Below, in pieces: positions 1 through 64,000 of a stretch of 64,000 bases of DNA. The translations under genes were made by a program, and so were the position numbers. Source of the stretch: Candidatus Sulfopaludibacter sp. SbA3 (GTDB lineage Bacteria; Acidobacteriota; Terriglobia; Bryobacterales; Bryobacteraceae); contig CAMDCN010000011.1 in NCBI GenBank assembly GCA_945890485.1, positions 1 to 64,000 on the forward strand. The letters run 5' to 3'. The notes under the pieces are model-generated. The model did not search any database. It saw only the letters and a program-made list of their open reading frames with translations, and had not been told where the DNA came from. Numbering within the stretch: position 1 is the first letter of the stretch; each line of letters begins with the position of its first letter.

Positions 1-474
1 CGGGTTGTGATCGAAGCGTTGCAGGCGCTGCGTGGCGTTGCGCAGACGACCGCCGCAACGATCGTCTCGGAACTGGGATCGCTGACGCGCTTTGCCAATC
101 CCCGGCAGCTGATGGGTTACAGCGGCCTAGTGGCAAGCGAACACTCCAGCGGCGGGAGGGTCCAACGCGGGCCGATCACTAAGTCCGGTAACGCCCATCT
201 CCGCAGGGTGCTGGTGGAATCGGCGTGGTCGTATCACCACCGGCCCAATGTGACGGGCTTTCTCTTGCGGCGGCAGAAGTCGCTGGCTTTGAGCGGGGAA
301 GTGAAGGCGATCGCTTGGAAGGCTCAGCACCGCCTGAACAAACGCTACAAAACGTTGGCGGCTAAAGGGAAAAACAAGAACCAGATTGTGACGGCGATCG
401 CCCGGGAGTTGTTGGGTTTTGTCTGGGCGATCGCCACGCATACCGAACAGGGGCAAGCAGCTCCGGTCAATTAA
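1..474 (+). CDS. IS110-family transposase, C-terminal fragment (cut by window start)
   Basis: The frame is open from base 1, so the N-terminal part with the DEDD catalytic domain lies outside the window. What remains matches the C-terminal Transposase_20 (IS116/IS110/IS902) domain: a helix-hairpin-helix-like LRGVAQTTAATIVSELG segment, then FANPRQLMGYSGL, the conserved SGGRVQRGPITKSGNAHLRR block, and a basic tail. IS110 elements move by site-specific recombination and usually lack long terminal inverted repeats, so the right end cannot be placed; none is visible after the stop at 472-474. Codon use resembles the rest of the window. Whether the element is intact cannot be judged from this side. 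Confidence 0.9.
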   Translation, partial: RVVIEALQALRGVAQTTAATIVSELGSLTRFANPRQLMGYSGLVASEHSSGGRVQRGPITKSGNAHLRRVLVESAWSYHHRPNVTGFLLRRQKSLALSGEVKAIAWKAQHRLNKRYKTLAAKGKNKNQIVTAIARELLGFVWAIATHTEQGQAAPVN

Positions 475-710
475 GGCTACCCGATGTGCTCTTTCCGGAC
501 AGCGGCGTCGAAGGCAGCGAGGACCCGACGAAAAGGAGAATCCTCGTCAGCTTCTATGCGGAACGAGCTCCGGCTCCAACCCGCGCGCTCAGTCCGAGGC
601 AGCTCCCGACGAATCATGACCCTGCGGTTCCGACCCGCGTATATCAGAGTGATCTATCGTCGCGCTACCCTCCCCGCTGCCTTCGACCGCGCTGTCCCGA
701 ACTGCGGTAC

Positions 711-750
711 CAAACAAAACTGCCTCCCGCCCTGGTGGGCGGGAGGCAGT
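711..750 (-). terminator. Rho-independent terminator of the TonB receptor gene
   Basis: A perfect 14-bp stem (719-732 pairing with 737-750) encloses a 4-base loop. Read on the minus strand it is followed by a T-rich run (complement of 711-718), so it is oriented to end the receptor gene that stops at 813. It could also stop plus-strand transcription from the transposase, though no T tract follows on that side. In the rest of the gap from 475 to 812 I see no convincing gene. Confidence 0.85.
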
Positions 751-812
751 GGAAACAACCGAACAAGAAAAACCGTCAGCACCCGTTAAAGGTATTGACA
801 GGTCGTTTCATA

Positions 813-3800
813 TCAGAAGCTCAACTTTAAAGCCAACTGCCCCAGCCGCGACGGCCCCGCCTCCAAAATCCTCCCAAAGTTCGGCGAGTTCAAATCGCTC
901 ACCGGCACCGCAAAGTTCGCATGGTTCGCCACGTTGAACACCTCCGCCCGGAACTGCAGCTTCAGCCGCTCCGTCAACGAAAACGTCTTCAATAACGACA
1001 AATCCAGATTCGCCAAACCCGGCCCCCGCGCGATGTTCCGCCCCGCGTTGCCGAACCGCCCCGCGTCCGCTACTGGACTCAAGCGCCGGAACGCGCTCCG
1101 CGACAGCCACTGCTCCACGGTCCTCGGCCCTTGGTTCGGATCTGCAATCAGATCCGGCCTTCCCCCGCTATAGCCAGAAATCGGCGGATGTGAAGCCTGC
1201 GCCGCCACGTTTGTCGAATCGAATACCGTAAACGGCGTCCCGGAGTGCGCCGACCAGATTCCGTTCAACTGCCATCCCCACTTCACATTCCAGCTCCCGC
1301 TGAAAACGAACCGGTGCCGCGCATCGAACAACGACAACCCCCGCTCCGCCCGCAGATTAAATGGATTCTGGGCAATGTCGTTCTCCCCTGCCAACGGCCG
1401 AGCCGCTGCCCCGCCCAGGTTCATCGCCGAAAGATAGTCGATCGTCTTTGAAAACCAGTACGAAGCATTGAACCCCAGCCCCGATTCAAACCGCCGGCTC
1501 AAGCTGAACTGCCCCGCGTGGTACGACGAGTTGGTAATGTAGCTCAGCATCGCGACGTGCGTGAAGTTCGGCGCATACAGCCGCCTGCTATCCGCGTTCT
1601 GCGCCGTCGCCCCGGGTCCGAACACCGCCGGATTCGCTTCAATGTTCCGCGGTAGTCGCGTCCCCTTGCTGCCCAGGTACCGCGCCTCAGCGACATACTT
1701 CCCGAGCAGCGAACGCTGCAACGTGAAGTTCCAATTCTGCGCATACGGAGGCCGTGCGTTCTTGTCCATCACCACCAGCGTCAGCGGCAATGGAAACGTG
1801 CCCGGCGCCGGCCGGTTCGCGCCGCCGTAGGGATTGGTGAAGTTCACGCTCGGCCCGCTGAACTGAATCAACTGCGTCGAAGGCAGCGAACTCACCGGCA
1901 CCTGCGACGCCACGCCGGACCCGTTTGCAAACGGGTCAAAGAAAATGCCATACCCCGCCCGCACACTCAGCAGCCCCCGGCCATCCGGATTCCAGGCCAC
2001 CCCGAACCGCGGCATCAACCCCTTCCGGAACACCGGAGCCACCCCGGCTGCTACGCCCTCATCGCCAGGGAATAGCAGCCCCCGTGGAGCCTCCGGGCGC
2101 ACCGTTGATTGCTGGCCCGGAACGAACGCATTCATCCGGTCCCGCACCTCCGTCAACGGCGTGTTCACCTCCCACCGCAGCCCATAGTTCACGGTCAACG
2201 TCCGCCCCACGCGCCACTCGTCCTGCGCGTACAACGACGTCTCCCATCCGCGCATCCCCCGCGACAAATCGCCCAACCCCTGATAGAAAACCGCCGGCCG
2301 CCCCAGCAACAAATTCGCGAACCCGTCCCCATACGGCGGCGTCGGCGCAAAGACAAAGAACGCATTCGGCGCAATCGCCTGGAACATGTTCAGGTACAGC
2401 CGCCGCACCTCCGCACCCAACTTCCAAGAGTGCCGTCCCCGCGTCAGACTCAACGAATCCGAAATCTCCCAACTCGTCTGCGCCGAAGTCCGCGGACCTG
2501 TAATCGACCCGCCCACCGGCGAGTACCCGCTCACGTTGAAGAACGGAGCGCTCTGCCCCTGCGGCGATGCCGAGTCGTAATTGAATCCAAAATCTCGCGG
2601 CGAAATCTGGTTCAGCCGCTGATCGAACAAGAACACATGGCGGAAGAAGGCCGCCCGGAACGCGTTCACCGCGTTCGGCGAAAACACGTGGGTCTCGTTG
2701 AGCGCCAGCGAATTCGTCCGCAAATCATCCCGTACCGGAAAGCCCGGCAAGTCCGATCCGCGAATCGAAATCGGGTTCCGGTTGTACCCGTCTGCAAACG
2801 AGTACCGCATGTGCAATTGGTCGCGCTCACTGGCCAGATAGTCCACGCGCCCGCCCACCTGGTTCGATTCGTTCTCCGTCACCACCGTGCCCGTATACAC
2901 CGAAGGCGTCGTGTTCCCCAACGGATATAGCGCCGCCACCCGCAGCCCCACCGCGCTCATCTGCGACGGCGGAATCTGCCCGGCCGCGAACGTCCCCGCC
3001 CGCTGCGCCGGCGTCGGCACGTTCGCCGAACGCGTAATGCCCTGCCGGTTCCGGAAGCCCTCCGCATAGGCGAAATAGAACAGCTTGTTCGCCTTCACCG
3101 GTCCGCCCAGCGTCCCGCCGAACTGGTTCTGCTTCAGCGGTTCCACCTCGCGCGAAAAGAAGTTCCGTGCATCAAACACGTCATTGCGAAAGAACTCATA
3201 CAGCCCGCCGTGCAGTTGGTTCGTTCCCGATTTCGTCACGACGGAAGTGTTCGAACCCGCCGCGCCGCCGTACTCCGGTGGAGCCGTATGCGTCAGAATC
3301 CGGAACTCGCTGATCGAATCCACTGGCGGCCGCAACGCAAACCCGCCGTCCATCCGGTTCACATTCTTCGCCCCGTCCAGCAGAAAATTATTCGATTCCG
3401 GCCGCTGCCCGTTCACGGAATACGCCTGGCCCGCGCGCAGCGATCCGCCCGCCGTCGCGATGCCGTTCGTCAAATCCGCCACGCCCGATTGCAGCAGCCC
3501 CAACTGCGTGAAGTTCCGTCCATTCAGCGGCAGATCCAGAATCTCCCGCGTCGTCACCGTCTTCCCCAGCGCGTTGCTCGCCGTGTCGACGAGAGCCGCT
3601 TCGCCCGAAACGCTCACCGACTCCCGCACCCCAGCCACTTCGAGGCGTACGTCCAATCGCAGCACCTGGCTCACCTCCACCGCCAACGGCTGGCTCTCGA
3701 ACCGGGCAAACCCCGGCGCTTCCACGGCCACCTTGTACCGCCCCACCGGCAACATCGCGAACCGGTACCGCCCGGCCTCCACAGGGGCAGCCTTCGCCAG

Positions 3801-3941
3801 GCCCGTATCCACGTTGGTCACCGACGCGCGGCCAGCCGAAACCGTACCGCCGGAAGCATCTAGCAGATTGCCCTCAATCGTGGCCACGGGGTCCTGCGCC
3901 AGAACAGGCAGCGCAGTGAGTAGAAAGAGTAAGAAACGCAC
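813..3941 (-). CDS. TonB-dependent receptor, Oar-like, with N-terminal carboxypeptidase-regulatory domain
   Basis: This 1042-residue outer-membrane protein begins with a short signal peptide ending near ALPVLAQ (residues 1-16). An Ig-like carboxypeptidase regulatory domain follows (about 20-105), then a plug domain (about 115-235) containing LPLNGRNFTQL, the hallmark of the large Oar/TonB receptor family of Acidobacteriota. A beta barrel runs to a C-terminal aromatic residue (LKLSF). The family is thought to import large or carbohydrate-derived ligands using TonB energy; the ligand here is unknown. The start is a GTG and the Shine-Dalgarno is weak. It sits 48 bp downstream of the CRTAC1-like gene on the same strand and ends at a strong hairpin terminator. 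Confidence 0.9.
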   Translation of the reverse strand: MRFLLFLLTALPVLAQDPVATIEGNLLDASGGTVSAGRASVTNVDTGLAKAAPVEAGRYRFAMLPVGRYKVAVEAPGFARFESQPLAVEVSQVLRLDVRLEVAGVRESVSVSGEAALVDTASNALGKTVTTREILDLPLNGRNFTQLGLLQSGVADLTNGIATAGGSLRAGQAYSVNGQRPESNNFLLDGAKNVNRMDGGFALRPPVDSISEFRILTHTAPPEYGGAAGSNTSVVTKSGTNQLHGGLYEFFRNDVFDARNFFSREVEPLKQNQFGGTLGGPVKANKLFYFAYAEGFRNRQGITRSANVPTPAQRAGTFAAGQIPPSQMSAVGLRVAALYPLGNTTPSVYTGTVVTENESNQVGGRVDYLASERDQLHMRYSFADGYNRNPISIRGSDLPGFPVRDDLRTNSLALNETHVFSPNAVNAFRAAFFRHVFLFDQRLNQISPRDFGFNYDSASPQGQSAPFFNVSGYSPVGGSITGPRTSAQTSWEISDSLSLTRGRHSWKLGAEVRRLYLNMFQAIAPNAFFVFAPTPPYGDGFANLLLGRPAVFYQGLGDLSRGMRGWETSLYAQDEWRVGRTLTVNYGLRWEVNTPLTEVRDRMNAFVPGQQSTVRPEAPRGLLFPGDEGVAAGVAPVFRKGLMPRFGVAWNPDGRGLLSVRAGYGIFFDPFANGSGVASQVPVSSLPSTQLIQFSGPSVNFTNPYGGANRPAPGTFPLPLTLVVMDKNARPPYAQNWNFTLQRSLLGKYVAEARYLGSKGTRLPRNIEANPAVFGPGATAQNADSRRLYAPNFTHVAMLSYITNSSYHAGQFSLSRRFESGLGFNASYWFSKTIDYLSAMNLGGAAARPLAGENDIAQNPFNLRAERGLSLFDARHRFVFSGSWNVKWGWQLNGIWSAHSGTPFTVFDSTNVAAQASHPPISGYSGGRPDLIADPNQGPRTVEQWLSRSAFRRLSPVADAGRFGNAGRNIARGPGLANLDLSLLKTFSLTERLKLQFRAEVFNVANHANFAVPVSDLNSPNFGRILEAGPSRLGQLALKLSF

Positions 3942-3989
3942 CCCGCTAAGCTACCCGTCCCTAGCCCGCCCCGCAGTAATCCAATTCGA

Positions 3990-5633
3990 CTACCGATAGT
4001 TCAGCGCCACCGGCGCCTGCCCTTCCACGCAGTGGTAGGTCACTCCCGTCGGCAGACCTTTGAACTCATCGACCCGCCCATTCGGCCATCGCACCACCAC
4101 CCGCTTCACCGCCGTCTGCAGCCCTACCCCAAACGTCGCCGCCAGCATCGACGACGACAAATAGCTCGACCCGCTCCGAATCCGCCGCATCTGCCACCCG
4201 CCCTCATCCTCCACCTGCACCACCGCCCCAATCGCATCCCGGTTCGACGTCCGCCCCTCCAGCCGGAACCGGATCGACCTGTGCCCGTTCCCCACATCGT
4301 TCCGGTAGAGATACGCCGGCCCGCCGTTCGTCGTCAACAGCACATCCAGGTCCCCATCCCGGTCAAAGTCGCCCAACGCCAACCCCCGCCCCACCTTCGG
4401 CTCCCGGAACCCGCCGCCCACCTCGCCGCTGATGTCGCGGAACTTCCCCTTTCCATCGTTCAAAAACAGATGCGGCGGCTGTGCATACGCCGGTCCTCGC
4501 GCCAAGTTCCGCACCGAGTCGTCGATATGCCCGTTCACAGCTAGCAGGTCCAAATGCCCATCCAGATCGGCGTCGAAGAACAGGCACCCAAATCCCAACG
4601 TCGTCCGTGACGCCGCCGCAATTCCCGTCTCCGCCGCCCGGTCGACAAACCCCGTTCCCGTCGATTCGTACAGCCCGATCATCTCGTTGTCGAAATTCGT
4701 TACAGCCAGCCCCTCTCGCCCCGTCCTCCGGAAGTCGCCCGCGTCGACACCCATTCCTGCCCGCGCCCGCCCATCTTCAGCAAACGCCACGCCCGCCCGC
4801 ACCGCCATCTCGCGAAACGTGCCGTCCCGGTTGTTCCGGTACAGCTTGTTCGGCTGCGTATCATTCGCTACAAACAGGTCCGGCCAGCCGTCTTGGTCGT
4901 AGTCGAGCATCGCCACGCCCAGCGATTTCGACGAGGCATCGAACAGCCCGCTCTTCGCCGTTACGTCCTCAAACGTTCCGTTCCCTTTATTCCGGAACAG
5001 CCAGCACGTCGTCCCCCGGTAAGCCTCTGGCGTGCAGTACGATTTCGCCTTCCCGTCCAAACTGCAGAAGACGTCCGACTCCGGCGACCACCGCACGTAG
5101 TTGCACACGAACAGATCCAGGTGCCCGTCCCGGTCATAGTCGAGCCACACCGCAGACGTTGAAAACCCTGTCCGGTTCCCCAACCCCGCCGCCGCCGTCA
5201 CGTCCACAAACGTCCCTCGCCCCGTGTTCCTCAGCAGCCGGTTCTGCCCCACCCCGGTCACATACAAATCCGGGAATCCGTCGTTGTTGAAGTCCGCCAC
5301 CGCCACGCCCAGGCCATAGAACGAGATATCCAACCCCGCTGCCTTCGTCACATCTGTAAAGGTCCCGTTCCGGTTGTTCTTGTACAACTGCAACGTCGCC
5401 CGCCGCTTCGGATGCCCCGGCCAATCCTGGCCGTTCACCAGCAGCACATCCAACCACCCGTCGTTGTCGTAGTCCAAAAACGCGCAACCCGGCCCCAGCG
5501 TCTCCGGCAGATAGCGCGAGCCAAACGCGCCTGTATGATGCGTAAAGTTCAGCCCCGCTGCCCGCGTCACATCCACCAGCTGCAGCCGCGGCCCCGGCGC
5601 CGCCAACGCGAACAGCAGCTCTCGCCGCGTCAT
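3990..5633 (-). CDS. CRTAC1-like protein: FG-GAP/VCBS repeats with ASPIC/UnbV C-terminal domain
   Basis: The 547-residue product has a short twin-arginine-like leader (MTRRELLFALAAPG) and probably acts outside the cytoplasm. Roughly residues 45-420 contain repeated calcium-binding motifs of the D-x-D-x-D-G-x-x-D-L type (for example DYDNDGWLDVLL, DFNNDGFPDLYV, DYDRDGHLDLFV, DFDRDGDLDVLL), expected to fold as a seven-bladed integrin-like propeller. Residues about 455-530 are the ASPIC/UnbV domain (NRDAIGAVV, RSGSSYLSSS, RWPNGRVDEF). Its ATG overlaps the stop of the response-regulator gene by four bases (ATGA), so it is the last gene of that operon. Molecular function is not known; members are common in Acidobacteriota and Planctomycetes and are usually taken to be surface or adhesion proteins. 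Confidence 0.9.
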   Translation of the reverse strand: MTRRELLFALAAPGPRLQLVDVTRAAGLNFTHHTGAFGSRYLPETLGPGCAFLDYDNDGWLDVLLVNGQDWPGHPKRRATLQLYKNNRNGTFTDVTKAAGLDISFYGLGVAVADFNNDGFPDLYVTGVGQNRLLRNTGRGTFVDVTAAAGLGNRTGFSTSAVWLDYDRDGHLDLFVCNYVRWSPESDVFCSLDGKAKSYCTPEAYRGTTCWLFRNKGNGTFEDVTAKSGLFDASSKSLGVAMLDYDQDGWPDLFVANDTQPNKLYRNNRDGTFREMAVRAGVAFAEDGRARAGMGVDAGDFRRTGREGLAVTNFDNEMIGLYESTGTGFVDRAAETGIAAASRTTLGFGCLFFDADLDGHLDLLAVNGHIDDSVRNLARGPAYAQPPHLFLNDGKGKFRDISGEVGGGFREPKVGRGLALGDFDRDGDLDVLLTTNGGPAYLYRNDVGNGHRSIRFRLEGRTSNRDAIGAVVQVEDEGGWQMRRIRSGSSYLSSSMLAATFGVGLQTAVKRVVVRWPNGRVDEFKGLPTGVTYHCVEGQAPVALNYR

Positions 5634-6250
5634 GGCAGCGTCACCAGCCCATGGCGGATCGCGTGCATCACCAGGTCCGCCGTGTTGTGTACCTCCAACG
5701 CGTCCATGATGTTCGCCCGATGCACCGCAATCGTGTTCGCGCTCAGCCCCAGAATCGCCGCAATCTCCTTGTTCGCGCGCCCTGCGGCAATGTGCTGCAG
5801 CACCTCCATCTCTCGCGTGCTCAGCGGCCGCTTGCCCACCGGCGCCGCCGCCTGCTGCAGCCGCGGATCAATCACGGTCTCCCCCGCCGCCACCTGCTTC
5901 ACCGCGTCCACTAGTTCCAAGTCCAGCGCATTTTTCAGCAGGTATCCGGCCACCCCCGCCTCCCGGCACAAGGTCACATAGCTCGGCTCGGAGTGCATAC
6001 TCAGCATCAGAATCTTCAGCTCGGGCCGAGCGGCCAGCAGCTTCCGCGCCGTCAATGCCCCGTTCTGCAGCGGCAGCGCATAGTCCAGCACCACGACGTC
6101 CGGCCTCACGCGCCGGGCCACCTCTTCGGCCTCTAACCCGTCGCTCGCCTCGCCCACCACTTCAACCTCCGCGTCGTCCTCCAGCAAACGCCGGAACCCC
6201 CTCCGCACCAGCGCATGGTCATCCACCAACAGCACCCGGATCTTAGCCAC
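5630..6250 (-). CDS. Response regulator, NarL/FixJ family (REC + LuxR HTH)
   Basis: A 206-residue regulator. The receiver domain begins MAKIRVLLVDDHALVRRGF, with acidic pocket D10/D11, phospho-acceptor D56 in VVVLDYALP and the conserved Lys in YLLKNAL. A LuxR-type helix-turn-helix occupies about 145-205 (LSTREMEVLQHIAAGRANKEIA). An open frame extends further upstream, but the receiver domain dictates the GTG start at 6250, which overlaps the kinase stop by eight bases. It is co-transcribed with and presumably phosphorylated by the kinase just upstream. Target promoters cannot be read from the sequence. Confidence 0.93.
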   Translation of the reverse strand: MAKIRVLLVDDHALVRRGFRRLLEDDAEVEVVGEASDGLEAEEVARRVRPDVVVLDYALPLQNGALTARKLLAARPELKILMLSMHSEPSYVTLCREAGVAGYLLKNALDLELVDAVKQVAAGETVIDPRLQQAAAPVGKRPLSTREMEVLQHIAAGRANKEIAAILGLSANTIAVHRANIMDALEVHNTADLVMHAIRHGLVTLP

Positions 6251-7523
6251 GCGGAACCTCCAATGTAATCGTAGTGCCCCCGGCCGTCTCCACGAGCAGC
6301 GTCCCGCCCAACAGCTCCGCCCGCTCGCGCATCCCCGCCAGCCCCACCCCCGGCGTCGCATCGGCCGCAATCCCCGGCCCCGCATCCGCCACCCGCAGCC
6401 GCAACGGTTCGCTGTGCAACTCCACCGCCACCTCGTTCACCCCCGCATGCCGAGCCACGTTGTTCAGAGCTTCCTGCAGAATCCGGAACACATGAATCGC
6501 CCGCCCCGCATCCAACACCGGAGCATTCGCCGGCCCCGTGTACCGCACCGCAATCCCCGTCTGCCGCTCAAACACCGGCAAATACCATTCCACCGCCGCC
6601 CCCAACCCCTGCTCTTCCAGGATCACCGGCTGCAGCGCCTGCGAAAGCGCCCGGACCTTTTCGAGTGTCTCCTGCACCACCACTTTCGTCTCCTGCAACT
6701 CTTGGGTAAACGCCGCTGGCGCCGACCGCCCCGCGCGCGAAAGCATTGCTCCGACCGCCGTCAGAATCTGCCCGAACTCATCGTGCAGATCCCGCGACAC
6801 CGTCCGCAGCGTGCTCTCCTGCGTCGCGATCAACTGCTGCGCCAACTCCCGCCGCTGGTTCGACAAACTCGCCAACCGTTCGAACAGAATCCGGTTCGAA
6901 CGAATCAACGCCAAACTCACGACCAAAACCAACACCAGCGAAAGCCCAAGAAATACATAGGCATTCCGCTCAATCTCCCCATAGATCCCCGCGATCTGCT
7001 CCGCCGCCCGCTGCTCCTCCGCGTTATTCTGCACGAGCAACCGCGCCGTCAGCGAGGTCAACGCCTGCAACTGCGGCTCCAATGTCTCCCGGATAAACGC
7101 CGTCACCGCCGCCGGCGGTCCCGTCTCCGCCAGCGCCTTCATCCTGTCGACCGCGGTCCAAAGCTGCGCGAACGATGCGGCCAGGTAAGCAGCCTGCTGC
7201 GGATCCCGCCGCCCGGCGGCCAGCGCCGCCTCCACGCGAATCGCATCGTCTAAATTCTCCCGGATCCGCCCCAACTGCGGACCCCACGCCGTCAGCGGAT
7301 ACCCATCGGTCTGGTCGAGCATATCTCGCAGCGCCAGCGCCAGCGAGTTCAAGTCGCTCTGAATCCGGATCAGTTGCAGCGCCGCCTTCCGGTTCTGGTC
7401 GACGATCTCCGTCTGCACTTCGCGCATCCGCCGCACGGAGTTCAGCGTATAGCCGGCGTAGGCCAGGATGATCGCCAGCGTCACCACTACGCCGGCCGCC
7501 AAGCGTGTAGTCGGTGACCTCAT
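6243..7523 (-). CDS. Sensor histidine kinase, HisKA_3 (NarX/DesK type)
   Basis: The 426-residue membrane kinase has transmembrane segments at about 11-28 and 189-207 flanking a periplasmic helical sensor region, followed by a signalling helix. The HisKA_3 dimerisation motif is SRDLHDEFGQ with phospho-accepting H247. The HATPase domain shows the N box (EALNNVARHA) and G box (DAGPGIAADA, GVGLAGMRERAELLGG). The ATG at 7523 forms an ATGA overlap with the transporter stop, so I prefer it to the GTG seven codons upstream. It partners the LuxR-type regulator that follows. Lying downstream of a thiol/selenol peroxidase, it may respond to redox or organic-acid stress, but that is inference. Confidence 0.9.
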   Translation of the reverse strand: MRSPTTRLAAGVVVTLAIILAYAGYTLNSVRRMREVQTEIVDQNRKAALQLIRIQSDLNSLALALRDMLDQTDGYPLTAWGPQLGRIRENLDDAIRVEAALAAGRRDPQQAAYLAASFAQLWTAVDRMKALAETGPPAAVTAFIRETLEPQLQALTSLTARLLVQNNAEEQRAAEQIAGIYGEIERNAYVFLGLSLVLVLVVSLALIRSNRILFERLASLSNQRRELAQQLIATQESTLRTVSRDLHDEFGQILTAVGAMLSRAGRSAPAAFTQELQETKVVVQETLEKVRALSQALQPVILEEQGLGAAVEWYLPVFERQTGIAVRYTGPANAPVLDAGRAIHVFRILQEALNNVARHAGVNEVAVELHSEPLRLRVADAGPGIAADATPGVGLAGMRERAELLGGTLLVETAGGTTITLEVPRG

Positions 7524-8725
7524 GTTTCGTAAGCGGGCATCCACAACATCAGCATGGCGGAAACGACGGTCGGAATGGCAAGCAGGCTCAGCACCAAAGT
7601 GTACGACGCCGTCGCATCAAACACCCGTCCGAGTAGCACCGGGCCCAACCCGCCCGCGATGGCGTAGAACGTCCACGTCAATCCGTACAGCGTCGAAAAG
7701 GAACCCAACCCGAAGTATCGAGAGAGCAGATACGGCGTGACGTCCGCCTCGCCGCCCAACCCCAGGCCAATCAGCAGTGCTGCCGCCAATCCCGCCGCGA
7801 AAGTATGCGCGTAGGCGAGCAACAGAATCCCCGCCGCCATCGCGAACAGCAGCAGGCACGAGATCAGCGGACCCCAGAATCGGTCCAACAGATGGCCTGT
7901 CAACAACCGCCCGCCCAGGCTCGCGCCCCCCAGCGCCGCCGCAATCCAGGCGGCCGTCCCCGCCTCTAGCCCGCGGTCCGTCAGCAGAGCGGCCAAGTGA
8001 GCAATCGCCCCGTTCGCCGCTATCGAGCTCAGGAAGAGTGTCGCCACCAGAATCCAGAAGGCGCGCGTCCGCAGCGCCGCCCCCGCCCCGCCCGCTCCCC
8101 CGGTCTGCCGACGCTCTGCCGAAGGATTCGCCCGCAGAAACCGCGCCGCCAGCGGCAGACTCACGGCCAGCGCCATGCCTCCTAAAACGAAGTAGGCCGC
8201 CCGCCATCCATAAGTCTCAATCAACCCCTGCGCCGTCGGCGGCAGCACGATCGAACCCAATCCCGCCCCGGCCATGACCAGCGCTAAAGCAAGTCCTCGC
8301 CGCTCGGTAAACCACGACGAGACAGCGCCCGAAAACCCCATCTGCGTGGTGCCATTCCCCACTACGCCGATCACGAAGAAAATCGCGTACAGGTGCCAAA
8401 TCTGCGGAGTCAGGAAACTCAACGAGGCGAACGCCAGCCCGAACACGGCAAGGCAAGGAAGCACCACCCGTCGCGGCTCTCCCCGGTCGAGCAACCGACC
8501 GAGAAACGGTGAACTCGCCGCCACGGTCATCGCCGCGATCGCGAACGCCCGCGACACCTCCTCGCGGCCCCAGCCGAACTCCGCGGTGAGCGGCTTCAAA
8601 AACACGCTGAACGTAAACACGAGCAACGACCCGAAGCTCATCATCACGCCGCAGTGCGCGGTCAGCACGACGCGCCAGCCCGCGTACCCCAGCGACGATT
8701 CCGGACTACTTACGAACGTAGCCAT
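7520..8725 (-). CDS. MFS transporter, oxalate/formate- or monocarboxylate-antiporter-like
   Basis: The 401-residue product is almost entirely hydrophobic with about 12 predicted membrane helices. It has the MFS signature between TM2 and TM3 (GRLLDRGEPRRVV) and the TM4-TM5 region GVVGNGTTQMGFSGAVSSWF followed by RRGLALALVMAGAGLG, typical of the OFA / monocarboxylate porter branch. Substrate is unknown; a small carboxylate is likely from family knowledge. Its ATG lies 20 bp inside the end of the upstream peroxidase gene, and its stop overlaps the kinase start, placing it in a five-gene operon. Confidence 0.88.
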   Translation of the reverse strand: MATFVSSPESSLGYAGWRVVLTAHCGVMMSFGSLLVFTFSVFLKPLTAEFGWGREEVSRAFAIAAMTVAASSPFLGRLLDRGEPRRVVLPCLAVFGLAFASLSFLTPQIWHLYAIFFVIGVVGNGTTQMGFSGAVSSWFTERRGLALALVMAGAGLGSIVLPPTAQGLIETYGWRAAYFVLGGMALAVSLPLAARFLRANPSAERRQTGGAGGAGAALRTRAFWILVATLFLSSIAANGAIAHLAALLTDRGLEAGTAAWIAAALGGASLGGRLLTGHLLDRFWGPLISCLLLFAMAAGILLLAYAHTFAAGLAAALLIGLGLGGEADVTPYLLSRYFGLGSFSTLYGLTWTFYAIAGGLGPVLLGRVFDATASYTLVLSLLAIPTVVSAMLMLWMPAYET

Positions 8726-9302
8726 TCAACGCCGTCCGCTTCCCGCCCGCGCGATGGGCCTCTTCGGAGAGTGCGTGGACGCCGGAGGCATCAATCCACC
8801 GGTTATAGAAGTTGAAGAGGGAGCAGACGGTAATCGCATAGTAGATCTGTTCATCGGTCCATCCCGCCGCGTGCAGCGGGTCCATATCGGCCGCGGTGAT
8901 CTCCGGCGACCGGCTATTCACTTTGTCCACAAATCGAAACAGCGTCTTCTCGGCCTCGGTCAGGGAGGAGGTTTCAAAGTCCGCGATGACTGCTTGCACG
9001 GCCTCTTCGCTCCCCAGGAGTGCTGCCGCGACCGCGGCATGCGACTTCAGTCAAAACGGGCAATGGTTCCGCGCCGAAGTAAACGCCGCGATCAGCTCCC
9101 GCAGCCCTGGGGAGAGTGGTGCTTCGCCATGCAGCATCTCATGGGTGAACCTCGCCAAGTGTTCCGTGGCCTGCGGCTTGTAGGCGAACAGGTGCCAAAT
9201 CTGCGGATATTCCCCGCCGCCCTTGGCCATCGCAGCAATCGCATGGGCGTAGGGGCCAGGCTCTGGATTCGCCTCCACATCGGGAAGAAACATCGGTTCC
9301 AT
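8706..9302 (-). CDS. AhpD/carboxymuconolactone-decarboxylase-like peroxidase, predicted selenoprotein (Sec84)
   Basis: Two apparently separate ORFs (9302-9051 and the frame ending at 8706) lie in the same frame and are split only by a TGA at 9053-9051. Read through, they give one 198-residue AhpD-like protein of normal length for the peroxidase-related CMD family. The N half ends with NHCPF, the UGA follows, then LKSHAAVAAALL, so the redox motif becomes C81-P-F-U84-x3-H88, where the family has CxxCxxxH. The C half (TADMDPLHAAGWTDEQIYY, ITVCSLFNFYNRW) matches the family exactly. A hairpin with SECIS geometry follows the UGA. Such enzymes reduce hydroperoxides using a thiol/selenol pair. It is the first gene of the operon with the MFS transporter and two-component system. 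A sequencing error turning TGC/TGT into TGA is the main alternative. Confidence 0.8.
9024..9053 (-). promoter_or_regulatory. Bacterial SECIS-like element next to the in-frame UGA
   Basis: Immediately after the UGA (9053-9051) come 11 bases, then a perfect 6-bp stem TGCCGC/GCGGCA (9039-9034 with 9029-9024) closing the loop GGTC (9033-9030). The loop starts with G and contains GGU, and the loop begins 17 nt after the UGA, within the range accepted for bacterial SECIS elements. The 11-nt spacing and a GGUC-containing apical loop resemble the Escherichia coli fdhF element as I recall it. SelB would bind this hairpin to insert selenocysteine. The element also codes for HAAVAAA. Confidence 0.7.
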
Positions 9303-9392
9303 AGTGGAAAGAGGCTATTCTTCCGCTTTGTTGGCGACAATAGTGGAAAAGGATTAGCGGGGCAGGGAAGTTACAATGCGGATAGGGAATTG

Positions 9393-9752
9393 ATGTCCGC
9401 TCCAGCCCAGCTTCGAGGACACGCGCGAATTGACGCGCGCAGTTTAGCGATGCATCGCGCGATCGCCGAGAAGCTCCGCGCTGCGCCGGAACTGCTGGCG
9501 ATTGCGCACGACAACATCCGCCGTTGGTCCGCGACCGCGGGCCGCTCCCAGCCATACTTGGACGCGTGGGAACAACTCTTGGCCAAACCGCTCGAAGAAT
9601 TGTTGGAACTGATGGTGCAGGACACCGAGCCGATGCGAGCGATGCGGCAGGCGGCCCCATTCGCCGGAGTCTTAACCCCGAAGGAGCGCTGGGCTATTTA
9701 TGACGCGTTTGCAACTGGAGCATGTGATCCGGGCAGCGGGAACGATCGCTGA
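9393..9752 (+). CDS. Hypothetical protein, probable antitoxin partner of the DUF6036 nucleotidyltransferase
   Basis: A 119-residue soluble protein starting at ATG 9393, with a helical sequence containing ARIDARSLAMHRAIAEKLR, NIRRWSATAGRSQPYLDAWE and PFAGVLTPKERWAIYDAF. I recall similar small proteins encoded directly upstream of DUF6036 nucleotidyltransferases; I do not know a named Pfam family for it. It overlaps the following gene by 53 bp, which indicates translational coupling. The 90 bp before it are shared with the divergent selenoprotein operon. The toxin-antitoxin role is inferred from gene order only. Confidence 0.7.
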   Translation: MSAPAQLRGHARIDARSLAMHRAIAEKLRAAPELLAIAHDNIRRWSATAGRSQPYLDAWEQLLAKPLEELLELMVQDTEPMRAMRQAAPFAGVLTPKERWAIYDAFATGACDPGSGNDR

Positions 9753-10215
9753 TGACGATGACATCGTCGTGATCGGCAGCCAGGCGATCCTGGGACAGTT
9801 CCCTCACGCCCCCGAGGAGTTCCTTGTCTCTCAGGGGGCTGACGTCTATCTGCGAAACTTACAGGAACGCTCCGATCTGATTGACGGCACGATTGGAGAG
9901 GCCTCCCCCTTTGAACTTGCCTACGGCTACTGCGCCCATGGCGTCGGGCCGGAGACCGCCATCCTTCCGGCTGGTTGGCAGTCGCGGCTAATTCCTATAT
10001 CCGGTCCGAATACCCGATCCATTCGCGGTTGGTGTCTCGAAGTACACGATCTCGCCTTAGCCAAGCTCGTCGCGGGCCGCGAGAAGGACCTCGACTATGT
10101 GGCGGCACTATGACGCCACGGAATGGTTCAAGAAGAAATGTCGAGGGAACGATTGGCGCTCACCGAGCTCGATCCCGGCGTCCGCGCACTGATCTCCGCT
10201 CGCCTGACGAAATAG
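9700..10215 (+). pseudogene. DUF6036/AbiEii-like nucleotidyltransferase with in-frame TGA
   Basis: The frame starts at ATG 9700 with the nucleotidyltransferase-fold pattern DDDDIVVIGSQAILGQFP followed by the acidic strand QGADVYLRN. It stops at TGA 10111-10113 after EKDLDYVAAL (137 residues). The same frame continues without shift (RHGMVQEEMSRERLAL...) to TAG at 10213, giving the family's usual C-terminus. The stopped position normally holds Arg in ALLRHG-type motifs, so a CGA-to-TGA nonsense change is the simplest reading. The shortened protein retains the catalytic core and might still be active. No SECIS-like requirement (Cys equivalent) applies here. Confidence 0.7.
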
Positions 10216-10505
10216 GTCCCCAGCAACGCGAGTGACAAAAAGAAGCCCCCCAGAACCACACCCAGTCCGATCCTCCCCTTTGCCTGCCGTAGCCCAAGCC
10301 CTGACCACAACGTCACCATCCCAACGATGTTGCTTAAGTATCCCAACCCCTGTGCCCTCACCCAATCCGACAAGACGGCCACCAGCCCATACAACACCGT
10401 CAGCGCCAGCCAGTCTCGCCAACCCGTGGCCTCAGGCGCCACCCAGCACGTCAACGCTGCCGCCAACGGAGCGAACATCCTCAAAGCCACCTTCCGAGTC
10501 ACCAT
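10128..10505 (-). CDS. Small membrane protein, unknown
   Basis: A 125-residue product with three to four hydrophobic segments (about 10-24, 30-45, 57-72 and 80-100) and a polar C-terminal tail of about 25 residues after FVRRAE. The hydrophobic pattern and ATG start at 10505 suggest it is real; the opposite-strand frame here is low-complexity Pro/Ser and looks like a shadow. Its last 88 bases overlap, in antisense, the end of the nucleotidyltransferase relic, hinting that the tail may be fortuitous. No family recognised. Confidence 0.5.
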   Translation of the reverse strand: MVTRKVALRMFAPLAAALTCWVAPEATGWRDWLALTVLYGLVAVLSDWVRAQGLGYLSNIVGMVTLWSGLGLRQAKGRIGLGVVLGGFFLSLALLGTYFVRRAEISARTPGSSSVSANRSLDISS

Positions 10506-10540
10506 CGTCCAAGTCTAACTCCAGCTCTTTGAAAACGTGG

Positions 10541-11389
10541 ATGATGATCTTACCGCTCAAGATGCTTCGCTTCTTATTGAAACAGGTGTACCCGCTCACC
10601 CTCAAACTGCTTGATCGCAGATTGGCCCGACGAAACAACAATCGGCTGAAGCAAGACGTGATGGACAGTTTCATCTACCTGTCGATTCAAGACCGGAACA
10701 TCGAGCGCCCCGACCTGGAGAAGGCGATTGGTCTCGGATATGGCTTTGCACAGGTTGATGTTTTGCTACCAGCATTCCGCTTGACAGTCCGCCGATATCG
10801 CGGTGAGGATGTGGTACTTCTTTCTCCCGCGTGGCAATCAGCCGAGGGCGATGACCTCGCAGACTTGCTTTCGCTGTGCGATTCTCCCAACGACCTGGCC
10901 CGTGCGCCCTTCGCCGATCTCTGGCAAGCGAGTGCGAGGCTACAAGAGAAGTTGGAGCGCGTTGTCGAGTTGCTGTCCGTCGAGAATTACCCCTCAACTC
11001 GAAGAGCTCTCGGTCACTGGGTCGAGAGCGGGGATCGGGCTAGCACTCGATCCGGAAGGAAGGTACTGCGAAACTTATTCTGGGCTACTGTCACAATCGA
11101 TCCGCCGCCATTGGGGCGTCCGTTTCCTCCCCGCGAGATGGCTGAGTTCCTGTGCGTTTCCGTCGTCATTCGAGGCGAATACAAGGATTGCCGGTTATTG
11201 CTGGGAGAATCAGGGGTAACGCACATGACAGCCGGCATGCCGTTCGAAGTATGGGTAGTGTTTCTTGATCCCGCGACGGAGCCAGAATTCGTTCCCGGCC
11301 TCACCTTTCCGTTGTGGGGAGGCCGCATAATCGGGCATGTCGAACCCTCCGGCGACGTTAAAACCAAATGGTTCGGGGAGTCTGCGTAG
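10541..11389 (+). CDS. Hypothetical protein, unknown function
   Basis: I start this gene at ATG 10541 (282 residues), because the open frame upstream of that point is compositionally a shadow of the opposite-strand membrane gene. A second ATG at 10562 is possible. The product has a basic amphipathic N-terminus (LLKQVYPLTLKLLDRRLARR), a predicted mixed alpha/beta middle part and a C-terminal third rich in beta strands and aromatic residues (MPFEVWVVFLDP, FPLWGGRIIGHVE). No catalytic motif or membrane helix stands out. It is divergent from the small membrane gene with 35 bp between them. Confidence 0.55.
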   Translation: MMILPLKMLRFLLKQVYPLTLKLLDRRLARRNNNRLKQDVMDSFIYLSIQDRNIERPDLEKAIGLGYGFAQVDVLLPAFRLTVRRYRGEDVVLLSPAWQSAEGDDLADLLSLCDSPNDLARAPFADLWQASARLQEKLERVVELLSVENYPSTRRALGHWVESGDRASTRSGRKVLRNLFWATVTIDPPPLGRPFPPREMAEFLCVSVVIRGEYKDCRLLLGESGVTHMTAGMPFEVWVVFLDPATEPEFVPGLTFPLWGGRIIGHVEPSGDVKTKWFGESA

Positions 11390-11470
11390 ACATTCGCTGC
11401 GGCCCTCTAGCGTGCCGCGACCCCTCGTGAAACTGAATCAGGCAACGTCTCGTATGGAAAACGAATTCCC

Positions 11471-11556
11471 GCCCGGCTCAAAACGATCTAAATTCCTAGC
11501 GAAGAGCCGGGCTGATCAACCGGGAGTCGACGGTGGGTGGTCGAATCGAGCCGGGC
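11471..11556. repeat. Inverted repeat in convergent intergenic region
   Basis: GCCCGGCTC at 11471-11479 is mirrored by GAGCCGGGC at 11504-11512, and a further copy of GAGCCGGGC occurs at 11548-11556. The pair could form a 9-bp stem between the convergent genes ending at 11389 and 11573. No T tract follows, so a factor-independent terminator is only a possibility. Confidence 0.4.
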
Positions 11557-11572
11557 AACGGCCGCCTTTCCG

Positions 11573-12331
11573 CTATCTCCGCCGCGCCAAAAAGTACAGC
11601 GTCAACGGCTTCGTCCCCTCCTCCACTACCTCAAACTCCGCCTCAGCCAACCGCCCCTTCCACCAGACCGCCCCGCGCGTCGCCCCATGCGACAACGCCG
11701 GTCCAAAAGCAAACCGCGCCCACCCATCATTCTCCACCAGCATCAACAACAACTCCCCCTTCGGCTTCAGCACCCGCGCCGCTTCCGAAAGCGCCTCCGG
11801 AATACCCTGCCGTCCCAAGTGATCCACCGCATACGCACTCACAATCGCATCGAACGTCCCCGGCTCGAACGGCAATTTCCGCATATCAGCCGTCACGATC
11901 GTCGCCCGCTCCGCCACTCCCGAGGCCTTCAAATTGGCCATCAATTTTGCCTGCGGCGAATCACTATGTCCGAAATGATGGTCGAACGATTCTCCAAACA
12001 AGTCGGATGCCACCACGGTCGCCTGCGGCCGCGCCTTCAGAACCATAATCGTAGATCGCCCCGTTCCTGCCCCCAAGTCCAGCACCTTGCCTGTACCCCG
12101 TTCCAAGAACCGCGCCGTCGGCAATACCGGCTCGCCATTCACGTTGATCACGAACCGCATGATCAAAAACGAAGCCGCCGACCACACCACCCCGGCCGCT
12201 AACAAAGCAACAACCCAACGCCGCCAACTCCTCCGCAAAGCCACCGCCAAAAGCGCCAACGCAGGCAGCAATACAATCAGATGGCCATAGCTCAACCACC
12301 ACGGGTACCCGAAATCCAACGCTTCATTCAT
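11573..12331 (-). CDS. Membrane-anchored class I SAM-dependent methyltransferase
   Basis: A 252-residue protein with two N-terminal membrane helices (about 15-32 and 38-60) followed by a Rossmann methyltransferase domain. Motif I is VLDLGAGTGRST, motif II VVASDLFG, the central strand FDAIVSAYAVDHL, and the post-motif RVLKPKGELLLML. It would methylate an unidentified substrate at the membrane surface. ATG 12331 is preferred; a GTG three codons earlier (12340) is possible. It is divergent from the OmpR-type regulator and shares the operator region between them, so it may belong to that regulon. Confidence 0.85.
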   Translation of the reverse strand: MNEALDFGYPWWLSYGHLIVLLPALALLAVALRRSWRRWVVALLAAGVVWSAASFLIMRFVINVNGEPVLPTARFLERGTGKVLDLGAGTGRSTIMVLKARPQATVVASDLFGESFDHHFGHSDSPQAKLMANLKASGVAERATIVTADMRKLPFEPGTFDAIVSAYAVDHLGRQGIPEALSEAARVLKPKGELLLMLVENDGWARFAFGPALSHGATRGAVWWKGRLAEAEFEVVEEGTKPLTLYFLARRR

Positions 12332-12355
12332 GAGGATCACTCTGCCACACCCGGC

Positions 12356-12410
12356 CTGAACGGCCCCTGAACGCCACGTTCAGCTCCCATTCATCGCCAT
12401 AAGGTATAAC
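12356..12410 (+). promoter_or_regulatory. OmpR-type operator and promoter of the two-component operon
   Basis: CTGAACG occurs at 12356-12362 and again at 12367-12373, exactly 11 bp apart. It is mirrored by CGTTCAG at 12377-12383 and the related CATTCAT at 12388-12394, again 11 bp apart. Two direct half-sites face two inverted ones, a layout expected for dimers of winged-helix response regulators. A TATAAC -10 box lies at 12405-12410 with no good -35, which suits activator dependence. Transcription would start next to the TTG at 12418, so the mRNA may be nearly leaderless. Autoregulation is inferred. Confidence 0.6.
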
Positions 12411-12417
12411 TGGGGCA

Positions 12418-13092
12418 TTGCGGATTCTTGTGGTGGAGGACGAAGCGCTCCTGTCCCGGCAGTTAGCGAAGGGGCTAAGTGACGGTGGATACGCCGTCGA
12501 TTGCGCCGCCGAAGGAGAGCAGGCGGACGTCCTGGTCTCGACCGAACTCTACGACACCATCGTTCTCGATCTGGGCCTGCCCAAAATCGACGGCCTCAGC
12601 CTTCTCCGCCGCTGGCGCGCGGCGGGATTGACGACACCCATCCTCATCCTCACCGCCCGCGGAAGCTGGCACGAAAAGGTGCAGGGAATCGACGGCGGCG
12701 CCGACGACTACATGGTCAAACCCTTTCGTATCGAGGAGCTGCTAGCCCGCGTGCGGGCCCTCATCCGCCGCACCAGCGGCTTTGCCAGCCCGGAGCTCCA
12801 ATGCGCCGGCCTGGCGCTCAATACCGCCACCGCCCATGTTTCCGTCGAAGGCCTTCCCATCAAACTCACGAGCCATGAGTTTCGCGTACTCTCCTACCTC
12901 ATGCACCGGCAGGGAAAGATAGTCTCCCGTTCCGAACTCATCGACCACATCTACGCCCAGGACGCCGACCGCGATTCCAACACCGTCGAAGTCTTCATCG
13001 TCCGGCTCCGCCGAAAGTTGGGGATGCCCTTTATCGAAACCGTCCGGGGACTAGGCTATCGGCTGCGCGACCCCGCGCAACCGGGCGAATAG
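12418..13092 (+). CDS. Response regulator, OmpR/PhoB family
   Basis: The 224-residue product begins RILVVEDEALLSRQLAKGL directly after a TTG start; this motif always lies at the N-terminus in the family, so no later start fits. The receiver Asp lies in TIVLDLGLPKIDGLSLL, followed by ILILTARG and the conserved Lys in DDYMVKPF. The C-terminal winged helix (about 125-220) contains LTSHEFRVLSYLMHRQGKIV and TVEVFIVRLRRKLG ending GLGYRL. It resembles PmrA/QseB/PhoP regulators. The kinase follows with only two bases between stop and start. A repeat operator lies directly upstream. Confidence 0.93.
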   Translation: MRILVVEDEALLSRQLAKGLSDGGYAVDCAAEGEQADVLVSTELYDTIVLDLGLPKIDGLSLLRRWRAAGLTTPILILTARGSWHEKVQGIDGGADDYMVKPFRIEELLARVRALIRRTSGFASPELQCAGLALNTATAHVSVEGLPIKLTSHEFRVLSYLMHRQGKIVSRSELIDHIYAQDADRDSNTVEVFIVRLRRKLGMPFIETVRGLGYRLRDPAQPGE

Positions 13093-13094
13093 TC

Positions 13095-14090
13095 ATGCTG
13101 CGCTCGCTCCGTTCCCGCCTCATCCTCGCTTCCGTCCTGTGGACCGGCGGCCTCCTGATGGCGCTGCACATTTTTTCGATGGTCGCCATCCATCATCTCC
13201 CCCGATTTCGCCCCGGCCAGCTTGGCGTGCCCGTCTCGATCGCAATCGCCGTGATGTGCGCCGGCGTGGTCGTCCTCTGGTTCAGCCTGAAGCCGTTTCG
13301 CCGGCTGCGCGGCACTCTGGCCGCTGTCCGCGCGGGAAGGGACCGGCAGATCGCCGGATCGTACCCCACGGAAGTACAGCCTCTGATTGACGACTTAAAC
13401 ACCCTGCTCGCTGATCGGGAAAAGGCGGTCCAGCGTGCCCTCACAACCGCCGGTGACCTGGCCCACGGTCTCAAGACCCCATTGGCGTTGTTGCGTCAGG
13501 AGTCCGAGCGAGCCGAGGTCTCCGGCCACCTGGAAATCGCTGAGAACCTCGCGCAACAGGTCGATCGCATGACGAGACAGATTGACTACCAGTTGGCCCG
13601 CGCTCGTGCCGCCGCCTCCGGCGGATCCGGCAACGCCCGCTGTGGCGCGCATGAGTCCGCGCACGCCCTCGCCCGGACGCTTTCGAAGCTCTATGCCGGC
13701 AGGGCTCTCAATATCGTGGTCGAGATTCCTGCGGATCTCCATTTCCGAGTCCAGCGAGAAGACTTCGACGAAATGCTGGGCAATCTGCTCGACAACGCCT
13801 GCAAATGGGCTCGCACCGAGGTCCGCCTGCACTACGCCGAGTCTGCCCTCATCACGGACGACGACGGCCCAGGCATTCCCGAAGATCTCCGCACGGCCGT
13901 CCTCGCCCGTGGTGTTCGAATCGACCAGGCCGCCCCCGGCACGGGCCTCGGCTTGGCCATTGTGCACGAACTGGCCGATCTGTACGGAGGCTCCTTGCAG
14001 TTGTGCGCCTCTCCAAGCGGAGGATTGCGCGCCATCCTCCGCTTACCGGTGAGCGACACGCCACAGCCGTTAGGGAGCCGCGCGAAGTAA
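13095..14090 (+). CDS. Sensor histidine kinase, PhoQ/QseC-like
   Basis: The 331-residue protein has two membrane helices (about 9-30 and 45-65) enclosing a very short periplasmic loop of about 15 residues, so sensing is likely within the membrane or by a partner. A HAMP-like stretch is followed by the H box DLAHGLKTPL with H124. The ATPase part has the N box (NLLDNACKWA), G1 (DDDGPGIPEDL) and G2 (GTGLGLAIVHEL). The loop is shorter than in PhoQ or QseC. It is the cognate partner of the preceding OmpR-type regulator. Confidence 0.92.
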   Translation: MLRSLRSRLILASVLWTGGLLMALHIFSMVAIHHLPRFRPGQLGVPVSIAIAVMCAGVVVLWFSLKPFRRLRGTLAAVRAGRDRQIAGSYPTEVQPLIDDLNTLLADREKAVQRALTTAGDLAHGLKTPLALLRQESERAEVSGHLEIAENLAQQVDRMTRQIDYQLARARAAASGGSGNARCGAHESAHALARTLSKLYAGRALNIVVEIPADLHFRVQREDFDEMLGNLLDNACKWARTEVRLHYAESALITDDDGPGIPEDLRTAVLARGVRIDQAAPGTGLGLAIVHELADLYGGSLQLCASPSGGLRAILRLPVSDTPQPLGSRAK

Positions 14091-14172
14091 CGGCAGCGAG
14101 CGCCCCAGCATCTATGCACTTGAACCGAAAGCGCGATCCCTTCAACCAGCCCCGCTCGCGGCGACGCCAGCC

Positions 14173-15072
14173 ATGAAGGTAGTCGTCGTCTTAAATCCAG
14201 GCTCTGGAACTCTCAGCATTCCGGCGAATCGGGAAATATTGCTAGAGGCCCTCCGCAACGCTGGATTGGACGGGAATGTCATCGATATCGCCGATGGTGG
14301 CGAAATCGAAGCCGCCGTTCGTCCCCACTTGGAGAACGGTTGCCAAACCGTAGTTGCCGCAGGCGGGGATGGCACGATCAACGCGGTGGCCGCTCTCCTG
14401 GCCGGTACCGGCGTAAGCCTCGGAGTAATTCCTGGGGGAACGTTGAACCATTTCGCGATCGACCTCGGCATCCCGCAGGACCTTGCGGAGGCGGTGGCCG
14501 TATTGAAGTCCGGCGCCACAAAGCTGGTCGATGTGGGCGCGGTGAACGGCCGGATCTTCGTGAACAACTCCGGCCTCGGTCTCTATCCCGAGATGGTGAT
14601 GCAGCGGGAAGAGATCCGGCGGCACGGCTTTCGCAAAGCCACCGCTCTGCTGATGGCCTCGGTGCTTACCTTGTTCCGCTTTCCGCTCCTGCGGGTGCGC
14701 CTGGAGGTGAACGGAAAGACGATTGAGCGCCGCACCCCGTTCGTGTTCGTGGGAAACAATCCGTACGAGGTGGAGGGGCTCCAGTTTGGCGGACGGTCCC
14801 GCATCGACAGCGGAAAACTCTGTGTTTGGGTAGCGCGCCGAACCCGCCGTTTCGGTCTGCTGCGCGCCGTCATTGCGATGGCCTTCAAAGGGCTGAAAGG
14901 GGTGCGGGACTTGGATGTGCTCGCAACGCGCGAAGCCGTCATCAGGCCCCGCCGGAAGATCGTGCCGGTCTCCCTCGACGGCGAAGTCGTCAAGCTCCGT
15001 ACACCGCTGCAGTACGAGATCCGCCCCCGTGCCTTGCGCGTGATTGTGCCCTCTGCCGGGAGCGAGGAATGA
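14173..15072 (+). CDS. Diacylglycerol/sphingosine kinase-like lipid kinase
   Basis: The 299-residue product shows the DAGK catalytic fold: VLNPGSGTLS at the N-terminus, the nucleotide-binding AAGGDGTINAVAALL, and PGGTLNHFAIDLGIP. The second half carries FVNNSGLGLYPEM and the beta-sandwich domain ending with the conserved SLDGE motif. Members phosphorylate diacylglycerol or related lipids at the inner membrane. The gene follows the PhoQ-like kinase by 82 bp and its stop overlaps the start of the phosphoesterase gene (ATGA). The substrate cannot be decided from sequence. Confidence 0.9.
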   Translation: MKVVVVLNPGSGTLSIPANREILLEALRNAGLDGNVIDIADGGEIEAAVRPHLENGCQTVVAAGGDGTINAVAALLAGTGVSLGVIPGGTLNHFAIDLGIPQDLAEAVAVLKSGATKLVDVGAVNGRIFVNNSGLGLYPEMVMQREEIRRHGFRKATALLMASVLTLFRFPLLRVRLEVNGKTIERRTPFVFVGNNPYEVEGLQFGGRSRIDSGKLCVWVARRTRRFGLLRAVIAMAFKGLKGVRDLDVLATREAVIRPRRKIVPVSLDGEVVKLRTPLQYEIRPRALRVIVPSAGSEE

Positions 15073-15923
15073 GCCGCGTGGTTCTCCATCTCTCTGACCT
15101 TCATTTCGGGCGCATCGCGCCGGCCTTGCCCGAAGCGCTGTTGAAAGCCGCGCAGCAGATTGCGCCGGATCTGGTGGTTGTCTCCGGCGATCTCACCCAG
15201 CGAGCCAAGATAGTCGAGTTTCAGCAGGCTCACGCCTTTCTGGAGCAGCTCCCGTATCCGCGTCTGGTCGTGCCTGGAAATCACGACGTACCGTTGCACA
15301 ATCTGTATGCGCGGTTTGTGCACCGGCTGAGCCGCTTTCAAACCTATATTTCCGCGGATCTGGAGCCCGTCTATGAGGACCCTGAGATGGCCGTCTTCGG
15401 AGTCAATACTGCTCGTTCTTCCACGTGGAAAGGGGGCAGAATCAACAGCAGGCAGATTGAAGGGCTACGCACGCGATTGTGCGCGACCAGCCCCGGCGTC
15501 GCGCGAATCGTGGTGACCCACCACCCGTTTGAAGTGCCGCCAGGATTCCACCACCGAGAACTCGTCGGTTCGGCGCGAGCGGCGTTGGAGCGATGGACGG
15601 ACTGTGGCGCCGACCTGTTGCTGTGCGGTCACCTACATGTTGGCGAGTCGACGACGACGCTGCAGCGCTACAGCCACGTAGGTTGGCAGGCCATTGTCGT
15701 CGCTGCGGGCACGGCAACCTCCACTCGCGGCCGCGGCGCGGCAAACTCATTTAACGTGATTCGGGTCGAGGACCGCCAAATCGTTGACGTGTCGAAGTGG
15801 ACATGGGACGAGACCGCCGGCGGGTTTCAAGAATCGTCGGAAGCGAGATTCGTGAGAACTGAGGCCGGATGGGTCCGGCGAGATGACAGTTCGGGCGAGC
15901 CTGTTCGAACCGCACCAGTCTGA
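15069..15923 (+). CDS. Calcineurin-like metallophosphoesterase
   Basis: A 284-residue enzyme with all five metallophosphoesterase motifs in order: LSDLHFG (DxH), VVSGDLTQR (GDxxQ/R), VPGNHDVP (GNHD), VVTHHPFE (H) and LCGHLHVG (GHxH). It binds two metal ions and hydrolyses phosphomono- or diesters. The ATGA overlap with the lipid-kinase gene implies coupled translation, so kinase and phosphatase might act on the same lipid or headgroup. The family includes cyclic-nucleotide and UDP-diacylglucosamine hydrolases; the substrate remains open. No signal peptide is seen. Confidence 0.9.
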   Translation: MSRVVLHLSDLHFGRIAPALPEALLKAAQQIAPDLVVVSGDLTQRAKIVEFQQAHAFLEQLPYPRLVVPGNHDVPLHNLYARFVHRLSRFQTYISADLEPVYEDPEMAVFGVNTARSSTWKGGRINSRQIEGLRTRLCATSPGVARIVVTHHPFEVPPGFHHRELVGSARAALERWTDCGADLLLCGHLHVGESTTTLQRYSHVGWQAIVVAAGTATSTRGRGAANSFNVIRVEDRQIVDVSKWTWDETAGGFQESSEARFVRTEAGWVRRDDSSGEPVRTAPV

Positions 15924-16139
15924 CATACCGCCAAGAATGGCTAGAGCGTCCAGGCTCGGACCTCAATTGGAATCAACCCCAAAGCTTCGGATCGCGTAGT
16001 ATTCGAGTGGCCGGTACTACAACACCGCGAAACCCCGCCAAAATCCATCTCGCTCCCATCTCGAAGGATGACGAGAGACACGTATCCCCGCTCACCGGCC
16101 GAATATCACATCTCCACGCGCGAAGCCCAAGACAAGCGC

Positions 16140-16330
16140 CCCTCGAAGATCCCCACCGCAAAACTGGAGGCGTTCCGGGCTTCGATGGAACATTCGTTTC
16201 CGGTCGCGGACATCGAGTCGATGAACCGCGAGATCGAACAGCTACAACTTCTGATATTCATCGATTCAAGCATCCCAATGTAACGGATCGGTTCTGCCAC
16301 TCGCACAAGACCGATGCCCGAATGCAGCTT
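16140..16330 (+). pseudogene. VapB/VapC-like toxin-antitoxin remnant (copy 1)
   Basis: A frame ending near 16283 encodes SMEHSFPVADIESMNREIEQ, resembling the C-terminal tail of a VapB-type antitoxin, then runs straight into FIDSSIPM, the first strand of a PIN-domain (VapC) toxin, and meets a stop. After the stop, RIGSATRTRP continues the PIN-like sequence before decaying. The normal antitoxin stop and toxin start are lost. Apart from this relic, the 646-bp gap 15924-16569 contains no gene I can support; the bases around 16017-16050 resemble those upstream of copy 2. Confidence 0.5.
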
Positions 16331-16569
16331 CGCATCCCGTCTCGAACAGGAGTACTGAGGGTGCGCTGCTCTCGCTGAAGAACTGGTATCGGATAACCAG
16401 AAGATCGGACTGGAATTAGCTGGCCGATGCGCGGAGCGACTTTGCGCAGGCGGATGCCGCAGGTCGCAGCGCGGTACCTCAGGCCACACCTGAAAACCGG
16501 CCAACCAAAGTGGGTGTCCACCAAGAGAATAAATTGCTACCGTAACTATGGTCTTTTGCGAGCTATGGT

Positions 16570-19512
16570 ATGTCTAACCCAAGTGACCCTTCCTCTTCTC
16601 CGGTAGCACCCGAAAATGTTGGTGGAAAAACGGCAAACCATCCCCCAGCCTATCTGCTGCCGATAATGCTGGCGCCGGCTACCGGTAAAGAAAAGAATAC
16701 AATCCGAATGGAGCTGATCCCAGTCGCCTGCTGGAAGATCAACGATGTCCGTTTCGATTTTGGCTCTTCTTTCATCCTGCCGGACTCCAAGGGCGAGTTC
16801 GACGAGTTGGCGCAACTTAGGAAAGACCACGCCGAGGCCCCGCTGTCGGTTTTTGGTCATGCCGACCCAGTCAGCGACGACACATTCAACAAGCGCCTGA
16901 GCGATCATCGGGCCGAGTCGGTCTATGCCGTCTTGATCCACGATACGGACCGCTGGGAGAAACTCTACAACGCGGCCGGCGCGGGCGAGGGATGGGGAGT
17001 GGCCTCTGTGCAGCATATGCTGCGGGCCTTGGGCGAAGATCCCGGACCAGTTACCGGCGGCATGAACGCGCAAACCAAAACCGCGACGGAGAGCTTTCAG
17101 CGAAAGAATGATTTGACCGTGGATGGCAGCCCCGGTAAGAACACCCGCGCCAAACTATTCGCTGCCTACATGACCTTTCTTTGGCCGGTCAGTCTCTCCA
17201 AGACGGACTTTCTATCGCAAGGCGCCGATGCGGGGGGCAAAGGAGATTTTCAGGGTTGTAGCGAGTTCAATCCGGTGATGGTCTTTTCAAAGGCGGAACA
17301 GAGCGAGTTCAGCCAGCCCTCCCAAAAAGCGGAGCGAAACGAAAAGAACGGTATGAACCGGCGGGTTATGGTGTTGCTGTTCCGGCCCGGCACGAATGTC
17401 CGCTCGGAGAAATGGCCCTGCCCGCGACCGGGGGAGGGCGTTGCGGGATGCAAAAAACGGTTCTGGTCCGATGGCGAAACGCGCCGCTCCAACCAGGACG
17501 CGCATCGGGAATTCAAAGACACCAAAGATACGTTTGCTTGCCGTTTCTACCACCGACTGGTCATCGACTCCCCCTGCGAGGGCGTTGTTCCGGTCCTGTT
17601 GCCAAACACAATTACCTTGGCGCTGGACTCGCCCCATTTCATTCCGGATGTGGAGGAGCTGAAGATGTCCTACACCATCCAAGGCCCTCTTTCGCAGGTG
17701 GTCAAGGTCATGGCCGTGATTACGATGCAAAGAGATCCAAAAACCGTCGTCGGCCAAATCGAGTTGCCCGCGCCATATGCCGCGACAGGGGAGTTTCTTT
17801 GGAAGGGCGACAAGGTGTCCGATCCGGACATGAAAGGCTGGCTGTCTCTTTTGAAATCGCCGTACGACATGAAGCTTGTGCTGACGAATATTCTGGGAGC
17901 CGGCATCGATAGCAACATCGAGAAGCTGGAAATCTTGCCGCACAGCGTCACCATCCAAGTGGATACCCTCCCAGCGGCAAGCCTGTCGGCCCGGGACAAG
18001 AAGGCCGTGGAAGGGATGAAACCGGATACGGACGCGAACAAGAAAGGGGAGTTGGTTCTCGATAGCGCGATCTTCAAACTGAACAGCGCCGAGATGACCG
18101 ATGACTCCTCCTTTGTGGAGTTCGAGACCGCCTGGCAAAAAGGCCCCCGCGTCCCACTCTTTGCCAAGGTGCTATTGAAAGCTAAGGATGGTTCCGGGAA
18201 GCGTGGGCTCAAGGCGCTCGCCGGAGTGAAGCTGCTGTGGGATGTACTACTGCCCCCGGATGCCGAGGAAACGGCGGAAATGGATGCGCGAGCCGTTCAC
18301 GCGGCCGCGAAGACCTTCATCACCAAAGCCAACGCAGTGGAGAAGGACAGCACGGTACCCAAAGGCCGGACCGGCTACCTCACCCTGGGAGGCCAGCGAG
18401 CCAAGAGCGCCGACCGGCCGGCCAACAAGCAATGGTCGCAACTGGTTGGCGCCTGGTCGCATTCCACTCCAGCAAAGCGGATCTGGGATGCGCATACAGT
18501 ATGCGCGGAACTCGCCGGAACCGATTACGATTCCGGGATCATCTTCGTGGGCGGCCGCCTGGGAGGAGATACGCACAAGATTCGCGCATATCTCAATCAC
18601 GATCTGACTCTCGACGTTACCGACGAAGCGAAACTCACCGGCGCGGCGGCAGAGCGAAAGTCAAATGAATTCAGTTACACGAACTGGCGAAGAATATTTG
18701 TCCGGAACAACTACTACATCGACGCTGCGACAACACCCCTGCAGTTGAGCGATCTCGATGCCTACCACGAGGCAGCGATGCGGTTTGAAGCCCCGGCCGG
18801 TTTTGTCGCCGAAGAGATTCGGGTGCGATGGAAGGCGGCCTACCAAAAGGCGGTCAATAGCCTCGGTGCAACCGACGATTTTGTGAAGTTTGCTTGCCTG
18901 CCGGACCCCGGACTTTACCCCGTCTCGTACGAAAGCCATGCCGCCTACCTGGCAAAAATCGACGCCGAGTCGAACGCCTTCGGTAGATTGTGGGATCGGA
19001 TCCGCAGGTTCTTCGGCGCCGACAGTGAGAGTGATTACAAAAACGAGTGTGACGATAAGGCATTTCGCATTTATACGACCGCGGCCAAAGAGTTTCCTTT
19101 GCAAGCAAATGGCATCACCTTCTTCCGCTGGCGAACCTTTGGTGCGCACAATCAAGTGGGCACCACCGCGACCGTCGGCATAGCCCCATCGATTGACGGT
19201 TACACGAATCGGAACAAGACAGCGTTCTTCGTGTTTAACAGCTCCACCAACGCCAACACGTTCATACACGAAGTGGGCCACCAGGTATTTTTGGCCCACG
19301 CCCCCGGCCACTTCAATAATACGAGCGACGACCCCTCAAACACAGCCGGCACTCAACCTGCCGGTTTTCAAGCCAAGGCACACGATGAACTCGAGTTTTG
19401 CGTCATGTCCTACCACAAGAGCAAACCTGTGGTTCTTTGCGGCTTCTGCCAGTTGAAGTTGCGCGGCTGGGACCCATCCAAGATCAGCAGAAAGGCGGTA
19501 GTCAGCCCATGA
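16570..19512 (+). CDS. Large modular protein: OmpA-like + peptidoglycan-binding + C-terminal metzincin-like protease
   Basis: A 980-residue protein without an obvious signal peptide. Residues about 55-125 resemble an OmpA C-terminal domain (DVRFDFGSSFILP; FGHADPVSDDTFNKRLSDHR; RAESV). Residues about 143-200 are a PG_binding_1 domain (SVQHMLRALGEDPGPVTGG; TESFQRKNDLTVDGSPGK). The middle 600 residues are unrecognised. The C-terminus has HEVGHQVFLAH (H900, E901, H904, H910) followed by the Met-turn-like CVMSY (M946), matching the metzincin zinc-protease layout. Two cell-wall targeting domains with a terminal protease suggest a delivered effector or wall-associated enzyme; this is inference. It is translationally coupled (ATGA) to a Tat lipoprotein gene and lies between VapBC relics. 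Confidence 0.75.
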   Translation: MSNPSDPSSSPVAPENVGGKTANHPPAYLLPIMLAPATGKEKNTIRMELIPVACWKINDVRFDFGSSFILPDSKGEFDELAQLRKDHAEAPLSVFGHADPVSDDTFNKRLSDHRAESVYAVLIHDTDRWEKLYNAAGAGEGWGVASVQHMLRALGEDPGPVTGGMNAQTKTATESFQRKNDLTVDGSPGKNTRAKLFAAYMTFLWPVSLSKTDFLSQGADAGGKGDFQGCSEFNPVMVFSKAEQSEFSQPSQKAERNEKNGMNRRVMVLLFRPGTNVRSEKWPCPRPGEGVAGCKKRFWSDGETRRSNQDAHREFKDTKDTFACRFYHRLVIDSPCEGVVPVLLPNTITLALDSPHFIPDVEELKMSYTIQGPLSQVVKVMAVITMQRDPKTVVGQIELPAPYAATGEFLWKGDKVSDPDMKGWLSLLKSPYDMKLVLTNILGAGIDSNIEKLEILPHSVTIQVDTLPAASLSARDKKAVEGMKPDTDANKKGELVLDSAIFKLNSAEMTDDSSFVEFETAWQKGPRVPLFAKVLLKAKDGSGKRGLKALAGVKLLWDVLLPPDAEETAEMDARAVHAAAKTFITKANAVEKDSTVPKGRTGYLTLGGQRAKSADRPANKQWSQLVGAWSHSTPAKRIWDAHTVCAELAGTDYDSGIIFVGGRLGGDTHKIRAYLNHDLTLDVTDEAKLTGAAAERKSNEFSYTNWRRIFVRNNYYIDAATTPLQLSDLDAYHEAAMRFEAPAGFVAEEIRVRWKAAYQKAVNSLGATDDFVKFACLPDPGLYPVSYESHAAYLAKIDAESNAFGRLWDRIRRFFGADSESDYKNECDDKAFRIYTTAAKEFPLQANGITFFRWRTFGAHNQVGTTATVGIAPSIDGYTNRNKTAFFVFNSSTNANTFIHEVGHQVFLAHAPGHFNNTSDDPSNTAGTQPAGFQAKAHDELEFCVMSYHKSKPVVLCGFCQLKLRGWDPSKISRKAVVSP

Positions 19513-20627
19513 GCAACCATCGATTCGTTGGCGTCACGCGCCGGTCGTTTCTTCCAGTCTTCATGTCCTTTGCGGGGTGTTCTCTTATGTCGAACCTTGG
19601 ATCCGCCACACCAATCGAAGCCGCGAGCGTTCTCTACGACGGCGAGTTTTCGGAGCTGTTCGTCGCCTACACGGACGGTTCCTCCGGCGCACTGCACACG
19701 GTGCAGTTCTTTGAGCGCCGGCCGGACCTTGGAAAAGTCAGTGTGCTGAAGCGGGTTCCCTGGGACCACAATGTTAAGCGTGGTGCACAACTTCTGATGC
19801 CGGAGAGCGGCTGGCTGAGAAACCGGCTAAAGAACTTTTGGGTAGCTTGGCAGGAAGAGTCAACGGTCTACGCGCTTTCCATTCTGCAGGAAGGGCCGAT
19901 TGCCGTTGATCTAGGTGGCGCAAAAATCATAGGACGTCCGATGATGGATGGCGAGCAGGATCTGCATATCTACGCCCTTGCCGGGCGGCGGGTTGTGCTT
20001 CACCGGATCACATCGGTACTCGGCCGTCCGCCCGTACACCGTGTGGCGGAGCTGATCCAACTGGATCATGAGCCCTCGCTCTACAGTTCGGTACCGCTGC
20101 CGGGCCAATCGGGAGGGGCCGCGCTTCTGGGCTTCGTCCACGAGGACAAAGGGTCTGTGGTGGCGCAGGTATTTCGGATCCAGGGTGGCAAGACGGAACT
20201 GCTGCGTACGGATCCGGCGCCCAACGCGAAGATTTTCGAGCGGCAACGAATCGCGCTCCATTCCGGAGTAGAAAATGTGCCGGAGCTCAGTGTGCTTGTT
20301 GTATCGCCGGAAGGATCGTATTCGACTCTTCGGGCGGTCTTCAACCTCGTAGAGAAAACCCACGAATGGAACCGCGTTGAATACTCTGCTTTGAAGCCCG
20401 GGAGCTTGCGGTCGGCCGCCAACTTTTTTTTCAAAGGGCAAAGCTCTCCGCAGTATTTCCTGATGGCGTTGAATGCCGACAGGCAGCTCCTGTTGCCGCG
20501 CGGCTCCAAAGTCACGGTACTCCGCAGCGATGTCGATGAGGGGTTCGCCTTTCCGGTGCTCACCACATACTCCAGCCGGTACGAGGTGGTTGGAGCGGGT
20601 GCCGATGTAGCGCTACGCTCTTTCTGA
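19509..20627 (+). CDS. Predicted Tat-exported lipoprotein, unknown function
   Basis: The 372-residue product begins with a twin-arginine signal (R11-R12 in TRRSFLPVFMS) ending in a lipobox FAGC with C24 as the likely lipidated residue. The mature part consists of repeated short beta-rich segments (for example ELFVAYTDGSSGALHTVQFF and LHIYALAGRRVVLHRI) that would fit a beta-propeller-like fold, but I recognise no family. ATG 19509 overlaps the stop of the protease gene, so the two are made together. It could be a partner, inhibitor or immunity protein for the protease; nothing in the sequence proves this. Confidence 0.7.
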   Translation: MSNHRFVGVTRRSFLPVFMSFAGCSLMSNLGSATPIEAASVLYDGEFSELFVAYTDGSSGALHTVQFFERRPDLGKVSVLKRVPWDHNVKRGAQLLMPESGWLRNRLKNFWVAWQEESTVYALSILQEGPIAVDLGGAKIIGRPMMDGEQDLHIYALAGRRVVLHRITSVLGRPPVHRVAELIQLDHEPSLYSSVPLPGQSGGAALLGFVHEDKGSVVAQVFRIQGGKTELLRTDPAPNAKIFERQRIALHSGVENVPELSVLVVSPEGSYSTLRAVFNLVEKTHEWNRVEYSALKPGSLRSAANFFFKGQSSPQYFLMALNADRQLLLPRGSKVTVLRSDVDEGFAFPVLTTYSSRYEVVGAGADVALRSF

Positions 20628-20797
20628 GGCGCACTAAACCGCCACTCGGCTTCGCTACCCCATTGCCGTCAAGGACGGCCTCCGGAGCAACTCGATTCCA
20701 ACACCGCGAAACTCGAACCTCAAAATCCCACCCTCCATATCGTGGGCAGGCCAGCGTCCCGTTCCCACTCACGAATGGAGGATCGTATACATAACCC

Positions 20798-21110
20798 ATG
20801 AGTAAGCGTTTGCGCGTGCTGATCTCGAACGAGGAAATGGAGACTATCGAACGTCAATCCCAGGTCGACGGCATCTCGGTCGGCGAATAGGTCTGCCGAG
20901 CTTTGCTTGCACAGTCCAAGACAAACATGCGTTCCCTGTCTCCGATGTCGAGCAGATGAATCGCGAGATTGAGCGAGGCTACAGTCTCAAATATTCATCG
21001 ATTCGAACATCCTGATGGATCTGATCGGTGCCGCCCACCCGCACATGTCCGGCGCCACGACGCGGCCCGCGTCCTCATCTCTCGGGAGCTCTGCCCGCGC
21101 ACTAGACCCG
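20798..21110 (+). pseudogene. VapB-VapC toxin-antitoxin remnant (copy 2)
   Basis: ATG 20798 opens an antitoxin-like frame (SKRLRVLISNEEMETIERQS) that hits TAG at 20888-20890. In homologous ribbon-helix-helix antitoxins this position is usually Trp (GEW), consistent with TGG to TAG. The frame goes on as VCRALLAQSK. After a +1 shift the tail HAFPVSDVEQMNREIERGY is readable. From 20991 a PIN-domain start follows (IFIDSNILMDLIGAAHPH) and another shift leads to RHDAARVLISRELC. Both genes are thus broken. The rest of 20628-21276 holds no other supportable gene. Confidence 0.7.
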
Positions 21111-21276
21111 CTTCTTTACCTGTCTCGAACTTCAGGTGCGGGAAAGAGGGTTCATCGATGCGGCCAGTTTGTCCGGCGACAATCCGCAGATGTTGCTCGG
21201 CCTTGGAAATGCAGCCGGTCACATCGACGACTCGGAACGCAAGGAGCTAACATCACTATCGCCATTTCCGGTCCCA

Positions 21277-22416
21277 TCAGCGGCGTTTGACCGGGGCAGC
21301 CGTAGGGGCCGACATCAGATCGCTGAACATGCGGGTGAACTTCGGCAAATCGAGATCGACCTGTGCGTTGACGCGCCGCACTCCGGTTGCTGGTTTAATC
21401 TTATCCATCCATGTCAAAGTGAACCCGTAACCCGGGCCGCGGCTGAGGTCCACGTCCATGAACAGGTCCCGGCGGCGCGTGATGATGGACGGGTCGAGCC
21501 ATGCGCAGGCGGCGATCTCGTCCCATAAATAGTAGCGCTCGGCCGAGTATTTGGCGATGTAACGCGCGGCTGGATTTTGGGACTTTCCAATTTCTGCAAG
21601 CATCTGCTCGGTGAACATCGCTTTGATCGAGACATCCACGGTGGTGACTTCGATTTGAGGCCACGCGGCGCGCAGTGCGATGTGGGCCGCCTCCGGGTCA
21701 AACCAGAAGTTGAATTCGTGGCGCGGCGAGGTGGAGAACTCCACATCCTCAGTTTGAGGATTTAGACTGCCGCCCATGATAACGATGCCGCGGGTCATCT
21801 CCGCAAAGCGCGGCTCAATGGAAATGGCGAGTGCGACATTGGTTAGAGGTCCGGCGGCGAAAATGGTGACTTGGCCGGGATGAGCACGAACTTGGCGCAC
21901 CATGAACGACGCAGCATTCTCCTCCAGTGCGCGGGTCGAAGGGCGCCCTTCGGGAAGCGCAGGCACATCGTAAGGCCCCGGTGCCATACCGGGTGCGTAG
22001 GGTGGCGCCTCTTTCGAGCCCTTGGGCGGCTCGACATCGACGGAACGCCGGCCCCAGGCTCCCAGCCAGACTGGTGTTCCGTAGAGAGGGAAGGTGAGAC
22101 GGGTCGCCAATTCCGTTCGCACGAGCGGGAAGACCGCTCCTGGGACCACCGGAACGTCGGTGCGGCCAATCAGTTCAAGCATTCGCAAGGTGTGCTGGAC
22201 CTCCGCGTCCCGCCACTCGTTGCCGGTCGCTATTGTGATGCCGAGGACGTCGGTGTCAGGCGACTGGAGTAGCGCGATCATCGACATCTGATTCGAGCCG
22301 CCGGGGCCTGACCCATCCTGGTCGATCAGGATCATTCGTCGTTGCCCAAAAGCGGTCGCCGCGACAAACAGGGCAAGCAAGAGGTAGGTGGGTCGACGCA
22401 CGCCGCATTGTTCCAT
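21277..22416 (-). CDS. Secreted nucleoside-hydrolase-like protein with altered metal-binding motif
   Basis: The 379-residue protein has a signal peptide (about residues 1-24, ending ATAFGQ) and the inosine-uridine nucleoside hydrolase fold: PDTDVLGITIATGNEW, VPVVPGA, the TIFAAGPLTNVALAI strand-helix, GIVIMGGSL, and a C-terminal WDEIAACAWLDPSII equivalent to the family's HDP region. The N-terminal calcium motif, normally DxDxGxDD, reads DQDGSGPGGSNQ, so the last two acidic residues are replaced by S-N. The enzyme family splits N-glycosidic bonds of nucleosides. A divergent substrate or changed metal ligation is likely. The gene stands alone between VapB relics. Confidence 0.8.
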   Translation of the reverse strand: MEQCGVRRPTYLLLALFVAATAFGQRRMILIDQDGSGPGGSNQMSMIALLQSPDTDVLGITIATGNEWRDAEVQHTLRMLELIGRTDVPVVPGAVFPLVRTELATRLTFPLYGTPVWLGAWGRRSVDVEPPKGSKEAPPYAPGMAPGPYDVPALPEGRPSTRALEENAASFMVRQVRAHPGQVTIFAAGPLTNVALAISIEPRFAEMTRGIVIMGGSLNPQTEDVEFSTSPRHEFNFWFDPEAAHIALRAAWPQIEVTTVDVSIKAMFTEQMLAEIGKSQNPAARYIAKYSAERYYLWDEIAACAWLDPSIITRRRDLFMDVDLSRGPGYGFTLTWMDKIKPATGVRRVNAQVDLDLPKFTRMFSDLMSAPTAAPVKRR

Positions 22417-22715
22417 AGCCTAGCCGGACGGACAAGGGTATGTGCGCCGTGAGCAGTTCGGCCAACTTCGTGCATGGGATCGCAAAACGGTGGGTGGTCC
22501 GGAAGGGCTGGAGCCAGCCGAACTGACAATGGACCTGCCTCGTACGGCCATCGACGAGCCAAAGGATCACGCGACCTTGGAAGTTGAAGGAATCGACCGA
22601 AGCACCGGAACACGCCTTTCCCGCAATAGCAGCACGAGCAAGCCGTACGTCCGATTGAAGTCGTCTTCAGCCTCCAGCTCTGGGGCTTCACGAATCTTTT
22701 AAACGAATTGCAGGA

Positions 22716-22859
22716 CCGCCAGAGGATCGTCTGCAGTATTTGGCCTCGAAGCGCCTTGCCGAAGAAACGAATGCACTCCGGGGCTCGGTTGAACACTCGT
22801 TTCCAGACTCGGACGTCGAGTGGATGAGTCGCGCTGTGGAATGGGACCACCGCCTCTGA
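22716..22859 (+). pseudogene. VapB-like antitoxin remnant (copy 3)
   Basis: A short frame ending at TGA 22857 encodes KRLAEETNALRGSVEHSFPD followed by SDVEWMSRAVEW, clearly related to the tails in the remnants at 16.2 and 20.9 kb (EHSFPxxDxExMxR pattern). No start codon, N-terminal DNA-binding part or intact toxin remains. The rest of the 769-bp gap 22417-23185 shows no gene I can support on either strand. Confidence 0.5.
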
Positions 22860-23185
22860 GATTCACTGTAGTTCTTCAGGAAATGCTCCGCCGCTCCCGC
22901 ATTGGCAGCATATTTGAACAAAATCGAAGTGGGCTTTTGGCGATTTGTTGTTCGATGTCCTGCTGAGCCTCGCGCCCTACCGGCAGGATCGACGCTCGAA
23001 GTGAATTACGGTACTGAATATTCGAGCCATATGAAACCGCATCCATCATCCGCAAGACCGAAGTAGCCCCACCGCCAGCGGCGTGCCGGGCCATCGAGGC
23101 CCGCCCCACCGCCAGAATCTACCCCCTCCCAACCCCATACGCTACAGTGAAGGAGTCTGGACTTCGCCGCCCGCGCCACCCTCCG

Positions 23186-24490
23186 ATGACCGAATTCAGC
23201 TTCGAAACCCTCCTCGAACAGTGGCCCGGCCTCACCCCGGAAGAGCGCCTCCACGCCTTCCAATCCCTCCCCCCCGAACGCTCCGAAGAGTTCTTCCTCG
23301 AACTCAACAGCCGCCAGCAATCCGACCTCCTCCAGGACCTCCCCGACGGCATCAACCGCCTCTGGATCCGCCAACTCGCCCCCGACGACGCCGCCGACCT
23401 CATCCAATTCGCCCCCAAAGAACGCTGGCCCCACCTCCTCGGCCTCCTCGACGAAACCTCCCGACGCGAAGTCACCGCCCTCCTCGCCTATAAAGAGGAC
23501 GCCGCCGGCGGCCTCATGTCCCCCCGCTTCGCCCGCCTCCGTCCCGAAATGACTGCCGACGAAGCCATCAGTTACCTCCGCCGCCAAACCACCCACCTCG
23601 AAACCATCTACTACGGCTACGTCCTCGACGAAAACCAGCGCCTCCTCGGCGTCGCCTCCTTCCGCGACCTCTTCGCAGCCGATCGGAACCGCCTCGTCCG
23701 CGACCTCATGCGCGCCCAAGTCGTCCAGGCCACCGAAGAGATGGACCAGGAAGCCGTCGCCAAACTCTTCGCCGCCCATCACCTCCTCGCCATCCCCGTC
23801 GTCGACGCCGAAGGCCGCATGAAAGGCATCGTCACCGTCGATGACATCGTCGACGTCGTCACCGAAGAAGCCAGCGAGGACATTCAGAAGGTCGGCGGCA
23901 TGTCCGCGCTCGACGCCCCCTACCTCCAAACCAGCTTCTGGAGCATGGTGCAAAAGCGTGGCGGCTGGCTTTGCGTCCTCTTCGTCGGCGAAATGTTCAC
24001 CGCCAGCGCCATGGGCTACTTCGAAGAAGAGATCGCCCGCGCCGTCGTCCTCGCCCTCTTCGTCCCGCTCATCATCAGCAGCGGCGGCAACACCGGCTCC
24101 CAAGCCACGACCCTGGTCATCCGCGCCATGGCCGTCGGCGAAGTCGGCCTCCGCGACTGGTGGAAGGTCATGAAGCGCGAGATCGGCGCGGGCCTCGTCC
24201 TCGGCGCCTTCCTCGCCGTCATCGGTTATGCCCGCATCATGCTCTGGCAGTCGATCTGGCACCTCTACGGTCCCCACTATCACGTGGTGGCGATTACCGT
24301 CGCCGTCAGCCTCCTCGGCGTCATCCTCTTTGGAACCCTTGCCGGCTCGATGTTGCCCTTTATCCTCCGCCGCCTCAACTTCGACCCCGCCAGCGCCTCC
24401 GCCCCCTTCGTGGCCACCCTCGTCGACATCACGGGACTCGTCATCTATTTCACCGTCGCCGCCCTGCTCATGCGCGGGACCCTACTCTAG
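23186..24490 (+). CDS. mgtE: Magnesium transporter MgtE
   Basis: The 434-residue product has the standard MgtE architecture. An N-terminal superhelical domain is followed by EDAAGGLMSPRF, which leads into two CBS domains (for example YVLDENQRLLGVASFRDLF and IPVVDAEGRMKGIVTVDDI). Five membrane helices follow, including PLIISSGGNTGSQATTLVIR, the pore signature that binds magnesium. CBS domains sense cytosolic magnesium and gate the channel. ATG 23186 is chosen over a GTG at 23147 because the domain begins right after it. It is a single-gene unit, convergent with the EXLDI operon. Confidence 0.93.
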   Translation: MTEFSFETLLEQWPGLTPEERLHAFQSLPPERSEEFFLELNSRQQSDLLQDLPDGINRLWIRQLAPDDAADLIQFAPKERWPHLLGLLDETSRREVTALLAYKEDAAGGLMSPRFARLRPEMTADEAISYLRRQTTHLETIYYGYVLDENQRLLGVASFRDLFAADRNRLVRDLMRAQVVQATEEMDQEAVAKLFAAHHLLAIPVVDAEGRMKGIVTVDDIVDVVTEEASEDIQKVGGMSALDAPYLQTSFWSMVQKRGGWLCVLFVGEMFTASAMGYFEEEIARAVVLALFVPLIISSGGNTGSQATTLVIRAMAVGEVGLRDWWKVMKREIGAGLVLGAFLAVIGYARIMLWQSIWHLYGPHYHVVAITVAVSLLGVILFGTLAGSMLPFILRRLNFDPASASAPFVATLVDITGLVIYFTVAALLMRGTLL

Positions 24491-24559
24491 GGCAATGTCG
24501 GAGGCTCAGCGCATCTTCGGTGACGTAGTTTAGTATTCTTTGACGTTTCTTGCCGAGAC

Positions 24560-24733
24560 CTACTTCAAAATCGCTTGAATCAAGCTCAATACGGACGGCG
24601 AAATGTCTTTGCCTGCAACTGCGAACGCAATCGCAATGACCGCACAAGGTACGGTTGCCCCGATCTCGATCGTACGCTTTACGCAACGACCGTTCCGCCC
24701 GAATTCCACTTGATACTTGTACGCTTCTTTCAT
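24560..24733 (-). CDS. 57-residue membrane peptide, unknown
   Basis: Starting at ATG 24733, 13 bp after the EXLDI gene's stop, a small frame encodes a charged N-terminus (MKEAYKYQVEFGRNGRCVKR) followed by one hydrophobic helix (IGATVPCAVIAIAFAVAGKD) and ends LIQAILK before TAG at 24560-24562. A GAGG Shine-Dalgarno sits six bases before the ATG. The polar-then-hydrophobic pattern and operon position make it credible although it is short. Function unknown. Confidence 0.6.
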   Translation of the reverse strand: MKEAYKYQVEFGRNGRCVKRTIEIGATVPCAVIAIAFAVAGKDISPSVLSLIQAILK

Positions 24734-24745
24734 GGTCGCCTCGGG

Positions 24746-25213
24746 CTAAATGTCCAACTCCTCGACTTCGACGCCAACTTTCTCCACAATTTCGGGGGCT
24801 AGGTTAGGGTGAAGTCCGGCAGCGCGGAGCCCATCAATGTCATGGAACACATAGAACTCATAGCGGGGATCGTAAACTCCATCGACCACCCAAGAGAGAA
24901 CGGCAAGACGGTTCTTTGCCGTTTGTGCTACAGCGTAGTACTGGGAGGGACCGGCGAATTCGTCGAATGACAACGGCTGGTCGGGAGGGAAGATCCATCT
25001 GCCGATAAAGGCCTTCGCCGTGGGCAGATTATTGGCATTCGAATCTCGGAATCGCACTTCGATGCGTTCGTAGCCATTCCCCTCCAGCTCTTTGGTAGCC
25101 ACAAACTTCCTAAGCCCGTCCATGATCACTGGTGCCAGTTTGTCCCCCGCGAGTTCTTTCGCTCGATCCCAAATTGGGACGTCTTCATCACGAACGTAGA
25201 TGGTTTTGTTCAT
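24746..25213 (-). CDS. EXLDI family protein
   Basis: A 155-residue protein starting MNKTIYVRDEDVPIWDRAKE and ending with the C-terminal motif EELDI, which names the EXLDI family (TIGR04342). The first 45 residues look like a ribbon-helix-helix-type DNA-binding or dimerisation segment. The later part (IGRWIFPPDQP, FYVFHDIDGLRAAGL) is typical of the family. Function is unknown. The open frame extends upstream, but sequence similarity and the inverted repeat just before 25213 favour this ATG. A 57-residue membrane peptide follows in the same operon. Confidence 0.8.
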   Translation of the reverse strand: MNKTIYVRDEDVPIWDRAKELAGDKLAPVIMDGLRKFVATKELEGNGYERIEVRFRDSNANNLPTAKAFIGRWIFPPDQPLSFDEFAGPSQYYAVAQTAKNRLAVLSWVVDGVYDPRYEFYVFHDIDGLRAAGLHPNLAPEIVEKVGVEVEELDI

Positions 25214-25224
25214 ATCGGACCATT

Positions 25225-25240
25225 TGGTATGCGTATACCA
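25225..25240 (-). promoter_or_regulatory. Inverted repeat upstream of the EXLDI gene
   Basis: TGGTAT and ATACCA (25225-25230 and 25235-25240) form a perfect 6-bp inverted repeat around GCGT, 11 bases before the EXLDI start codon. Its position over the probable leader suits a repressor site, possibly for the EXLDI protein itself. The remaining stretch up to the next gene (25241-25550) contains only short unsupported frames. Confidence 0.45.
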
Positions 25241-25550
25241 TTCAGTATGTGCGCGTTGCAAGGCCTTTCTAGAAAATTCGATAAGATTTTTCCGGAGGGC
25301 ACGATTCGCAGACCGTCGGTCCTGGGGCGCATCTCTTGGGAGCCCGGCACGGGTCCACCCCAATCCCAAAACATATCTCGCTTGCTCCCTATCACTTGCG
25401 CGAACCCCTGCTCGGCCAGCGCCGCGAAACCTCCTAAAATGAGGAATGTTCAGAGAAGGGCGAACATCTGGCAAAAACAGATGCGATGGTCCCAGGAAGT
25501 CCTTGAAAAAGAAACAACTTACCAGTTGGGTTCATCCGTTTTCGGCTCCT

Positions 25551-25593
25551 GCTCGAACCCAAATCAACCCGGTTTCAACCCGATTTGAACCCG
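25551..25593 (+). repeat. Tandem 11-bp repeats upstream of nrdJ
   Basis: Three complete 11-base units ending in AACCCG (25561-25571, 25572-25582, 25583-25593) follow a partial copy at 25551-25560. The spacing equals about one helical turn, as for a row of protein-binding sites on one DNA face. The array lies about 70-110 bp before the ribonucleotide reductase start. It does not resemble the 16-bp NrdR boxes I know. Confidence 0.5.
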
Positions 25594-25614
25594 GTAAACC
25601 AATCTACTAAATCT

Positions 25615-25672
25615 GGATAATATCCTTGACCCACCCCTAGGGATTGGGTCACCATTGCCAAGTATGGGTCAA
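25615..25672 (+). promoter_or_regulatory. Probable nrdJ promoter with TGACCC/GGGTCA elements
   Basis: GGATAATATCC at 25615-25625 contains a good -10 hexamer (GATAAT). Just downstream, TTGACCCA (25626-25633) faces TGGGTCA at 25645-25651, and a further TGGGTCAA covers the start codon region at 25665-25672. The three copies could form operator half-sites. Alternatively TTGACC is a -35 of a different start. No regulator is identified. Confidence 0.4.
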
Positions 25673-28465
25673 CTTTCCGTCGACTTAACCGCGCGCCCGG
25701 CCTCTGCCCGGCGTGCCATCACTCCGGAACAACGTGCCGGCGTCGCCTTCTCCCGCCATTTCACCGCCCGCCTCGCCGCAGGCGTAACTCCTTATGATGC
25801 AGTGCGTTGGGAAAAACGCACCGCCGCCATCGGCTCCAGCTCCGGCGCCGTGATTTTCGAACAAAACGACGTCGAAGTCCCCATCGGCTGGTCCCAAACC
25901 GCCACCAATATCGTCGCCAGCAAATACTTCTACGGAAAACCCGGCTCCCCGGAACGCGAATCGAGCGTAGCCCAACTCGTCCATCGCGTCGTCGACACCA
26001 TCACCGATTGGGGCGCCGCCGGCCGCTACTTTGCTACCCCCGCCGACGCCGAAAATTTCCGCTTCGAACTCGCTCACCTGATGCTCGAACAGAAAGCGGC
26101 CTTCAATTCGCCCGTCTGGTTCAACGTCGGCGTCAAATCCCAACGCGGCTCCGGCTACTACTACGACGAGGCCACCGACTCCTCGCAGCCGGTCACCCCC
26201 GGTGTTCGCAAGCCCCAGTGCTCCGCCTGCTTTATTAATAGTGTCCAAGATTCGCTCGAATCCATCCTCGAACTCGCCCGTACCGAAGGCATGCTCTTTA
26301 AATGGGGCTCCGGCACCGGTTCCAACCTGTCGAATCTCCGCGAAGAGAACGGCGCCCTCTCCGGCGGCGGCAAAGCCAGCGGCCCCCTCAGCTTCATGAA
26401 AGGCTTCGACGCCTTCGCCGGCGTCATCAAAAGCGGCGGCAAAACGCGCCGCGCCGCCAAAATGGTCCTCCTCAACGCCGACCATCCCGATATCAACGAC
26501 TTCATCTGGTGCAAAGCCAAGGAAGAGAAAAAGGCCCACGCCCTCATCGACGCCGGCTACGACTCCGCCATCGACGGCGAGGCCTACACTTCCGTCTTTT
26601 TCCAAAACGCCAACAATTCCGTGCGCGTCACCGACGAGTTCATGGCCGCCGCCATCGAAGACGCCGACTGGTGGACACGCTCCCGCGTCAACGGCAACCC
26701 CGTGAAGCGCTGGAAAGCCCGCGACCTGCTCCGCTCCATCGCCGAAGCCACCCACCAGTGCGGCGACCCCGGCCTGCAGTACGATACGACCATCAACCGC
26801 TGGCACACCTGCAAGGCCACCGATCGCATCAACGCCTCGAACCCGTGCGCCGAGTACATGTTCCTCGACGACTCGGCCTGCAATCTGTCCTCCATCAATC
26901 TGATGAAGTTTCTCCAGGCCGATGGCGCCTTCGACGTCGAATCCTTCCGCCACGCCGTCGACACCCTCATCATCGCCCAGGAAATCCTGGTCGACAACGC
27001 CAGCTACCCCACCGAAAAGGTAGCCAAGAACTCACACGATTTCCGGCCCCTCGGCCTTGGCTTCGCCAACATCGGCGCGACGCTCATGGCCCTCGGCCTG
27101 CCCTACGATTCCAATAACGGCCGCGCCATGGCCGCCGCCATCACCGGCATCATGTGCGGCCAGGCCTATCTCACCAGCGCCCGCCTCGCCGCCGCCGTCG
27201 GTCCCTTCCCCGGCTACACCGGCAACGAAGCCAGCTTCCTCGAAGTCATCGCCATGCATCGCGACTCGGTCGACGCTATCGCCCCTGATGCCGTCCCCGC
27301 CTATCTCCGCGAGGCGGCCGCCGCTGCGTGGAACGCGGCCTACGAGTCCGGCCGCGCCTACGGCTACCGCAACGCCCAAACCACCGTCATCGCTCCCACC
27401 GGCACCATCGGTTTCATGATGGATTGCGACACCACCGGCATCGAGCCCGACCTCGCCCTCGTGAAGTACAAGAAGCTGGTCGGCGGCGGCGTCATCAAGA
27501 TCGTCAACCAGACCGTGCCCGAGGCGCTCCTCCGTCTCGGCTATCGGCCCGCCCAGGCCGACGCCATCGTGGAACACATCGACCAGACCGGCACCATCGA
27601 AGGCGCGCCCTTCCTAAAGCCCGAACATCTCCCGGTCTTCGATTGCAGCTTCCGCCCGCAAAACGGCACCCGCTTCATCCACCATATGGGCCACGTCCGC
27701 ATGATGGCCGCCGTCCAGCCGTTCATCTCCGGCGCGATCTCGAAGACTATCAACATGCCCGAAGAGGCGACCGTCGAAGACATCATGGACGCCTATATCG
27801 AAAGCTGGCGCATCGGCCTCAAAGCCGTCGCCATCTATCGCGATAACTGTAAACGTTCGCAGCCCATGTCCACCTCGCAAACCCCGGCCAAGCCGGTGGA
27901 AGTGAAGACAGTGGAAAAGATCGTGTACCGCCCGCTGCGCCGCAAACTGCCGGACGAGCGCCAGTCCCTCACGCACAAGTTCTCCATCGCCGGCCACGAA
28001 GGCTACATCACGGTCGGCCTCTTTGAAGACGGCACCCCGGGCGAACTCTTCATCACCATGTCGAAGGAAGGCTCCACCATCTCCGGCCTCATGGATAGCT
28101 TCGCCACCTCGATCAGCTTCTGCCTCCAGTACGGTGTCCCGCTACAGTTCCTCGTCGACAAGTACAGTCACGTCCGCTTCGAACCCAGCGGCTGGACCGG
28201 CAACAAGGAGATCCCATACGCTAAGTCGCTCATGGATTACATCTTCCGCTGGATGGGCGCCAAGTTCCTCCACCCGGACTACAAGATTACTGAAGCCGGC
28301 AACGCTCTCCAGCTGAAGCCGACCGAAGCCCAACCGCAGCAAGCCCTCCGCTTTGATAACATTGCCACCGACGCCCCGCTCTGCTCTGAGTGCGGCGGGC
28401 TCATGACCCGCAACGGCGCCTGTTTTAAATGTGAAAACTGCGGTGGTACGAGTGGCTGCTCTTAG
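25664..28465 (+). CDS. nrdJ: Adenosylcobalamin-dependent (class II) ribonucleoside-diphosphate reductase
   Basis: The 933-residue enzyme reduces ribonucleoside diphosphates to deoxy forms using coenzyme B12 to make the thiyl radical, with or without oxygen. Visible landmarks are KPQCSACFINSVQDSLESIL, WGSGTGSNLSNLREENG, the active-site block NPCAEYMFLDDSACNLSSIN, PTGTIGFMMDCDTTGIEPDL, and a C-terminal cysteine-rich tail (CSECGG...CFKCENCGG) that reduces the active-site disulfide. Length is normal for the large bacterial form. ATG 25664 is preferred over a TTG three codons earlier. No cobalamin riboswitch is evident upstream. The sulfatase gene overlaps its 3' end. Confidence 0.95.
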   Translation: MGQLSVDLTARPASARRAITPEQRAGVAFSRHFTARLAAGVTPYDAVRWEKRTAAIGSSSGAVIFEQNDVEVPIGWSQTATNIVASKYFYGKPGSPERESSVAQLVHRVVDTITDWGAAGRYFATPADAENFRFELAHLMLEQKAAFNSPVWFNVGVKSQRGSGYYYDEATDSSQPVTPGVRKPQCSACFINSVQDSLESILELARTEGMLFKWGSGTGSNLSNLREENGALSGGGKASGPLSFMKGFDAFAGVIKSGGKTRRAAKMVLLNADHPDINDFIWCKAKEEKKAHALIDAGYDSAIDGEAYTSVFFQNANNSVRVTDEFMAAAIEDADWWTRSRVNGNPVKRWKARDLLRSIAEATHQCGDPGLQYDTTINRWHTCKATDRINASNPCAEYMFLDDSACNLSSINLMKFLQADGAFDVESFRHAVDTLIIAQEILVDNASYPTEKVAKNSHDFRPLGLGFANIGATLMALGLPYDSNNGRAMAAAITGIMCGQAYLTSARLAAAVGPFPGYTGNEASFLEVIAMHRDSVDAIAPDAVPAYLREAAAAAWNAAYESGRAYGYRNAQTTVIAPTGTIGFMMDCDTTGIEPDLALVKYKKLVGGGVIKIVNQTVPEALLRLGYRPAQADAIVEHIDQTGTIEGAPFLKPEHLPVFDCSFRPQNGTRFIHHMGHVRMMAAVQPFISGAISKTINMPEEATVEDIMDAYIESWRIGLKAVAIYRDNCKRSQPMSTSQTPAKPVEVKTVEKIVYRPLRRKLPDERQSLTHKFSIAGHEGYITVGLFEDGTPGELFITMSKEGSTISGLMDSFATSISFCLQYGVPLQFLVDKYSHVRFEPSGWTGNKEIPYAKSLMDYIFRWMGAKFLHPDYKITEAGNALQLKPTEAQPQQALRFDNIATDAPLCSECGGLMTRNGACFKCENCGGTSGCS

Positions 28466-29774
28466 TCGTCGATCCTTTCTCGCGGGGCTGCTGCAAAGCC
28501 AGCCCCGCCCCAACATTGTCTTCATTCTGCTCGACGATCTCGGCTACGCCGACATCGGCTGCTACGGGCAGAAGCGAATCAAAACGCCCAACATCGATAC
28601 GTTGGCCCGCGACGGCATGCGTTTCCCCAACGCCTACGCCGGAGCCTCCGTCTGCGCCCCCTGCCGCAGCGTTCTGATGACCGGCCTCCACGGAGGCCAC
28701 GCTCCCATCCGCGCCAACGCCGGCACCTCCCCGCTGCCGGCCGACAGCCTCACCATCGCGAAGGTCCTCCAGCAAGCCGGCTACGCGACGGGCGGCTTCG
28801 GCAAATGGGGCCTCGGTGACGCGGGCACCTCCGGCGTCCCCTCCAAGCACGGCTTCGACCAATTCTACGGCTACCTCCACCAGGTCCACGCCCACACGTA
28901 CTTCCCCGAGTTCCTCTGGGAAAACGACAAACACGATGTCCTCGGCAAAAGCGCATACAGCGCCGACCGCATCGCCGACAAGTCCATCGCCTGGCTGAAA
29001 CAGCAGAAGGGAAAGCCCTTCTTTCTCTACGCCACTTATACGGTCCCCCACGGCCGCTACGAAACGCCTGCCCTCGCCCCGTACGAAGCCACGGACTGGC
29101 CCGAAAAAGAGAAGGCCTACGCCGCCATGGTCACCCAGGGCGACACCTACGCCGGCCGCATCCTCTCCACGCTCAAGGAGATGGGTGTCGAGCAGAACAC
29201 CCTCGTCATCTTCGCCTCCGACAACGGCGGCGTCACCGCCGACGGCCACTCCACCGGCTTCTTCGACTCCATGCGCACCGCCTCCGGAGCCCTCCTCCGC
29301 GGCCAGAAAGGCACCCTCTACGAAGGAGGCATCCGCGTCCCATTCCTCGCCCGCTGGCCCGGCCGCATCGCCCCCGGCAGCGAAAATAAGAGCCCCATCT
29401 ACTTCGCCGATCTCTTCCCCACCTTCGCCGACGCGGCCGGCGCCCGCGCCCCCAAAGTCGACGGTACCTCGCTCCTCCCGCTTTTCGCCGGCAAGCCAGG
29501 CCCCAATCGAACCCTCCACTGGGAACACTACACCTACAACGCCAAGACCCAGGTCCTCACGCCACAAGGTGCGGCCGTCCGTTTCGGCAAGTGGAAAGCT
29601 GTCATGCCCAAGCCCGGCCAACCGGTCGAACTCTACGACCTCTCCAGCGACGAAGGCGAGTCGAATGATCTCGCCAAATCCAATCCCCGGATCGCCCGCC
29701 GCCTGGCCGCCTCCATCCGCGAAGCCCACGCCCCGCCCCTGCCTCACACGGGCATCATGGACTGGGTCCGCTAG
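28452..29774 (+). CDS. Sulfatase (alkaline phosphatase superfamily), Tat-type signal
   Basis: The 440-residue enzyme begins MAALSRRSFLAGLL, a twin-arginine-like leader, followed by the metal-binding strand NIVFILLDDLGYADIG. The formylglycine site is CAPCR with C68, in the CxPxR form that an anaerobic or FGE-type maturase converts. Further motifs are GKWGLGD, HGRYETPALAP and IFASDNGG. It resembles arylsulfatase A and glycosaminoglycan or algal-polysaccharide sulfatases. GTG 28452 was chosen because it puts the RR motif at the N-terminus; GTG 28431 is possible, and either overlaps nrdJ. The aldo/keto reductase gene follows after 7 bp. Confidence 0.88.
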   Translation: MAALSRRSFLAGLLQSQPRPNIVFILLDDLGYADIGCYGQKRIKTPNIDTLARDGMRFPNAYAGASVCAPCRSVLMTGLHGGHAPIRANAGTSPLPADSLTIAKVLQQAGYATGGFGKWGLGDAGTSGVPSKHGFDQFYGYLHQVHAHTYFPEFLWENDKHDVLGKSAYSADRIADKSIAWLKQQKGKPFFLYATYTVPHGRYETPALAPYEATDWPEKEKAYAAMVTQGDTYAGRILSTLKEMGVEQNTLVIFASDNGGVTADGHSTGFFDSMRTASGALLRGQKGTLYEGGIRVPFLARWPGRIAPGSENKSPIYFADLFPTFADAAGARAPKVDGTSLLPLFAGKPGPNRTLHWEHYTYNAKTQVLTPQGAAVRFGKWKAVMPKPGQPVELYDLSSDEGESNDLAKSNPRIARRLAASIREAHAPPLPHTGIMDWVR

Positions 29775-29781
29775 CGAAATC

Positions 29782-30681
29782 ATGAACCTTCCCAAACTCA
29801 GCCTGGGCGGCGCCCAACTCGGCGGCCAGTACGGCAGCCTCACCGACGCCGACGCCATCCGCCTCATCCACACCGCCATCGACCGCGGCATCAACCTCAT
29901 CGATACCTCGCCCTACTACGGCGTCACGCAATCGGAAACCGTCATCGGCAACGGCCTCGCCGGCGTCAACCGTGACCGCTTCCTCCTCGCCACCAAGTGC
30001 GGCCGCTACGACATGGCGGAATTCGATTTCTCCGCCGAACGCCTCACTCGCAGCATCGACGAAAGCCTCTCCCGCCTCGGCCTCGACTATGTCGATATCT
30101 TCCAGATCCACGACATCGAATTCGGTTCGCTCACACAGATCATCGAAGAATCCCTCCCGGCCCTGGAGAAGATCAAGCAGTCAGGCAAAGCCCGCGCCAT
30201 CGGTGTCACCGGCCTGCCCCTCAAGATCTTCGAAACGGTCCTCCCGCAGTACCCCGTCGACACCATCATCAGCTACGCCCACTACTCGCTCTTCGATACC
30301 ACCCTGATGAAGCTCTTCCCGCTCACCGAGCCCCGAGGCATCACGGTCCTCAACGCCTCGCCCGTTGCCCTTGGCATGCTCTCCGAGAAGGGACCCCAAC
30401 CCTGGCACCCCGCCCCAGCGGCGCTGAAAGACTTCGTCGCCCAAGTCGTCGCCAAGTGGCAAACCAAGGGCGTCAGCTTGGCCAAACTCTCGCTCCAGCA
30501 GTCGCTCGCCAACCCCGCCATCGCCAGCACCATCTCCGGCATGGCCACCCTCGCCGAACTCGAAAACTCGATCTCGGCCCTCGAAGAGCCGCTCGATCTC
30601 GAACTCCTTGCCGCCGTCCGTGCCGACTTCGCGCCCGTGCTCGACGCCACCTGGCCCAGCGGCCGCCCCGAAAACAATTAA
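29782..30681 (+). CDS. Aldo/keto reductase, L-galactose/L-fucose dehydrogenase-like
   Basis: A 299-residue NADP-dependent oxidoreductase of the AKR superfamily. It shows the TIM-barrel start (LSLGGAQLGGQYG), GINLIDTSPYYG with the catalytic Asp and Tyr, LLATKCGRYD with the catalytic Lys, and FQIHDIEFG with His. The overall pattern is that of L-galactose/pyridoxal dehydrogenase-like AKRs. With the sulfatase before it, it may act in breakdown of a sulfated sugar such as a fucose or galactose polymer; this is inferred from context. The 3' end overlaps the convergent regulator gene by four bases. Confidence 0.88.
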   Translation: MNLPKLSLGGAQLGGQYGSLTDADAIRLIHTAIDRGINLIDTSPYYGVTQSETVIGNGLAGVNRDRFLLATKCGRYDMAEFDFSAERLTRSIDESLSRLGLDYVDIFQIHDIEFGSLTQIIEESLPALEKIKQSGKARAIGVTGLPLKIFETVLPQYPVDTIISYAHYSLFDTTLMKLFPLTEPRGITVLNASPVALGMLSEKGPQPWHPAPAALKDFVAQVVAKWQTKGVSLAKLSLQQSLANPAIASTISGMATLAELENSISALEEPLDLELLAAVRADFAPVLDATWPSGRPENN

Positions 30682-31226
30682 CGGTAGACCACTACCAGCA
30701 GCACCGTCGCCGGCGTCTTGCCTACATTCACGATCGCGTGCGGCACGTCGGCGCGGTAGCTGGCCGAATCGCGTTTCCCCAGCGTCTCCACATCGCCGCC
30801 GCTCTCCACCTGCACCCGTCCCGCCTCCACCTGCAAAAACTCCCGCGTTCCCGCAAAGTGCGCCGCCGACCGCAACGCGCCCCCCACCCCCAACTTCACC
30901 TCGTACAACTCCACGTCCTTTTCCATCTCCAGCGGCGACAGCGTCCGAATCTGCACCTCGTCGTCCCGCCGGTAGTCATGCGCCCGATCATCGGCCCGGA
31001 TCACCGCAATGCTCGACGCCCGCCCCGGCGCCTCCACCAACTCGCTCAGCGACAGCCCAAACCCCTGCGCCATTCGCAGCGTCACCGCCAGCGTCGGGTT
31101 CGCCTCGCCCCGCTCAATCTGGCTGATCATCGACCGGCTCACCCCGCTCGCCCGAGCCAGATCGTCGAGCGACCACTGCCGCGCCACTCGCAACTCTTTC
31201 ACGCGCCGCGAAAACTCATCGAGCAT
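30678..31226 (-). CDS. XRE-family regulator with C-terminal cupin domain
   Basis: The 182-residue protein has an HTH_3 domain (about 6-62; LDDLARASGVSRSMISQIER and GEANPTLAVTLRMAQGFG) and a cupin effector domain (about 105-178; FAGTREFLQVEAGRVQVESG and ADVPHAIVNVG). The family represses or activates amino-acid and polyamine genes, often its divergent neighbour. An upstream TTG (31256) would extend it through the operator; ATG 31226 gives the usual N-terminus. It is divergent from threonine dehydrogenase with a perfect palindrome between them, so it probably controls tdh and itself. Confidence 0.9.
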   Translation of the reverse strand: MLDEFSRRVKELRVARQWSLDDLARASGVSRSMISQIERGEANPTLAVTLRMAQGFGLSLSELVEAPGRASSIAVIRADDRAHDYRRDDEVQIRTLSPLEMEKDVELYEVKLGVGGALRSAAHFAGTREFLQVEAGRVQVESGGDVETLGKRDSASYRADVPHAIVNVGKTPATVLLVVVYR

Positions 31227-31230
31227 AAAA

Positions 31231-31244
31231 TCCAGTATACTGGA
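31231..31244. promoter_or_regulatory. Perfect 14-bp palindromic operator TCCAGTATACTGGA
   Basis: The 38-bp space between the XRE-cupin start (31226) and tdh start (31265) contains the fully symmetric TCCAGTATACTGGA. It lies five bases from the regulator's ATG, so a bound dimer would block both divergent genes. This is the natural binding site candidate for the XRE-cupin protein. Confidence 0.7.
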
Positions 31245-31264
31245 ACCGAGGTGCAAGATAACGG

Positions 31265-32290
31265 ATGAAGGCTCTGGTTAAGAAAGAAGCGGCGCGCGGC
31301 CTCTGGCTCGAAGTCGTCCCTGTCCCCGCCATCGGAATCAACGATGTACTCATCAAAGTCGACCGGGCAGCCATCTGCGGAACCGACCTCCACATCTATA
31401 AGTGGGATGAATGGGCCGCCAAAACGATCCCGGTCCCCATGGTCGTCGGCCACGAGTTCGTCGGAGAGATCGTCGAAGTCGGTTCAAACGTCAATGACTT
31501 CACCCCCGGCATGCTTGTCTCGGGCGAAGGCCACGTCGTCTGCGGCCGCTGCCGCAACTGTCTCGCTGGCCGCCGCCATCTCTGCGCCCACACGAGCGGC
31601 GTCGGCGTCAACCGCCCTGGCTGCTTCGCCGAGTACATTGCTCTGCCGATGAGCAACGTATGGCACCACGACGAAAAGATCGATCGCGACATCGCCGCCA
31701 TCTTTGACCCCTTCGGCAACGCCGTCCACACGGCCCTATCCTTTCCCGTTCTCGGCGAGGACGTCCTCATCACCGGCGCTGGACCCATCGGGATCATGGC
31801 CGCCGCCATCGTCCGCCACGCCGGCGCCCGCCACGTCGTCATCACCGACGTGAACCCCTACCGCCTCGAACTCGCCCGCAAGATTGGCGTCACCCGCGCC
31901 GTGGACACGCGCGAGATGCCTCTCTCCGCCGTTCAAAAAGAACTCGGGATGACGGAAGGCTTCGATGTCGGCCTTGAGATGTCCGGCAATCCCCACGCCT
32001 TTCGCGACATGCTTGCCAACATGGCTCACGGCGCCCATATCGCCATGCTCGGCATCCCCGCGGGAGGCGAAATGGCCATCGACTGGAATACCGTCATCTT
32101 TAACATGCTCACGATCAAGGGCATTTACGGCCGTGAAATGTACGAAACCTGGTACAAGATGACTGTCATGATCCAGAGTGGCCTCGACATCTCCTCCGTC
32201 ATCACTCACCGTTTCCCTTACACGCAGTACGAAGAAGCCTTCGAGTTGATGCTAGGCGGGCACACCGGCAAAGTCGTCCTGCATTGGTAG
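31265..32290 (+). CDS. tdh: L-threonine 3-dehydrogenase
   Basis: The 341-residue zinc-dependent alcohol-dehydrogenase family enzyme oxidises threonine to 2-amino-3-ketobutyrate with NAD. Catalytic zinc ligands are C38 (ICGTD) and the H63-E64 pair (VVGHEF). The structural zinc site is C93, C96, C99, C107. The Rossmann motif is [20 protein letters not shown]. Tdh-specific blocks include [16 protein letters not shown] and [13 protein letters not shown]. No kbl (ketobutyrate CoA ligase) gene is next to it. It is divergent from and probably regulated by the XRE-cupin gene. Confidence 0.93.
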
Positions 32291-32350
32291 GGAAAAATAA
32301 TCTAAATTCTGCGCTAAAGGTTTTTCACCTCCTGGCCGATTAGGAGTTGA

Positions 32351-32668
32351 ATGCCGTCCCGCGCCAACTTTGAATTAGAACGCGAAATCGACGCCGAAAC
32401 CCTGCTAAACCAGTTCAATCGTTTAGTGCAGGAACTATTGCGCGGCACCATGGCGCGCAATACGTTTCGTCCGTGGGAAATCGAAATTCTTCTCGATATC
32501 GAATCCTGCCAACTGAAGGATGGGCAGAAGCGTGAGATCATGCGCCGCTATCAGCGCGCGGTCCAGCGCCAGATGGAAAAGGGCGCCGCCGCCCCCATGA
32601 AGCTTTCCGAGTACCTCGAGGGCAACCGCCTGAAACGCGAGAGCACCGCAAAATCGTTCTCCAGCTAG
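32351..32668 (+). CDS. Conserved hypothetical protein, small, charged
   Basis: A 105-residue predicted all-helical soluble protein (ELEREIDAETLLNQFNRLVQ; WEIEILLDIESCQL; KREIMRRYQRAVQRQMEKGA) ending in a basic tail. A TAGGAG Shine-Dalgarno stands five bases before the ATG. It contains no enzyme motif. Gene order before yggX and size suggest a housekeeping accessory protein. I do not recognise a named family. Confidence 0.7.
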   Translation: MPSRANFELEREIDAETLLNQFNRLVQELLRGTMARNTFRPWEIEILLDIESCQLKDGQKREIMRRYQRAVQRQMEKGAAAPMKLSEYLEGNRLKRESTAKSFSS

Positions 32669-32712
32669 GATCCCGGCAAGCTATCATAAAGGTTCACCCT
32701 GTGGGAGGATCC

Positions 32713-33015
32713 ATGTCGTCTGCCTCGGACGCTACCGAGCGTACAGTAGTTTGTGTCAAGTTGAAGAAAGAGCTTCCCGCTCTCAAAGAGATCCCGTTTG
32801 AAGGTCATCCTCTTGGCCAACGGATCTATGACAACGTCTCCCAGGACGCCTGGAAGATGTGGGTTGAGCATATGAAGATGCTCATGAATGAATACCGCCT
32901 CAACCTCGGCACCAAAGAGGCTCAGGAATTTCTGCTGGAGCAGATGGAGCAGTACTTCTTTGGTACCGGAGTGAATCTCCCTCCCGGCTTTACCACGGAA
33001 GCGCCGAAGCCCTAG
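32713..33015 (+). CDS. yggX: Fe(II)-trafficking / oxidative-damage protection protein YggX
   Basis: The 100-residue product matches YggX: an early Cys (VVCVKLKKELPAL), PLGQRIYDNVSQDAWKMWVE, MLMNEYRLNLGTKEAQEFL and the C-terminal EQMEQYFFG. YggX protects Fe-S clusters and DNA from oxidative damage by handling labile iron. GGGAGGA at 32703-32709 precedes ATG 32713 and fixes the start. A terminator-like hairpin lies 76 bp after the stop. Confidence 0.92.
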   Translation: MSSASDATERTVVCVKLKKELPALKEIPFEGHPLGQRIYDNVSQDAWKMWVEHMKMLMNEYRLNLGTKEAQEFLLEQMEQYFFGTGVNLPPGFTTEAPKP

Positions 33016-33090
33016 TTTTCCCTGCCCGCCGCCGCCATCGTGGCCCTTTCACTGTTGTTTCACTCTGCTCGTTCGTACAACCCTGATGAC

Positions 33091-33139
33091 GCGGGCAACG
33101 GCATTCCCTAACCGGGGACGGCTGCTGCCCGCTTTTTTT
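33091..33139 (+). terminator. Rho-independent terminator after yggX
   Basis: GCGGGCA (33091-33097) pairs with TGCCCGC (33126-33132) and is followed by seven T (33133-33139). The enclosed 28 bases contain a second small stem (TCCC/GGGA). It ends plus-strand transcription 15 bp before the acyltransferase start, so the envelope-acylation genes have their own promoter or rely on read-through. Confidence 0.7.
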
Positions 33140-33153
33140 CGCCCGGCCGCCCG

Positions 33154-34551
33154 ATGTTGCTTTCCAGCTCCACCTACTTCATCTTCCTCGCGGCCCTCTT
33201 CCTCCTGTATTGGCCGCTCTCGCGTTGGCGCGCCGCCGGCTTGGCGATCCTCCTTTTCGCGAACTATTTCTTCTACGCCAAGTGGGATCTCTTCTACCTC
33301 TTCCTCATCCCCCTCGGTTCCACCATCGATTTCGCCATCGGCCTGGGACTTGGCCGCTTCCAACGTCCCGGCGTCCGCAAACTCCTCGTCTCCTTAAGCC
33401 TTCTCCTTAATCTGGGGCTACTCACGGCATTCAAGTACATGCCGTTCCTTTTTGAAAACTACGCCCATGTCGCCGGCGTCCCCGCTCCCGCCTGGCATTG
33501 GACCTTTCCCCTCGGCATCTCCTTCTACGCCTTTCAGTCCCTCACGTACACTCTCGATCTCTATCGGCGCGACGCCAAGCCCACCCGCTCTCTCCTCGCC
33601 CACCTCACTGCGACCTCCTTCTTCCCCACCACCCTCGCCGGGCCTATCACCCGCGTCGCTGACCTAATCAAACAGTTCGAGCGCCCCAACAAGCAACTGG
33701 ACCCCGCAGACGGCGGCCGAGCCCTTTTCCTCATCGGTCTGGGCCTGCTTAAGAAGCTCCTCATCGCCGACTACCTCGCCGAAAACCTTGTCAACCGCGT
33801 CTTCGATTTTCCCGGACTTTACTCCTCCGCCGAAGTCCTCGTCGGCGTCTATGCCTACGCCCTGCAGCTTTACTACGATTTCTCCGGCTACACCGACGTC
33901 GCCATCGGATCCGCCCTACTGCTTGGGATCAAGCTCCCGCAGAACTTCAACATGCCTTACGCCGCCGCCAACATTAACGATTTCTGGCGCCGCTGGCACA
34001 TCTCCCTCTCCAATTGGTTGCGCGACTATCTCTTCTTTTCCCTCCCCGGCAAGCGCAATGCCGTCATGCCGTACTGCAATCTCATCATCACCATGACGCT
34101 TGGCGGCCTCTGGCATGGCGCCAGTTGGAACTTCGTCATCTGGGGCGTCCTCCACGGCGTCGCCCAAGCCATCGCCCGCGGCTGGCAATCCTGGCGCGGC
34201 GCCAAGGCCACCCCGTGGACCCCCGCTTGGTTCCGCACCTTCTGGACCGTCCAATTCGTCTGCTTCGCCTGGATCTTCTTCCGCGCCACCAATTTAGAAC
34301 AGGCCTCGAAGATTATCGAGCAGCTCGGCGAGCTCTCCTACGCCACAACCAACGTCTCCGGCCCCCTCTGGATCGTCCTCGCCATCGCTGTCGCCGGCCA
34401 CTATCTGCCCAAAGTCCCGTTCGAAAAGCTCCGCGAAGGCTTCGTCCGCGCTCCGTTTTTCGTCCAGGCCCTGGTTTTGATGGCCTTGATTGTCGCCATT
34501 CAATATATTGCCGCGACAGGCGCTGCCCCGTTTATCTACACTAACTTTTAA
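33154..34551 (+). CDS. MBOAT-family membrane O-acyltransferase (AlgI/DltB-like)
   Basis: The 465-residue protein has about ten or more membrane helices and the MBOAT signature: FPLGISFYAFQSLTYTLDLY, YALQLYYDFSGYTDVAIGSA, NINDFWRRWHISLSNWLRDY and GGLWHGASWNFVIWG with the catalytic H321. AlgI, PatA and DltB move acyl groups across the membrane onto exported polymers. Four genes on the same strand follow: two SGNH hydrolases, an acyl carrier protein and a KAS III homologue. That matches the composition expected of an export-coupled acylation system in which the carrier protein may be the donor. Confidence 0.92.
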   Translation: MLLSSSTYFIFLAALFLLYWPLSRWRAAGLAILLFANYFFYAKWDLFYLFLIPLGSTIDFAIGLGLGRFQRPGVRKLLVSLSLLLNLGLLTAFKYMPFLFENYAHVAGVPAPAWHWTFPLGISFYAFQSLTYTLDLYRRDAKPTRSLLAHLTATSFFPTTLAGPITRVADLIKQFERPNKQLDPADGGRALFLIGLGLLKKLLIADYLAENLVNRVFDFPGLYSSAEVLVGVYAYALQLYYDFSGYTDVAIGSALLLGIKLPQNFNMPYAAANINDFWRRWHISLSNWLRDYLFFSLPGKRNAVMPYCNLIITMTLGGLWHGASWNFVIWGVLHGVAQAIARGWQSWRGAKATPWTPAWFRTFWTVQFVCFAWIFFRATNLEQASKIIEQLGELSYATTNVSGPLWIVLAIAVAGHYLPKVPFEKLREGFVRAPFFVQALVLMALIVAIQYIAATGAAPFIYTNF

Positions 34552-34554
34552 GCA

Positions 34555-35940
34555 GTGCCTCTTCCCCGTAAAGTCACCTTCACCCTACTTTCTCTCGGGC
34601 TCTTGATCACGGCTCCAGACCTGATTCCAGTCCTGAAGGACTACCATGTCTTCGACTGGACCTCCGTGGCAAAGGTAGTCGACTTCCAGCCGCGCGTCCG
34701 CAGCGCCAACCCCGTCGAAGAGGAACAGCAGCGGCTGAAGCCGGAAATTTCGGTCGAAAAGACGCCGGTCCGGCCTCTGGTAGACCCCAAGGGAGCCCTC
34801 GAACCTCTTTACGCCGCCCTATTCGCGACGGAACGGAAGGAGGCCGGCGCCATTACCCGCATTCTTCACTACGGCGACTCCCCCACGACCGCCGACCTGA
34901 TCACCGCCGATGTCCGATCGCTCTTTCAGAAAGATTTTGGCGACGCCGGCCACGGCTTCGCCCTCGTCGCCAAGCCCTGGGCCTGGTACGGCCACCGCGG
35001 TCTTGATATCAAGGGCTCCGGCTGGAAGATCGAACCTGCGAACACCGCGGAACTGAAGGACGGCCTCTTCGGCCTTGGCGCGGTCTCCTTCCGCGGCGGA
35101 GCGGGAGCCCAGTCCCGTATCGTCTTGAAGGACCCAACCCACTCGGAGGTCGAAGTCTCCTTCCTCTCTCAGCCCGATGGCGGCTCCTTCGGCGTCTTCG
35201 CAGACGGCAACCCCCTCGAAATCGTCGAGACCGAATCGCCTGTCGTCACCCCGTCGTTCAAGAAGCTCAAACTCCCGGATGGCGCTCGCGAGATCCGGAT
35301 CGCCAACGTCACGGGCCGGGTAAGGCTGTACGGCCTTCGCTTTGGCAAGGATACTGCCGGCGTTGAATACAACTCCCTGGGCGTCAATGGCGCCTACATT
35401 TCCATCCTCGCCCGCATGGTCGACGAGCAGCACTGGGGCGACCAACTACAGCACCACCGGCCGAACCTCGTCATTATCAACTACGGCACGAACGAGAGCG
35501 TCTACGCAAAATTCGTCGACACCGCCTTCGAACGCGAACTCCTTCGCACCATCGCCAGGGTGAAAAAGGCTGTCCCCCAAGCGGCCATTCTGATCATGTC
35601 GCCGATGGACCGCGGCCAGAAGATGGACGACGGTTCCATCGGCACCGTGCCTGCGCTCTCCCGGTTGGTCGCCATCGAGCAGCGGGTCGCGGCCGAGCAG
35701 GGTTGTGCCTTTTTCAACACGTTTGAAGCGATGGGTGGCCCCGGCACCATGGGCCGCTGGTATCAGACGGAGCCCCGGCTTGTCGGCGCGGACTTTATCC
35801 ACCCCATGCCCAACGGCGCCCGCATCGTCGGCAACCTCCTTTACAAGTCGCTCCAGGAAGGCTACCGTCGGCACAAGCTCCGCATCGCCCGGGAGAAGTT
35901 TGCGACAATCAAGGAGTCCAACTCCACCCCGGCGAACTGA
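34555..35940 (+). CDS. SGNH/GDSL hydrolase-like exported protein 1
   Basis: The 461-residue product starts at GTG 34555, three bases after the MBOAT stop, with an N-terminal membrane anchor or signal (about 6-26). The SGNH blocks are ILHYGDSPTTADL (block I Ser), VIINYGTNESVY (block III) and DFIHPMPNGA (D-x-x-H, block V). Between blocks I and III lies a beta-sandwich of about 150 residues. DltD, PatB and AlgX/AlgJ perform the extracytoplasmic transfer step in MBOAT systems, and this protein is a good candidate for the same step. Confidence 0.85.
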   Translation: MPLPRKVTFTLLSLGLLITAPDLIPVLKDYHVFDWTSVAKVVDFQPRVRSANPVEEEQQRLKPEISVEKTPVRPLVDPKGALEPLYAALFATERKEAGAITRILHYGDSPTTADLITADVRSLFQKDFGDAGHGFALVAKPWAWYGHRGLDIKGSGWKIEPANTAELKDGLFGLGAVSFRGGAGAQSRIVLKDPTHSEVEVSFLSQPDGGSFGVFADGNPLEIVETESPVVTPSFKKLKLPDGAREIRIANVTGRVRLYGLRFGKDTAGVEYNSLGVNGAYISILARMVDEQHWGDQLQHHRPNLVIINYGTNESVYAKFVDTAFERELLRTIARVKKAVPQAAILIMSPMDRGQKMDDGSIGTVPALSRLVAIEQRVAAEQGCAFFNTFEAMGGPGTMGRWYQTEPRLVGADFIHPMPNGARIVGNLLYKSLQEGYRRHKLRIAREKFATIKESNSTPAN

Positions 35941-35944
35941 ACCA

Positions 35945-37369
35945 TTGAATCGATTTCTTGTTGCCGCGACCCTCATCTTTGCCTTACTGGGGAGCGTGTC
36001 TTTCGCAGCCCCGGCCAAGAAGAAGCCGGTCGTCAAAAAGAAGACCACCGCGGTTAAGCGGCCCGTAAAAAAGTACGCCAAGAAGTCCACTCGCCGCCGT
36101 CCCGTTGTTGCCCGCGCCGCTCCGGTAGCTCCGCAGGTGCGCCAGGCCGCGAGTTCCGCCGTCTCGGAGTGGCTCAACCAGCCGGGCACGATTGAGAATC
36201 CGGCCGCCTTGGTCCCTTTCCTGGAACAGCTTTATCGGCTGGAAAGCGGAACCGGCAATGGCGTCCTCCGGGTTCTCCACTACGGCGACTCTCATACCGC
36301 CTCCGACGATTGGTCCGGCACCACCCGCTATCTGATGCAAGCGCGATTCGGCGACGGCGGCCCCGGCTTCACCCACGCTGGCCGCCCCTATTTGGGCTAT
36401 CGCCGCCTCGACGTCAAGTCCTGGTCTACCAGCGCCTGGTATACCGACGGTCTCGTCGGCCGGGACGGAGACGGGATGTACGGCCTCTCCGGCATCTCCA
36501 TGTCCACCAAGCGCGCCGGAGAATCCGTCACCCTCCAGGCGGATTGCGCCTCCGCCGAACTCCACTTTCTGCGCCAGCCCGCCGGCGGACTGGTGGAAAT
36601 ATTCGACAACGGTGTCGTCGTCGACACCATTTCAACCGCTGGTGAGCCTGGCGCCGGGGTTCATCCCCTCCGCTTGCAGCCCGGCATGCATCAGCTTGCC
36701 GCTCGCACCCGGGGAGGCGGCCAGGTCCGCCTGTTTGGCTGGGTCACCGAAAACGGCCGCGGCCTCACCTACGACATGCTCGGCATGAACGGCGCCCAAG
36801 CCAGCATCGGCTTGAAATGGGAAGAGACCGTCCTCGGCGACTACTATCGCCGGCGGCCACCCGGGCTGATCATCCTCGCCTATGGCACCAACGAAGCTCG
36901 AAACAAAGATTGGACCCACGAGTCGTATCGCGACATGTTCGTCCAACTTCTCGCCCGCTTCCGCCGCCTGGCCCCTACTTCGTCCATATTGGTCATCGGC
37001 CCGCCGGATCATTTCTATCGCTACTCCACCGGCATGGCTTCCCACCAAAAGATCGACCTCATTCTCGAAGCCCAACGCGAAGCTGCCCACGCCAGCGGAG
37101 TGGCTTTCTGGGATCTACGCGAACGGATGGGCGGCAAAGGGGCGATGGGCCGCTGGGTTGCCGCCGGCATGGCGCAGGGCGATTATGTGCATTTTACGGG
37201 TGAAGGCTACCGTCTTCTGGGCGCGGCATTGTATAAGGAATTGATGGGCCAATACGCAACCTATGTCAGGGTGCGGAACGAAGCCATCCCAGCCCAAACA
37301 GCGCAAGACACATCGGTCATTCCCACGGCAGCAAAGATCATCAATGGACAAACGAACGAAAATCAATGA
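35945..37369 (+). CDS. SGNH/GDSL hydrolase-like exported protein 2 with Lys-rich N-terminus
   Basis: This 474-residue paralogue of the previous protein starts at TTG 35945, since the signal peptide (about 1-22, ending VSFAA) begins there. A strongly basic Lys/Arg/Val region (about 24-56) follows, which could bind an acidic polymer. SGNH blocks are VLHYGDSHTASDDW, ILAYGTNEARNKD and DYVHFTGEGYRL (D-x-x-H). Tandem SGNH partners are also known with MBOAT enzymes in alginate acetylation. Its last 26 bases contain the start of the acyl carrier protein gene. Confidence 0.85.
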   Translation: MNRFLVAATLIFALLGSVSFAAPAKKKPVVKKKTTAVKRPVKKYAKKSTRRRPVVARAAPVAPQVRQAASSAVSEWLNQPGTIENPAALVPFLEQLYRLESGTGNGVLRVLHYGDSHTASDDWSGTTRYLMQARFGDGGPGFTHAGRPYLGYRRLDVKSWSTSAWYTDGLVGRDGDGMYGLSGISMSTKRAGESVTLQADCASAELHFLRQPAGGLVEIFDNGVVVDTISTAGEPGAGVHPLRLQPGMHQLAARTRGGGQVRLFGWVTENGRGLTYDMLGMNGAQASIGLKWEETVLGDYYRRRPPGLIILAYGTNEARNKDWTHESYRDMFVQLLARFRRLAPTSSILVIGPPDHFYRYSTGMASHQKIDLILEAQREAAHASGVAFWDLRERMGGKGAMGRWVAAGMAQGDYVHFTGEGYRLLGAALYKELMGQYATYVRVRNEAIPAQTAQDTSVIPTAAKIINGQTNENQ

Positions 37370-37580
37370 GATCCTGAACGGGATCGCCGGCAAGACGATC
37401 GCCCCGGCTGAAGACGAGTCCCTATTCGACTCCGGCCTCCTCGACTCGTTCGCCTTGGCCGACCTCGTCTCGGCGCTTGAGAAGGCGTTTGAACTCAAGA
37501 TTCCAGATGCCGATCTGAACCCCCGCAAGTTCGACTCCATCGAACGGATTGAGTCGTATCTCGAAGCCCACGGGAAATAA
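37344..37580 (+). CDS. Acyl carrier protein
   Basis: A 78-residue protein with the carrier-protein fold and the phosphopantetheine attachment site GLLDSFALADLV, Ser35. ATG 37344 lies inside the SGNH gene, implying coupled translation. It differs from the AcpP consensus (DSLD) and resembles the D-alanyl carrier DltC type in motif and gene context. No adenylating enzyme is present in the window, so the acyl group is probably loaded by the KAS III homologue that follows or from fatty-acid synthesis. Holo-ACP synthase must be encoded elsewhere. Confidence 0.88.
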   Translation: MDKRTKINEILNGIAGKTIAPAEDESLFDSGLLDSFALADLVSALEKAFELKIPDADLNPRKFDSIERIESYLEAHGK

Positions 37581-37585
37581 CATCT

Positions 37586-38512
37586 TTGCCTTTCCTCCGC
37601 GAATTTGCCTCCTATCTTCCGGAACGGGTCGTCTCCAATGCCGAGATTGGCTCACAAGTCGGCTGTGACGCCGAATGGATTAAGAATGTCAGCGGCATTG
37701 AACAGCGCCGCTTTGCCGCCGATGACGAATCCGTCGCCGATCTGGCACTGCGCGCGGCCCAAGCTTGCCTGGAGAAAGCAAAAGTCTCTGCTTCCGCTCT
37801 TGGCATGATCATGATCGCCAGCGGCAGCACGGAACGCCAATTCCCGGGGCCAGCCGCCACCGTTGCCCATCGCTTGGGCCTCGACAGCACCCCGGCGCTT
37901 GACGTGCCCATGGCCAGTGCGGGCACTCTGTATGCGATGGCCCTCGCCTCCCGCCTCTGCGATAGCATCGGTGAGATCCTCGTCGTCGGCGCCGAGAAGA
38001 TGTCGAGCGTCGTTCTGCGGCCTCCCATGGAACGTGGCGTTGCGATTCTTTTCGGTGACGGTGCCGGGGCTTGCCTCGTCAGCCCCACCGAAGGCAAAGC
38101 TCGCGTCCTCGGCAGCACCCTCCACACCGACGGCGCTTTCGCTGAAGATCTGAAACTTGGTTTTGATCGGCCCCTCGAAATGAATGGCCGGTCCGTCATT
38201 CTGCAGGCCTCCCGGAAAGTGCCGCGCGCCATCAGCGAACTCCTCGACCGGCACGGCCGCAAAGCCGCCGACGTCGGCACCTTCCTGATGCACCAGGCCA
38301 ATCAGAACCTCATCGATCGCGTCGCCCAGGCTCTCGAAGTGCCCGCTGAGCGCTTTTATTCGAACATCGCCCGCTACGGCAATACCAGTTCCGCCAGCAT
38401 GCTCATCGCCGCCGCCGAATGGGCCGAGTCCGGCTGGCCGGCCGGCGAGTCGGTCTGCTTCACCGCCTTCGGCGCCGGCTTCCATTGGGGCGCCCTGTTG
38501 GCGGAAGCCTAA
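37586..38512 (+). CDS. KAS III (FabH)-like protein with Ser replacing the active-site Cys
   Basis: The 308-residue protein has a thiolase fold with FabH-like landmarks: SGIEQRRFAADDE, DVPMASAGTLYAMALAS, LFGDGAGACLV, LMHQANQNLID (H236) and RYGNTSSASML (N266). In FabH the motif reads D-V-x-A-A-C-x-G; here S111 occupies the Cys position while His and Asn are kept. KAS III relatives with Ser are known to act as acyltransferases rather than condensing enzymes (DpsC in daunorubicin biosynthesis is one I recall). It may load or unload the adjacent ACP. Start is TTG 37586, six bases after the ACP stop. Confidence 0.88.
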   Translation: MPFLREFASYLPERVVSNAEIGSQVGCDAEWIKNVSGIEQRRFAADDESVADLALRAAQACLEKAKVSASALGMIMIASGSTERQFPGPAATVAHRLGLDSTPALDVPMASAGTLYAMALASRLCDSIGEILVVGAEKMSSVVLRPPMERGVAILFGDGAGACLVSPTEGKARVLGSTLHTDGAFAEDLKLGFDRPLEMNGRSVILQASRKVPRAISELLDRHGRKAADVGTFLMHQANQNLIDRVAQALEVPAERFYSNIARYGNTSSASMLIAAAEWAESGWPAGESVCFTAFGAGFHWGALLAEA

Positions 38513-38587
38513 CCCCACCGGAATAGCCAGTCCCAGAACCCGCCGCCCTTGGTTCCATGCAGGCGTGGATGGTCTCCTGGGACTTCC

Positions 38588-40168
38588 ATGTTTCTCCTGC
38601 TCGCCTTTGCCGAAGTCCTGTTCTGGGGAACAGAAGTGCAACTCCCCGGCCAGTTGACTCACGTCGTCCGCATCGCGCTCTCGACGACCGCCGATGTGCA
38701 GACCTACGGCGTCGTGGTTCTCCCCTATTCGCCCAGCCGTGGGGAGTCCCTCCTCGGCGTGCGCGCCGCCACCGTCCTGCCTAATGGAACGCGAATCCCC
38801 GTGCCGGCGGATGCGATCTTCGATACCGTGGTCTGGCAGCGCGGCGAACGGGAACACCGGACGGTGTCCTGGGCCTTCTCCTCTGTCGAACCCGGCGCCG
38901 TCGTCGAGTACGAATACACAGAGTGTCATGCCGACGGCCTCGCCCAGCCCCTCCGCATCCCCCTCCAGCGCGAGCTGCCGGTTCGTTCCCGCGAAGTCTC
39001 TGTACCTCCGGGATTGCTGTCGCACTATCGCAATTGCGAAAACTGCCGCACCCACCTTCCGGCCTACCGCGAAGAACCCGACGCCCCCGCCGACGGCCGG
39101 GCCGTCCTCGAACTGATCCATCCCCCCGAAACCTCCTGGACCGCCATCGCTCACGAACTCGCCGCCCAGTTTGAAGCCGAGCTCGGCGCCGAACCGGTGT
39201 CAGCACCCGGTGACCTCACGGCGCTCGCGGAGCTCTGCCGCACCCGCATCCAGAACGTCCTCTACCGCACGGACAACCTCACTTTCCGCGGCACGCCGGA
39301 GCCGAATCGTTCCCCCGCCGACACCTGGCGTCGCGGCTACGGCACCCCGCACGAAATCAACCTCCTCTTCGCCGCCCTCGCCCGCGCCGCCGGGCACGAA
39401 GTCTCTTACGCCCGCGTCGTCAACCGTCAGGATCTCCCGGACCCCTCTCAACTGGCCAGCGAACTGATTGCCGTCCGCCAACGCGATGGTTACGCCTTCT
39501 TCAATCCCGGTGTGCCCTACCTGAGCCCGGGCATCCTCGACCTGGATGAAGAAGGCCGTACAGCCCTCGTCGCCACTCCAGACGGGCCGGACTTCGCCAA
39601 GCTGCCGCGCTCCACCGCCAGCCAGAACCGCACGGAACGCACCGCCGAGCTGCGGGCCCTGCCGGACGGAAGCGTCCAAGGCACCGTGACTCTAACCTAC
39701 ACCGGCCATGCCGCCACGTTGCGGAAGCGCCGCGCGGAGCGCCAAACTCCCGACGAACGTCTCGCCGCGCTTCGGCAGGAGTTCCCCGGCGCTCAAATCG
39801 AACACGTCGTTATGGAAAACTTGGCACTTCCCGCCGCTCCAGTACGCATATCGTTTCAGGTAGCTGTCTCCCACTATGCTGACCGTTCTCCTCGACGCCT
39901 GTTTTTCCCCGGCCGGTTCTTCGCCCGGTTCGCCGTCCCGCGCTTCCAAAATACGAAACGAACCCAACCCGTCGAGTTCCCCTTCGCCTTCTCCGTCCAC
40001 GACACCGTCACCATCGTCGCCCCCTCCGGCGATCAACGCGTGTTCCAACGAGACTTCAAACAAGAGCAGCTTTGGTACCCCCCTGAAGAGTTCCAGTACC
40101 TCCGCAAAGAATGGGCTACTTTTCAAGACGCAGGGCGAGAAGTTTTTCCCATGGAGAGACTTCACTAA
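38588..40168 (+). CDS. DUF3857/transglutaminase-like protein, apparently catalytically inactive
   Basis: A 526-residue exported protein with a signal peptide (about 1-14). The DUF3857 N-terminal beta domain (about 20-180) is followed by a transglutaminase-like fold (about 205-330). Where the family has GYGDCKD the sequence is GYGTPHE (250-256), so the nucleophilic Cys is Pro254 and the enzyme cannot work by the usual mechanism. A CxxC pair (C150, C153) occurs in the domain linker. It is directly followed by an intact paralogue, whose GTG comes right after its TAA. A binding or scaffold role is likely. Confidence 0.78.
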   Translation: MFLLLAFAEVLFWGTEVQLPGQLTHVVRIALSTTADVQTYGVVVLPYSPSRGESLLGVRAATVLPNGTRIPVPADAIFDTVVWQRGEREHRTVSWAFSSVEPGAVVEYEYTECHADGLAQPLRIPLQRELPVRSREVSVPPGLLSHYRNCENCRTHLPAYREEPDAPADGRAVLELIHPPETSWTAIAHELAAQFEAELGAEPVSAPGDLTALAELCRTRIQNVLYRTDNLTFRGTPEPNRSPADTWRRGYGTPHEINLLFAALARAAGHEVSYARVVNRQDLPDPSQLASELIAVRQRDGYAFFNPGVPYLSPGILDLDEEGRTALVATPDGPDFAKLPRSTASQNRTERTAELRALPDGSVQGTVTLTYTGHAATLRKRRAERQTPDERLAALRQEFPGAQIEHVVMENLALPAAPVRISFQVAVSHYADRSPRRLFFPGRFFARFAVPRFQNTKRTQPVEFPFAFSVHDTVTIVAPSGDQRVFQRDFKQEQLWYPPEEFQYLRKEWATFQDAGREVFPMERLH

Positions 40169-41839
40169 GTGCTTGCATTCTTACTTCTTACGAGCTGGTT
40201 CCAAGAGGTGGCATCCGCTCCCTCTCCCGCTGGCGCCGCGGCGCACGTCCTGCTTCGGGAAGAGTCTGTGATGGTGGAGTCGAGTGGCCGGCAGACCACG
40301 ACGTCACGCGGAGTCGTCCGCGTCCTCACTCCCGAAGGCGCTCGCTATGCCCGCGCGGGAGTTGCCTACGATAGCGCCGGTGGCAAGCTGGTCGAATTCC
40401 GCGCTTGGGTCCAGCCTTCCGGCGGCGAGCCAGTAGAGATCGACTCGCGCGAGTTCACCGATCGCAACCTCTCGCAGGGTGAACTGCGATCGTCTCTCCG
40501 CCAGCGGCAAGTCGAGGCCTCTGCCGAGCCCGGCAGCCTGTTTTTCTATCAGTCCACCGTCGTAGCGCAAACCGCGTTCCCCCAACTCGAATTCGAGTTC
40601 CAGGAAAACGAACTGCCCGTGCGCTACAGCCGTTTCCATCTGATCGCGCCTACCGCGTGGGACATCCTTCCGGTTGCGTTTGCCGCGAGCCCTTGTCGTA
40701 CCGGCAATACCTGGGAGTTGCGCGACCTGCCCGCCAGTCCCAAGGTGCTCCCCCGCCTCGCCGTCACTCTCCTGCCACGGAATACCGATCTGCCGAGCTT
40801 CGCCACTTGGTCCGATGTCGCCCAATGGCTTGGCGACCGCGCCGAATCCGCGGCTCAACCCACCCCGCTCGTCGCTTCTCAAGCAGCAAAAGTCACCGCC
40901 GGGCTCGGCACGGACCGCCAACGTATCCAGGCTTTAGGCGCTTTCGTCCAGCACCTCCGCTACGTCGCCATCAACGAGAATTTGGGGCAGGGAGGTGGCT
41001 TCACCCCCGCTGCGGCCGAAACCGTCCTCTCTCGCGGCTATGGGGATTGCAAAGACAAAGCCACGCTCCTCCGGGCTCTCCTGCGAGCGGTGAATATCAA
41101 CTCCTGGCTCGTTGCAATCAACGCGACCGATCGATCCCGCGCCCGGCCCGAGTGGCCCTCCCCCCGGGTCTTTAACCATGCCATCGTCGCTATCGAGACG
41201 GAGTCTGGCCTGATCTATTTCGATCCCTCCGACCCCCACAGCACACTCGGGGCACTGCCCTCCGCCCTACAGGGCGCGCCCGCATTGGTCCTGCGTCCGG
41301 GCGCAACCCTCGAAGTCACCCCGGAACAGCCCGGCGAAGTCGAACGGAAAATCACCGTTTACCTCGAACAGGACGGCCGAGTTACCGGCAGGCTGCTTGA
41401 AGCCTCCCGTGGATCGGCCGCGGCCGAGACCCGGGCACTCTTATCCTCCGGGCCGTATGACAGCGTAGTCAGTGCCCGGCTCGACGCCCAACTAACTCAA
41501 GTGACAGTAAAGGATGAGTTTCCTCAGGATGGAGTACATTTGTATGCACAGTTCGATAAGGAGAGCCGCTTGGCCTTGGCCGGTGAATTATATATCTGGA
41601 AGCCTCTCCTTCCCTGGGTCCCGCATCGCGGAGCTGTCTCGGTCCACGAAACTGTCGAAATCGAATTGCACCCCGGCTGGATGGTCGAAGAAATGCCAGA
41701 ACCCGTGCGAACGAGCAGTTTTTCGGCCGCATGGTTCCTCCGAGACGGTAAGTTGATTATCGAACGGCAACTTCGAACGCCTCCCGGGAGTGTTATCTCC
41801 GTCGAGCATCTTCCGATCGTATTACGGAGATTACACTGA
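40169..41839 (+). CDS. DUF3857/transglutaminase domain protein (intact triad)
   Basis: The 556-residue exported protein has a short signal peptide (about 1-16) followed by DUF3857 (about 25-205) and a transglutaminase core (about 230-370). The Cys-His-Asp triad is visible as YGDCKDKATLL (C294), FNHAIVAIE (H337) and YFDPSDP (D352). A C-terminal beta domain follows. Bacterial members act as periplasmic proteases or cross-linkers; the substrate is unknown. It starts with a GTG immediately after the inactive paralogue, so they are probably produced together and may pair. Confidence 0.82.
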   Translation: MLAFLLLTSWFQEVASAPSPAGAAAHVLLREESVMVESSGRQTTTSRGVVRVLTPEGARYARAGVAYDSAGGKLVEFRAWVQPSGGEPVEIDSREFTDRNLSQGELRSSLRQRQVEASAEPGSLFFYQSTVVAQTAFPQLEFEFQENELPVRYSRFHLIAPTAWDILPVAFAASPCRTGNTWELRDLPASPKVLPRLAVTLLPRNTDLPSFATWSDVAQWLGDRAESAAQPTPLVASQAAKVTAGLGTDRQRIQALGAFVQHLRYVAINENLGQGGGFTPAAAETVLSRGYGDCKDKATLLRALLRAVNINSWLVAINATDRSRARPEWPSPRVFNHAIVAIETESGLIYFDPSDPHSTLGALPSALQGAPALVLRPGATLEVTPEQPGEVERKITVYLEQDGRVTGRLLEASRGSAAAETRALLSSGPYDSVVSARLDAQLTQVTVKDEFPQDGVHLYAQFDKESRLALAGELYIWKPLLPWVPHRGAVSVHETVEIELHPGWMVEEMPEPVRTSSFSAAWFLRDGKLIIERQLRTPPGSVISVEHLPIVLRRLH

Positions 41840-41948
41840 AATATTCATTCTCGTTCCGCCGGAATCAAGTTACAATTGGGAACTACTAACTGAGTCCGCG
41901 TCGCCGGAACCCCGTCCGCTCTAGTTGCTACCTGGAGTATTGCTATCA

Positions 41949-42812
41949 ATGACCAAGAACGTGGTTCGCCAATTCATCCTTGGTTTTCTGGTGATCCTGA
42001 ATGGATTGCTGCTCGCCGCCTCCATCTATTGGTTGCGCGCGGAGCCCACAGCGGCGGCCCTTTTCCTGCTACTGTTTCTTGGCGCCGTGATCACCCTGCT
42101 GTTCTCGGGTCTGTATGTTACAGCGGGCTCACGGGACACCGCGCCCTACCGGATGGTGATGGGCTATCTGCTATGGGGTTCCCATCGGAGCGCCCGTTTT
42201 TACTCGAACACGCTCTGGCTGGTCCTCCTCTTCGCCACCGTGTGGCTGGTCGGCCCCCATGCCATCTACCGGCTGCAAGCGGTTTGTGAAGGGGCGCCCG
42301 TCGTCATGGCTTCGAGCTTCCTCGGCCGCGAGATCCGGGTCCCCTGCCAGTCACGCCGCGCTACCGTTCAGGTCTATCAGCCCTTCCGCACCATCGATGT
42401 CGCCAAGGACCGCGTCTCTTGCATCGACGCTGCCGGTACCGTTTACCCCGCGCTGAGCCAGGCTGGCCCCATCGTTGCCTGCAATATACCTCCCTCGCAG
42501 CAACCCCTGCGCGTGGACCGCATTGAGCCGGCCGCGATTGAAGCCAATCGCATTCGCCGCTACCGCCTGCTCGGCGCCGGCTTCACCAAAGATGTCTCGG
42601 TCTCCCTCGATGCGGCATCATTCGTCGGTAGCTCTCTCTCGCGAGACTCCGATCGCCATCCGGCCGAGGTCGATCCGCAAGGCCAATGGGTCGACGTCTT
42701 TATTAGCGTGATGCATGTTCCAGGACGCGACCGTGTCCTGATCAAACTCACCAACGAACACAACCAAGTCGCCGAGTTTACCGCCCCTGTTCAGGTTACG
42801 GCGCTGCGATAG
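41949..42812 (+). CDS. Membrane protein, unknown
   Basis: A 287-residue product with three membrane helices in the first 110 residues (about 8-30, 36-57 and 83-103) and an extracytoplasmic C-terminal part of about 180 residues containing four Cys (C114, C135, C155, C172 approximately) that could form disulfides. The C-terminal part looks like an Ig/IPT-type beta domain (RIEPAAIEANRIRRYRLLGA). ATG 41949 is preferred over a TTG eight codons earlier. No family recognised. It lies between the transglutaminase pair and the DUF1501 operon. Confidence 0.65.
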   Translation: MTKNVVRQFILGFLVILNGLLLAASIYWLRAEPTAAALFLLLFLGAVITLLFSGLYVTAGSRDTAPYRMVMGYLLWGSHRSARFYSNTLWLVLLFATVWLVGPHAIYRLQAVCEGAPVVMASSFLGREIRVPCQSRRATVQVYQPFRTIDVAKDRVSCIDAAGTVYPALSQAGPIVACNIPPSQQPLRVDRIEPAAIEANRIRRYRLLGAGFTKDVSVSLDAASFVGSSLSRDSDRHPAEVDPQGQWVDVFISVMHVPGRDRVLIKLTNEHNQVAEFTAPVQVTALR

Positions 42813-42846
42813 AATCGAAGCACCAGAATCGGTAAGGAGCGCGCCT

Positions 42847-44223
42847 ATGTTTCGTCTGGATGCGGATCGGCCAGTTGAGTTTTGCGACGGGACCCGTCGC
42901 CGTGATTTCTTGCACGCCGGAGCGTTGTCCACGCTCGGCCTCGGTCTCGCCCAGTTCGCCGGCCTGAAAGCGCACGGCGCCGTCGACCCCAAGAAGGACG
43001 TCAACTGCATCCTGCTGATGCTCGTTGGCGGCCCCTCCCAACTCGACACTTGGGACATGAAGCCGAACGCGCCCATCGAAATCCGCGGCCCCTACAAGTC
43101 CATCAAGACGAACGTCCCCGGCATCGAGATCTCGGAAAACTTCCCGCGCATGGCGAAACACGCGGACAAGTTCTCCATCGTCCGTTCGATGTACCACACC
43201 GCCGCCGCTGTGCACGACACCGGCCACCAGATGATGCAGACCGGCCGTCTCTTCCAGGGCGGCGTCGAGCATCCGCACTACGGTTGCGTCCTCGGCAAAC
43301 TCCGCGGCGCGAAAGGTGACGTTCCGCCGAACATCTTGTTGCCCCGGCCCATCGGCGCCACCGGCGGCAACATGCCCCACGGCCACGCGGCCGGCTACCT
43401 CGGCAAGGCCTACGATCCCTTCATCCTCAACGCCGATCCGTCGGACCCGAACTTCCGCGTCCCCGACATGCTCCCGCCCGACTATCTTTCGTCCCACCGC
43501 GTGGACAGGCGGAAGAACTGGCGCGAAGCCATCGACAAGTCCGTTAGCAAATTTGAAACGTCGCAAGACGCCCGCTTGCTCGATTCGAGCTTTCAGCAGG
43601 CTTACACCCTGATGTCGTCCGCCAAGGCCCGCGCCGCCTTCGAACTCCACCGCGAGCCAGAAGCCGTTCGCGAGAAATACGGCCTCAATCGGTTCGGACA
43701 AAGCTGCCTGCTCGCCCGCCGCCTCGTCGAAGCCGGCGTCCGCTTCGTCACCATCAACATGTTCGAAACGGTGTTCGACGAAATCACCTGGGACATCCAC
43801 GGCTCCAAACCCTTCTCGCCCATCTCCTGCTACAAGGATCTGGTCGGCCCCATGTTCGACATGGCCTACAGCTCTCTGCTCGAGGATCTCTCTCAACGCG
43901 GCCTGCTTTCGAACACCATGGTCATCGGCACCGGCGAATTCGGCCGCACCCCGAAGGTCAACCCCGCCGGCGGCCGCGACCATTGGCCGCAATGCTGGTC
44001 CATGCTCGCCGGGGGCGGCCCGCTCAAAGGCGGCACCATCGTCGGCTCGTCGGACGAAATCGGCGCCATGCCGAAGGATCGCCCGACCACCCCGGCCGAA
44101 GTCGCCGCGACGATCTATAAAGGTCTCGGTATCGACCTCGAAACCGAACTGCCCGGCGCGCAGGGGCGGCCCATCCCGGTCGTCGACCGCGGCACCGAAC
44201 CCATCAAAGAACTCTTCGTGTAA
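42847..44223 (+). CDS. DUF1501 domain protein, Tat-exported
   Basis: The 458-residue protein has a twin-arginine leader (TRRRDFLHAGALSTLGLGLA) and the DUF1501 sulfatase-like fold. Landmarks are ILLMLVGGPSQLDTWDMKP, NFPRMAKHADKFSIVRSM, HDTGHQMMQTGR, GTGEFGRTPKVNPAGGRDHW and the C-terminal EVAATIYKGLGID. AAGGAG stands eight bases before the ATG. DUF1501 proteins nearly always accompany DUF1549/DUF1553 cytochrome-like proteins in Planctomycetes and Acidobacteriota, as here. Their biochemical role is unproven but is usually linked to polysaccharide use. Confidence 0.93.
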   Translation: MFRLDADRPVEFCDGTRRRDFLHAGALSTLGLGLAQFAGLKAHGAVDPKKDVNCILLMLVGGPSQLDTWDMKPNAPIEIRGPYKSIKTNVPGIEISENFPRMAKHADKFSIVRSMYHTAAAVHDTGHQMMQTGRLFQGGVEHPHYGCVLGKLRGAKGDVPPNILLPRPIGATGGNMPHGHAAGYLGKAYDPFILNADPSDPNFRVPDMLPPDYLSSHRVDRRKNWREAIDKSVSKFETSQDARLLDSSFQQAYTLMSSAKARAAFELHREPEAVREKYGLNRFGQSCLLARRLVEAGVRFVTINMFETVFDEITWDIHGSKPFSPISCYKDLVGPMFDMAYSSLLEDLSQRGLLSNTMVIGTGEFGRTPKVNPAGGRDHWPQCWSMLAGGGPLKGGTIVGSSDEIGAMPKDRPTTPAEVAATIYKGLGIDLETELPGAQGRPIPVVDRGTEPIKELFV

Positions 44224-44226
44224 ACC

Positions 44227-46632
44227 ATGCGTTTTTCACTCCTGCTCTGCTGTACCGCGGCCCTGCTGAATGCCGCCCCGTCGCTATCCATCCTGCCGAA
44301 GGAGGTGACGCTGGCCACCGCGGAATCCCGCCAGCAGCTCCTCGCTGAAGCCTTGCTCGACGGCGGCGTCCAAGCTGATTGGACCCGCAACGCCGCCTGG
44401 ACCTCGTCCAACCCCGCCGTCGCCGCCGTCTCGCTCACCGGACTGGTCACGCCGAAGGCCGACGGCGAAGCGATTATCACCGCTCGCAAAGACAACCTAA
44501 CGGCCTCCGTCACTGTCCGCGTCCGCAACGCTGCCGCACCCTTCACGTGGTCGTTCAAGAACCACGTTATGCCCGTCCTTACCAAGACTGGCTGCAATCA
44601 GGGCGCTTGCCACGGAGCCCTCGCCGGCAAGAACGGCTTCAAGCTCACCCTCCGCGGCTACGATCCCGAAGTCGACTACGACTCCCTCACCCGCCAGTCC
44701 GCCTCCCGCCGCGTCAACCTCGCCGAACCAGCTCATTCGCTACTCCTCCTGAAGCCCACCTTCGCCGTCCCCCACATGGGCGGCCTTCGCTTCAAAACCG
44801 ACACCCTCGAATACCGCGTCATCGCCGAATGGATCGCCGCCGGCGCCCCGCCCCCCGCTGACAAAGACCCCGAAGTCACCGGCCTCGAAGTCTATCCCCC
44901 GGCCTCCATCCTGCAGCCCAACGCGACCCAGCAACTCATCGTTCGCGCCAAGTATTCCGACGGCCGCACCGAAGACGTCACCAATTGGGTCAAGTACACC
45001 TCCGCCAACGAAGGCGTCGCCACGGTCGACGATTCCGGCCTCGTCAAACTCACTGGCCACGGCGAATCCGCCATCACGCTCTGGTACGCCTCGAAGGTCC
45101 TTTACGCCCGAGTCACCGTCCCGTTCATTAACCAGACCCCCGTCATCTCCGATTTCCGCCCGCGCAATTTCATTGACAACCTAGCCGCCGCCAAGTGGAA
45201 GTCCCTCAACCTCACGCCCTCGAAGGCGGCTGACGATGCCACCTTCCTCCGCCGCGCCTACCTCGACGCCGCCGGCATCCTCCCCACCGCCGATGAAGTC
45301 GAAACCTTCCTCGCCGACGCCGACCCCAACAAACGCGCGAAAGTCATCGACCAGCTCCTCAACCGCGACGAGTACGCCGACTACTGGGCGTACAAGTTCT
45401 CTGACCTCCTCCTCGTCAGCTCCCGCAAGCTCCGTACCCCGGCCATGTGGGCCTTCTATAACTGGATCCGTGACTCCGTTCAAGCCAACAAGCCCTGGGA
45501 CCAGTTCGCCCGCGACATCTTCACCGGCGCCGGATCCACCCGCCAAAACGGCGCGCTGAACTACTTCGTCCTTCACAAAGACACCATCGAAATGGCCGAA
45601 AACGTGACGCAGGCCTTCCTCGGCCAACGCCTCACCTGCGCCCGCTGCCACAACCATCCGATGGAGAAGTGGACTCAGCGCCAGTACTACCAGTTCGCCA
45701 ATCTCTTCGCCCGCGTTGGGATCAAAAACGGCAACACCGCCGCCGACAACGTCGTCTTCGCCAAGACCTCCGGCGATATCAACCATCCCCGCCTCCTCCG
45801 CCCCCTCGCCCCGGCCCCGCTCGACGGCCTCCCCATGGCCCTCGACTCCACCGCCGACCGTCGCGTCCACTTCGCCAACTGGCTCACGAAGGACAACGAT
45901 TACTTCACCCGCAACATCGTCAACCGCGTCTGGGCCAACTTCCTCGGCCGCGGCCTCGTCCACCCCTATGACGATGTCCGAGCCACCAACCCCGCCTCGA
46001 ACGAAGAGCTCTTCGCCGCCGTCTCGGCCGACTTCGTCAAGCACGGCTACGACCTGAAGCACCTCATGCGCACCATCATGAACAGTGCGACTTATCAGCT
46101 CTCCTCGGAAGCCAACGCCACCAACCAGTCCGATAACGTCTTCTACTCGAAGTACGTCATCAAGCGCCTGCCCGCCGAAGTGCTGCTCGATGCCATGTCG
46201 CAGGTCACCGGCGTCCCCACGGCCTTCGCCGGCTACCCGTCCGGCACCCGCGCGATGCAATTGCCGGACGTCCGCGTCCAAAGCCAGTTCCTCACCTCCT
46301 TCGGCCGCCCCGAGCGCATCCTCTGCGACGCCGCCGAACGCAGTTCTGACCCGTCGATCTCCCAAGCCCTCCACGTCATCAACGGCGACACGCTCAACAA
46401 GAAGCTCGCCGACGCCCAAGGCAGCATAGCCCTCCTCCTCAAGCTCGGCCTCTCTGACAAAAAAGTCCTCGAACACCTCTACCTCACCGCCTATTCGCGC
46501 CCGCCCCGGCCCGACGAAATGGCCCAACTCAACAAGCTCCTTGTCGAAGCCAAGCAGTCGTCCAAACAAGAGGGCCTCGAAGACCTCGTCTGGAGCCTGC
46601 TCACCAGCAAAGAGTTCCTCTTCAACTACTGA
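44227..46632 (+). CDS. Big_2 + DUF1549 + DUF1553 (PSD1-type) exported protein
   Basis: The 801-residue protein has a signal peptide (about 1-17). A Big_2 Ig-like domain (about 20-95) is followed by a Cys/His cytochrome-like segment KTGCNQGACHGALAGKNGF, a second Big_2 domain (about 220-300), then DUF1549 (about 315-520; FLRRAYLDAAGILPTADEV, CARCHNHPMEKW) and DUF1553 (about 545-800; FTRNIVNRVWANFLGRGLVH, LMRTIMNSATYQLSS). CxxCH motifs suggest c-type heme binding. It forms an operon with DUF1501, three bases downstream of it. Function unknown. Confidence 0.92.
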   Translation: MRFSLLLCCTAALLNAAPSLSILPKEVTLATAESRQQLLAEALLDGGVQADWTRNAAWTSSNPAVAAVSLTGLVTPKADGEAIITARKDNLTASVTVRVRNAAAPFTWSFKNHVMPVLTKTGCNQGACHGALAGKNGFKLTLRGYDPEVDYDSLTRQSASRRVNLAEPAHSLLLLKPTFAVPHMGGLRFKTDTLEYRVIAEWIAAGAPPPADKDPEVTGLEVYPPASILQPNATQQLIVRAKYSDGRTEDVTNWVKYTSANEGVATVDDSGLVKLTGHGESAITLWYASKVLYARVTVPFINQTPVISDFRPRNFIDNLAAAKWKSLNLTPSKAADDATFLRRAYLDAAGILPTADEVETFLADADPNKRAKVIDQLLNRDEYADYWAYKFSDLLLVSSRKLRTPAMWAFYNWIRDSVQANKPWDQFARDIFTGAGSTRQNGALNYFVLHKDTIEMAENVTQAFLGQRLTCARCHNHPMEKWTQRQYYQFANLFARVGIKNGNTAADNVVFAKTSGDINHPRLLRPLAPAPLDGLPMALDSTADRRVHFANWLTKDNDYFTRNIVNRVWANFLGRGLVHPYDDVRATNPASNEELFAAVSADFVKHGYDLKHLMRTIMNSATYQLSSEANATNQSDNVFYSKYVIKRLPAEVLLDAMSQVTGVPTAFAGYPSGTRAMQLPDVRVQSQFLTSFGRPERILCDAAERSSDPSISQALHVINGDTLNKKLADAQGSIALLLKLGLSDKKVLEHLYLTAYSRPPRPDEMAQLNKLLVEAKQSSKQEGLEDLVWSLLTSKEFLFNY

Positions 46633-46633
46633 C

Positions 46634-47866
46634 ATGCGCGCCGCCCTCTTTCTGATTGCCACCGTCTGCTGCGCCCAGGACTTTGAAGCGGACCTGCAGC
46701 CGGTCTTCCGCAAGTACTGCCTCGATTGCCACGCCCACGGCGTCAAGATGGGTTCGCTCGATCTCGAAACCATTGCCGGCATCCGCACCGGCGGCAACCA
46801 CGGCCAAATCGTGGTCCCCGGCAAAGCCGAAGAGAGCCGCCTCTACCTCATGTCCGCCGGGAAGAAGCAGCCCTCCATGCCGATGGACGGCCGTACCCTC
46901 GCCGCGGCCGAACTCGACGTCATCAAGAATTGGATCAACGCTGGCGCGAAGGGCCCCGCTGTCGAAGCTGCTCCCCGCCAGTCGATCCGCATTCCAGACA
47001 TCGCCCCCCGCGTCGCCCCCAAGCCGCAGATCTTCGCTGCGGCCCAATCGGCCGACGGCGCTCTCATGGCCTACGCCGGCCATAAAGTCGTCACCGTGAA
47101 CGGCGTCAAGCTCGCCGGCCATCAATCCACCGTCCGCGCCGTCGCCTTCTCGCAAGACGGCGCCCTCCTCGCCGCCGGCGGCGGCCTCCCCGCCCAGAAG
47201 GGCGAAGTCAAAATCTGGGACGTCGCCGCGAAGACGGAACGTCTGACCATCGCTGGCCACAAAGATTGCATCTACGCCGTCGCCTTCTCGCCCGACGGCA
47301 AGCTCCTCGCCACCGCCTCTTACGACAAGATGATCTACCTCTGGGACACCGCTTCGGGCAAGCAGATCCGTCCCCTGAAAGATCACGTCGACGCCATCTA
47401 CGCCCTCACCTTCTCGCCGGACGGCTCTCGCCTTCTCTCCGCCTCAGCCGATCGCTCCGTCAAAGTCTGGGACCCCGCTACCGGAGAACGCCTTTTCACC
47501 CTCTCCGAACCCACCGACGCCCTGCAAGTCGTCGCCATCTCCGCCGACGGCAAGCTCGTCGCCGCGGGCGGCGCAGACAAGTCCATCCGCCTTTGGGACC
47601 TCTCGCCCAAGGCTGGCGCTCTGAAGAACTCCCTGATCGCGCACGAAGATACGATCCTGCAAATCGCCTTCTCCCCCGATGGCAAAACGCTCGCCACCGG
47701 CGGCGCGGACCGCACCGTCAAGCTCTTCCGTACCGCCGACCTCACCGAACTCAAAACCTTCGCCGGTCAGTCCGACTGGCCCACCGGCCTCCACTTCTCG
47801 CCTGACGGCAAGACCCTCCGCGTCGCCCGTCTCGATGGCTCCACCCAAACCTATCCGATCCCCTAG
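46634..47866 (+). CDS. c-type cytochrome (PSCyt1-like) fused to WD40 propeller
   Basis: The 410-residue protein has a signal peptide (about 1-15), one c-type heme site (CLDCH, about 32-36) in a planctomycete-type cytochrome domain (FRKYCLDCHAHGVKMGSLDL, ELDVIKNWINAGAKG), then six to seven WD40 repeats (about 130-405; for example AVAFSPDGKLLATASYDKMI, LWDTASGKQIRPL). It is the electron-transfer-like partner in the DUF1501/DUF1549 set, starting one base after the preceding stop codon. The start ATG lies directly before the signal peptide. Confidence 0.92.
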   Translation: MRAALFLIATVCCAQDFEADLQPVFRKYCLDCHAHGVKMGSLDLETIAGIRTGGNHGQIVVPGKAEESRLYLMSAGKKQPSMPMDGRTLAAAELDVIKNWINAGAKGPAVEAAPRQSIRIPDIAPRVAPKPQIFAAAQSADGALMAYAGHKVVTVNGVKLAGHQSTVRAVAFSQDGALLAAGGGLPAQKGEVKIWDVAAKTERLTIAGHKDCIYAVAFSPDGKLLATASYDKMIYLWDTASGKQIRPLKDHVDAIYALTFSPDGSRLLSASADRSVKVWDPATGERLFTLSEPTDALQVVAISADGKLVAAGGADKSIRLWDLSPKAGALKNSLIAHEDTILQIAFSPDGKTLATGGADRTVKLFRTADLTELKTFAGQSDWPTGLHFSPDGKTLRVARLDGSTQTYPIP

Positions 47867-47877
47867 AGGACTTTCCC

Positions 47878-50157
47878 ATGCGCTACCTCACCCTCCTCCT
47901 CGCCGCCTCCCTCTTCGCTCAGTCCCCTCGCACCACGCCCCCCACCGTCCAGTCCATCTCCCCCCGCGGCATCGCCCGCGGCATGACGGCGGAACTCGTC
48001 ATCGAAGGCTTCAACCTCGCCAACGCCTCGGCCATTTACTTCTCTGACCGCCGCGTCACCGGGAAGATTCTTCGCGTCAAGGAACTCCCTGACCTCCCCG
48101 ATATCCGCATCGGCGCGAACGGCACCCAGTCCTCTATCGACGTCGGCCCTCTCCCCCCGCGAAATCAGGTCACGGTGGAGGTCGACATCGATCCCGAAAC
48201 CGAAATCGGCGATGTCTCTTTCCGCCTCCAAACCCCTCTCGGCACTTCACCCGAAGGCGCCCTGCTCGTCGAACCCTACGTCGGCGAAGCCCCCGACAAG
48301 GAACCCAACGACACCCTCGCCGGAGCCTTCGAAACCTATCTCCCCGCCGTCCTCACCGGAGCCATCTCCAAGCCCGGCGACCTCGACCATTTCAAGATCA
48401 CCGCCCGCGCGGGCCAGACCATCGTCATCGAAAACTCGTCGGACAAGGTCGGCTCCTCCCTCCAACCCGTCATTGCCATTCTCGATGCCAACGGCGCCGT
48501 CCTCCGCACTTACGGCGAAGACGGCACGACCATGAACTTCTCGCACCAGTTCGCGAAAGCCGGCACTTATTACATCCGCATCGCCGACTACGAACGCTCC
48601 GGCCGCGCCAGCCACCAGTACCGCATCAAGGTCGGCGAGTTTGGCTTCGTTTCGCAATTCTTCCCCCTCGGCCTGCAACGCGACGCCGTCGCCAAAATCA
48701 ACCTCACCGGCTACAACGTCCCTGCCACCATCAGCGCCAAGGGCACGCCGATTGTCGAAGATCCCTTTGCCACGATGGTTCGTCCCGAAGGCGCCTACAA
48801 CCGCGTAAAGCTCGCTCTCGGCCGCGACCCCGAACTTACCGTCACGCAACCCGCCCCCAAGCTCACCCTCCCGGTCACTCTCAACGGTCAACTCAACAAA
48901 ACGAATCCCATCCACAAGTTCACCTTCGCCGCGAAGAAAGGCCAGGCCATCGTCTTCGAAGTCATGGCCCGCCGCCTCGGCTCCGATCTCGACACCTCCA
49001 TCGAAGTCCTCACCGCCGCCGGCAAACCCATCGAAGTCGCCGCGGTCCGCCCGGTTGTCGAGACCTTCACGACGCTCCGCGATCACGACTCGACGCAACC
49101 CGGCGTCCGCATCACGCACTGGAACAACATCAACGCCGGTGACTACATGATGCTCGGCCGTGAGATCGTCCGGGTCACCGAACTCCCCCGCGGCCCCGAC
49201 GCGGACATCCTCTATGAACAACTGAACGGCCAACGGGTCACCTACTTCAACACCGCCTCGGAGGCCCATGCGATCGACAAAGCGGTCTACAAAGTCCAGA
49301 TCCACCCCCCCGGCACCCAGTTCGCCCCCAACGGCCTCCCCGTCACCCGCATCTACGCCCAGAACGACGACGGCGGCCCCGGCTTCGGCAAGGACTCCTA
49401 CCTCACCTTCACCGCCCCGGCCGACGCCGACTACCAACTCGTCGTCCGCGACGTCACCGGCGCAACTGGACCCTACCGCCTCAACATCCGCGAACCTCGG
49501 CCCGATTTCCGCCTCTCCGTCAATCCCCGAAATCCCAACGTCCCCCGCGGCGGCACCATCCCGCTCACCGTCACGGCCACGCGCCTCGATGGCTACGCCG
49601 GCCCCATCGACCTCTCGTTTTCCGCCCTCCCCAAAGGCTTCACCGCTACCAAGGGCCGCATTGAGCCAAACCAGAACGTCGGCGTCCTCCTGCTCACCGC
49701 CGCCGCGGACGTGAAGGTCGTCGAAGCGTTCCGCTTCGATATCACCGGCGCCGCCCTCGGCGTCACGCGCCAAGCCAGTCCGGAGGACCACTTGAAGCTC
49801 GTCGCCGTCGGCGCCAACCCCGATGTCCTCATGACCAGCACCACGCGCAGTGTCGAAATCGCCCCCGGGGAAACCGCCGCCATCCAGGTAAAGATCAGCC
49901 GCCACAACGGCTTCGCCGGACGCGTCCCCGTCGATGTGGTCAACCTCCCTCCCCGCGTGAAGTTGCCCGACTTCGGCCTCAACGGCGTCCTTCTCAACGA
50001 AGGCGAAACCGAGCGGACCTTCTTCATCGAAGCCACGCCGGCAGCCGAACCCGGCGACTACACCATCGCCGTCGCCGGCCGCGTCGAAACCCGCAGCACC
50101 CAGCAAAACCTCTCGGCCGCGCCGGAAACCATCTCCGTCCGCATCAAAGCGAAGTAA
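47878..50157 (+). CDS. Exported protein with IPT/TIG-like and pre-peptidase C-terminal (PPC) domains
   Basis: The 759-residue product has a signal peptide (about 1-15), a TIG-like domain (about 24-125; VQSISPRGIARGMTAELVIE) and PPC-type beta domains (DKEPNDTLAGAFETYLPAVL, DLDHFKITARAGQTIVIEN; a second around 335-545 with HKFTFAAKKGQAIVFEV). The C-terminal 200 residues form further Ig-like repeats. It is the last gene of the DUF1501 operon (12 bp after the cytochrome) with a good AGAGGA ribosome site. Such proteins bind polysaccharides or anchor exoenzymes. It overlaps the convergent sialidase-like gene by 14 bp. Confidence 0.88.
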   Translation: MRYLTLLLAASLFAQSPRTTPPTVQSISPRGIARGMTAELVIEGFNLANASAIYFSDRRVTGKILRVKELPDLPDIRIGANGTQSSIDVGPLPPRNQVTVEVDIDPETEIGDVSFRLQTPLGTSPEGALLVEPYVGEAPDKEPNDTLAGAFETYLPAVLTGAISKPGDLDHFKITARAGQTIVIENSSDKVGSSLQPVIAILDANGAVLRTYGEDGTTMNFSHQFAKAGTYYIRIADYERSGRASHQYRIKVGEFGFVSQFFPLGLQRDAVAKINLTGYNVPATISAKGTPIVEDPFATMVRPEGAYNRVKLALGRDPELTVTQPAPKLTLPVTLNGQLNKTNPIHKFTFAAKKGQAIVFEVMARRLGSDLDTSIEVLTAAGKPIEVAAVRPVVETFTTLRDHDSTQPGVRITHWNNINAGDYMMLGREIVRVTELPRGPDADILYEQLNGQRVTYFNTASEAHAIDKAVYKVQIHPPGTQFAPNGLPVTRIYAQNDDGGPGFGKDSYLTFTAPADADYQLVVRDVTGATGPYRLNIREPRPDFRLSVNPRNPNVPRGGTIPLTVTATRLDGYAGPIDLSFSALPKGFTATKGRIEPNQNVGVLLLTAAADVKVVEAFRFDITGAALGVTRQASPEDHLKLVAVGANPDVLMTSTTRSVEIAPGETAAIQVKISRHNGFAGRVPVDVVNLPPRVKLPDFGLNGVLLNEGETERTFFIEATPAAEPGDYTIAVAGRVETRSTQQNLSAAPETISVRIKAK

Positions 50158-51769
50158 ACAGAGCCGCCGCTTCGTTCACCAGCAGCGCCCGGCTATAGAC
50201 GGTAACCCCCGGCCCCGATGGCCGCGTCGAGAAGTGTGCGAAGTCGCGCGGCAGCCGCCCCCAGCCCATCTGCCGAGTCGCCCCGCCGTCGTTGAACACG
50301 CCGTCCACCATCCACCACACAATCCCCGACCCGCCATCGACGGTCACCACCACCTGCTGCTTCCGCCCGGCAAGTAAGGTCCCTTCGTGCGTCCCCGTGT
50401 CGGACTCATGCGAGAACGCCCCCAGCGTCAGCTTCCAGCTGAAGCGGTCCGAAATTGCAATCTGCAACTTCTCGCCAGTCACGGCCACCGGCCCCGGATA
50501 CAGGTCCTCCAAGTAGCTCGTAAAAGCGATGCTAAACCCGGTCGCCGTCGACACCGCACCTGTCGTCTCGTTCCTTTTGGGCGCCACCGGATTCCACAGC
50601 CGCTGCAGGAACGAATCGTCGATCGGGTGGATCCGCGCAACCGTCTTCTGCGTCTCCGAAATCCAGAACTTCCCGTTCTCCTCGACGAAATCGGGGTAGC
50701 TCATCCGCGTCGGCGGGTCGTCATCGTAGAGCAGAATTTCCGGCTCGCTCCAGTGCAGCCGCCCGTTCTTCTCTGTCCCCGCCAGCACCCAGCCTGGGTT
50801 CCGGTCGAGATAGACGTTCCACTTCTCCCGGCTCACGGAAACTTCGCCGCCGTTGTTGTGGAACCACAGCAGGTAGCGCCCATTCGCGAACCGCCGGCAG
50901 AAGCTGAACGCCCGCGGATTCTTGATCCGCCTCCCCGCCGGAGCGTACGTCGCATACGCCGGCGCGGTCCATGTCACCCCGCGATCGGTTGAATAGGCCT
51001 GGCACAAGTAGCCGTCAATCGACCGCCAAATGCTATAGAGCGTTCCATCGCTCAACGCCGTCACGTTGAGCTCTTCCGCGATCGGCCCCTTCGGAGCCCG
51101 CAGCCCCTCTTCGGTCTCCGGCAACTGCCGAAAGCGGACCTTGCCCGGGTCCATCTCCGTCAGCACGTTATCGCTGCGCAGAACGAAACCGCGCGACCGC
51201 ATCAACACGCCCGGCAGCCCCCACTTGGTCACCCGGCCGATGCCGATGAACACCTGCCCCCGGTCCACCAGCGGCTTCGCCACCGACCAGAAGAAGATCT
51301 CCCGCCCTTGAAAGTTGTTTCGACGGTCGGCCTCCAGCAGTGGGAGCTTTACCTCATACCGCTGCGCCGACCAAGTCCGTCCGCCGTCATCCGAGTACTT
51401 GAACACGAACTTGCCGAGCGTATCGACGCGCTTGGCAATCCCGGGCGATGCGACGTCCGGCACCACGCGCACATTGTTCTCGTTGTACGTATAGAAAATA
51501 TAGATCCGTCCCGACGGCGTCGCCAGCGGCACCGCCCACGAAGCTTCGGGTCCCGTCCCCGGCTCGACGTCGATCGGCTTGCTCCACGTCCGCCCTTGGT
51601 CGGTCGACCGCGTGACGACAACATGCTGCCCGCCTTGCCCCTCTTCGCCCGGCCCGGTGGTGATCACGCAGAGCCAGGCGCCGTCCCGCGTCTTCACGAT
51701 ATAGGGTTGGTCCGCGTACCCCTCATCCGGGATCACGGAACCGTTCTGAATATTCCGCCAGTCTGCCAT
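50144..51769 (-). CDS. Sialidase/BNR-repeat protein
   Basis: The 541-residue protein has a six-bladed neuraminidase-like propeller: DEGYADQPYIVKTRDGAWLC, then Asp-box motifs STDQGRTWS, SDDGGRTWS and STDRGVTWT. After residue about 375 a LamG-like module follows. No signal peptide is seen at the ATG chosen (51769), which overlaps the permease stop by one base (TAATG), so export is uncertain. True sialidases need an Arg triad that I cannot assign. It may hydrolyse or bind an acidic sugar of the polysaccharide made by this locus. It ends the minus-strand operon. Confidence 0.82.
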   Translation of the reverse strand: MADWRNIQNGSVIPDEGYADQPYIVKTRDGAWLCVITTGPGEEGQGGQHVVVTRSTDQGRTWSKPIDVEPGTGPEASWAVPLATPSGRIYIFYTYNENNVRVVPDVASPGIAKRVDTLGKFVFKYSDDGGRTWSAQRYEVKLPLLEADRRNNFQGREIFFWSVAKPLVDRGQVFIGIGRVTKWGLPGVLMRSRGFVLRSDNVLTEMDPGKVRFRQLPETEEGLRAPKGPIAEELNVTALSDGTLYSIWRSIDGYLCQAYSTDRGVTWTAPAYATYAPAGRRIKNPRAFSFCRRFANGRYLLWFHNNGGEVSVSREKWNVYLDRNPGWVLAGTEKNGRLHWSEPEILLYDDDPPTRMSYPDFVEENGKFWISETQKTVARIHPIDDSFLQRLWNPVAPKRNETTGAVSTATGFSIAFTSYLEDLYPGPVAVTGEKLQIAISDRFSWKLTLGAFSHESDTGTHEGTLLAGRKQQVVVTVDGGSGIVWWMVDGVFNDGGATRQMGWGRLPRDFAHFSTRPSGPGVTVYSRALLVNEAAALFTSL

Positions 51770-52884
51770 TACATAACGTCCACGAAGCCCTTGCGCAGCT
51801 TCCGGAATACAGCGTATCCCAAGTAGAAGAAGAAGAGCGCGTAGACCCAGATCCGCGCGACCTCCTGCCACGCCGGGCCCGAGTTCTCGAGAAATAGCTT
51901 CCGGTATCCGGCGACGATCTTAAAAATGGGGCTGCGCTGCAACACGGGCCAGGCCCACTCCGGCAACGAAGCCTGCGGGTAACAGATCGGCGTCAGGAAG
52001 AAGACAAGGGTCAAGAGGAATCCGTTCACCTGAATCAGGTCTCGCAGATAGACGCCGATCGCCGCAAACAGCCAGGCAATCCCCATTGTCAGCAACAACT
52101 GCGGAATCACGTAAACCGGCAGCCAGAATGCCTCCAGCGGGATGGTCTCACGAACGGCCATCTGAAAGAACAGGTACACGATCAACGCCAAGCCGCTCGT
52201 GCAAAGGCCGGAGATCGTCAGGTTCACCGGCAAGATTTCCACCGGGAATACCAGCTTCTTTACGAAGTTCCGATGCTCCCAGATCACCCCGGGCGCCCGG
52301 CCCACGGCTTCACTGAAAGCGAGCCACGGCAGCATGCCGCATAGAAAATACAATACGAACCCAGCCTGTCCCTCGTCCCCCGGGAACCGCGTCTGCAGCA
52401 CGATGCCGAAGACGAAGAAATACGTAATCATCAGCAGCAGCGGGTTCAGCACCGTCCAGATCATGTTGCCGAACGATCCGCGGTACCGCCCCCGAATGTC
52501 CCGCTCCACCATCGCCGCGATCAGCCCGCGATTGCGAATGAGCACCTGCCAGGGCTCCACCAGCAGTTGCATCGCCTGCCGCGGCAGCATCTGCCAGCGC
52601 AGCCGGCGCATGGTGGTCTCCCGCTGCCGGATCTCCGCCCGCCCGCCCTTGACGCTTGCCTCTACCAGCAGGAACGTCTCTCCCCGGTCGTAGCCCCAGC
52701 CGCGCTCGGTATCGATCGACGACACCAGCACCCGGTACTCGCCGTCATCCTCCGGAATCGTCACTTCCAACTTCCCGCCCGGCCCCCACGGCCCCTCTTC
52801 AATGCACAGCCCGCTCCCCGTTTCAAAAACCTGCCACCCGGCATTCCGCCCGGCGCCCGGTTCGAATTGGACGATCGTGGTCAC
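51769..52884 (-). CDS. ABC-2 type polysaccharide export permease with extra N-terminal beta domain
   Basis: The last 260 residues (about 110-371) are a Wzm/TagG-like permease with six membrane helices: ERDIRGRYRGSFGNMIWTVL, FVLYFLCGMLPWLAFSEAVG, HRNFVKKLVFPVEILPVN and FFLTPICYPQASLP. Ahead of it sit about 105 residues with a predicted beta-sandwich (TTIVQFEPGAGRNAGWQVFE; GEYRVLVSSIDTERGWGYDR) that ordinary Wzm proteins lack. GTG 52884 overlaps the glycosyltransferase stop (GTGA). No ATPase (Wzt-like) gene is found in the window, so the transporter's second subunit lies elsewhere. Confidence 0.85.
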   Translation of the reverse strand: MTTIVQFEPGAGRNAGWQVFETGSGLCIEEGPWGPGGKLEVTIPEDDGEYRVLVSSIDTERGWGYDRGETFLLVEASVKGGRAEIRQRETTMRRLRWQMLPRQAMQLLVEPWQVLIRNRGLIAAMVERDIRGRYRGSFGNMIWTVLNPLLLMITYFFVFGIVLQTRFPGDEGQAGFVLYFLCGMLPWLAFSEAVGRAPGVIWEHRNFVKKLVFPVEILPVNLTISGLCTSGLALIVYLFFQMAVRETIPLEAFWLPVYVIPQLLLTMGIAWLFAAIGVYLRDLIQVNGFLLTLVFFLTPICYPQASLPEWAWPVLQRSPIFKIVAGYRKLFLENSGPAWQEVARIWVYALFFFYLGYAVFRKLRKGFVDVM

Positions 52885-54872
52885 TCCCCGCCCTCGTACA
52901 GCCAAGCCGGGTAACGCTTTTTCAGCGGACCTGTCTTCCGTCCCACGGCATAAATCCCATCGCCCCGCAGCTCCTTCGGCAGCAAGTACCGGTCCAGCAA
53001 GTGGTAGATCCACTGGTCCTCGGGCCGCGGAATCTCGCGGAACTCGCCGGTCTCCAGCAGAGCCACCTCAAAGCCGCTATCGAGCAGCAGATGGTAGATC
53101 TCTTTCGCCGTGTACTCTCGGGCGTGCCGCGCCTCCACCTCTTCGCCCGGCTTCGATGGCTTGATGTAGGCCGGGAAGAACCCCGGATGGTACCCGTCTA
53201 AAATCGCGCGCAGCGCCCGCAGGCTGGCGATGTTGGGCGTCGTCAATACAAAGTGGCCACCGGGTTTCAGAATCCGGTTCACCTCGGCCATCATGTGCAT
53301 CGGGTCGCTTGGCAAGTGTTCAATCAACTCGCAGCAGAGCACGGTAGAAAAATGCTCGTCCGGATACGGGAACAGATCCTTCTCCGCGTCGAACAGATCC
53401 ACTTCGCAGGAGAACGTCTCCCCGGTCGATGAAGTGACCGACCGTTGGTCCACCTGCCCGGCCGGGCCATAGTAACAACCCCGCACGTAGCCATAGCCCA
53501 ACTTACTCTGCAGCGAGGGCGTGATCTGCAAGTACGCGCCCATTTCGAGAATCCGGTCGTTCTCCGTTCCGGGCGGTGTAATGGATAGCGTCTTTTCGAA
53601 TCGCGTTAGGTGGATCTCGCCATACTTCTTTGACTCTTCGGTCTCGGCCATCCACGACTGAATGTATTCCGGCTCCACCACCACCGGGGACGCCTCTGGC
53701 TCCTGCGGCTCCTCTGGCTGGATCTCGGAAGGCACGGCTACAGGTTGCGCCCACGGCCGCCCCGCCTCCACCGCCGTCAGGAATTCCGCATACTGCTGCG
53801 CGCACAGGTCCCAATTACACTCTTTCTCCACCCACGCCCGCGCCCGCGCCCCCATCTCTCTTGCCAACTCCGGTCGGCTCACCAGCAGATTCAGATACTC
53901 GTAAATCGTATCCTCCTCCGTCGCATCCACCGGCACTTTCAGGCAAATCGAATCTGGGAACTCGGCAAAGCTGCCGATGTTACTCACCACGACCGCCCGG
54001 CCCATCCCCAGGCTTCGCAGCAGCGTGCCCGAACTCTCTCCCACCGTCGGGAAGCGCAAGTTCAGAATCACGTCGCAGGCCGCAATGTAGCCGTTAAAAT
54101 CCTCAATCGGCGTAAAGCCCAACATCCGCACGTGCTCGTCGAGCCCCATGCCCCGGATGATCGACGCCAGCGGAAACTCCGGATGCGGCTCGCCCACCAG
54201 CACCAGCCGCGCATCCGGGCGCACGCGGATCAGCCGCTTAAACGCCCGCAACGATTCGGCAATTCGCTTATATGGCTTCAGAAAGCCGAAGACGCCAATT
54301 AACGGGGTCGATTCGCTCAGACCCAGCCGCGCCCGGAAACCCATCCGGTCACCCATCTCCGGCAGCCATGCGCCGTGCGGGATCTTTGCTAGGGGGCCCG
54401 TGTAGCCGGCCGCCCGAACATCGTTCGCCACGGCTTCGCTATGCACAATCACGCCCCGGCTCGCGCCCAGAATGCGCTTGAGCATGGGGACGCCCTCGTA
54501 GTCCGGGCCCACTTCCAACCGCCGCACCCGTTCCGCGAACGCCAGCGCCGCCGCGCCGCCGTCAAACTCGCACTCCCGCACGTAGGCGTCCCAGTCCTGG
54601 CGGCAGATCGTCAGGTCGGTGATCAGATGATGCAGGTTCGATTCGTGCAGCACCACCACGCCCGGCCGCCGCAGCGCCTCTTCGTACACATAGGCGTGGA
54701 AACCGTTGTTGCCGATCTGATAGAGGCCCATGCCTTCGGCCGTGCCTGGTTTTTCAAAAATCGTCAGTTCCGTGTACTTCGCTAGCGGCTCCACCAGGGC
54801 GGCGGAATAGTCAGCGATGCCGCTCTTGGCCGGCGGCATCGGGGAGAAAAAAGCAACTTTCAACGAACCCAT
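52881..54872 (-). CDS. GT4 glycosyltransferase fused to C-terminal methyltransferase
   Basis: The 663-residue protein has two enzymes. Residues 1-380 are a GT-B glycosyltransferase (SPMPPAKSGIADYSAALVEP; PLIGVFGFLKPYKRIAESLR; ARLVLVGEPHPEF; the GESSGTLLRSLGMGRAVVVS region near the donor site). A Pro/Glu-rich linker (about 385-405) leads to a SAM methyltransferase (about 440-600; ILEMGAYLQITPSL, LCCELIEHLPSDP, RILKPGGHFVLTTPN). Sugar transfer followed by methyl capping is a known way to end or modify polysaccharide chains. It is in the operon with the export permease, starting 13 bp inside the end of the DUF3108 gene. Confidence 0.88.
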   Translation of the reverse strand: MGSLKVAFFSPMPPAKSGIADYSAALVEPLAKYTELTIFEKPGTAEGMGLYQIGNNGFHAYVYEEALRRPGVVVLHESNLHHLITDLTICRQDWDAYVRECEFDGGAAALAFAERVRRLEVGPDYEGVPMLKRILGASRGVIVHSEAVANDVRAAGYTGPLAKIPHGAWLPEMGDRMGFRARLGLSESTPLIGVFGFLKPYKRIAESLRAFKRLIRVRPDARLVLVGEPHPEFPLASIIRGMGLDEHVRMLGFTPIEDFNGYIAACDVILNLRFPTVGESSGTLLRSLGMGRAVVVSNIGSFAEFPDSICLKVPVDATEEDTIYEYLNLLVSRPELAREMGARARAWVEKECNWDLCAQQYAEFLTAVEAGRPWAQPVAVPSEIQPEEPQEPEASPVVVEPEYIQSWMAETEESKKYGEIHLTRFEKTLSITPPGTENDRILEMGAYLQITPSLQSKLGYGYVRGCYYGPAGQVDQRSVTSSTGETFSCEVDLFDAEKDLFPYPDEHFSTVLCCELIEHLPSDPMHMMAEVNRILKPGGHFVLTTPNIASLRALRAILDGYHPGFFPAYIKPSKPGEEVEARHAREYTAKEIYHLLLDSGFEVALLETGEFREIPRPEDQWIYHLLDRYLLPKELRGDGIYAVGRKTGPLKKRYPAWLYEGGE

Positions 54873-55522
54873 TCCAATGCAAAGCTTCCCATGACGAAGG
54901 GCACTTTCACCAGCGCCAACGTCCGCGCCTCGTCTTTCGCGAAGTAGAGATCAAACTCCCATCGCGACTTCGGCCCCACTAGCGTGGCCTTAAAGTGCTC
55001 TGTATCCGTCGGCACTTCGGCGATGGTGATCCGCTCCCCACCGACGCGGTTTAGCCGGATGTCGTAGGCCGCGCCAAAGAAGATCCGCTGCGGCCCCGGC
55101 GTCCGGCCCGCGGCCAGCTCCTGCCGGACGAAGAACAGATAGGCCAAGGCGTCGTGCGCGCAGGCGGGCACGGCGAACTCGGTCTTGCCGCCCCCGGCCT
55201 CGGTCGTCCGCGTCGCCATCGTCCCCGCAAACGTCGTCTTTTCCTGCCGCTTGCGTGCCCCGTGGACCGAATCTTTCGAGAACTCTACCGAACAGAGCCC
55301 GGCGGTTGCCGTGCTTCGGAACGTATCGACCACCTTGAATCCCGGGATCGCCGCTTCCAGCATCAAGGCGAATTTCCACTGCCCGCTGTCCTTCTTCGCC
55401 GTCAACTGCCCTTCGCCCAAGCCTAAGCCGCTCGGCCAACTGATCTGGTACCGAGTCGATTCCTCCCAGCCCCCGGCGCCCCAAGCCGTCGCCGCGCTCA
55501 AGAGCAGCACCCAGCTACGCAT
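54860..55522 (-). CDS. DUF3108 domain protein, exported
   Basis: The 220-residue protein has a signal peptide (about 1-17, ending AAAWG-like ATAWGAGG) and a DUF3108 fold with long beta strands (STRYQISWPSGLGLGEGQLT; KFALMLEAAIPGFKVVDTF; GPKSRWEFDLYFAKDEARTL; ending LVKVPFVMGSFALEWVR). DUF3108 proteins are periplasmic and of unknown function, and are often encoded near envelope-polysaccharide genes. It overlaps both neighbours by 8-13 bp, supporting a single operon. Confidence 0.85.
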   Translation of the reverse strand: MRSWVLLLSAATAWGAGGWEESTRYQISWPSGLGLGEGQLTAKKDSGQWKFALMLEAAIPGFKVVDTFRSTATAGLCSVEFSKDSVHGARKRQEKTTFAGTMATRTTEAGGGKTEFAVPACAHDALAYLFFVRQELAAGRTPGPQRIFFGAAYDIRLNRVGGERITIAEVPTDTEHFKATLVGPKSRWEFDLYFAKDEARTLALVKVPFVMGSFALEWVR

Positions 55523-56654
55523 GATGGCTAACCGTCGCCCTTCGCTTGGACTCTGTGACGACGCTCTGGTAGATATCGAGCGTCTGCCGTGCCGTTTGCC
55601 GCCACGTGTACCGGGCTGCGTTATCTACTCCCCGGTGGCCCATCTCCGTGCGGTAATCCTTGTCCAACAGAAGATCCCGCATCGCCATCACCATTTCGCG
55701 GGTTGAATACGGATTGAACAATTGCGCGGCTTCTCCCGCCACTTCTTTCATCGCGGATGTATTGGCGCAAGCGACGGGGACGCCGCACGCCATCGCCTCT
55801 AGAATTGGAATCCCGAAGCCCTCATAGAAGGACGGGAACACAAACAAGTCACTGGCGTTATAGAGCTGCAGCAACTCCTCATCGTTCACGTACCCCGTAA
55901 AGTGGATCCGGTTGCCAAAAGGTGATTCTTCGGCGATTTGATGGACGCGCGGCGCAAACCACGTATCTTTACCGACGAATACCAACTTGTGAGGCAATTG
56001 GGGAGAGTTCGCCACCAGCTCTTCAAACGCTCGAATCAGTCCGATGGGGTTCTTCCGCGGCTGCAAATCGCCCACGCAAAGGATGAACGGCGAGCGGATG
56101 GAAAAGCGGCCGTCGACGAATGCCTGGGCCTGAGCGCGCGGCTGCGGCCGGAAAATCTCTGAACAGGCGGCCGGCACGACGGCGATCTTGTCCGGGTCCA
56201 TCCCGTAAGCGCGCGAGATGCCCGCCCGGGAGAACTCGCTCAAAGTCACCACTTTAGCCGCCTGCCGGACAGTCCGTTCGACCGACCAGCGCAATTGCAT
56301 GCAGCGAGCCCTTGGGAAGAACTCGGGATGCTCCAGGTAGCTCACGTCGTGGACGCTTACCACCACCGGCACCGGGCAAAACAGCGGCGCAGTGTATTGG
56401 ACGTGGATCATGTCCGGTTTGTCTCGCCGGAGCCCGCTGGCAAGGTCGAACCCTAACCGGCGAAAGGGATTGTTGCTGACCCAGCGCTTGCCGAACCGCG
56501 CGGGAACCAATTCGTCGGCCCCAGGGACGGAGAGGTAGGCGAGGAACTGAGAGTCCCGATCTAGCCCGTCATACTGTTCGAGCAGGTTGCGGACATAAAC
56601 TTCGTTCCCGGTCAGGTGGCGCCCAATGGCGTGGGCATCAATGCCGAAGCGCAT
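55515..56654 (-). CDS. GT4-family glycosyltransferase
   Basis: The 379-residue GT-B enzyme starts MRFGIDAHAIGRHLTGNEVY and has the acceptor-side IHVQYTAPLF and SVHDVSYLEHPEFF. The donor-side motifs are FILCVGDLQPRKNPIGLIRA, SDLFVFPSFYEGFGIPILEA and MACGVPVACANTSAMKEVAG, the E-x7-E pattern of retaining GT4 enzymes. It would use an NDP-sugar to extend a surface polysaccharide. It is probably the upstream gene of the permease operon; 30 bp separate it from the next GT4 gene. Confidence 0.9.
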   Translation of the reverse strand: MRFGIDAHAIGRHLTGNEVYVRNLLEQYDGLDRDSQFLAYLSVPGADELVPARFGKRWVSNNPFRRLGFDLASGLRRDKPDMIHVQYTAPLFCPVPVVVSVHDVSYLEHPEFFPRARCMQLRWSVERTVRQAAKVVTLSEFSRAGISRAYGMDPDKIAVVPAACSEIFRPQPRAQAQAFVDGRFSIRSPFILCVGDLQPRKNPIGLIRAFEELVANSPQLPHKLVFVGKDTWFAPRVHQIAEESPFGNRIHFTGYVNDEELLQLYNASDLFVFPSFYEGFGIPILEAMACGVPVACANTSAMKEVAGEAAQLFNPYSTREMVMAMRDLLLDKDYRTEMGHRGVDNAARYTWRQTARQTLDIYQSVVTESKRRATVSHHA

Positions 56655-56684
56655 GCTGGTTCATCCAGTATAAGTTCATTTACC

Positions 56685-57857
56685 TCAATCACCTAAGATC
56701 CGTGATTTGTCGAGATGTTTCCAGGCCGCGGCGCGGTGGAAGGTCTCTTCATACAATAGCCTGCCCGCGGTTCGAAGTCTGGTGGCCAAGTTTTCATCTT
56801 GTAACAAGCGGCGGACGGCGGCAAGGAAGTCAACCGCCGAATCGGCCAGCAGATAGTGCTCTCCGTCGCGTCCCGGCAGCCCTTCGGCGCCAATTCGGGT
56901 CGAAACAACCGGTGTCCCGGCTGCCCACGCTTCGAGAATTTTTACCCTGGTCCCGCTCCCGGCCAGCAACGGCACCACGGCCACCGCACCGCGCGCAATC
57001 TCGGCAAACGCATCTTCCACGGCCCCAGTCAGATCCACGCGGTCCAGTCCGGCTACCGAGCCCAGCACAGCATGCGGATTCATCCCCACGAGCCGCCAGC
57101 GCAGGCTGGGTTCGTTCTGTTGCAAGGCCGGCCACACCTCGCGCGCGAACCAAGCCACTGCCTGTTGATTCGGGTGGTACTCCAAGTTGCCCGAAAAAAC
57201 GACGATGTTTTCCCGGCCCGCTTCCGGTAGTGCCCGCCACGGAATTGTGTTCGGATAGACGGTCAAGGCCAATCCCGGCGCCAGCAGGGCCACCCGCGCC
57301 GCGTCCCGGTCCGAGGTCACCAGAGCGGCTGAGTATCGGGGCAGGTAGTGGCGTTCGAGTTTTTCGGAGAGTCGGGCGAAGCGTTGATGCGCCAATCGTC
57401 CTGGCCAAGGCTCCGCCCGGCTCAGGCTGTGGAAAAACTCGCTCTCTACGTTATGCAAGTCGCAGACAACGGAGTCCGCAAAGCGGCGAAGCAGGTCGAC
57501 GTAGGGCCCCAGCCAGAAGTGCTCCACGAAGATCACGTCGTAGCGTTGACCTTGCAGCACGGCGGCAATTTGCGATTCGAACCCAGCCAGCCGATCGATC
57601 AGCGGCGGGACACCTCGGACAAACCGCCCGGCGTTTCTCAATATGCGCGCCGGCATGGAGCGGCCATTCGACGGCAGAGCAATGTGCCAATGCCGGTCGA
57701 CCGCGCCGGACGGCGGCGTGCAGGGGGCGAAGGAGAGCAGGTCGACCGAGGCCCCGCGCTGTGAAGCGTATTCCATGAGCGAGGCGATACGCTGAGCGCC
57801 GCCGCCGAGGACAGGAAACGGCGATTCCGGAGTGAGAAAAAGAACGCGACGCGACAA
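56685..57857 (-). CDS. Glycosyltransferase, GT4-like
   Basis: The 390-residue GT-B enzyme begins SRRVLFLTPESPFPVLGGGA after a TTG start (57857), because this glycine-rich strand is the family N-terminus. The donor domain has NIVVFSGNLEYHPNQQAVAW, RWRLVGMNPH, and VAVVPLLAGSGTRVKILEAW followed by AAGTPVVSTRIGAEGL. It resembles the sugar transferases with a PEP-CTERM/Wsa-type pattern. The gene lies four bases downstream of the DinB gene. Substrate unknown. Confidence 0.88.
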   Translation of the reverse strand: MSRRVLFLTPESPFPVLGGGAQRIASLMEYASQRGASVDLLSFAPCTPPSGAVDRHWHIALPSNGRSMPARILRNAGRFVRGVPPLIDRLAGFESQIAAVLQGQRYDVIFVEHFWLGPYVDLLRRFADSVVCDLHNVESEFFHSLSRAEPWPGRLAHQRFARLSEKLERHYLPRYSAALVTSDRDAARVALLAPGLALTVYPNTIPWRALPEAGRENIVVFSGNLEYHPNQQAVAWFAREVWPALQQNEPSLRWRLVGMNPHAVLGSVAGLDRVDLTGAVEDAFAEIARGAVAVVPLLAGSGTRVKILEAWAAGTPVVSTRIGAEGLPGRDGEHYLLADSAVDFLAAVRRLLQDENLATRLRTAGRLLYEETFHRAAAWKHLDKSRILGD

Positions 57858-57861
57858 TCTT

Positions 57862-58365
57862 CTATTGTGCCCGTTCAAGGATTTGCGCGGTATGGCGGTG
57901 GCCATGCGCGGCCAGAAACAGCAGCCACTGGTAGCCATCGAACATGCCAATCATCGGGTGGGGACAGCGCCCCTCCCGCAGCGGGACATCGGTCTCCTCT
58001 ATCCACGCGTAGATTTTCGCGCGAAGAGCTCCATACGCAGTCCAGAACTCCTGCTCCGAGTGCCACCTCCCTTCGGGAAGCAACGCCTCGGGGGCCTGCG
58101 CGCGCCGGGTTCGCTGGGAGACGCGGGAAAACAGTTCCTCATCGGACAGCACCGGTGGGGTGGGATCGTCAAAACGAAGGGCAGGGCTTTGCAATAGGCC
58201 GAAGATCCGGCGGTCCGTCTTCTCCAAATGCTCGGCGATGGCGGCGACGGACCATTGGCCCTCTGGCGCCGGCTGGTCCCATGGTTGGCAGGCCTCGCGC
58301 AGGGCTGCCTCCTGGTCGCGGAGTGCGCGCAGCAGCGTGGTGCGTTCGTGGTCGGTCATTGCCAT
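57862..58365 (-). CDS. DinB-family protein
   Basis: The 167-residue four-helix bundle has the DinB/YfiT metal site: WSVAAIAEHLEKTDRRIFGL with the first His, and the C-terminal AAHGHRHTAQILE with two more His. Such proteins bind divalent metal and can act as thiol transferases or hydrolases. The ATG at 58363-58365 opens the frame. It is placed between two glycosyltransferase genes, an unusual setting; it may simply be carried along or may detoxify a pathway intermediate. Confidence 0.88.
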   Translation of the reverse strand: MAMTDHERTTLLRALRDQEAALREACQPWDQPAPEGQWSVAAIAEHLEKTDRRIFGLLQSPALRFDDPTPPVLSDEELFSRVSQRTRRAQAPEALLPEGRWHSEQEFWTAYGALRAKIYAWIEETDVPLREGRCPHPMIGMFDGYQWLLFLAAHGHRHTAQILERAQ

Positions 58366-58374
58366 AATTCCAGG

Positions 58375-59430
58375 CTACCCCCGCCGCACGGCTTCTTCAT
58401 AAACAGCATGGGTTTCGCGCGCGGTTCGTTCCCAACTGAATTCGGCCGCTCGCCGCAGCCCGGCTACCCGCCAAGCCGCCAACCGCTCCGGATTCGTTAC
58501 ACAGGCCGACATCCCGTCCACCCAGGCCCGGCTGTCGGTAGCTTCGCCCTGCCACGCCGCGCCCCCGGCCACTTCGGTGACGGCCGGGTCCCGCGACGTC
58601 AGCACGGCGGCGCCAGACTGCATCGCCTCCAGAATCGGCAACCCGAAGCCTTCATATAGGCTGGGGTACACGACGGCCAAAGCATTGGCATAAAGCGACG
58701 GCAGTTCGGCTTCCTCCACCGCCCCCAGCAATCGCAGCCCCTCCTCGTCCGCAAATGCTGGCCCGTCCTCGCGCCGGCGTCCGGCGAGAACTAACGGGAT
58801 CCGGTGGCGGCGCCAGACCTCGCGCCAAGCCTCGACCAGAAACGGCAGGTTTTTGCGTGGCTCGAGCGTTCCGACATAAAGGAAGTACGGCGCCACGGCG
58901 GGGTCCGGCTGCCGTGGCGCGAACCGTGCATCGGCGGCGAGCGGCACGGCGACGACCCGGTCGGGCCGCAGGGAGAACCGGTCGATGGCCTCGCGACGAA
59001 TCGCCTCGCTCAAGGTCAGCACCATCGACGCCCGGCCCAGTCGCAGCAGCCAAGGCGTGCGCTGCTGGACGCGATCCGCGCCCACGTGCCAGCCCGCGTC
59101 GCGCCAGGGCGAGAGGTCGTGGAGCGACAGCACGCTGGGACAGACGCGGAGGTAAGGAACCGAAAAGTCGGTGCCATGGAATACGTCCATCCGGAGGCGT
59201 AGGAGCGTGCGGGGTAGCCCGAGCAACCACCATTTCGAGGAAAACGAACCCGGCGGTGGCGTCATCCAATGCGAAGGCCAGTCTGGTCGCCGAGGCACCG
59301 GTTGGTCACTCAGGAACTGATATTGGTCCCCTGGAAACGCTGCTTCCAGGGCCTTCCGTAATTCGACCATGTAGCGAGTGACGCCGCCCGTCGGGACGGT
59401 CAGCGGCGTCGCATCGAGAGCAACCTGCAT
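58375..59430 (-). CDS. GT4-family glycosyltransferase
   Basis: The 351-residue GT-B enzyme begins MQVALDATPLTVPTGGVTRY. It has FHGTDFSVPYLRVCPSVLSL, then YFLYVGTLEPRKNLPFLVEA and AVVYPSLYEGFGLPILEAMQ, with the GT4 donor-site Glu residues. It is related to mannosyl- or rhamnosyltransferases of O-antigen clusters. The stop is nine bases before the DinB start, so they share an operon. The sulfatase gene ends three bases before its own start. Confidence 0.9.
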   Translation of the reverse strand: MQVALDATPLTVPTGGVTRYMVELRKALEAAFPGDQYQFLSDQPVPRRPDWPSHWMTPPPGSFSSKWWLLGLPRTLLRLRMDVFHGTDFSVPYLRVCPSVLSLHDLSPWRDAGWHVGADRVQQRTPWLLRLGRASMVLTLSEAIRREAIDRFSLRPDRVVAVPLAADARFAPRQPDPAVAPYFLYVGTLEPRKNLPFLVEAWREVWRRHRIPLVLAGRRREDGPAFADEEGLRLLGAVEEAELPSLYANALAVVYPSLYEGFGLPILEAMQSGAAVLTSRDPAVTEVAGGAAWQGEATDSRAWVDGMSACVTNPERLAAWRVAGLRRAAEFSWERTARETHAVYEEAVRRG

Positions 59431-59433
59431 CCG

Positions 59434-61242
59434 CTAAGGCAGGTCCTGCAAAACCGTTTCGAGCAGACGCGGCACGTAGCCGTTGAGCTTCTGGATCGCG
59501 CCCTTCTTCTGCTTGGGCAGCGCCGCGAGCTGTGTCTTGACGGGTAAAGCCTTCTGGTCGAGATAGTCGATCGCGTTCAACGCCTGCAGCGAGACGAAAA
59601 TCCCGTGCTTGTCCTGGTCGGCCAACGCCACAAGCACTTCGAGCACTGCGGGCAGGTCCGCCGGCGCCCCATAACGGCCGATTGCTTCCGCGGCGACGAT
59701 ACGGACGGCGGGAGCGGGATCCTGCAACAGCGGTCGCAGGGGCGCCGCGTTCTGGCGGATCAGATGCCGCATCGCGGCCCAATACCGGACTGCGCTATCG
59801 GGATCCTTCAATCCCGCCGCGAGCTTCGCCGGGTCGGTCTCTGCGGCCATCGCCTGAATCTGGGGCAGGTTTGCAATCTTCCGGGCGGCATCGTAGGGCG
59901 CGCCGCTGCCCGCCCGATCATGGATCTCATTTTCCGGAAGGAACCCAATGTCACGGATGCGCGTGGCCAGGTCCTCCTGCGCATTCTTCAGTTTGGCGAG
60001 GATTGGCGCCATACGGGCTTGGCCGGCGAGATTGTTTACTTCGTCGCGATCGGACTGGAGATCGTACAACTCTTCCGCCGGTTTGGTTTTCCAGAAGTGC
60101 TGCTGCGAGACGGTGAGCTTTCCTTCCTTGAACAGCTTCTGCCAAACCCGCGTGGTCGGAGTTTCGAACATGTACGCGATGTGCTGCGCGTAGATCCGAT
60201 GGGGCATGTAGTGGCGGAGGTAGACGTAGCGCCCGTCGGTAACCGATCGCACCATGTCGTACCGCTCGTCCATCCGCCCGCGAAAGCCATAGACGTAAGC
60301 CTGCCGCGGTTCCACGGCTTTACCGAGGAACGCGAAGCCCTGATGATAGTCGGGCTTCGGAATGCCGGCGAGCGAGAGGACCGTCGGCGCGAGATCGACG
60401 AAGCTGACCGGCCGGTCTGTCGTTGCGCCAGCCTTGTACTCGCTGGTAGCGAGGGCCTTCCACTTCTCAGGGAAGTGAACAATCAACGGCACCCGAAGCC
60501 CAGAATTGTAAGGCCACCGCTTGCTGCGGGGCATGCCGCTGCCGTGGTCGGAGTAGAAGAAAACGATGGTGTTGTCGGCCAGTCCGTCCGCCTTCAACTC
60601 GTCGAGAACTTTGCCGCTGAGGCCGTCCATCGTGTTGACGTTGTCATAATGTTGGGCCCAGTCTTGGCGCACCTCCGGGGTGTCCGGGTGGTAGGCAGGG
60701 ATCCGGACCTCCGCGGGGTCGTGGCGAAGTTTGTGCGGCCGGGTGCGAATCTGGCTCTCGTGGGTGATCGTGAAGTTAAAGACCGCGAAGAACGGCTGGC
60801 CATCTTTGCGCTTGCGCCAGTGGGCTTTGTTGCTCGATTCGTCCCAGACGGCGCCGGTTAGATCGATGTTGTAATCTTCCTTCGAATTATTCGAGGTGTA
60901 GTAGCCGGCTTCGCGGAGAAGTTGCGGGAACATTTTCTGTCCGGCGCCCATCCGCGTCTGCGAACGCATGTGCTCGGCGCCTAACGACGGGGGATACATC
61001 CCCGAAATGATCGTGGTGCGGGCTGGCGCGCAGACGGGCGCATTGGACCAGCAGCACGTGTAGCGGAGGCTCTCGTCGGCGAAAGCGTCCAAGCGAGGCG
61101 TGACGGCATTGCGATCGCCGTAGCAGCCCAACGAGGGGCTCATATCTTCGCAGGTGATCCAAAGGATATTGGGCCTTTCCTGGGTTTGGCTTGAGGCGGC
61201 CGAGGCCGCCGCTAGGGTGGAAAGAAAGTGCCGTCGCTGCAT
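59434..61242 (-). CDS. Sulfatase with C-terminal HEAT-like repeats, Tat signal
   Basis: The 602-residue protein starts MQRRHFLSTLAAASAASS, a twin-arginine leader, then NILWITCEDMSPSLGCYGD with metal-binding Asp. The formylglycine site is CAPAR (C71; CxPxR type), with GMYPPSLGAEHM and FFYSDHGSGMPRSKRW further on. After about residue 470 two or three HEAT-like repeats follow (GLKDPDSAVRYWAAMRHLIR; DPAPAVRIVAAEAIGRYG). Long sulfatases of this shape are typical of Acidobacteriota and Planctomycetes. An alternative ATG at 61260 adds six residues. It would remove sulfate from polysaccharides outside the cell. Confidence 0.88.
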   Translation of the reverse strand: MQRRHFLSTLAAASAASSQTQERPNILWITCEDMSPSLGCYGDRNAVTPRLDAFADESLRYTCCWSNAPVCAPARTTIISGMYPPSLGAEHMRSQTRMGAGQKMFPQLLREAGYYTSNNSKEDYNIDLTGAVWDESSNKAHWRKRKDGQPFFAVFNFTITHESQIRTRPHKLRHDPAEVRIPAYHPDTPEVRQDWAQHYDNVNTMDGLSGKVLDELKADGLADNTIVFFYSDHGSGMPRSKRWPYNSGLRVPLIVHFPEKWKALATSEYKAGATTDRPVSFVDLAPTVLSLAGIPKPDYHQGFAFLGKAVEPRQAYVYGFRGRMDERYDMVRSVTDGRYVYLRHYMPHRIYAQHIAYMFETPTTRVWQKLFKEGKLTVSQQHFWKTKPAEELYDLQSDRDEVNNLAGQARMAPILAKLKNAQEDLATRIRDIGFLPENEIHDRAGSGAPYDAARKIANLPQIQAMAAETDPAKLAAGLKDPDSAVRYWAAMRHLIRQNAAPLRPLLQDPAPAVRIVAAEAIGRYGAPADLPAVLEVLVALADQDKHGIFVSLQALNAIDYLDQKALPVKTQLAALPKQKKGAIQKLNGYVPRLLETVLQDLP

Positions 61243-61351
61243 TCCACTCGTTTGTATCATAAGGGGAATCCCGGGGTGTGAAATGGCGCCGGGAATTCTT
61301 ACACTGGTGGATTATAATCATCGTGTAGTCCCGCGCCCCAAGGAGCCCTTC

Positions 61352-63730
61352 GTGAGCCAAAACTCTGCCCAGCGTGATGCCTTCCTCAACGAGCTCCGGC
61401 GTTTGGATGCACAGGTGGGTTCCGCAAAGTCGATCGACGACCTGAAACCAATCTACTATCGCCTCGAAGAGATCAGCCAGGGGTTCCCCGGGGACGGCGG
61501 AATGCAGTCGGCGATTGGCGACGTCCGGAACAAGATGGTGACGTTCGGGCAGCGGCTGATGGAAATGCAGAGCACGGCGGAGCGCGAGGCCGCGGCAAAG
61601 ATGCCGGGCGGAGCGTTCGCGCCGCCGGTTCAGCAGCCGACACAGGTGTTTCAAAGCGGCTCGTTGGCGGCGAAGCCTCCGTCGTACGCCCCGCCCCCTA
61701 CTGCTGCTCCTCCGCCTCCAGGCCCACCGCCTTCGACCCCTCCCCCGTCCTCACCTCCTCCCTTTAACTGGAAACGGGCGGTGGCGGTAGGTGGCGTGGT
61801 TGGCTTGTTGATCGCGGCAGGTGGCATTTACACCATACGAAACGCGCAGAAAAAAGCGGAAGAACAAAAGCAGGTTCCTGACGGGGCTTCCAGTATTGCT
61901 ATTAAAACTTCCCCGGCCGGTGCTTCGATTCGCGTAAACGGCGAAGTAAAATGTACGTCGAACTGCAATATTGAACTACCGACGGGCACCTATGAGGTAC
62001 TGGCGGTGATGCCTGGTTACGAGTCGGCGACCAGCGCGCTGAACGTGGTGGGGGGTACGCCGGGTGAACTGACGCTGAGCCTGCAGCCGATGCCGCTTTC
62101 TGTTCGCTTGTTTACTGATTTGCAGGCCGGCAAGGTGACGCTGGATGGCAATCCGTTGGGTGACCTGCAGGATGGGCAGTTGGTTTTGGACCGGGTTTCT
62201 CCCGGGAAGCACTCCGTTAAGGTGACCAATCAGGCTACTGAAGCGTCTTTCGACTTTGAATCGCAGCTCGGGCAAGCGCCGGTGATTGTGGGACCGGTGG
62301 TGGCGAAAAATGTCCTGGCGATCGTCGTGTCAAACGCGGGTAAGGTGGCAAAGGTTCACTCATCGGCGAATGTGAAGGTGGCGGTGGACGGCTCTCCGGC
62401 GGGTGACGCGGGAGCGGGTGGACTCGCGTTAGAAAATCTCGCGGCGGGTGACCGGGAACTGGCGATCAACGACGGGTCGGTGGACCGGAAGCTGCTCGTC
62501 TCCGTGGGAGCGCAGCCGACGTTGACGGCGTACCTGAAACTCGATGTGAATTTGGGCAGCCTGTATGTAGCGGCGGGTGACCTGGACGATGTGACCGTTT
62601 TCCTGAACAACACGGAGCTGAAACGGAAAACGAAGGGCGGCCAGTTGCGGTTGCTCGGTCTGCCGGTGCGGCAGTACATGGTTCGCGTGGTGAAGGACGG
62701 CTACACGGCGGAAGCGGCGAAGCCGGCGACCGTGGCGAAGGGCCAGGAGACGCGGGTTGAGTTTACGCTCAAAGCGATTCCGAAATTGGCGAATTTGCGG
62801 ATCAGCGGGGCGACGCCGGGCACGGCGGTTCTGCTCGACGGTCAGGGGCTTGGCATCATCGCGGCGGATGGTTCGTATTCGTCAACGACGATTGCGCCGG
62901 GCGAACATACGATCGAGTTCCGGCGAGAGTCGTTCGCGCCGAAACGGAATCCGCGGCAGTTCCGCGCGGGCGAGACCGTGGAGTTGAGCGGGGCGGATGT
63001 CACGCTGGTGGCGGCCGCGTCTTCGGTCCGGGTGAACGTGAAGCCCGCGACGGCGCAGATCTTCTACCGGAAGAGCGATGAGAGCCAACTGCGGCAGGCC
63101 AATGGGAACACGATCAACGTGGGCGCAGGCACCTGGGTGGTGGTCGCCAAGGCCGCCAACTTCGTCGACGGAACCACGACCGTGCAGGTGGCTTCGGGCG
63201 AGAACAAGACGGTGGATATCACCCTGAAAGAGGCTCCTAAAGTCATCACGAAGAAACTGGGCACGATGCTCGAATGGGAGCAGCCTGGGGAATGGGTGCA
63301 ACAAGAAGGGTGGACCGTCCATAAGGGTGGCAACTTCGTGCTCTACGGGACGACTCCGGCGAATGGCACCTTCACATTCAACATCGCTCTGCTGAAGGGC
63401 CGGCGGCTGCAGTGGTTTGCCAGCTATACGGACTCCAAGAACCACGTCCTGTACCAACTGGACCGGAAGAACTTCTTCCGCCGGGATGTGGTGAACGGAC
63501 GGTCGAGCGAATACAAAGTGGGGCATGACCTCGAGAAGCAGGAAAGCTACACGATCCAGATCGACATCGCTCCGGGAGCGGTGAGGCACTCGCTGCACAA
63601 CGGGACGAAGTGGATTGAGATGGACACCTTTACGTCGCCCGGCCGCAATCTGACCGAAGGCAAGTTTGGCCTCTACATCCCGGGTAACGATGTTTTCGGC
63701 CTGAGCAATTTCCGTTTCAACCCGAGATAA
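61352..63730 (+). CDS. PEGA-repeat membrane protein with C-terminal LamG/DUF1080-like domain
   Basis: The 792-residue protein starts at GTG 61352, fixed by AAGGAG six bases upstream. An N-terminal helical cytoplasmic part (1-85), a Pro-rich linker (about 90-140, PPP repeats) and one membrane helix (about 144-162, GGVVGLLIAAGGIYTI) come first. The exterior has PEGA domains (SIAIKTSPAGASIRVNGEVK and at least three further beta-sandwich copies to about 600), then a concanavalin-like domain (about 630-792; LEWEQPGEWVQQEGWTVHKG; EGKFGLYIPGNDVFGLSNF). PEGA domains are thought to bind cell-surface polymers. The layout suggests a wall- or envelope-associated sensor or anchor. Confidence 0.82.
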   Translation: MSQNSAQRDAFLNELRRLDAQVGSAKSIDDLKPIYYRLEEISQGFPGDGGMQSAIGDVRNKMVTFGQRLMEMQSTAEREAAAKMPGGAFAPPVQQPTQVFQSGSLAAKPPSYAPPPTAAPPPPGPPPSTPPPSSPPPFNWKRAVAVGGVVGLLIAAGGIYTIRNAQKKAEEQKQVPDGASSIAIKTSPAGASIRVNGEVKCTSNCNIELPTGTYEVLAVMPGYESATSALNVVGGTPGELTLSLQPMPLSVRLFTDLQAGKVTLDGNPLGDLQDGQLVLDRVSPGKHSVKVTNQATEASFDFESQLGQAPVIVGPVVAKNVLAIVVSNAGKVAKVHSSANVKVAVDGSPAGDAGAGGLALENLAAGDRELAINDGSVDRKLLVSVGAQPTLTAYLKLDVNLGSLYVAAGDLDDVTVFLNNTELKRKTKGGQLRLLGLPVRQYMVRVVKDGYTAEAAKPATVAKGQETRVEFTLKAIPKLANLRISGATPGTAVLLDGQGLGIIAADGSYSSTTIAPGEHTIEFRRESFAPKRNPRQFRAGETVELSGADVTLVAAASSVRVNVKPATAQIFYRKSDESQLRQANGNTINVGAGTWVVVAKAANFVDGTTTVQVASGENKTVDITLKEAPKVITKKLGTMLEWEQPGEWVQQEGWTVHKGGNFVLYGTTPANGTFTFNIALLKGRRLQWFASYTDSKNHVLYQLDRKNFFRRDVVNGRSSEYKVGHDLEKQESYTIQIDIAPGAVRHSLHNGTKWIEMDTFTSPGRNLTEGKFGLYIPGNDVFGLSNFRFNPR

Positions 63731-63732
63731 CC

Positions 63733-64000
63733 ATGCCTATCGGCGTTAACTCTTTCCTTTGGACGGCCAACTTTACCGAGGCCCATTTGCCGTTGATCTC
63801 CCGGGCGAAAGCCCTTGGACTCGACGGAATCGAGATGGGCGTCTTTGACTTCGCCAATTTTCCGGCCGCCGCGGTCCGGCAGGAATTGGCCGCGCAGGAG
63901 ATGACCGGGCTGATTTGCACCGCGCTGACGGGAAATCAAAGCCTTGGGACGGAGGATCGGGCGGTTCGCGCGGCGACGCTCGAATTTTTACGCACGGCGA
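63733..64000 (+). CDS. Sugar phosphate isomerase/epimerase-like TIM-barrel protein (5' part; cut by window end)
   Basis: The frame starts at ATG 63733, two bases after the PEGA gene stop, and is open to the window end. The visible 89 residues (PIGVNSFLWTANFTEAHLP; RAKALGLDGIEMGVFDF; AAQEMTGLICTALTGNQSLG) match the AP-endonuclease-2/xylose-isomerase-like superfamily, near D-tagatose/D-psicose 3-epimerase. The metal-binding Glu and His residues of this family lie beyond the window, so the exact activity cannot be assigned. Confidence 0.8.
   Translation, partial: MPIGVNSFLWTANFTEAHLPLISRAKALGLDGIEMGVFDFANFPAAAVRQELAAQEMTGLICTALTGNQSLGTEDRAVRAATLEFLRTA

Follow-up and report, generated by a model that had tools for sequence, protein, structure and literature searches.

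Selenoproteins of the AhpD-like type with a CxxU motif were described in 2005 (PMC1088965) and in 2008 (PMC2398784), and an "AhpD-like protein, TIGR01926, CxxU" is listed in PMC13188914; as far as the accessible parts of these papers go, the original prediction was right that such proteins had already been reported. Passages available from two further papers give counts of three selenoprotein families for Acidobacteria (PMC1794560) and of three known selenoprotein genes for Occallatibacter riparius (PMC12013277). In the literature, judged mostly by titles and the openings of abstracts, we found no description of an AhpD-like selenoprotein family in Acidobacteriota. For AhpD itself, the part of PMC3141380 accessible to us gives a relay of Glu118, Cys130, His132, Cys133, and His137, and reports Phe at the relay His/Tyr position for 2GMY.

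The window (the whole stretch of 64,000 nucleotides that was analysed) carries an AhpD/CMD-like selenoprotein gene at 8706..9302 on the minus strand, identified by translation and by TIGR01926 and PF02627; it starts with ATG at 9302 and encodes 198 amino acids followed by a stop codon. When the gene was translated from 9302 to 8706 with TGA kept as a residue, a single in-frame UGA was found at codon 84 (9051..9053, minus strand), in the context RNHC81PFU84LKSH88. This confirms the prediction of a full-length protein in which UGA takes the place of the second Cys of CxxC (C81-P-F-U84-x3-H88). The coordinates 8706-9302 predicted for it were exact, while the strand had been left out: the protein is encoded on the minus strand, and the plus strand of the same interval encodes a different protein. 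An open reading frame listing with translation table 11 cuts the gene into two pieces, 9302-9051 (83 aa) and 8999-8706 (97 aa, GTG start), which are all that it gives in this frame, yet the TGA form is present in 67 of the 121 genomes sampled from the family. Since the second piece begins beyond codons 85-101, which include the conserved His88, it is implausible as a separate gene. An antisense open frame of 492 aa (8274-9752, plus strand), which we take to be spurious, overlies the selenoprotein gene, and an automatic annotator could call it in place of that gene.

TGA was found at codon 84 in all of 81 related loci (80 retained from 99 relatives, and the Gemmatirosa plasmid locus L028), with no other stop within the match. 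In the same 81 loci, the codon of Cys81, the proposed resolving Cys (9060..9062, minus strand), is always TGC or TGT, and that of His88, the proposed proton-relay histidine (9039..9041, minus strand), is always CAC or CAT. Because one of the six search patterns held a Cys codon, the locus search was not biased towards TGA. Among 108 deduplicated orthologues of at least 43% identity there were 98 with TGA, eight with TGC, one with TGT, and one with TCC, proportions that are not an unbiased sample because Cys copies were added to the set on purpose. Homologues with Cys at this site, which had been expected, thus make up nine of the ten non-TGA orthologues; the remaining one has Ser, and Trp is found in none. 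In comparison with ten relatives of at least 75% identity, and where computable, dN/dS was 0.02-0.11 upstream of the UGA, 0.00-0.28 for codons 85-101 (few changes), and 0.04-0.10 for codons 102-197, indicating that purifying selection acts on both sides of the UGA.

These results bear on the possibility that the TGA is a nonsense mutation in a decayed gene or a base-call error of a Cys codon. TGA is one base from TGC and TGT, and the two open fragments do resemble a broken gene. The identical TGA, however, recurs in 81/81 loci from many separate assemblies and is therefore not a sequencing error; the matches contain no other stop, selection appears purifying beyond the UGA, and the hairpin described below is conserved. 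We attach practically no weight to decay or error, and the earlier statement that this is not a decayed gene is borne out by the recurrence of TGA and by the selection on both flanks. Among viral contigs, 90 pattern matches were obtained, none of them related to the selenoprotein gene.

A candidate SECIS apical hairpin was found at 9025..9038 on the minus strand from folding, covariation, and synonymous recoding; it has a 5-bp stem (GCCGC/GCGGC) and the loop GGUC, in which a closing pair (9033/9030) stands around GU. With the U of UGA numbered 0, positions 15-19 of the stem pair with 24-28, the loop occupies 20-23, and the spacing from the UGA to the apical loop is 17 nt. In the accessible part of PMC13188914, the bacterial SECIS model has an apical loop of 3-9 nt with G in its first two positions, mostly of the form N1-G-[G/U]-N2 with N1 and N2 paired, a stem of 4-16 bp, a distance of 16-37 nt from the UGA to the apical loop, and a minimum free energy (MFE) of at most -7.5 kcal/mol; the present hairpin lies within this model in loop and stem size, loop Gs, spacing, and MFE. 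The loop of the 98 TGA orthologues is GGUC in 55, AGUU in 33, and another sequence in 10, and the G at position 21, the second base of the loop, is invariant (98/98). The SECIS of E. coli fdhF likewise carries GGUC in its loop. Of five TGA copies from outside the host's family, three keep GGUC or AGUU, and L166 and L168 differ.

The loop-closing pair 20-23 is G-C in 55 and A-U in 36 TGA orthologues (together 91/98), both bases being third codon positions, and at least 15 switches between G-C and A-U are needed on a quick protein tree. No other column pair in the segment reaches its mutual information (MI) of 0.893, the runner-up (0.53) being two bases of one codon; among adjacent wobble pairs across the gene (n=180), the next best value is 0.234. 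As a control, Ala-Val codon pairs of neighbouring open reading frames, which were picked automatically and may include wrong frames, gave an MI of 0.03 (n=1167). All five stem pairs can form in 94 of the 98 TGA orthologues, against a mean of 42.7 and a maximum of 53 in 200 synonymous recodings, and stem and loop pair together in 89, against a mean of 15.1 and a maximum of 26. The full stem is present in the minimum-energy fold of 90/98 TGA orthologues (missing in 8/98) against 1/10 non-TGA orthologues. Since the MFE of the window's own sequence, -10.8 kcal/mol for 30 nt and -18.7 kcal/mol for 46 nt, is not clearly better than that of shuffled sequences (z -0.91 and -0.39), the case for the SECIS rests on covariation. 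An Rfam scan of 8000-10000 gave no match. The repeated G-C/A-U switches of the loop-closing wobble pair support, at the sequence level, the N1-G-U-N2 loop with paired ends that published SECIS models contain.

The sel genes, which the original prediction proposed to search for, were all found in the host genome (7.13 Mb in 35 contigs, 97.4% complete): tRNA-Sec with 70.6 bits, called tRNA-SeC(tca) by ARAGORN, and SelB, SelA, and SelD with 378.8, 455.9, and 354.9 bits, respectively. The host SelD (L109:1531, G000 contig C9) is itself a selenoprotein, with an in-frame TGA in AAG-U-ASKLSPK, and the RNA downstream of this UGA folds into a hairpin in which seven base pairs close a GGU loop (-21 kcal/mol, z -1.75).

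Of the family's 121 genomes, 75 match the selenoprotein at E 1e-20 or better, 67 of these with at least one TGA orthologue and eight with non-TGA matches only. SelB was found at E 1e-60 in 103 of the 121. Eight of the 18 SelB-less genomes keep SelA or a tRNA-Sec of >60 bits (G003, G006, G012, G018, G040, G067, G103, and G120), and the other 10, among which G016 is just 62% complete, have neither; the tRNA-Sec threshold was set after the data had been seen, matches of 45-50 bits arising in genomes without SelA and SelB, and of the several hundred or more candidates in each genome, 114 were scored. Since G062, with SelA and SelB, shows no tRNA-Sec above 49.1 bits, an absent tRNA-Sec alone proves little. 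TGA copies occur in 67 of 111 genomes with any machinery but in none of the 10 that lack it (Fisher p=1.9e-4, with counts made by hand and a test that ignores the relatedness of the genomes). At the site, the machinery-less genomes G119 and G104 carry Cys (CAFC) and Ser (CEFS), respectively. The family therefore offers a natural experiment, in which genomes without sel machinery hold no TGA copy and two of them hold Cys or Ser instead. In a phylum-wide draw of 247 genomes, eight had a match at E 1e-40, including the host; of the other seven, five carry TGA, all with SelA and SelB, and two carry Cys, G336 without both proteins and G206 with both. The Cys form is found despite the machinery, and with no TGA orthologue, in G036, G039, G055, G109, and G206, so the link is one-way: TGA needs the machinery, whereas the machinery can be present here without TGA.

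We also considered that the UGA might be translated as a residue other than Sec, such as Trp through near-cognate decoding, or that the gene works as two peptides. The reading as Sec is deduced from sequence. The ten deduplicated non-TGA orthologues, however, have Cys or Ser and never Trp, the TGA copy is absent from the ten genomes without Sec machinery, and the loop covaries in the manner of a SelB-type loop; two peptides would leave codons 85-101 with His88 upstream of the first start of the second fragment. Such readings seem to us highly improbable, and UGA84 is almost certainly read as selenocysteine. As the signals and the machinery genes suggest, SelB with Sec-tRNA(UCA) would bind the hairpin 3' of the UGA and insert Sec at position 84.

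On a quick tree of 121 rows, the distribution of Sec and non-Sec requires at least six changes, four of them forced by starred branches. One change lies in the 33%-identical paralogue L152 (G094 C37:19021-19518), which has CFFU and also bears a GGUC at an equal spacing from the UGA; this is apparently an independent Cys-to-Sec origin. The Cys copy of G119 is nested in a Sec clade (support 83 and 98, on a long branch), as expected for a change from Sec to Cys after loss of the machinery. In L143 of G104, a genome where neither SelA nor SelB was matched, TCC encodes Ser at the active site (CEFS), and Sec may have been replaced there by a non-redox residue. The similar copies L147 and L148 of G039, where SelA and SelB are present, have TPFC, a form that has lost the first Cys but retains the second. 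AhpD-like CxxC paralogues of about 31-35% identity (L145, L146, L149, L150, and L153) are located near a Sec or Cys copy. Copies were also found in Gemmatimonadota (L028, L090, and L096), one of them on a 1.04 Mb plasmid of Gemmatirosa kalamazoonensis; they are nested among the acidobacterial copies in the tree and possibly derive from horizontal transfer.

With C substituted for Sec, the protein scores 98.1 bits against TIGR01926 ("peroxidase-related enzyme"; curated cut-off 81.8), in a match that spans the UGA (residues 25-172), and 42.5 bits against PF02627 (CMD; cut-off 23). Three PF02627 matches above the cut-off are present in the host genome, and the selenoprotein gene is the only one containing a stop. 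The closest solved structures by sequence are 2oyo, 6k40, 2pfx, 3c1l, and 2prr. An AlphaFold2 model built with 41 alignment rows (mean pLDDT 96.2, pTM 0.92) has the same five as its top fold matches (E 2.2e-9 to 2.5e-8), with PA0269 (E 1.4e-4) and the debrominase Bmp8 (best E 9.5e-4) among further matches; the match to Sestrin2 (E 0.075) is not significant. By spacing, the positions equivalent to the AhpD relay are E69, C81, F83, U84, and H88. E69, C81, U84, and H88 are in place, and Phe83 stands where AhpD has His/Tyr. E69, F83, and H88 are present in 98/98 TGA and 10/10 non-TGA orthologues, and C81 in 98/98 and 8/10.

By analogy with AhpD, the selenolate of Sec84, with His88 and Glu69 as its activators, would attack and reduce a peroxide or another electrophile, and Cys81 would resolve it to a selenenylsulfide, to be reduced again by a thiol donor. 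The hydroperoxidase role originally proposed would be carried over from the family, and TIGR01926, the predicted fold, and the relay residues E69, C81, U84, and H88 are consistent with it. On this basis we somewhat favour a peroxidase-type function for the Sec84 AhpD-like protein. The explanation as a whole, an AhpD-like selenoprotein (TIGR01926, CMD fold) with Sec84 inserted via SECIS and SelB and reducing peroxides or electrophiles, appears very likely.

The genes downstream on the minus strand give a further view of function. The selenoprotein stop is overlapped by 20 nt by the start of an MFS transporter gene (7520..8725, minus strand; lactate/monocarboxylate, oxalate-formate antiporter type), whose product has 141.8 bits for PF07690 and is nearest to the L-lactate transporter model SfMCT (184 bits, cut-off 320) and to oxalate/formate antiporters, though it reaches no NCBIfam cut-off. 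Its end is overlapped by 25 nt by a sensor histidine kinase gene (6243..7544, minus strand; HATPase_c and HisKA_3, UhpB/MctS-like below cut-offs), which is followed, again with an overlap, by a LuxR-type response regulator gene (5630..6250, minus strand, probable GTG start at 6250; Response_reg and GerE, MctR-like with 162.7 bits, cut-off 300). By tblastn, 39 of the 108 orthologous loci, the window included, have a related and similarly oriented MFS gene immediately downstream, at a spacing of -41 to +35 nt when the match is extended to residue 1 of the MFS protein in the window; 103 of the 108 loci hold at least 900 nt downstream. The MFS neighbour is also found beside some Cys copies (L146, L150, and L160). 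In a rough clustering, the histidine kinase and the response regulator each group with neighbours in seven loci, the window included. We infer that the selenoprotein gene is probably co-transcribed with the MFS gene and the two-component system. Scanning for promoter-like and terminator-like sites gave 0 and 4, respectively, where shuffled sequences gave 0.5 and 4.4. AhpC, whose gene ahpC shares an operon with that of AhpD in M. tuberculosis, was not found among the six neighbouring proteins scanned. In the surroundings there are also an FG-GAP/UnbV_ASPIC repeat protein gene (3990-5633, minus strand) and a DUF6036 nucleotidyltransferase-like gene (9700-10113, plus strand), and 33 neighbours in 32 loci form a cluster that resembles, from the sequences by eye, Oar/TonB-type outer-membrane proteins. 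To our knowledge, the role of AhpD-like selenoproteins is not established, and the MFS neighbour is a concrete handle on it.

This neighbourhood raises the question of whether the Sec-containing protein is other than a peroxidase, reducing another electrophile, as in Bmp8-like dehalogenation, or serving as a redox sensor or adaptor, on a compound moved by the MFS protein. Bmp8 debrominase works by reductive dehalogenation, and the fold match to it, together with the overlap of an organic-acid-type MFS gene conserved in 39/108 loci and the lack of AhpC among the scanned neighbours in the window, fits this possibility. The nearest relatives in sequence and fold (2oyo, 6k40, 3c1l, 2pfx, and 2prr), however, are named peroxidase-related, although several are titled "uncharacterized", and we regard a non-peroxidase function as rather unlikely. 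Still more speculative, and in our judgement improbable, is an undescribed Sec-dependent unit coupled to transport and made up of the Sec-AhpD-like protein, the overlapping monocarboxylate-type MFS protein, and the MctSR-like two-component system. The target of Sec84 would then be an organic acid, a peroxide, or a halogenated acid that is imported or exported, and not hydroperoxides in general.

Comparison with described systems places the protein as follows. With the COG2128/TIGR01926 CxxU proteins of the Sargasso Sea and GOS sets, as presented in the accessible parts of PMC1088965 and PMC2398784, it shares the CMD/AhpD family, Sec at the second Cys, a downstream SECIS, and widespread Cys homologues. 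Those sets are largely marine metagenomes, whereas here one family, with nearest named relatives in Acidobacteriota, is presented with its SECIS, its operon, and its Sec/Cys/Ser swaps. The CMD domain-containing selenoprotein, or AhpD-like 2 (PF02627, CxxU), has the Pfam domain and the motif in common with it; PF02627 is a broader domain, and the window's protein is also above the narrower TIGR01926 cut-off. The AhpD_rel_CFYUT (NF041238) and GSU3128 (NF041047) (seleno)proteins are other AhpD-related CxxU families, and membership in them was ruled out by scores of 39.1 and 18.3 bits against cut-offs of 175 and 110. The relay of mycobacterial AhpD and of P. aeruginosa PA0269, so far as it is given in the accessible part of PMC3141380, aligns by spacing as E69, C81, U84, and H88; unlike in mycobacterial AhpD, Sec replaces Cys133 and Phe83 is at the place of His132/Tyr50, and the fold match to 1gu9 is weak (E 0.55). 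The minimal SECIS of Epsilonproteobacteria, in the part of PMC4607533 accessible, is likewise a 5-bp hairpin a short way past the UGA, with an invariant G in its loop and covariance support, whereas here an added loop-closing pair covaries within one gene family. The protein exceeds the TIGR01926 cut-off, and that family has an existing entry as a CxxU selenoprotein; the protein is thus one more member of a type on record since 2005. The result is solid, but unsurprising to a specialist; less expected are the conserved MFS overlap, the apparently independent Sec origin in a paralogue, and the commonness of the TGA form (67/121 genomes).
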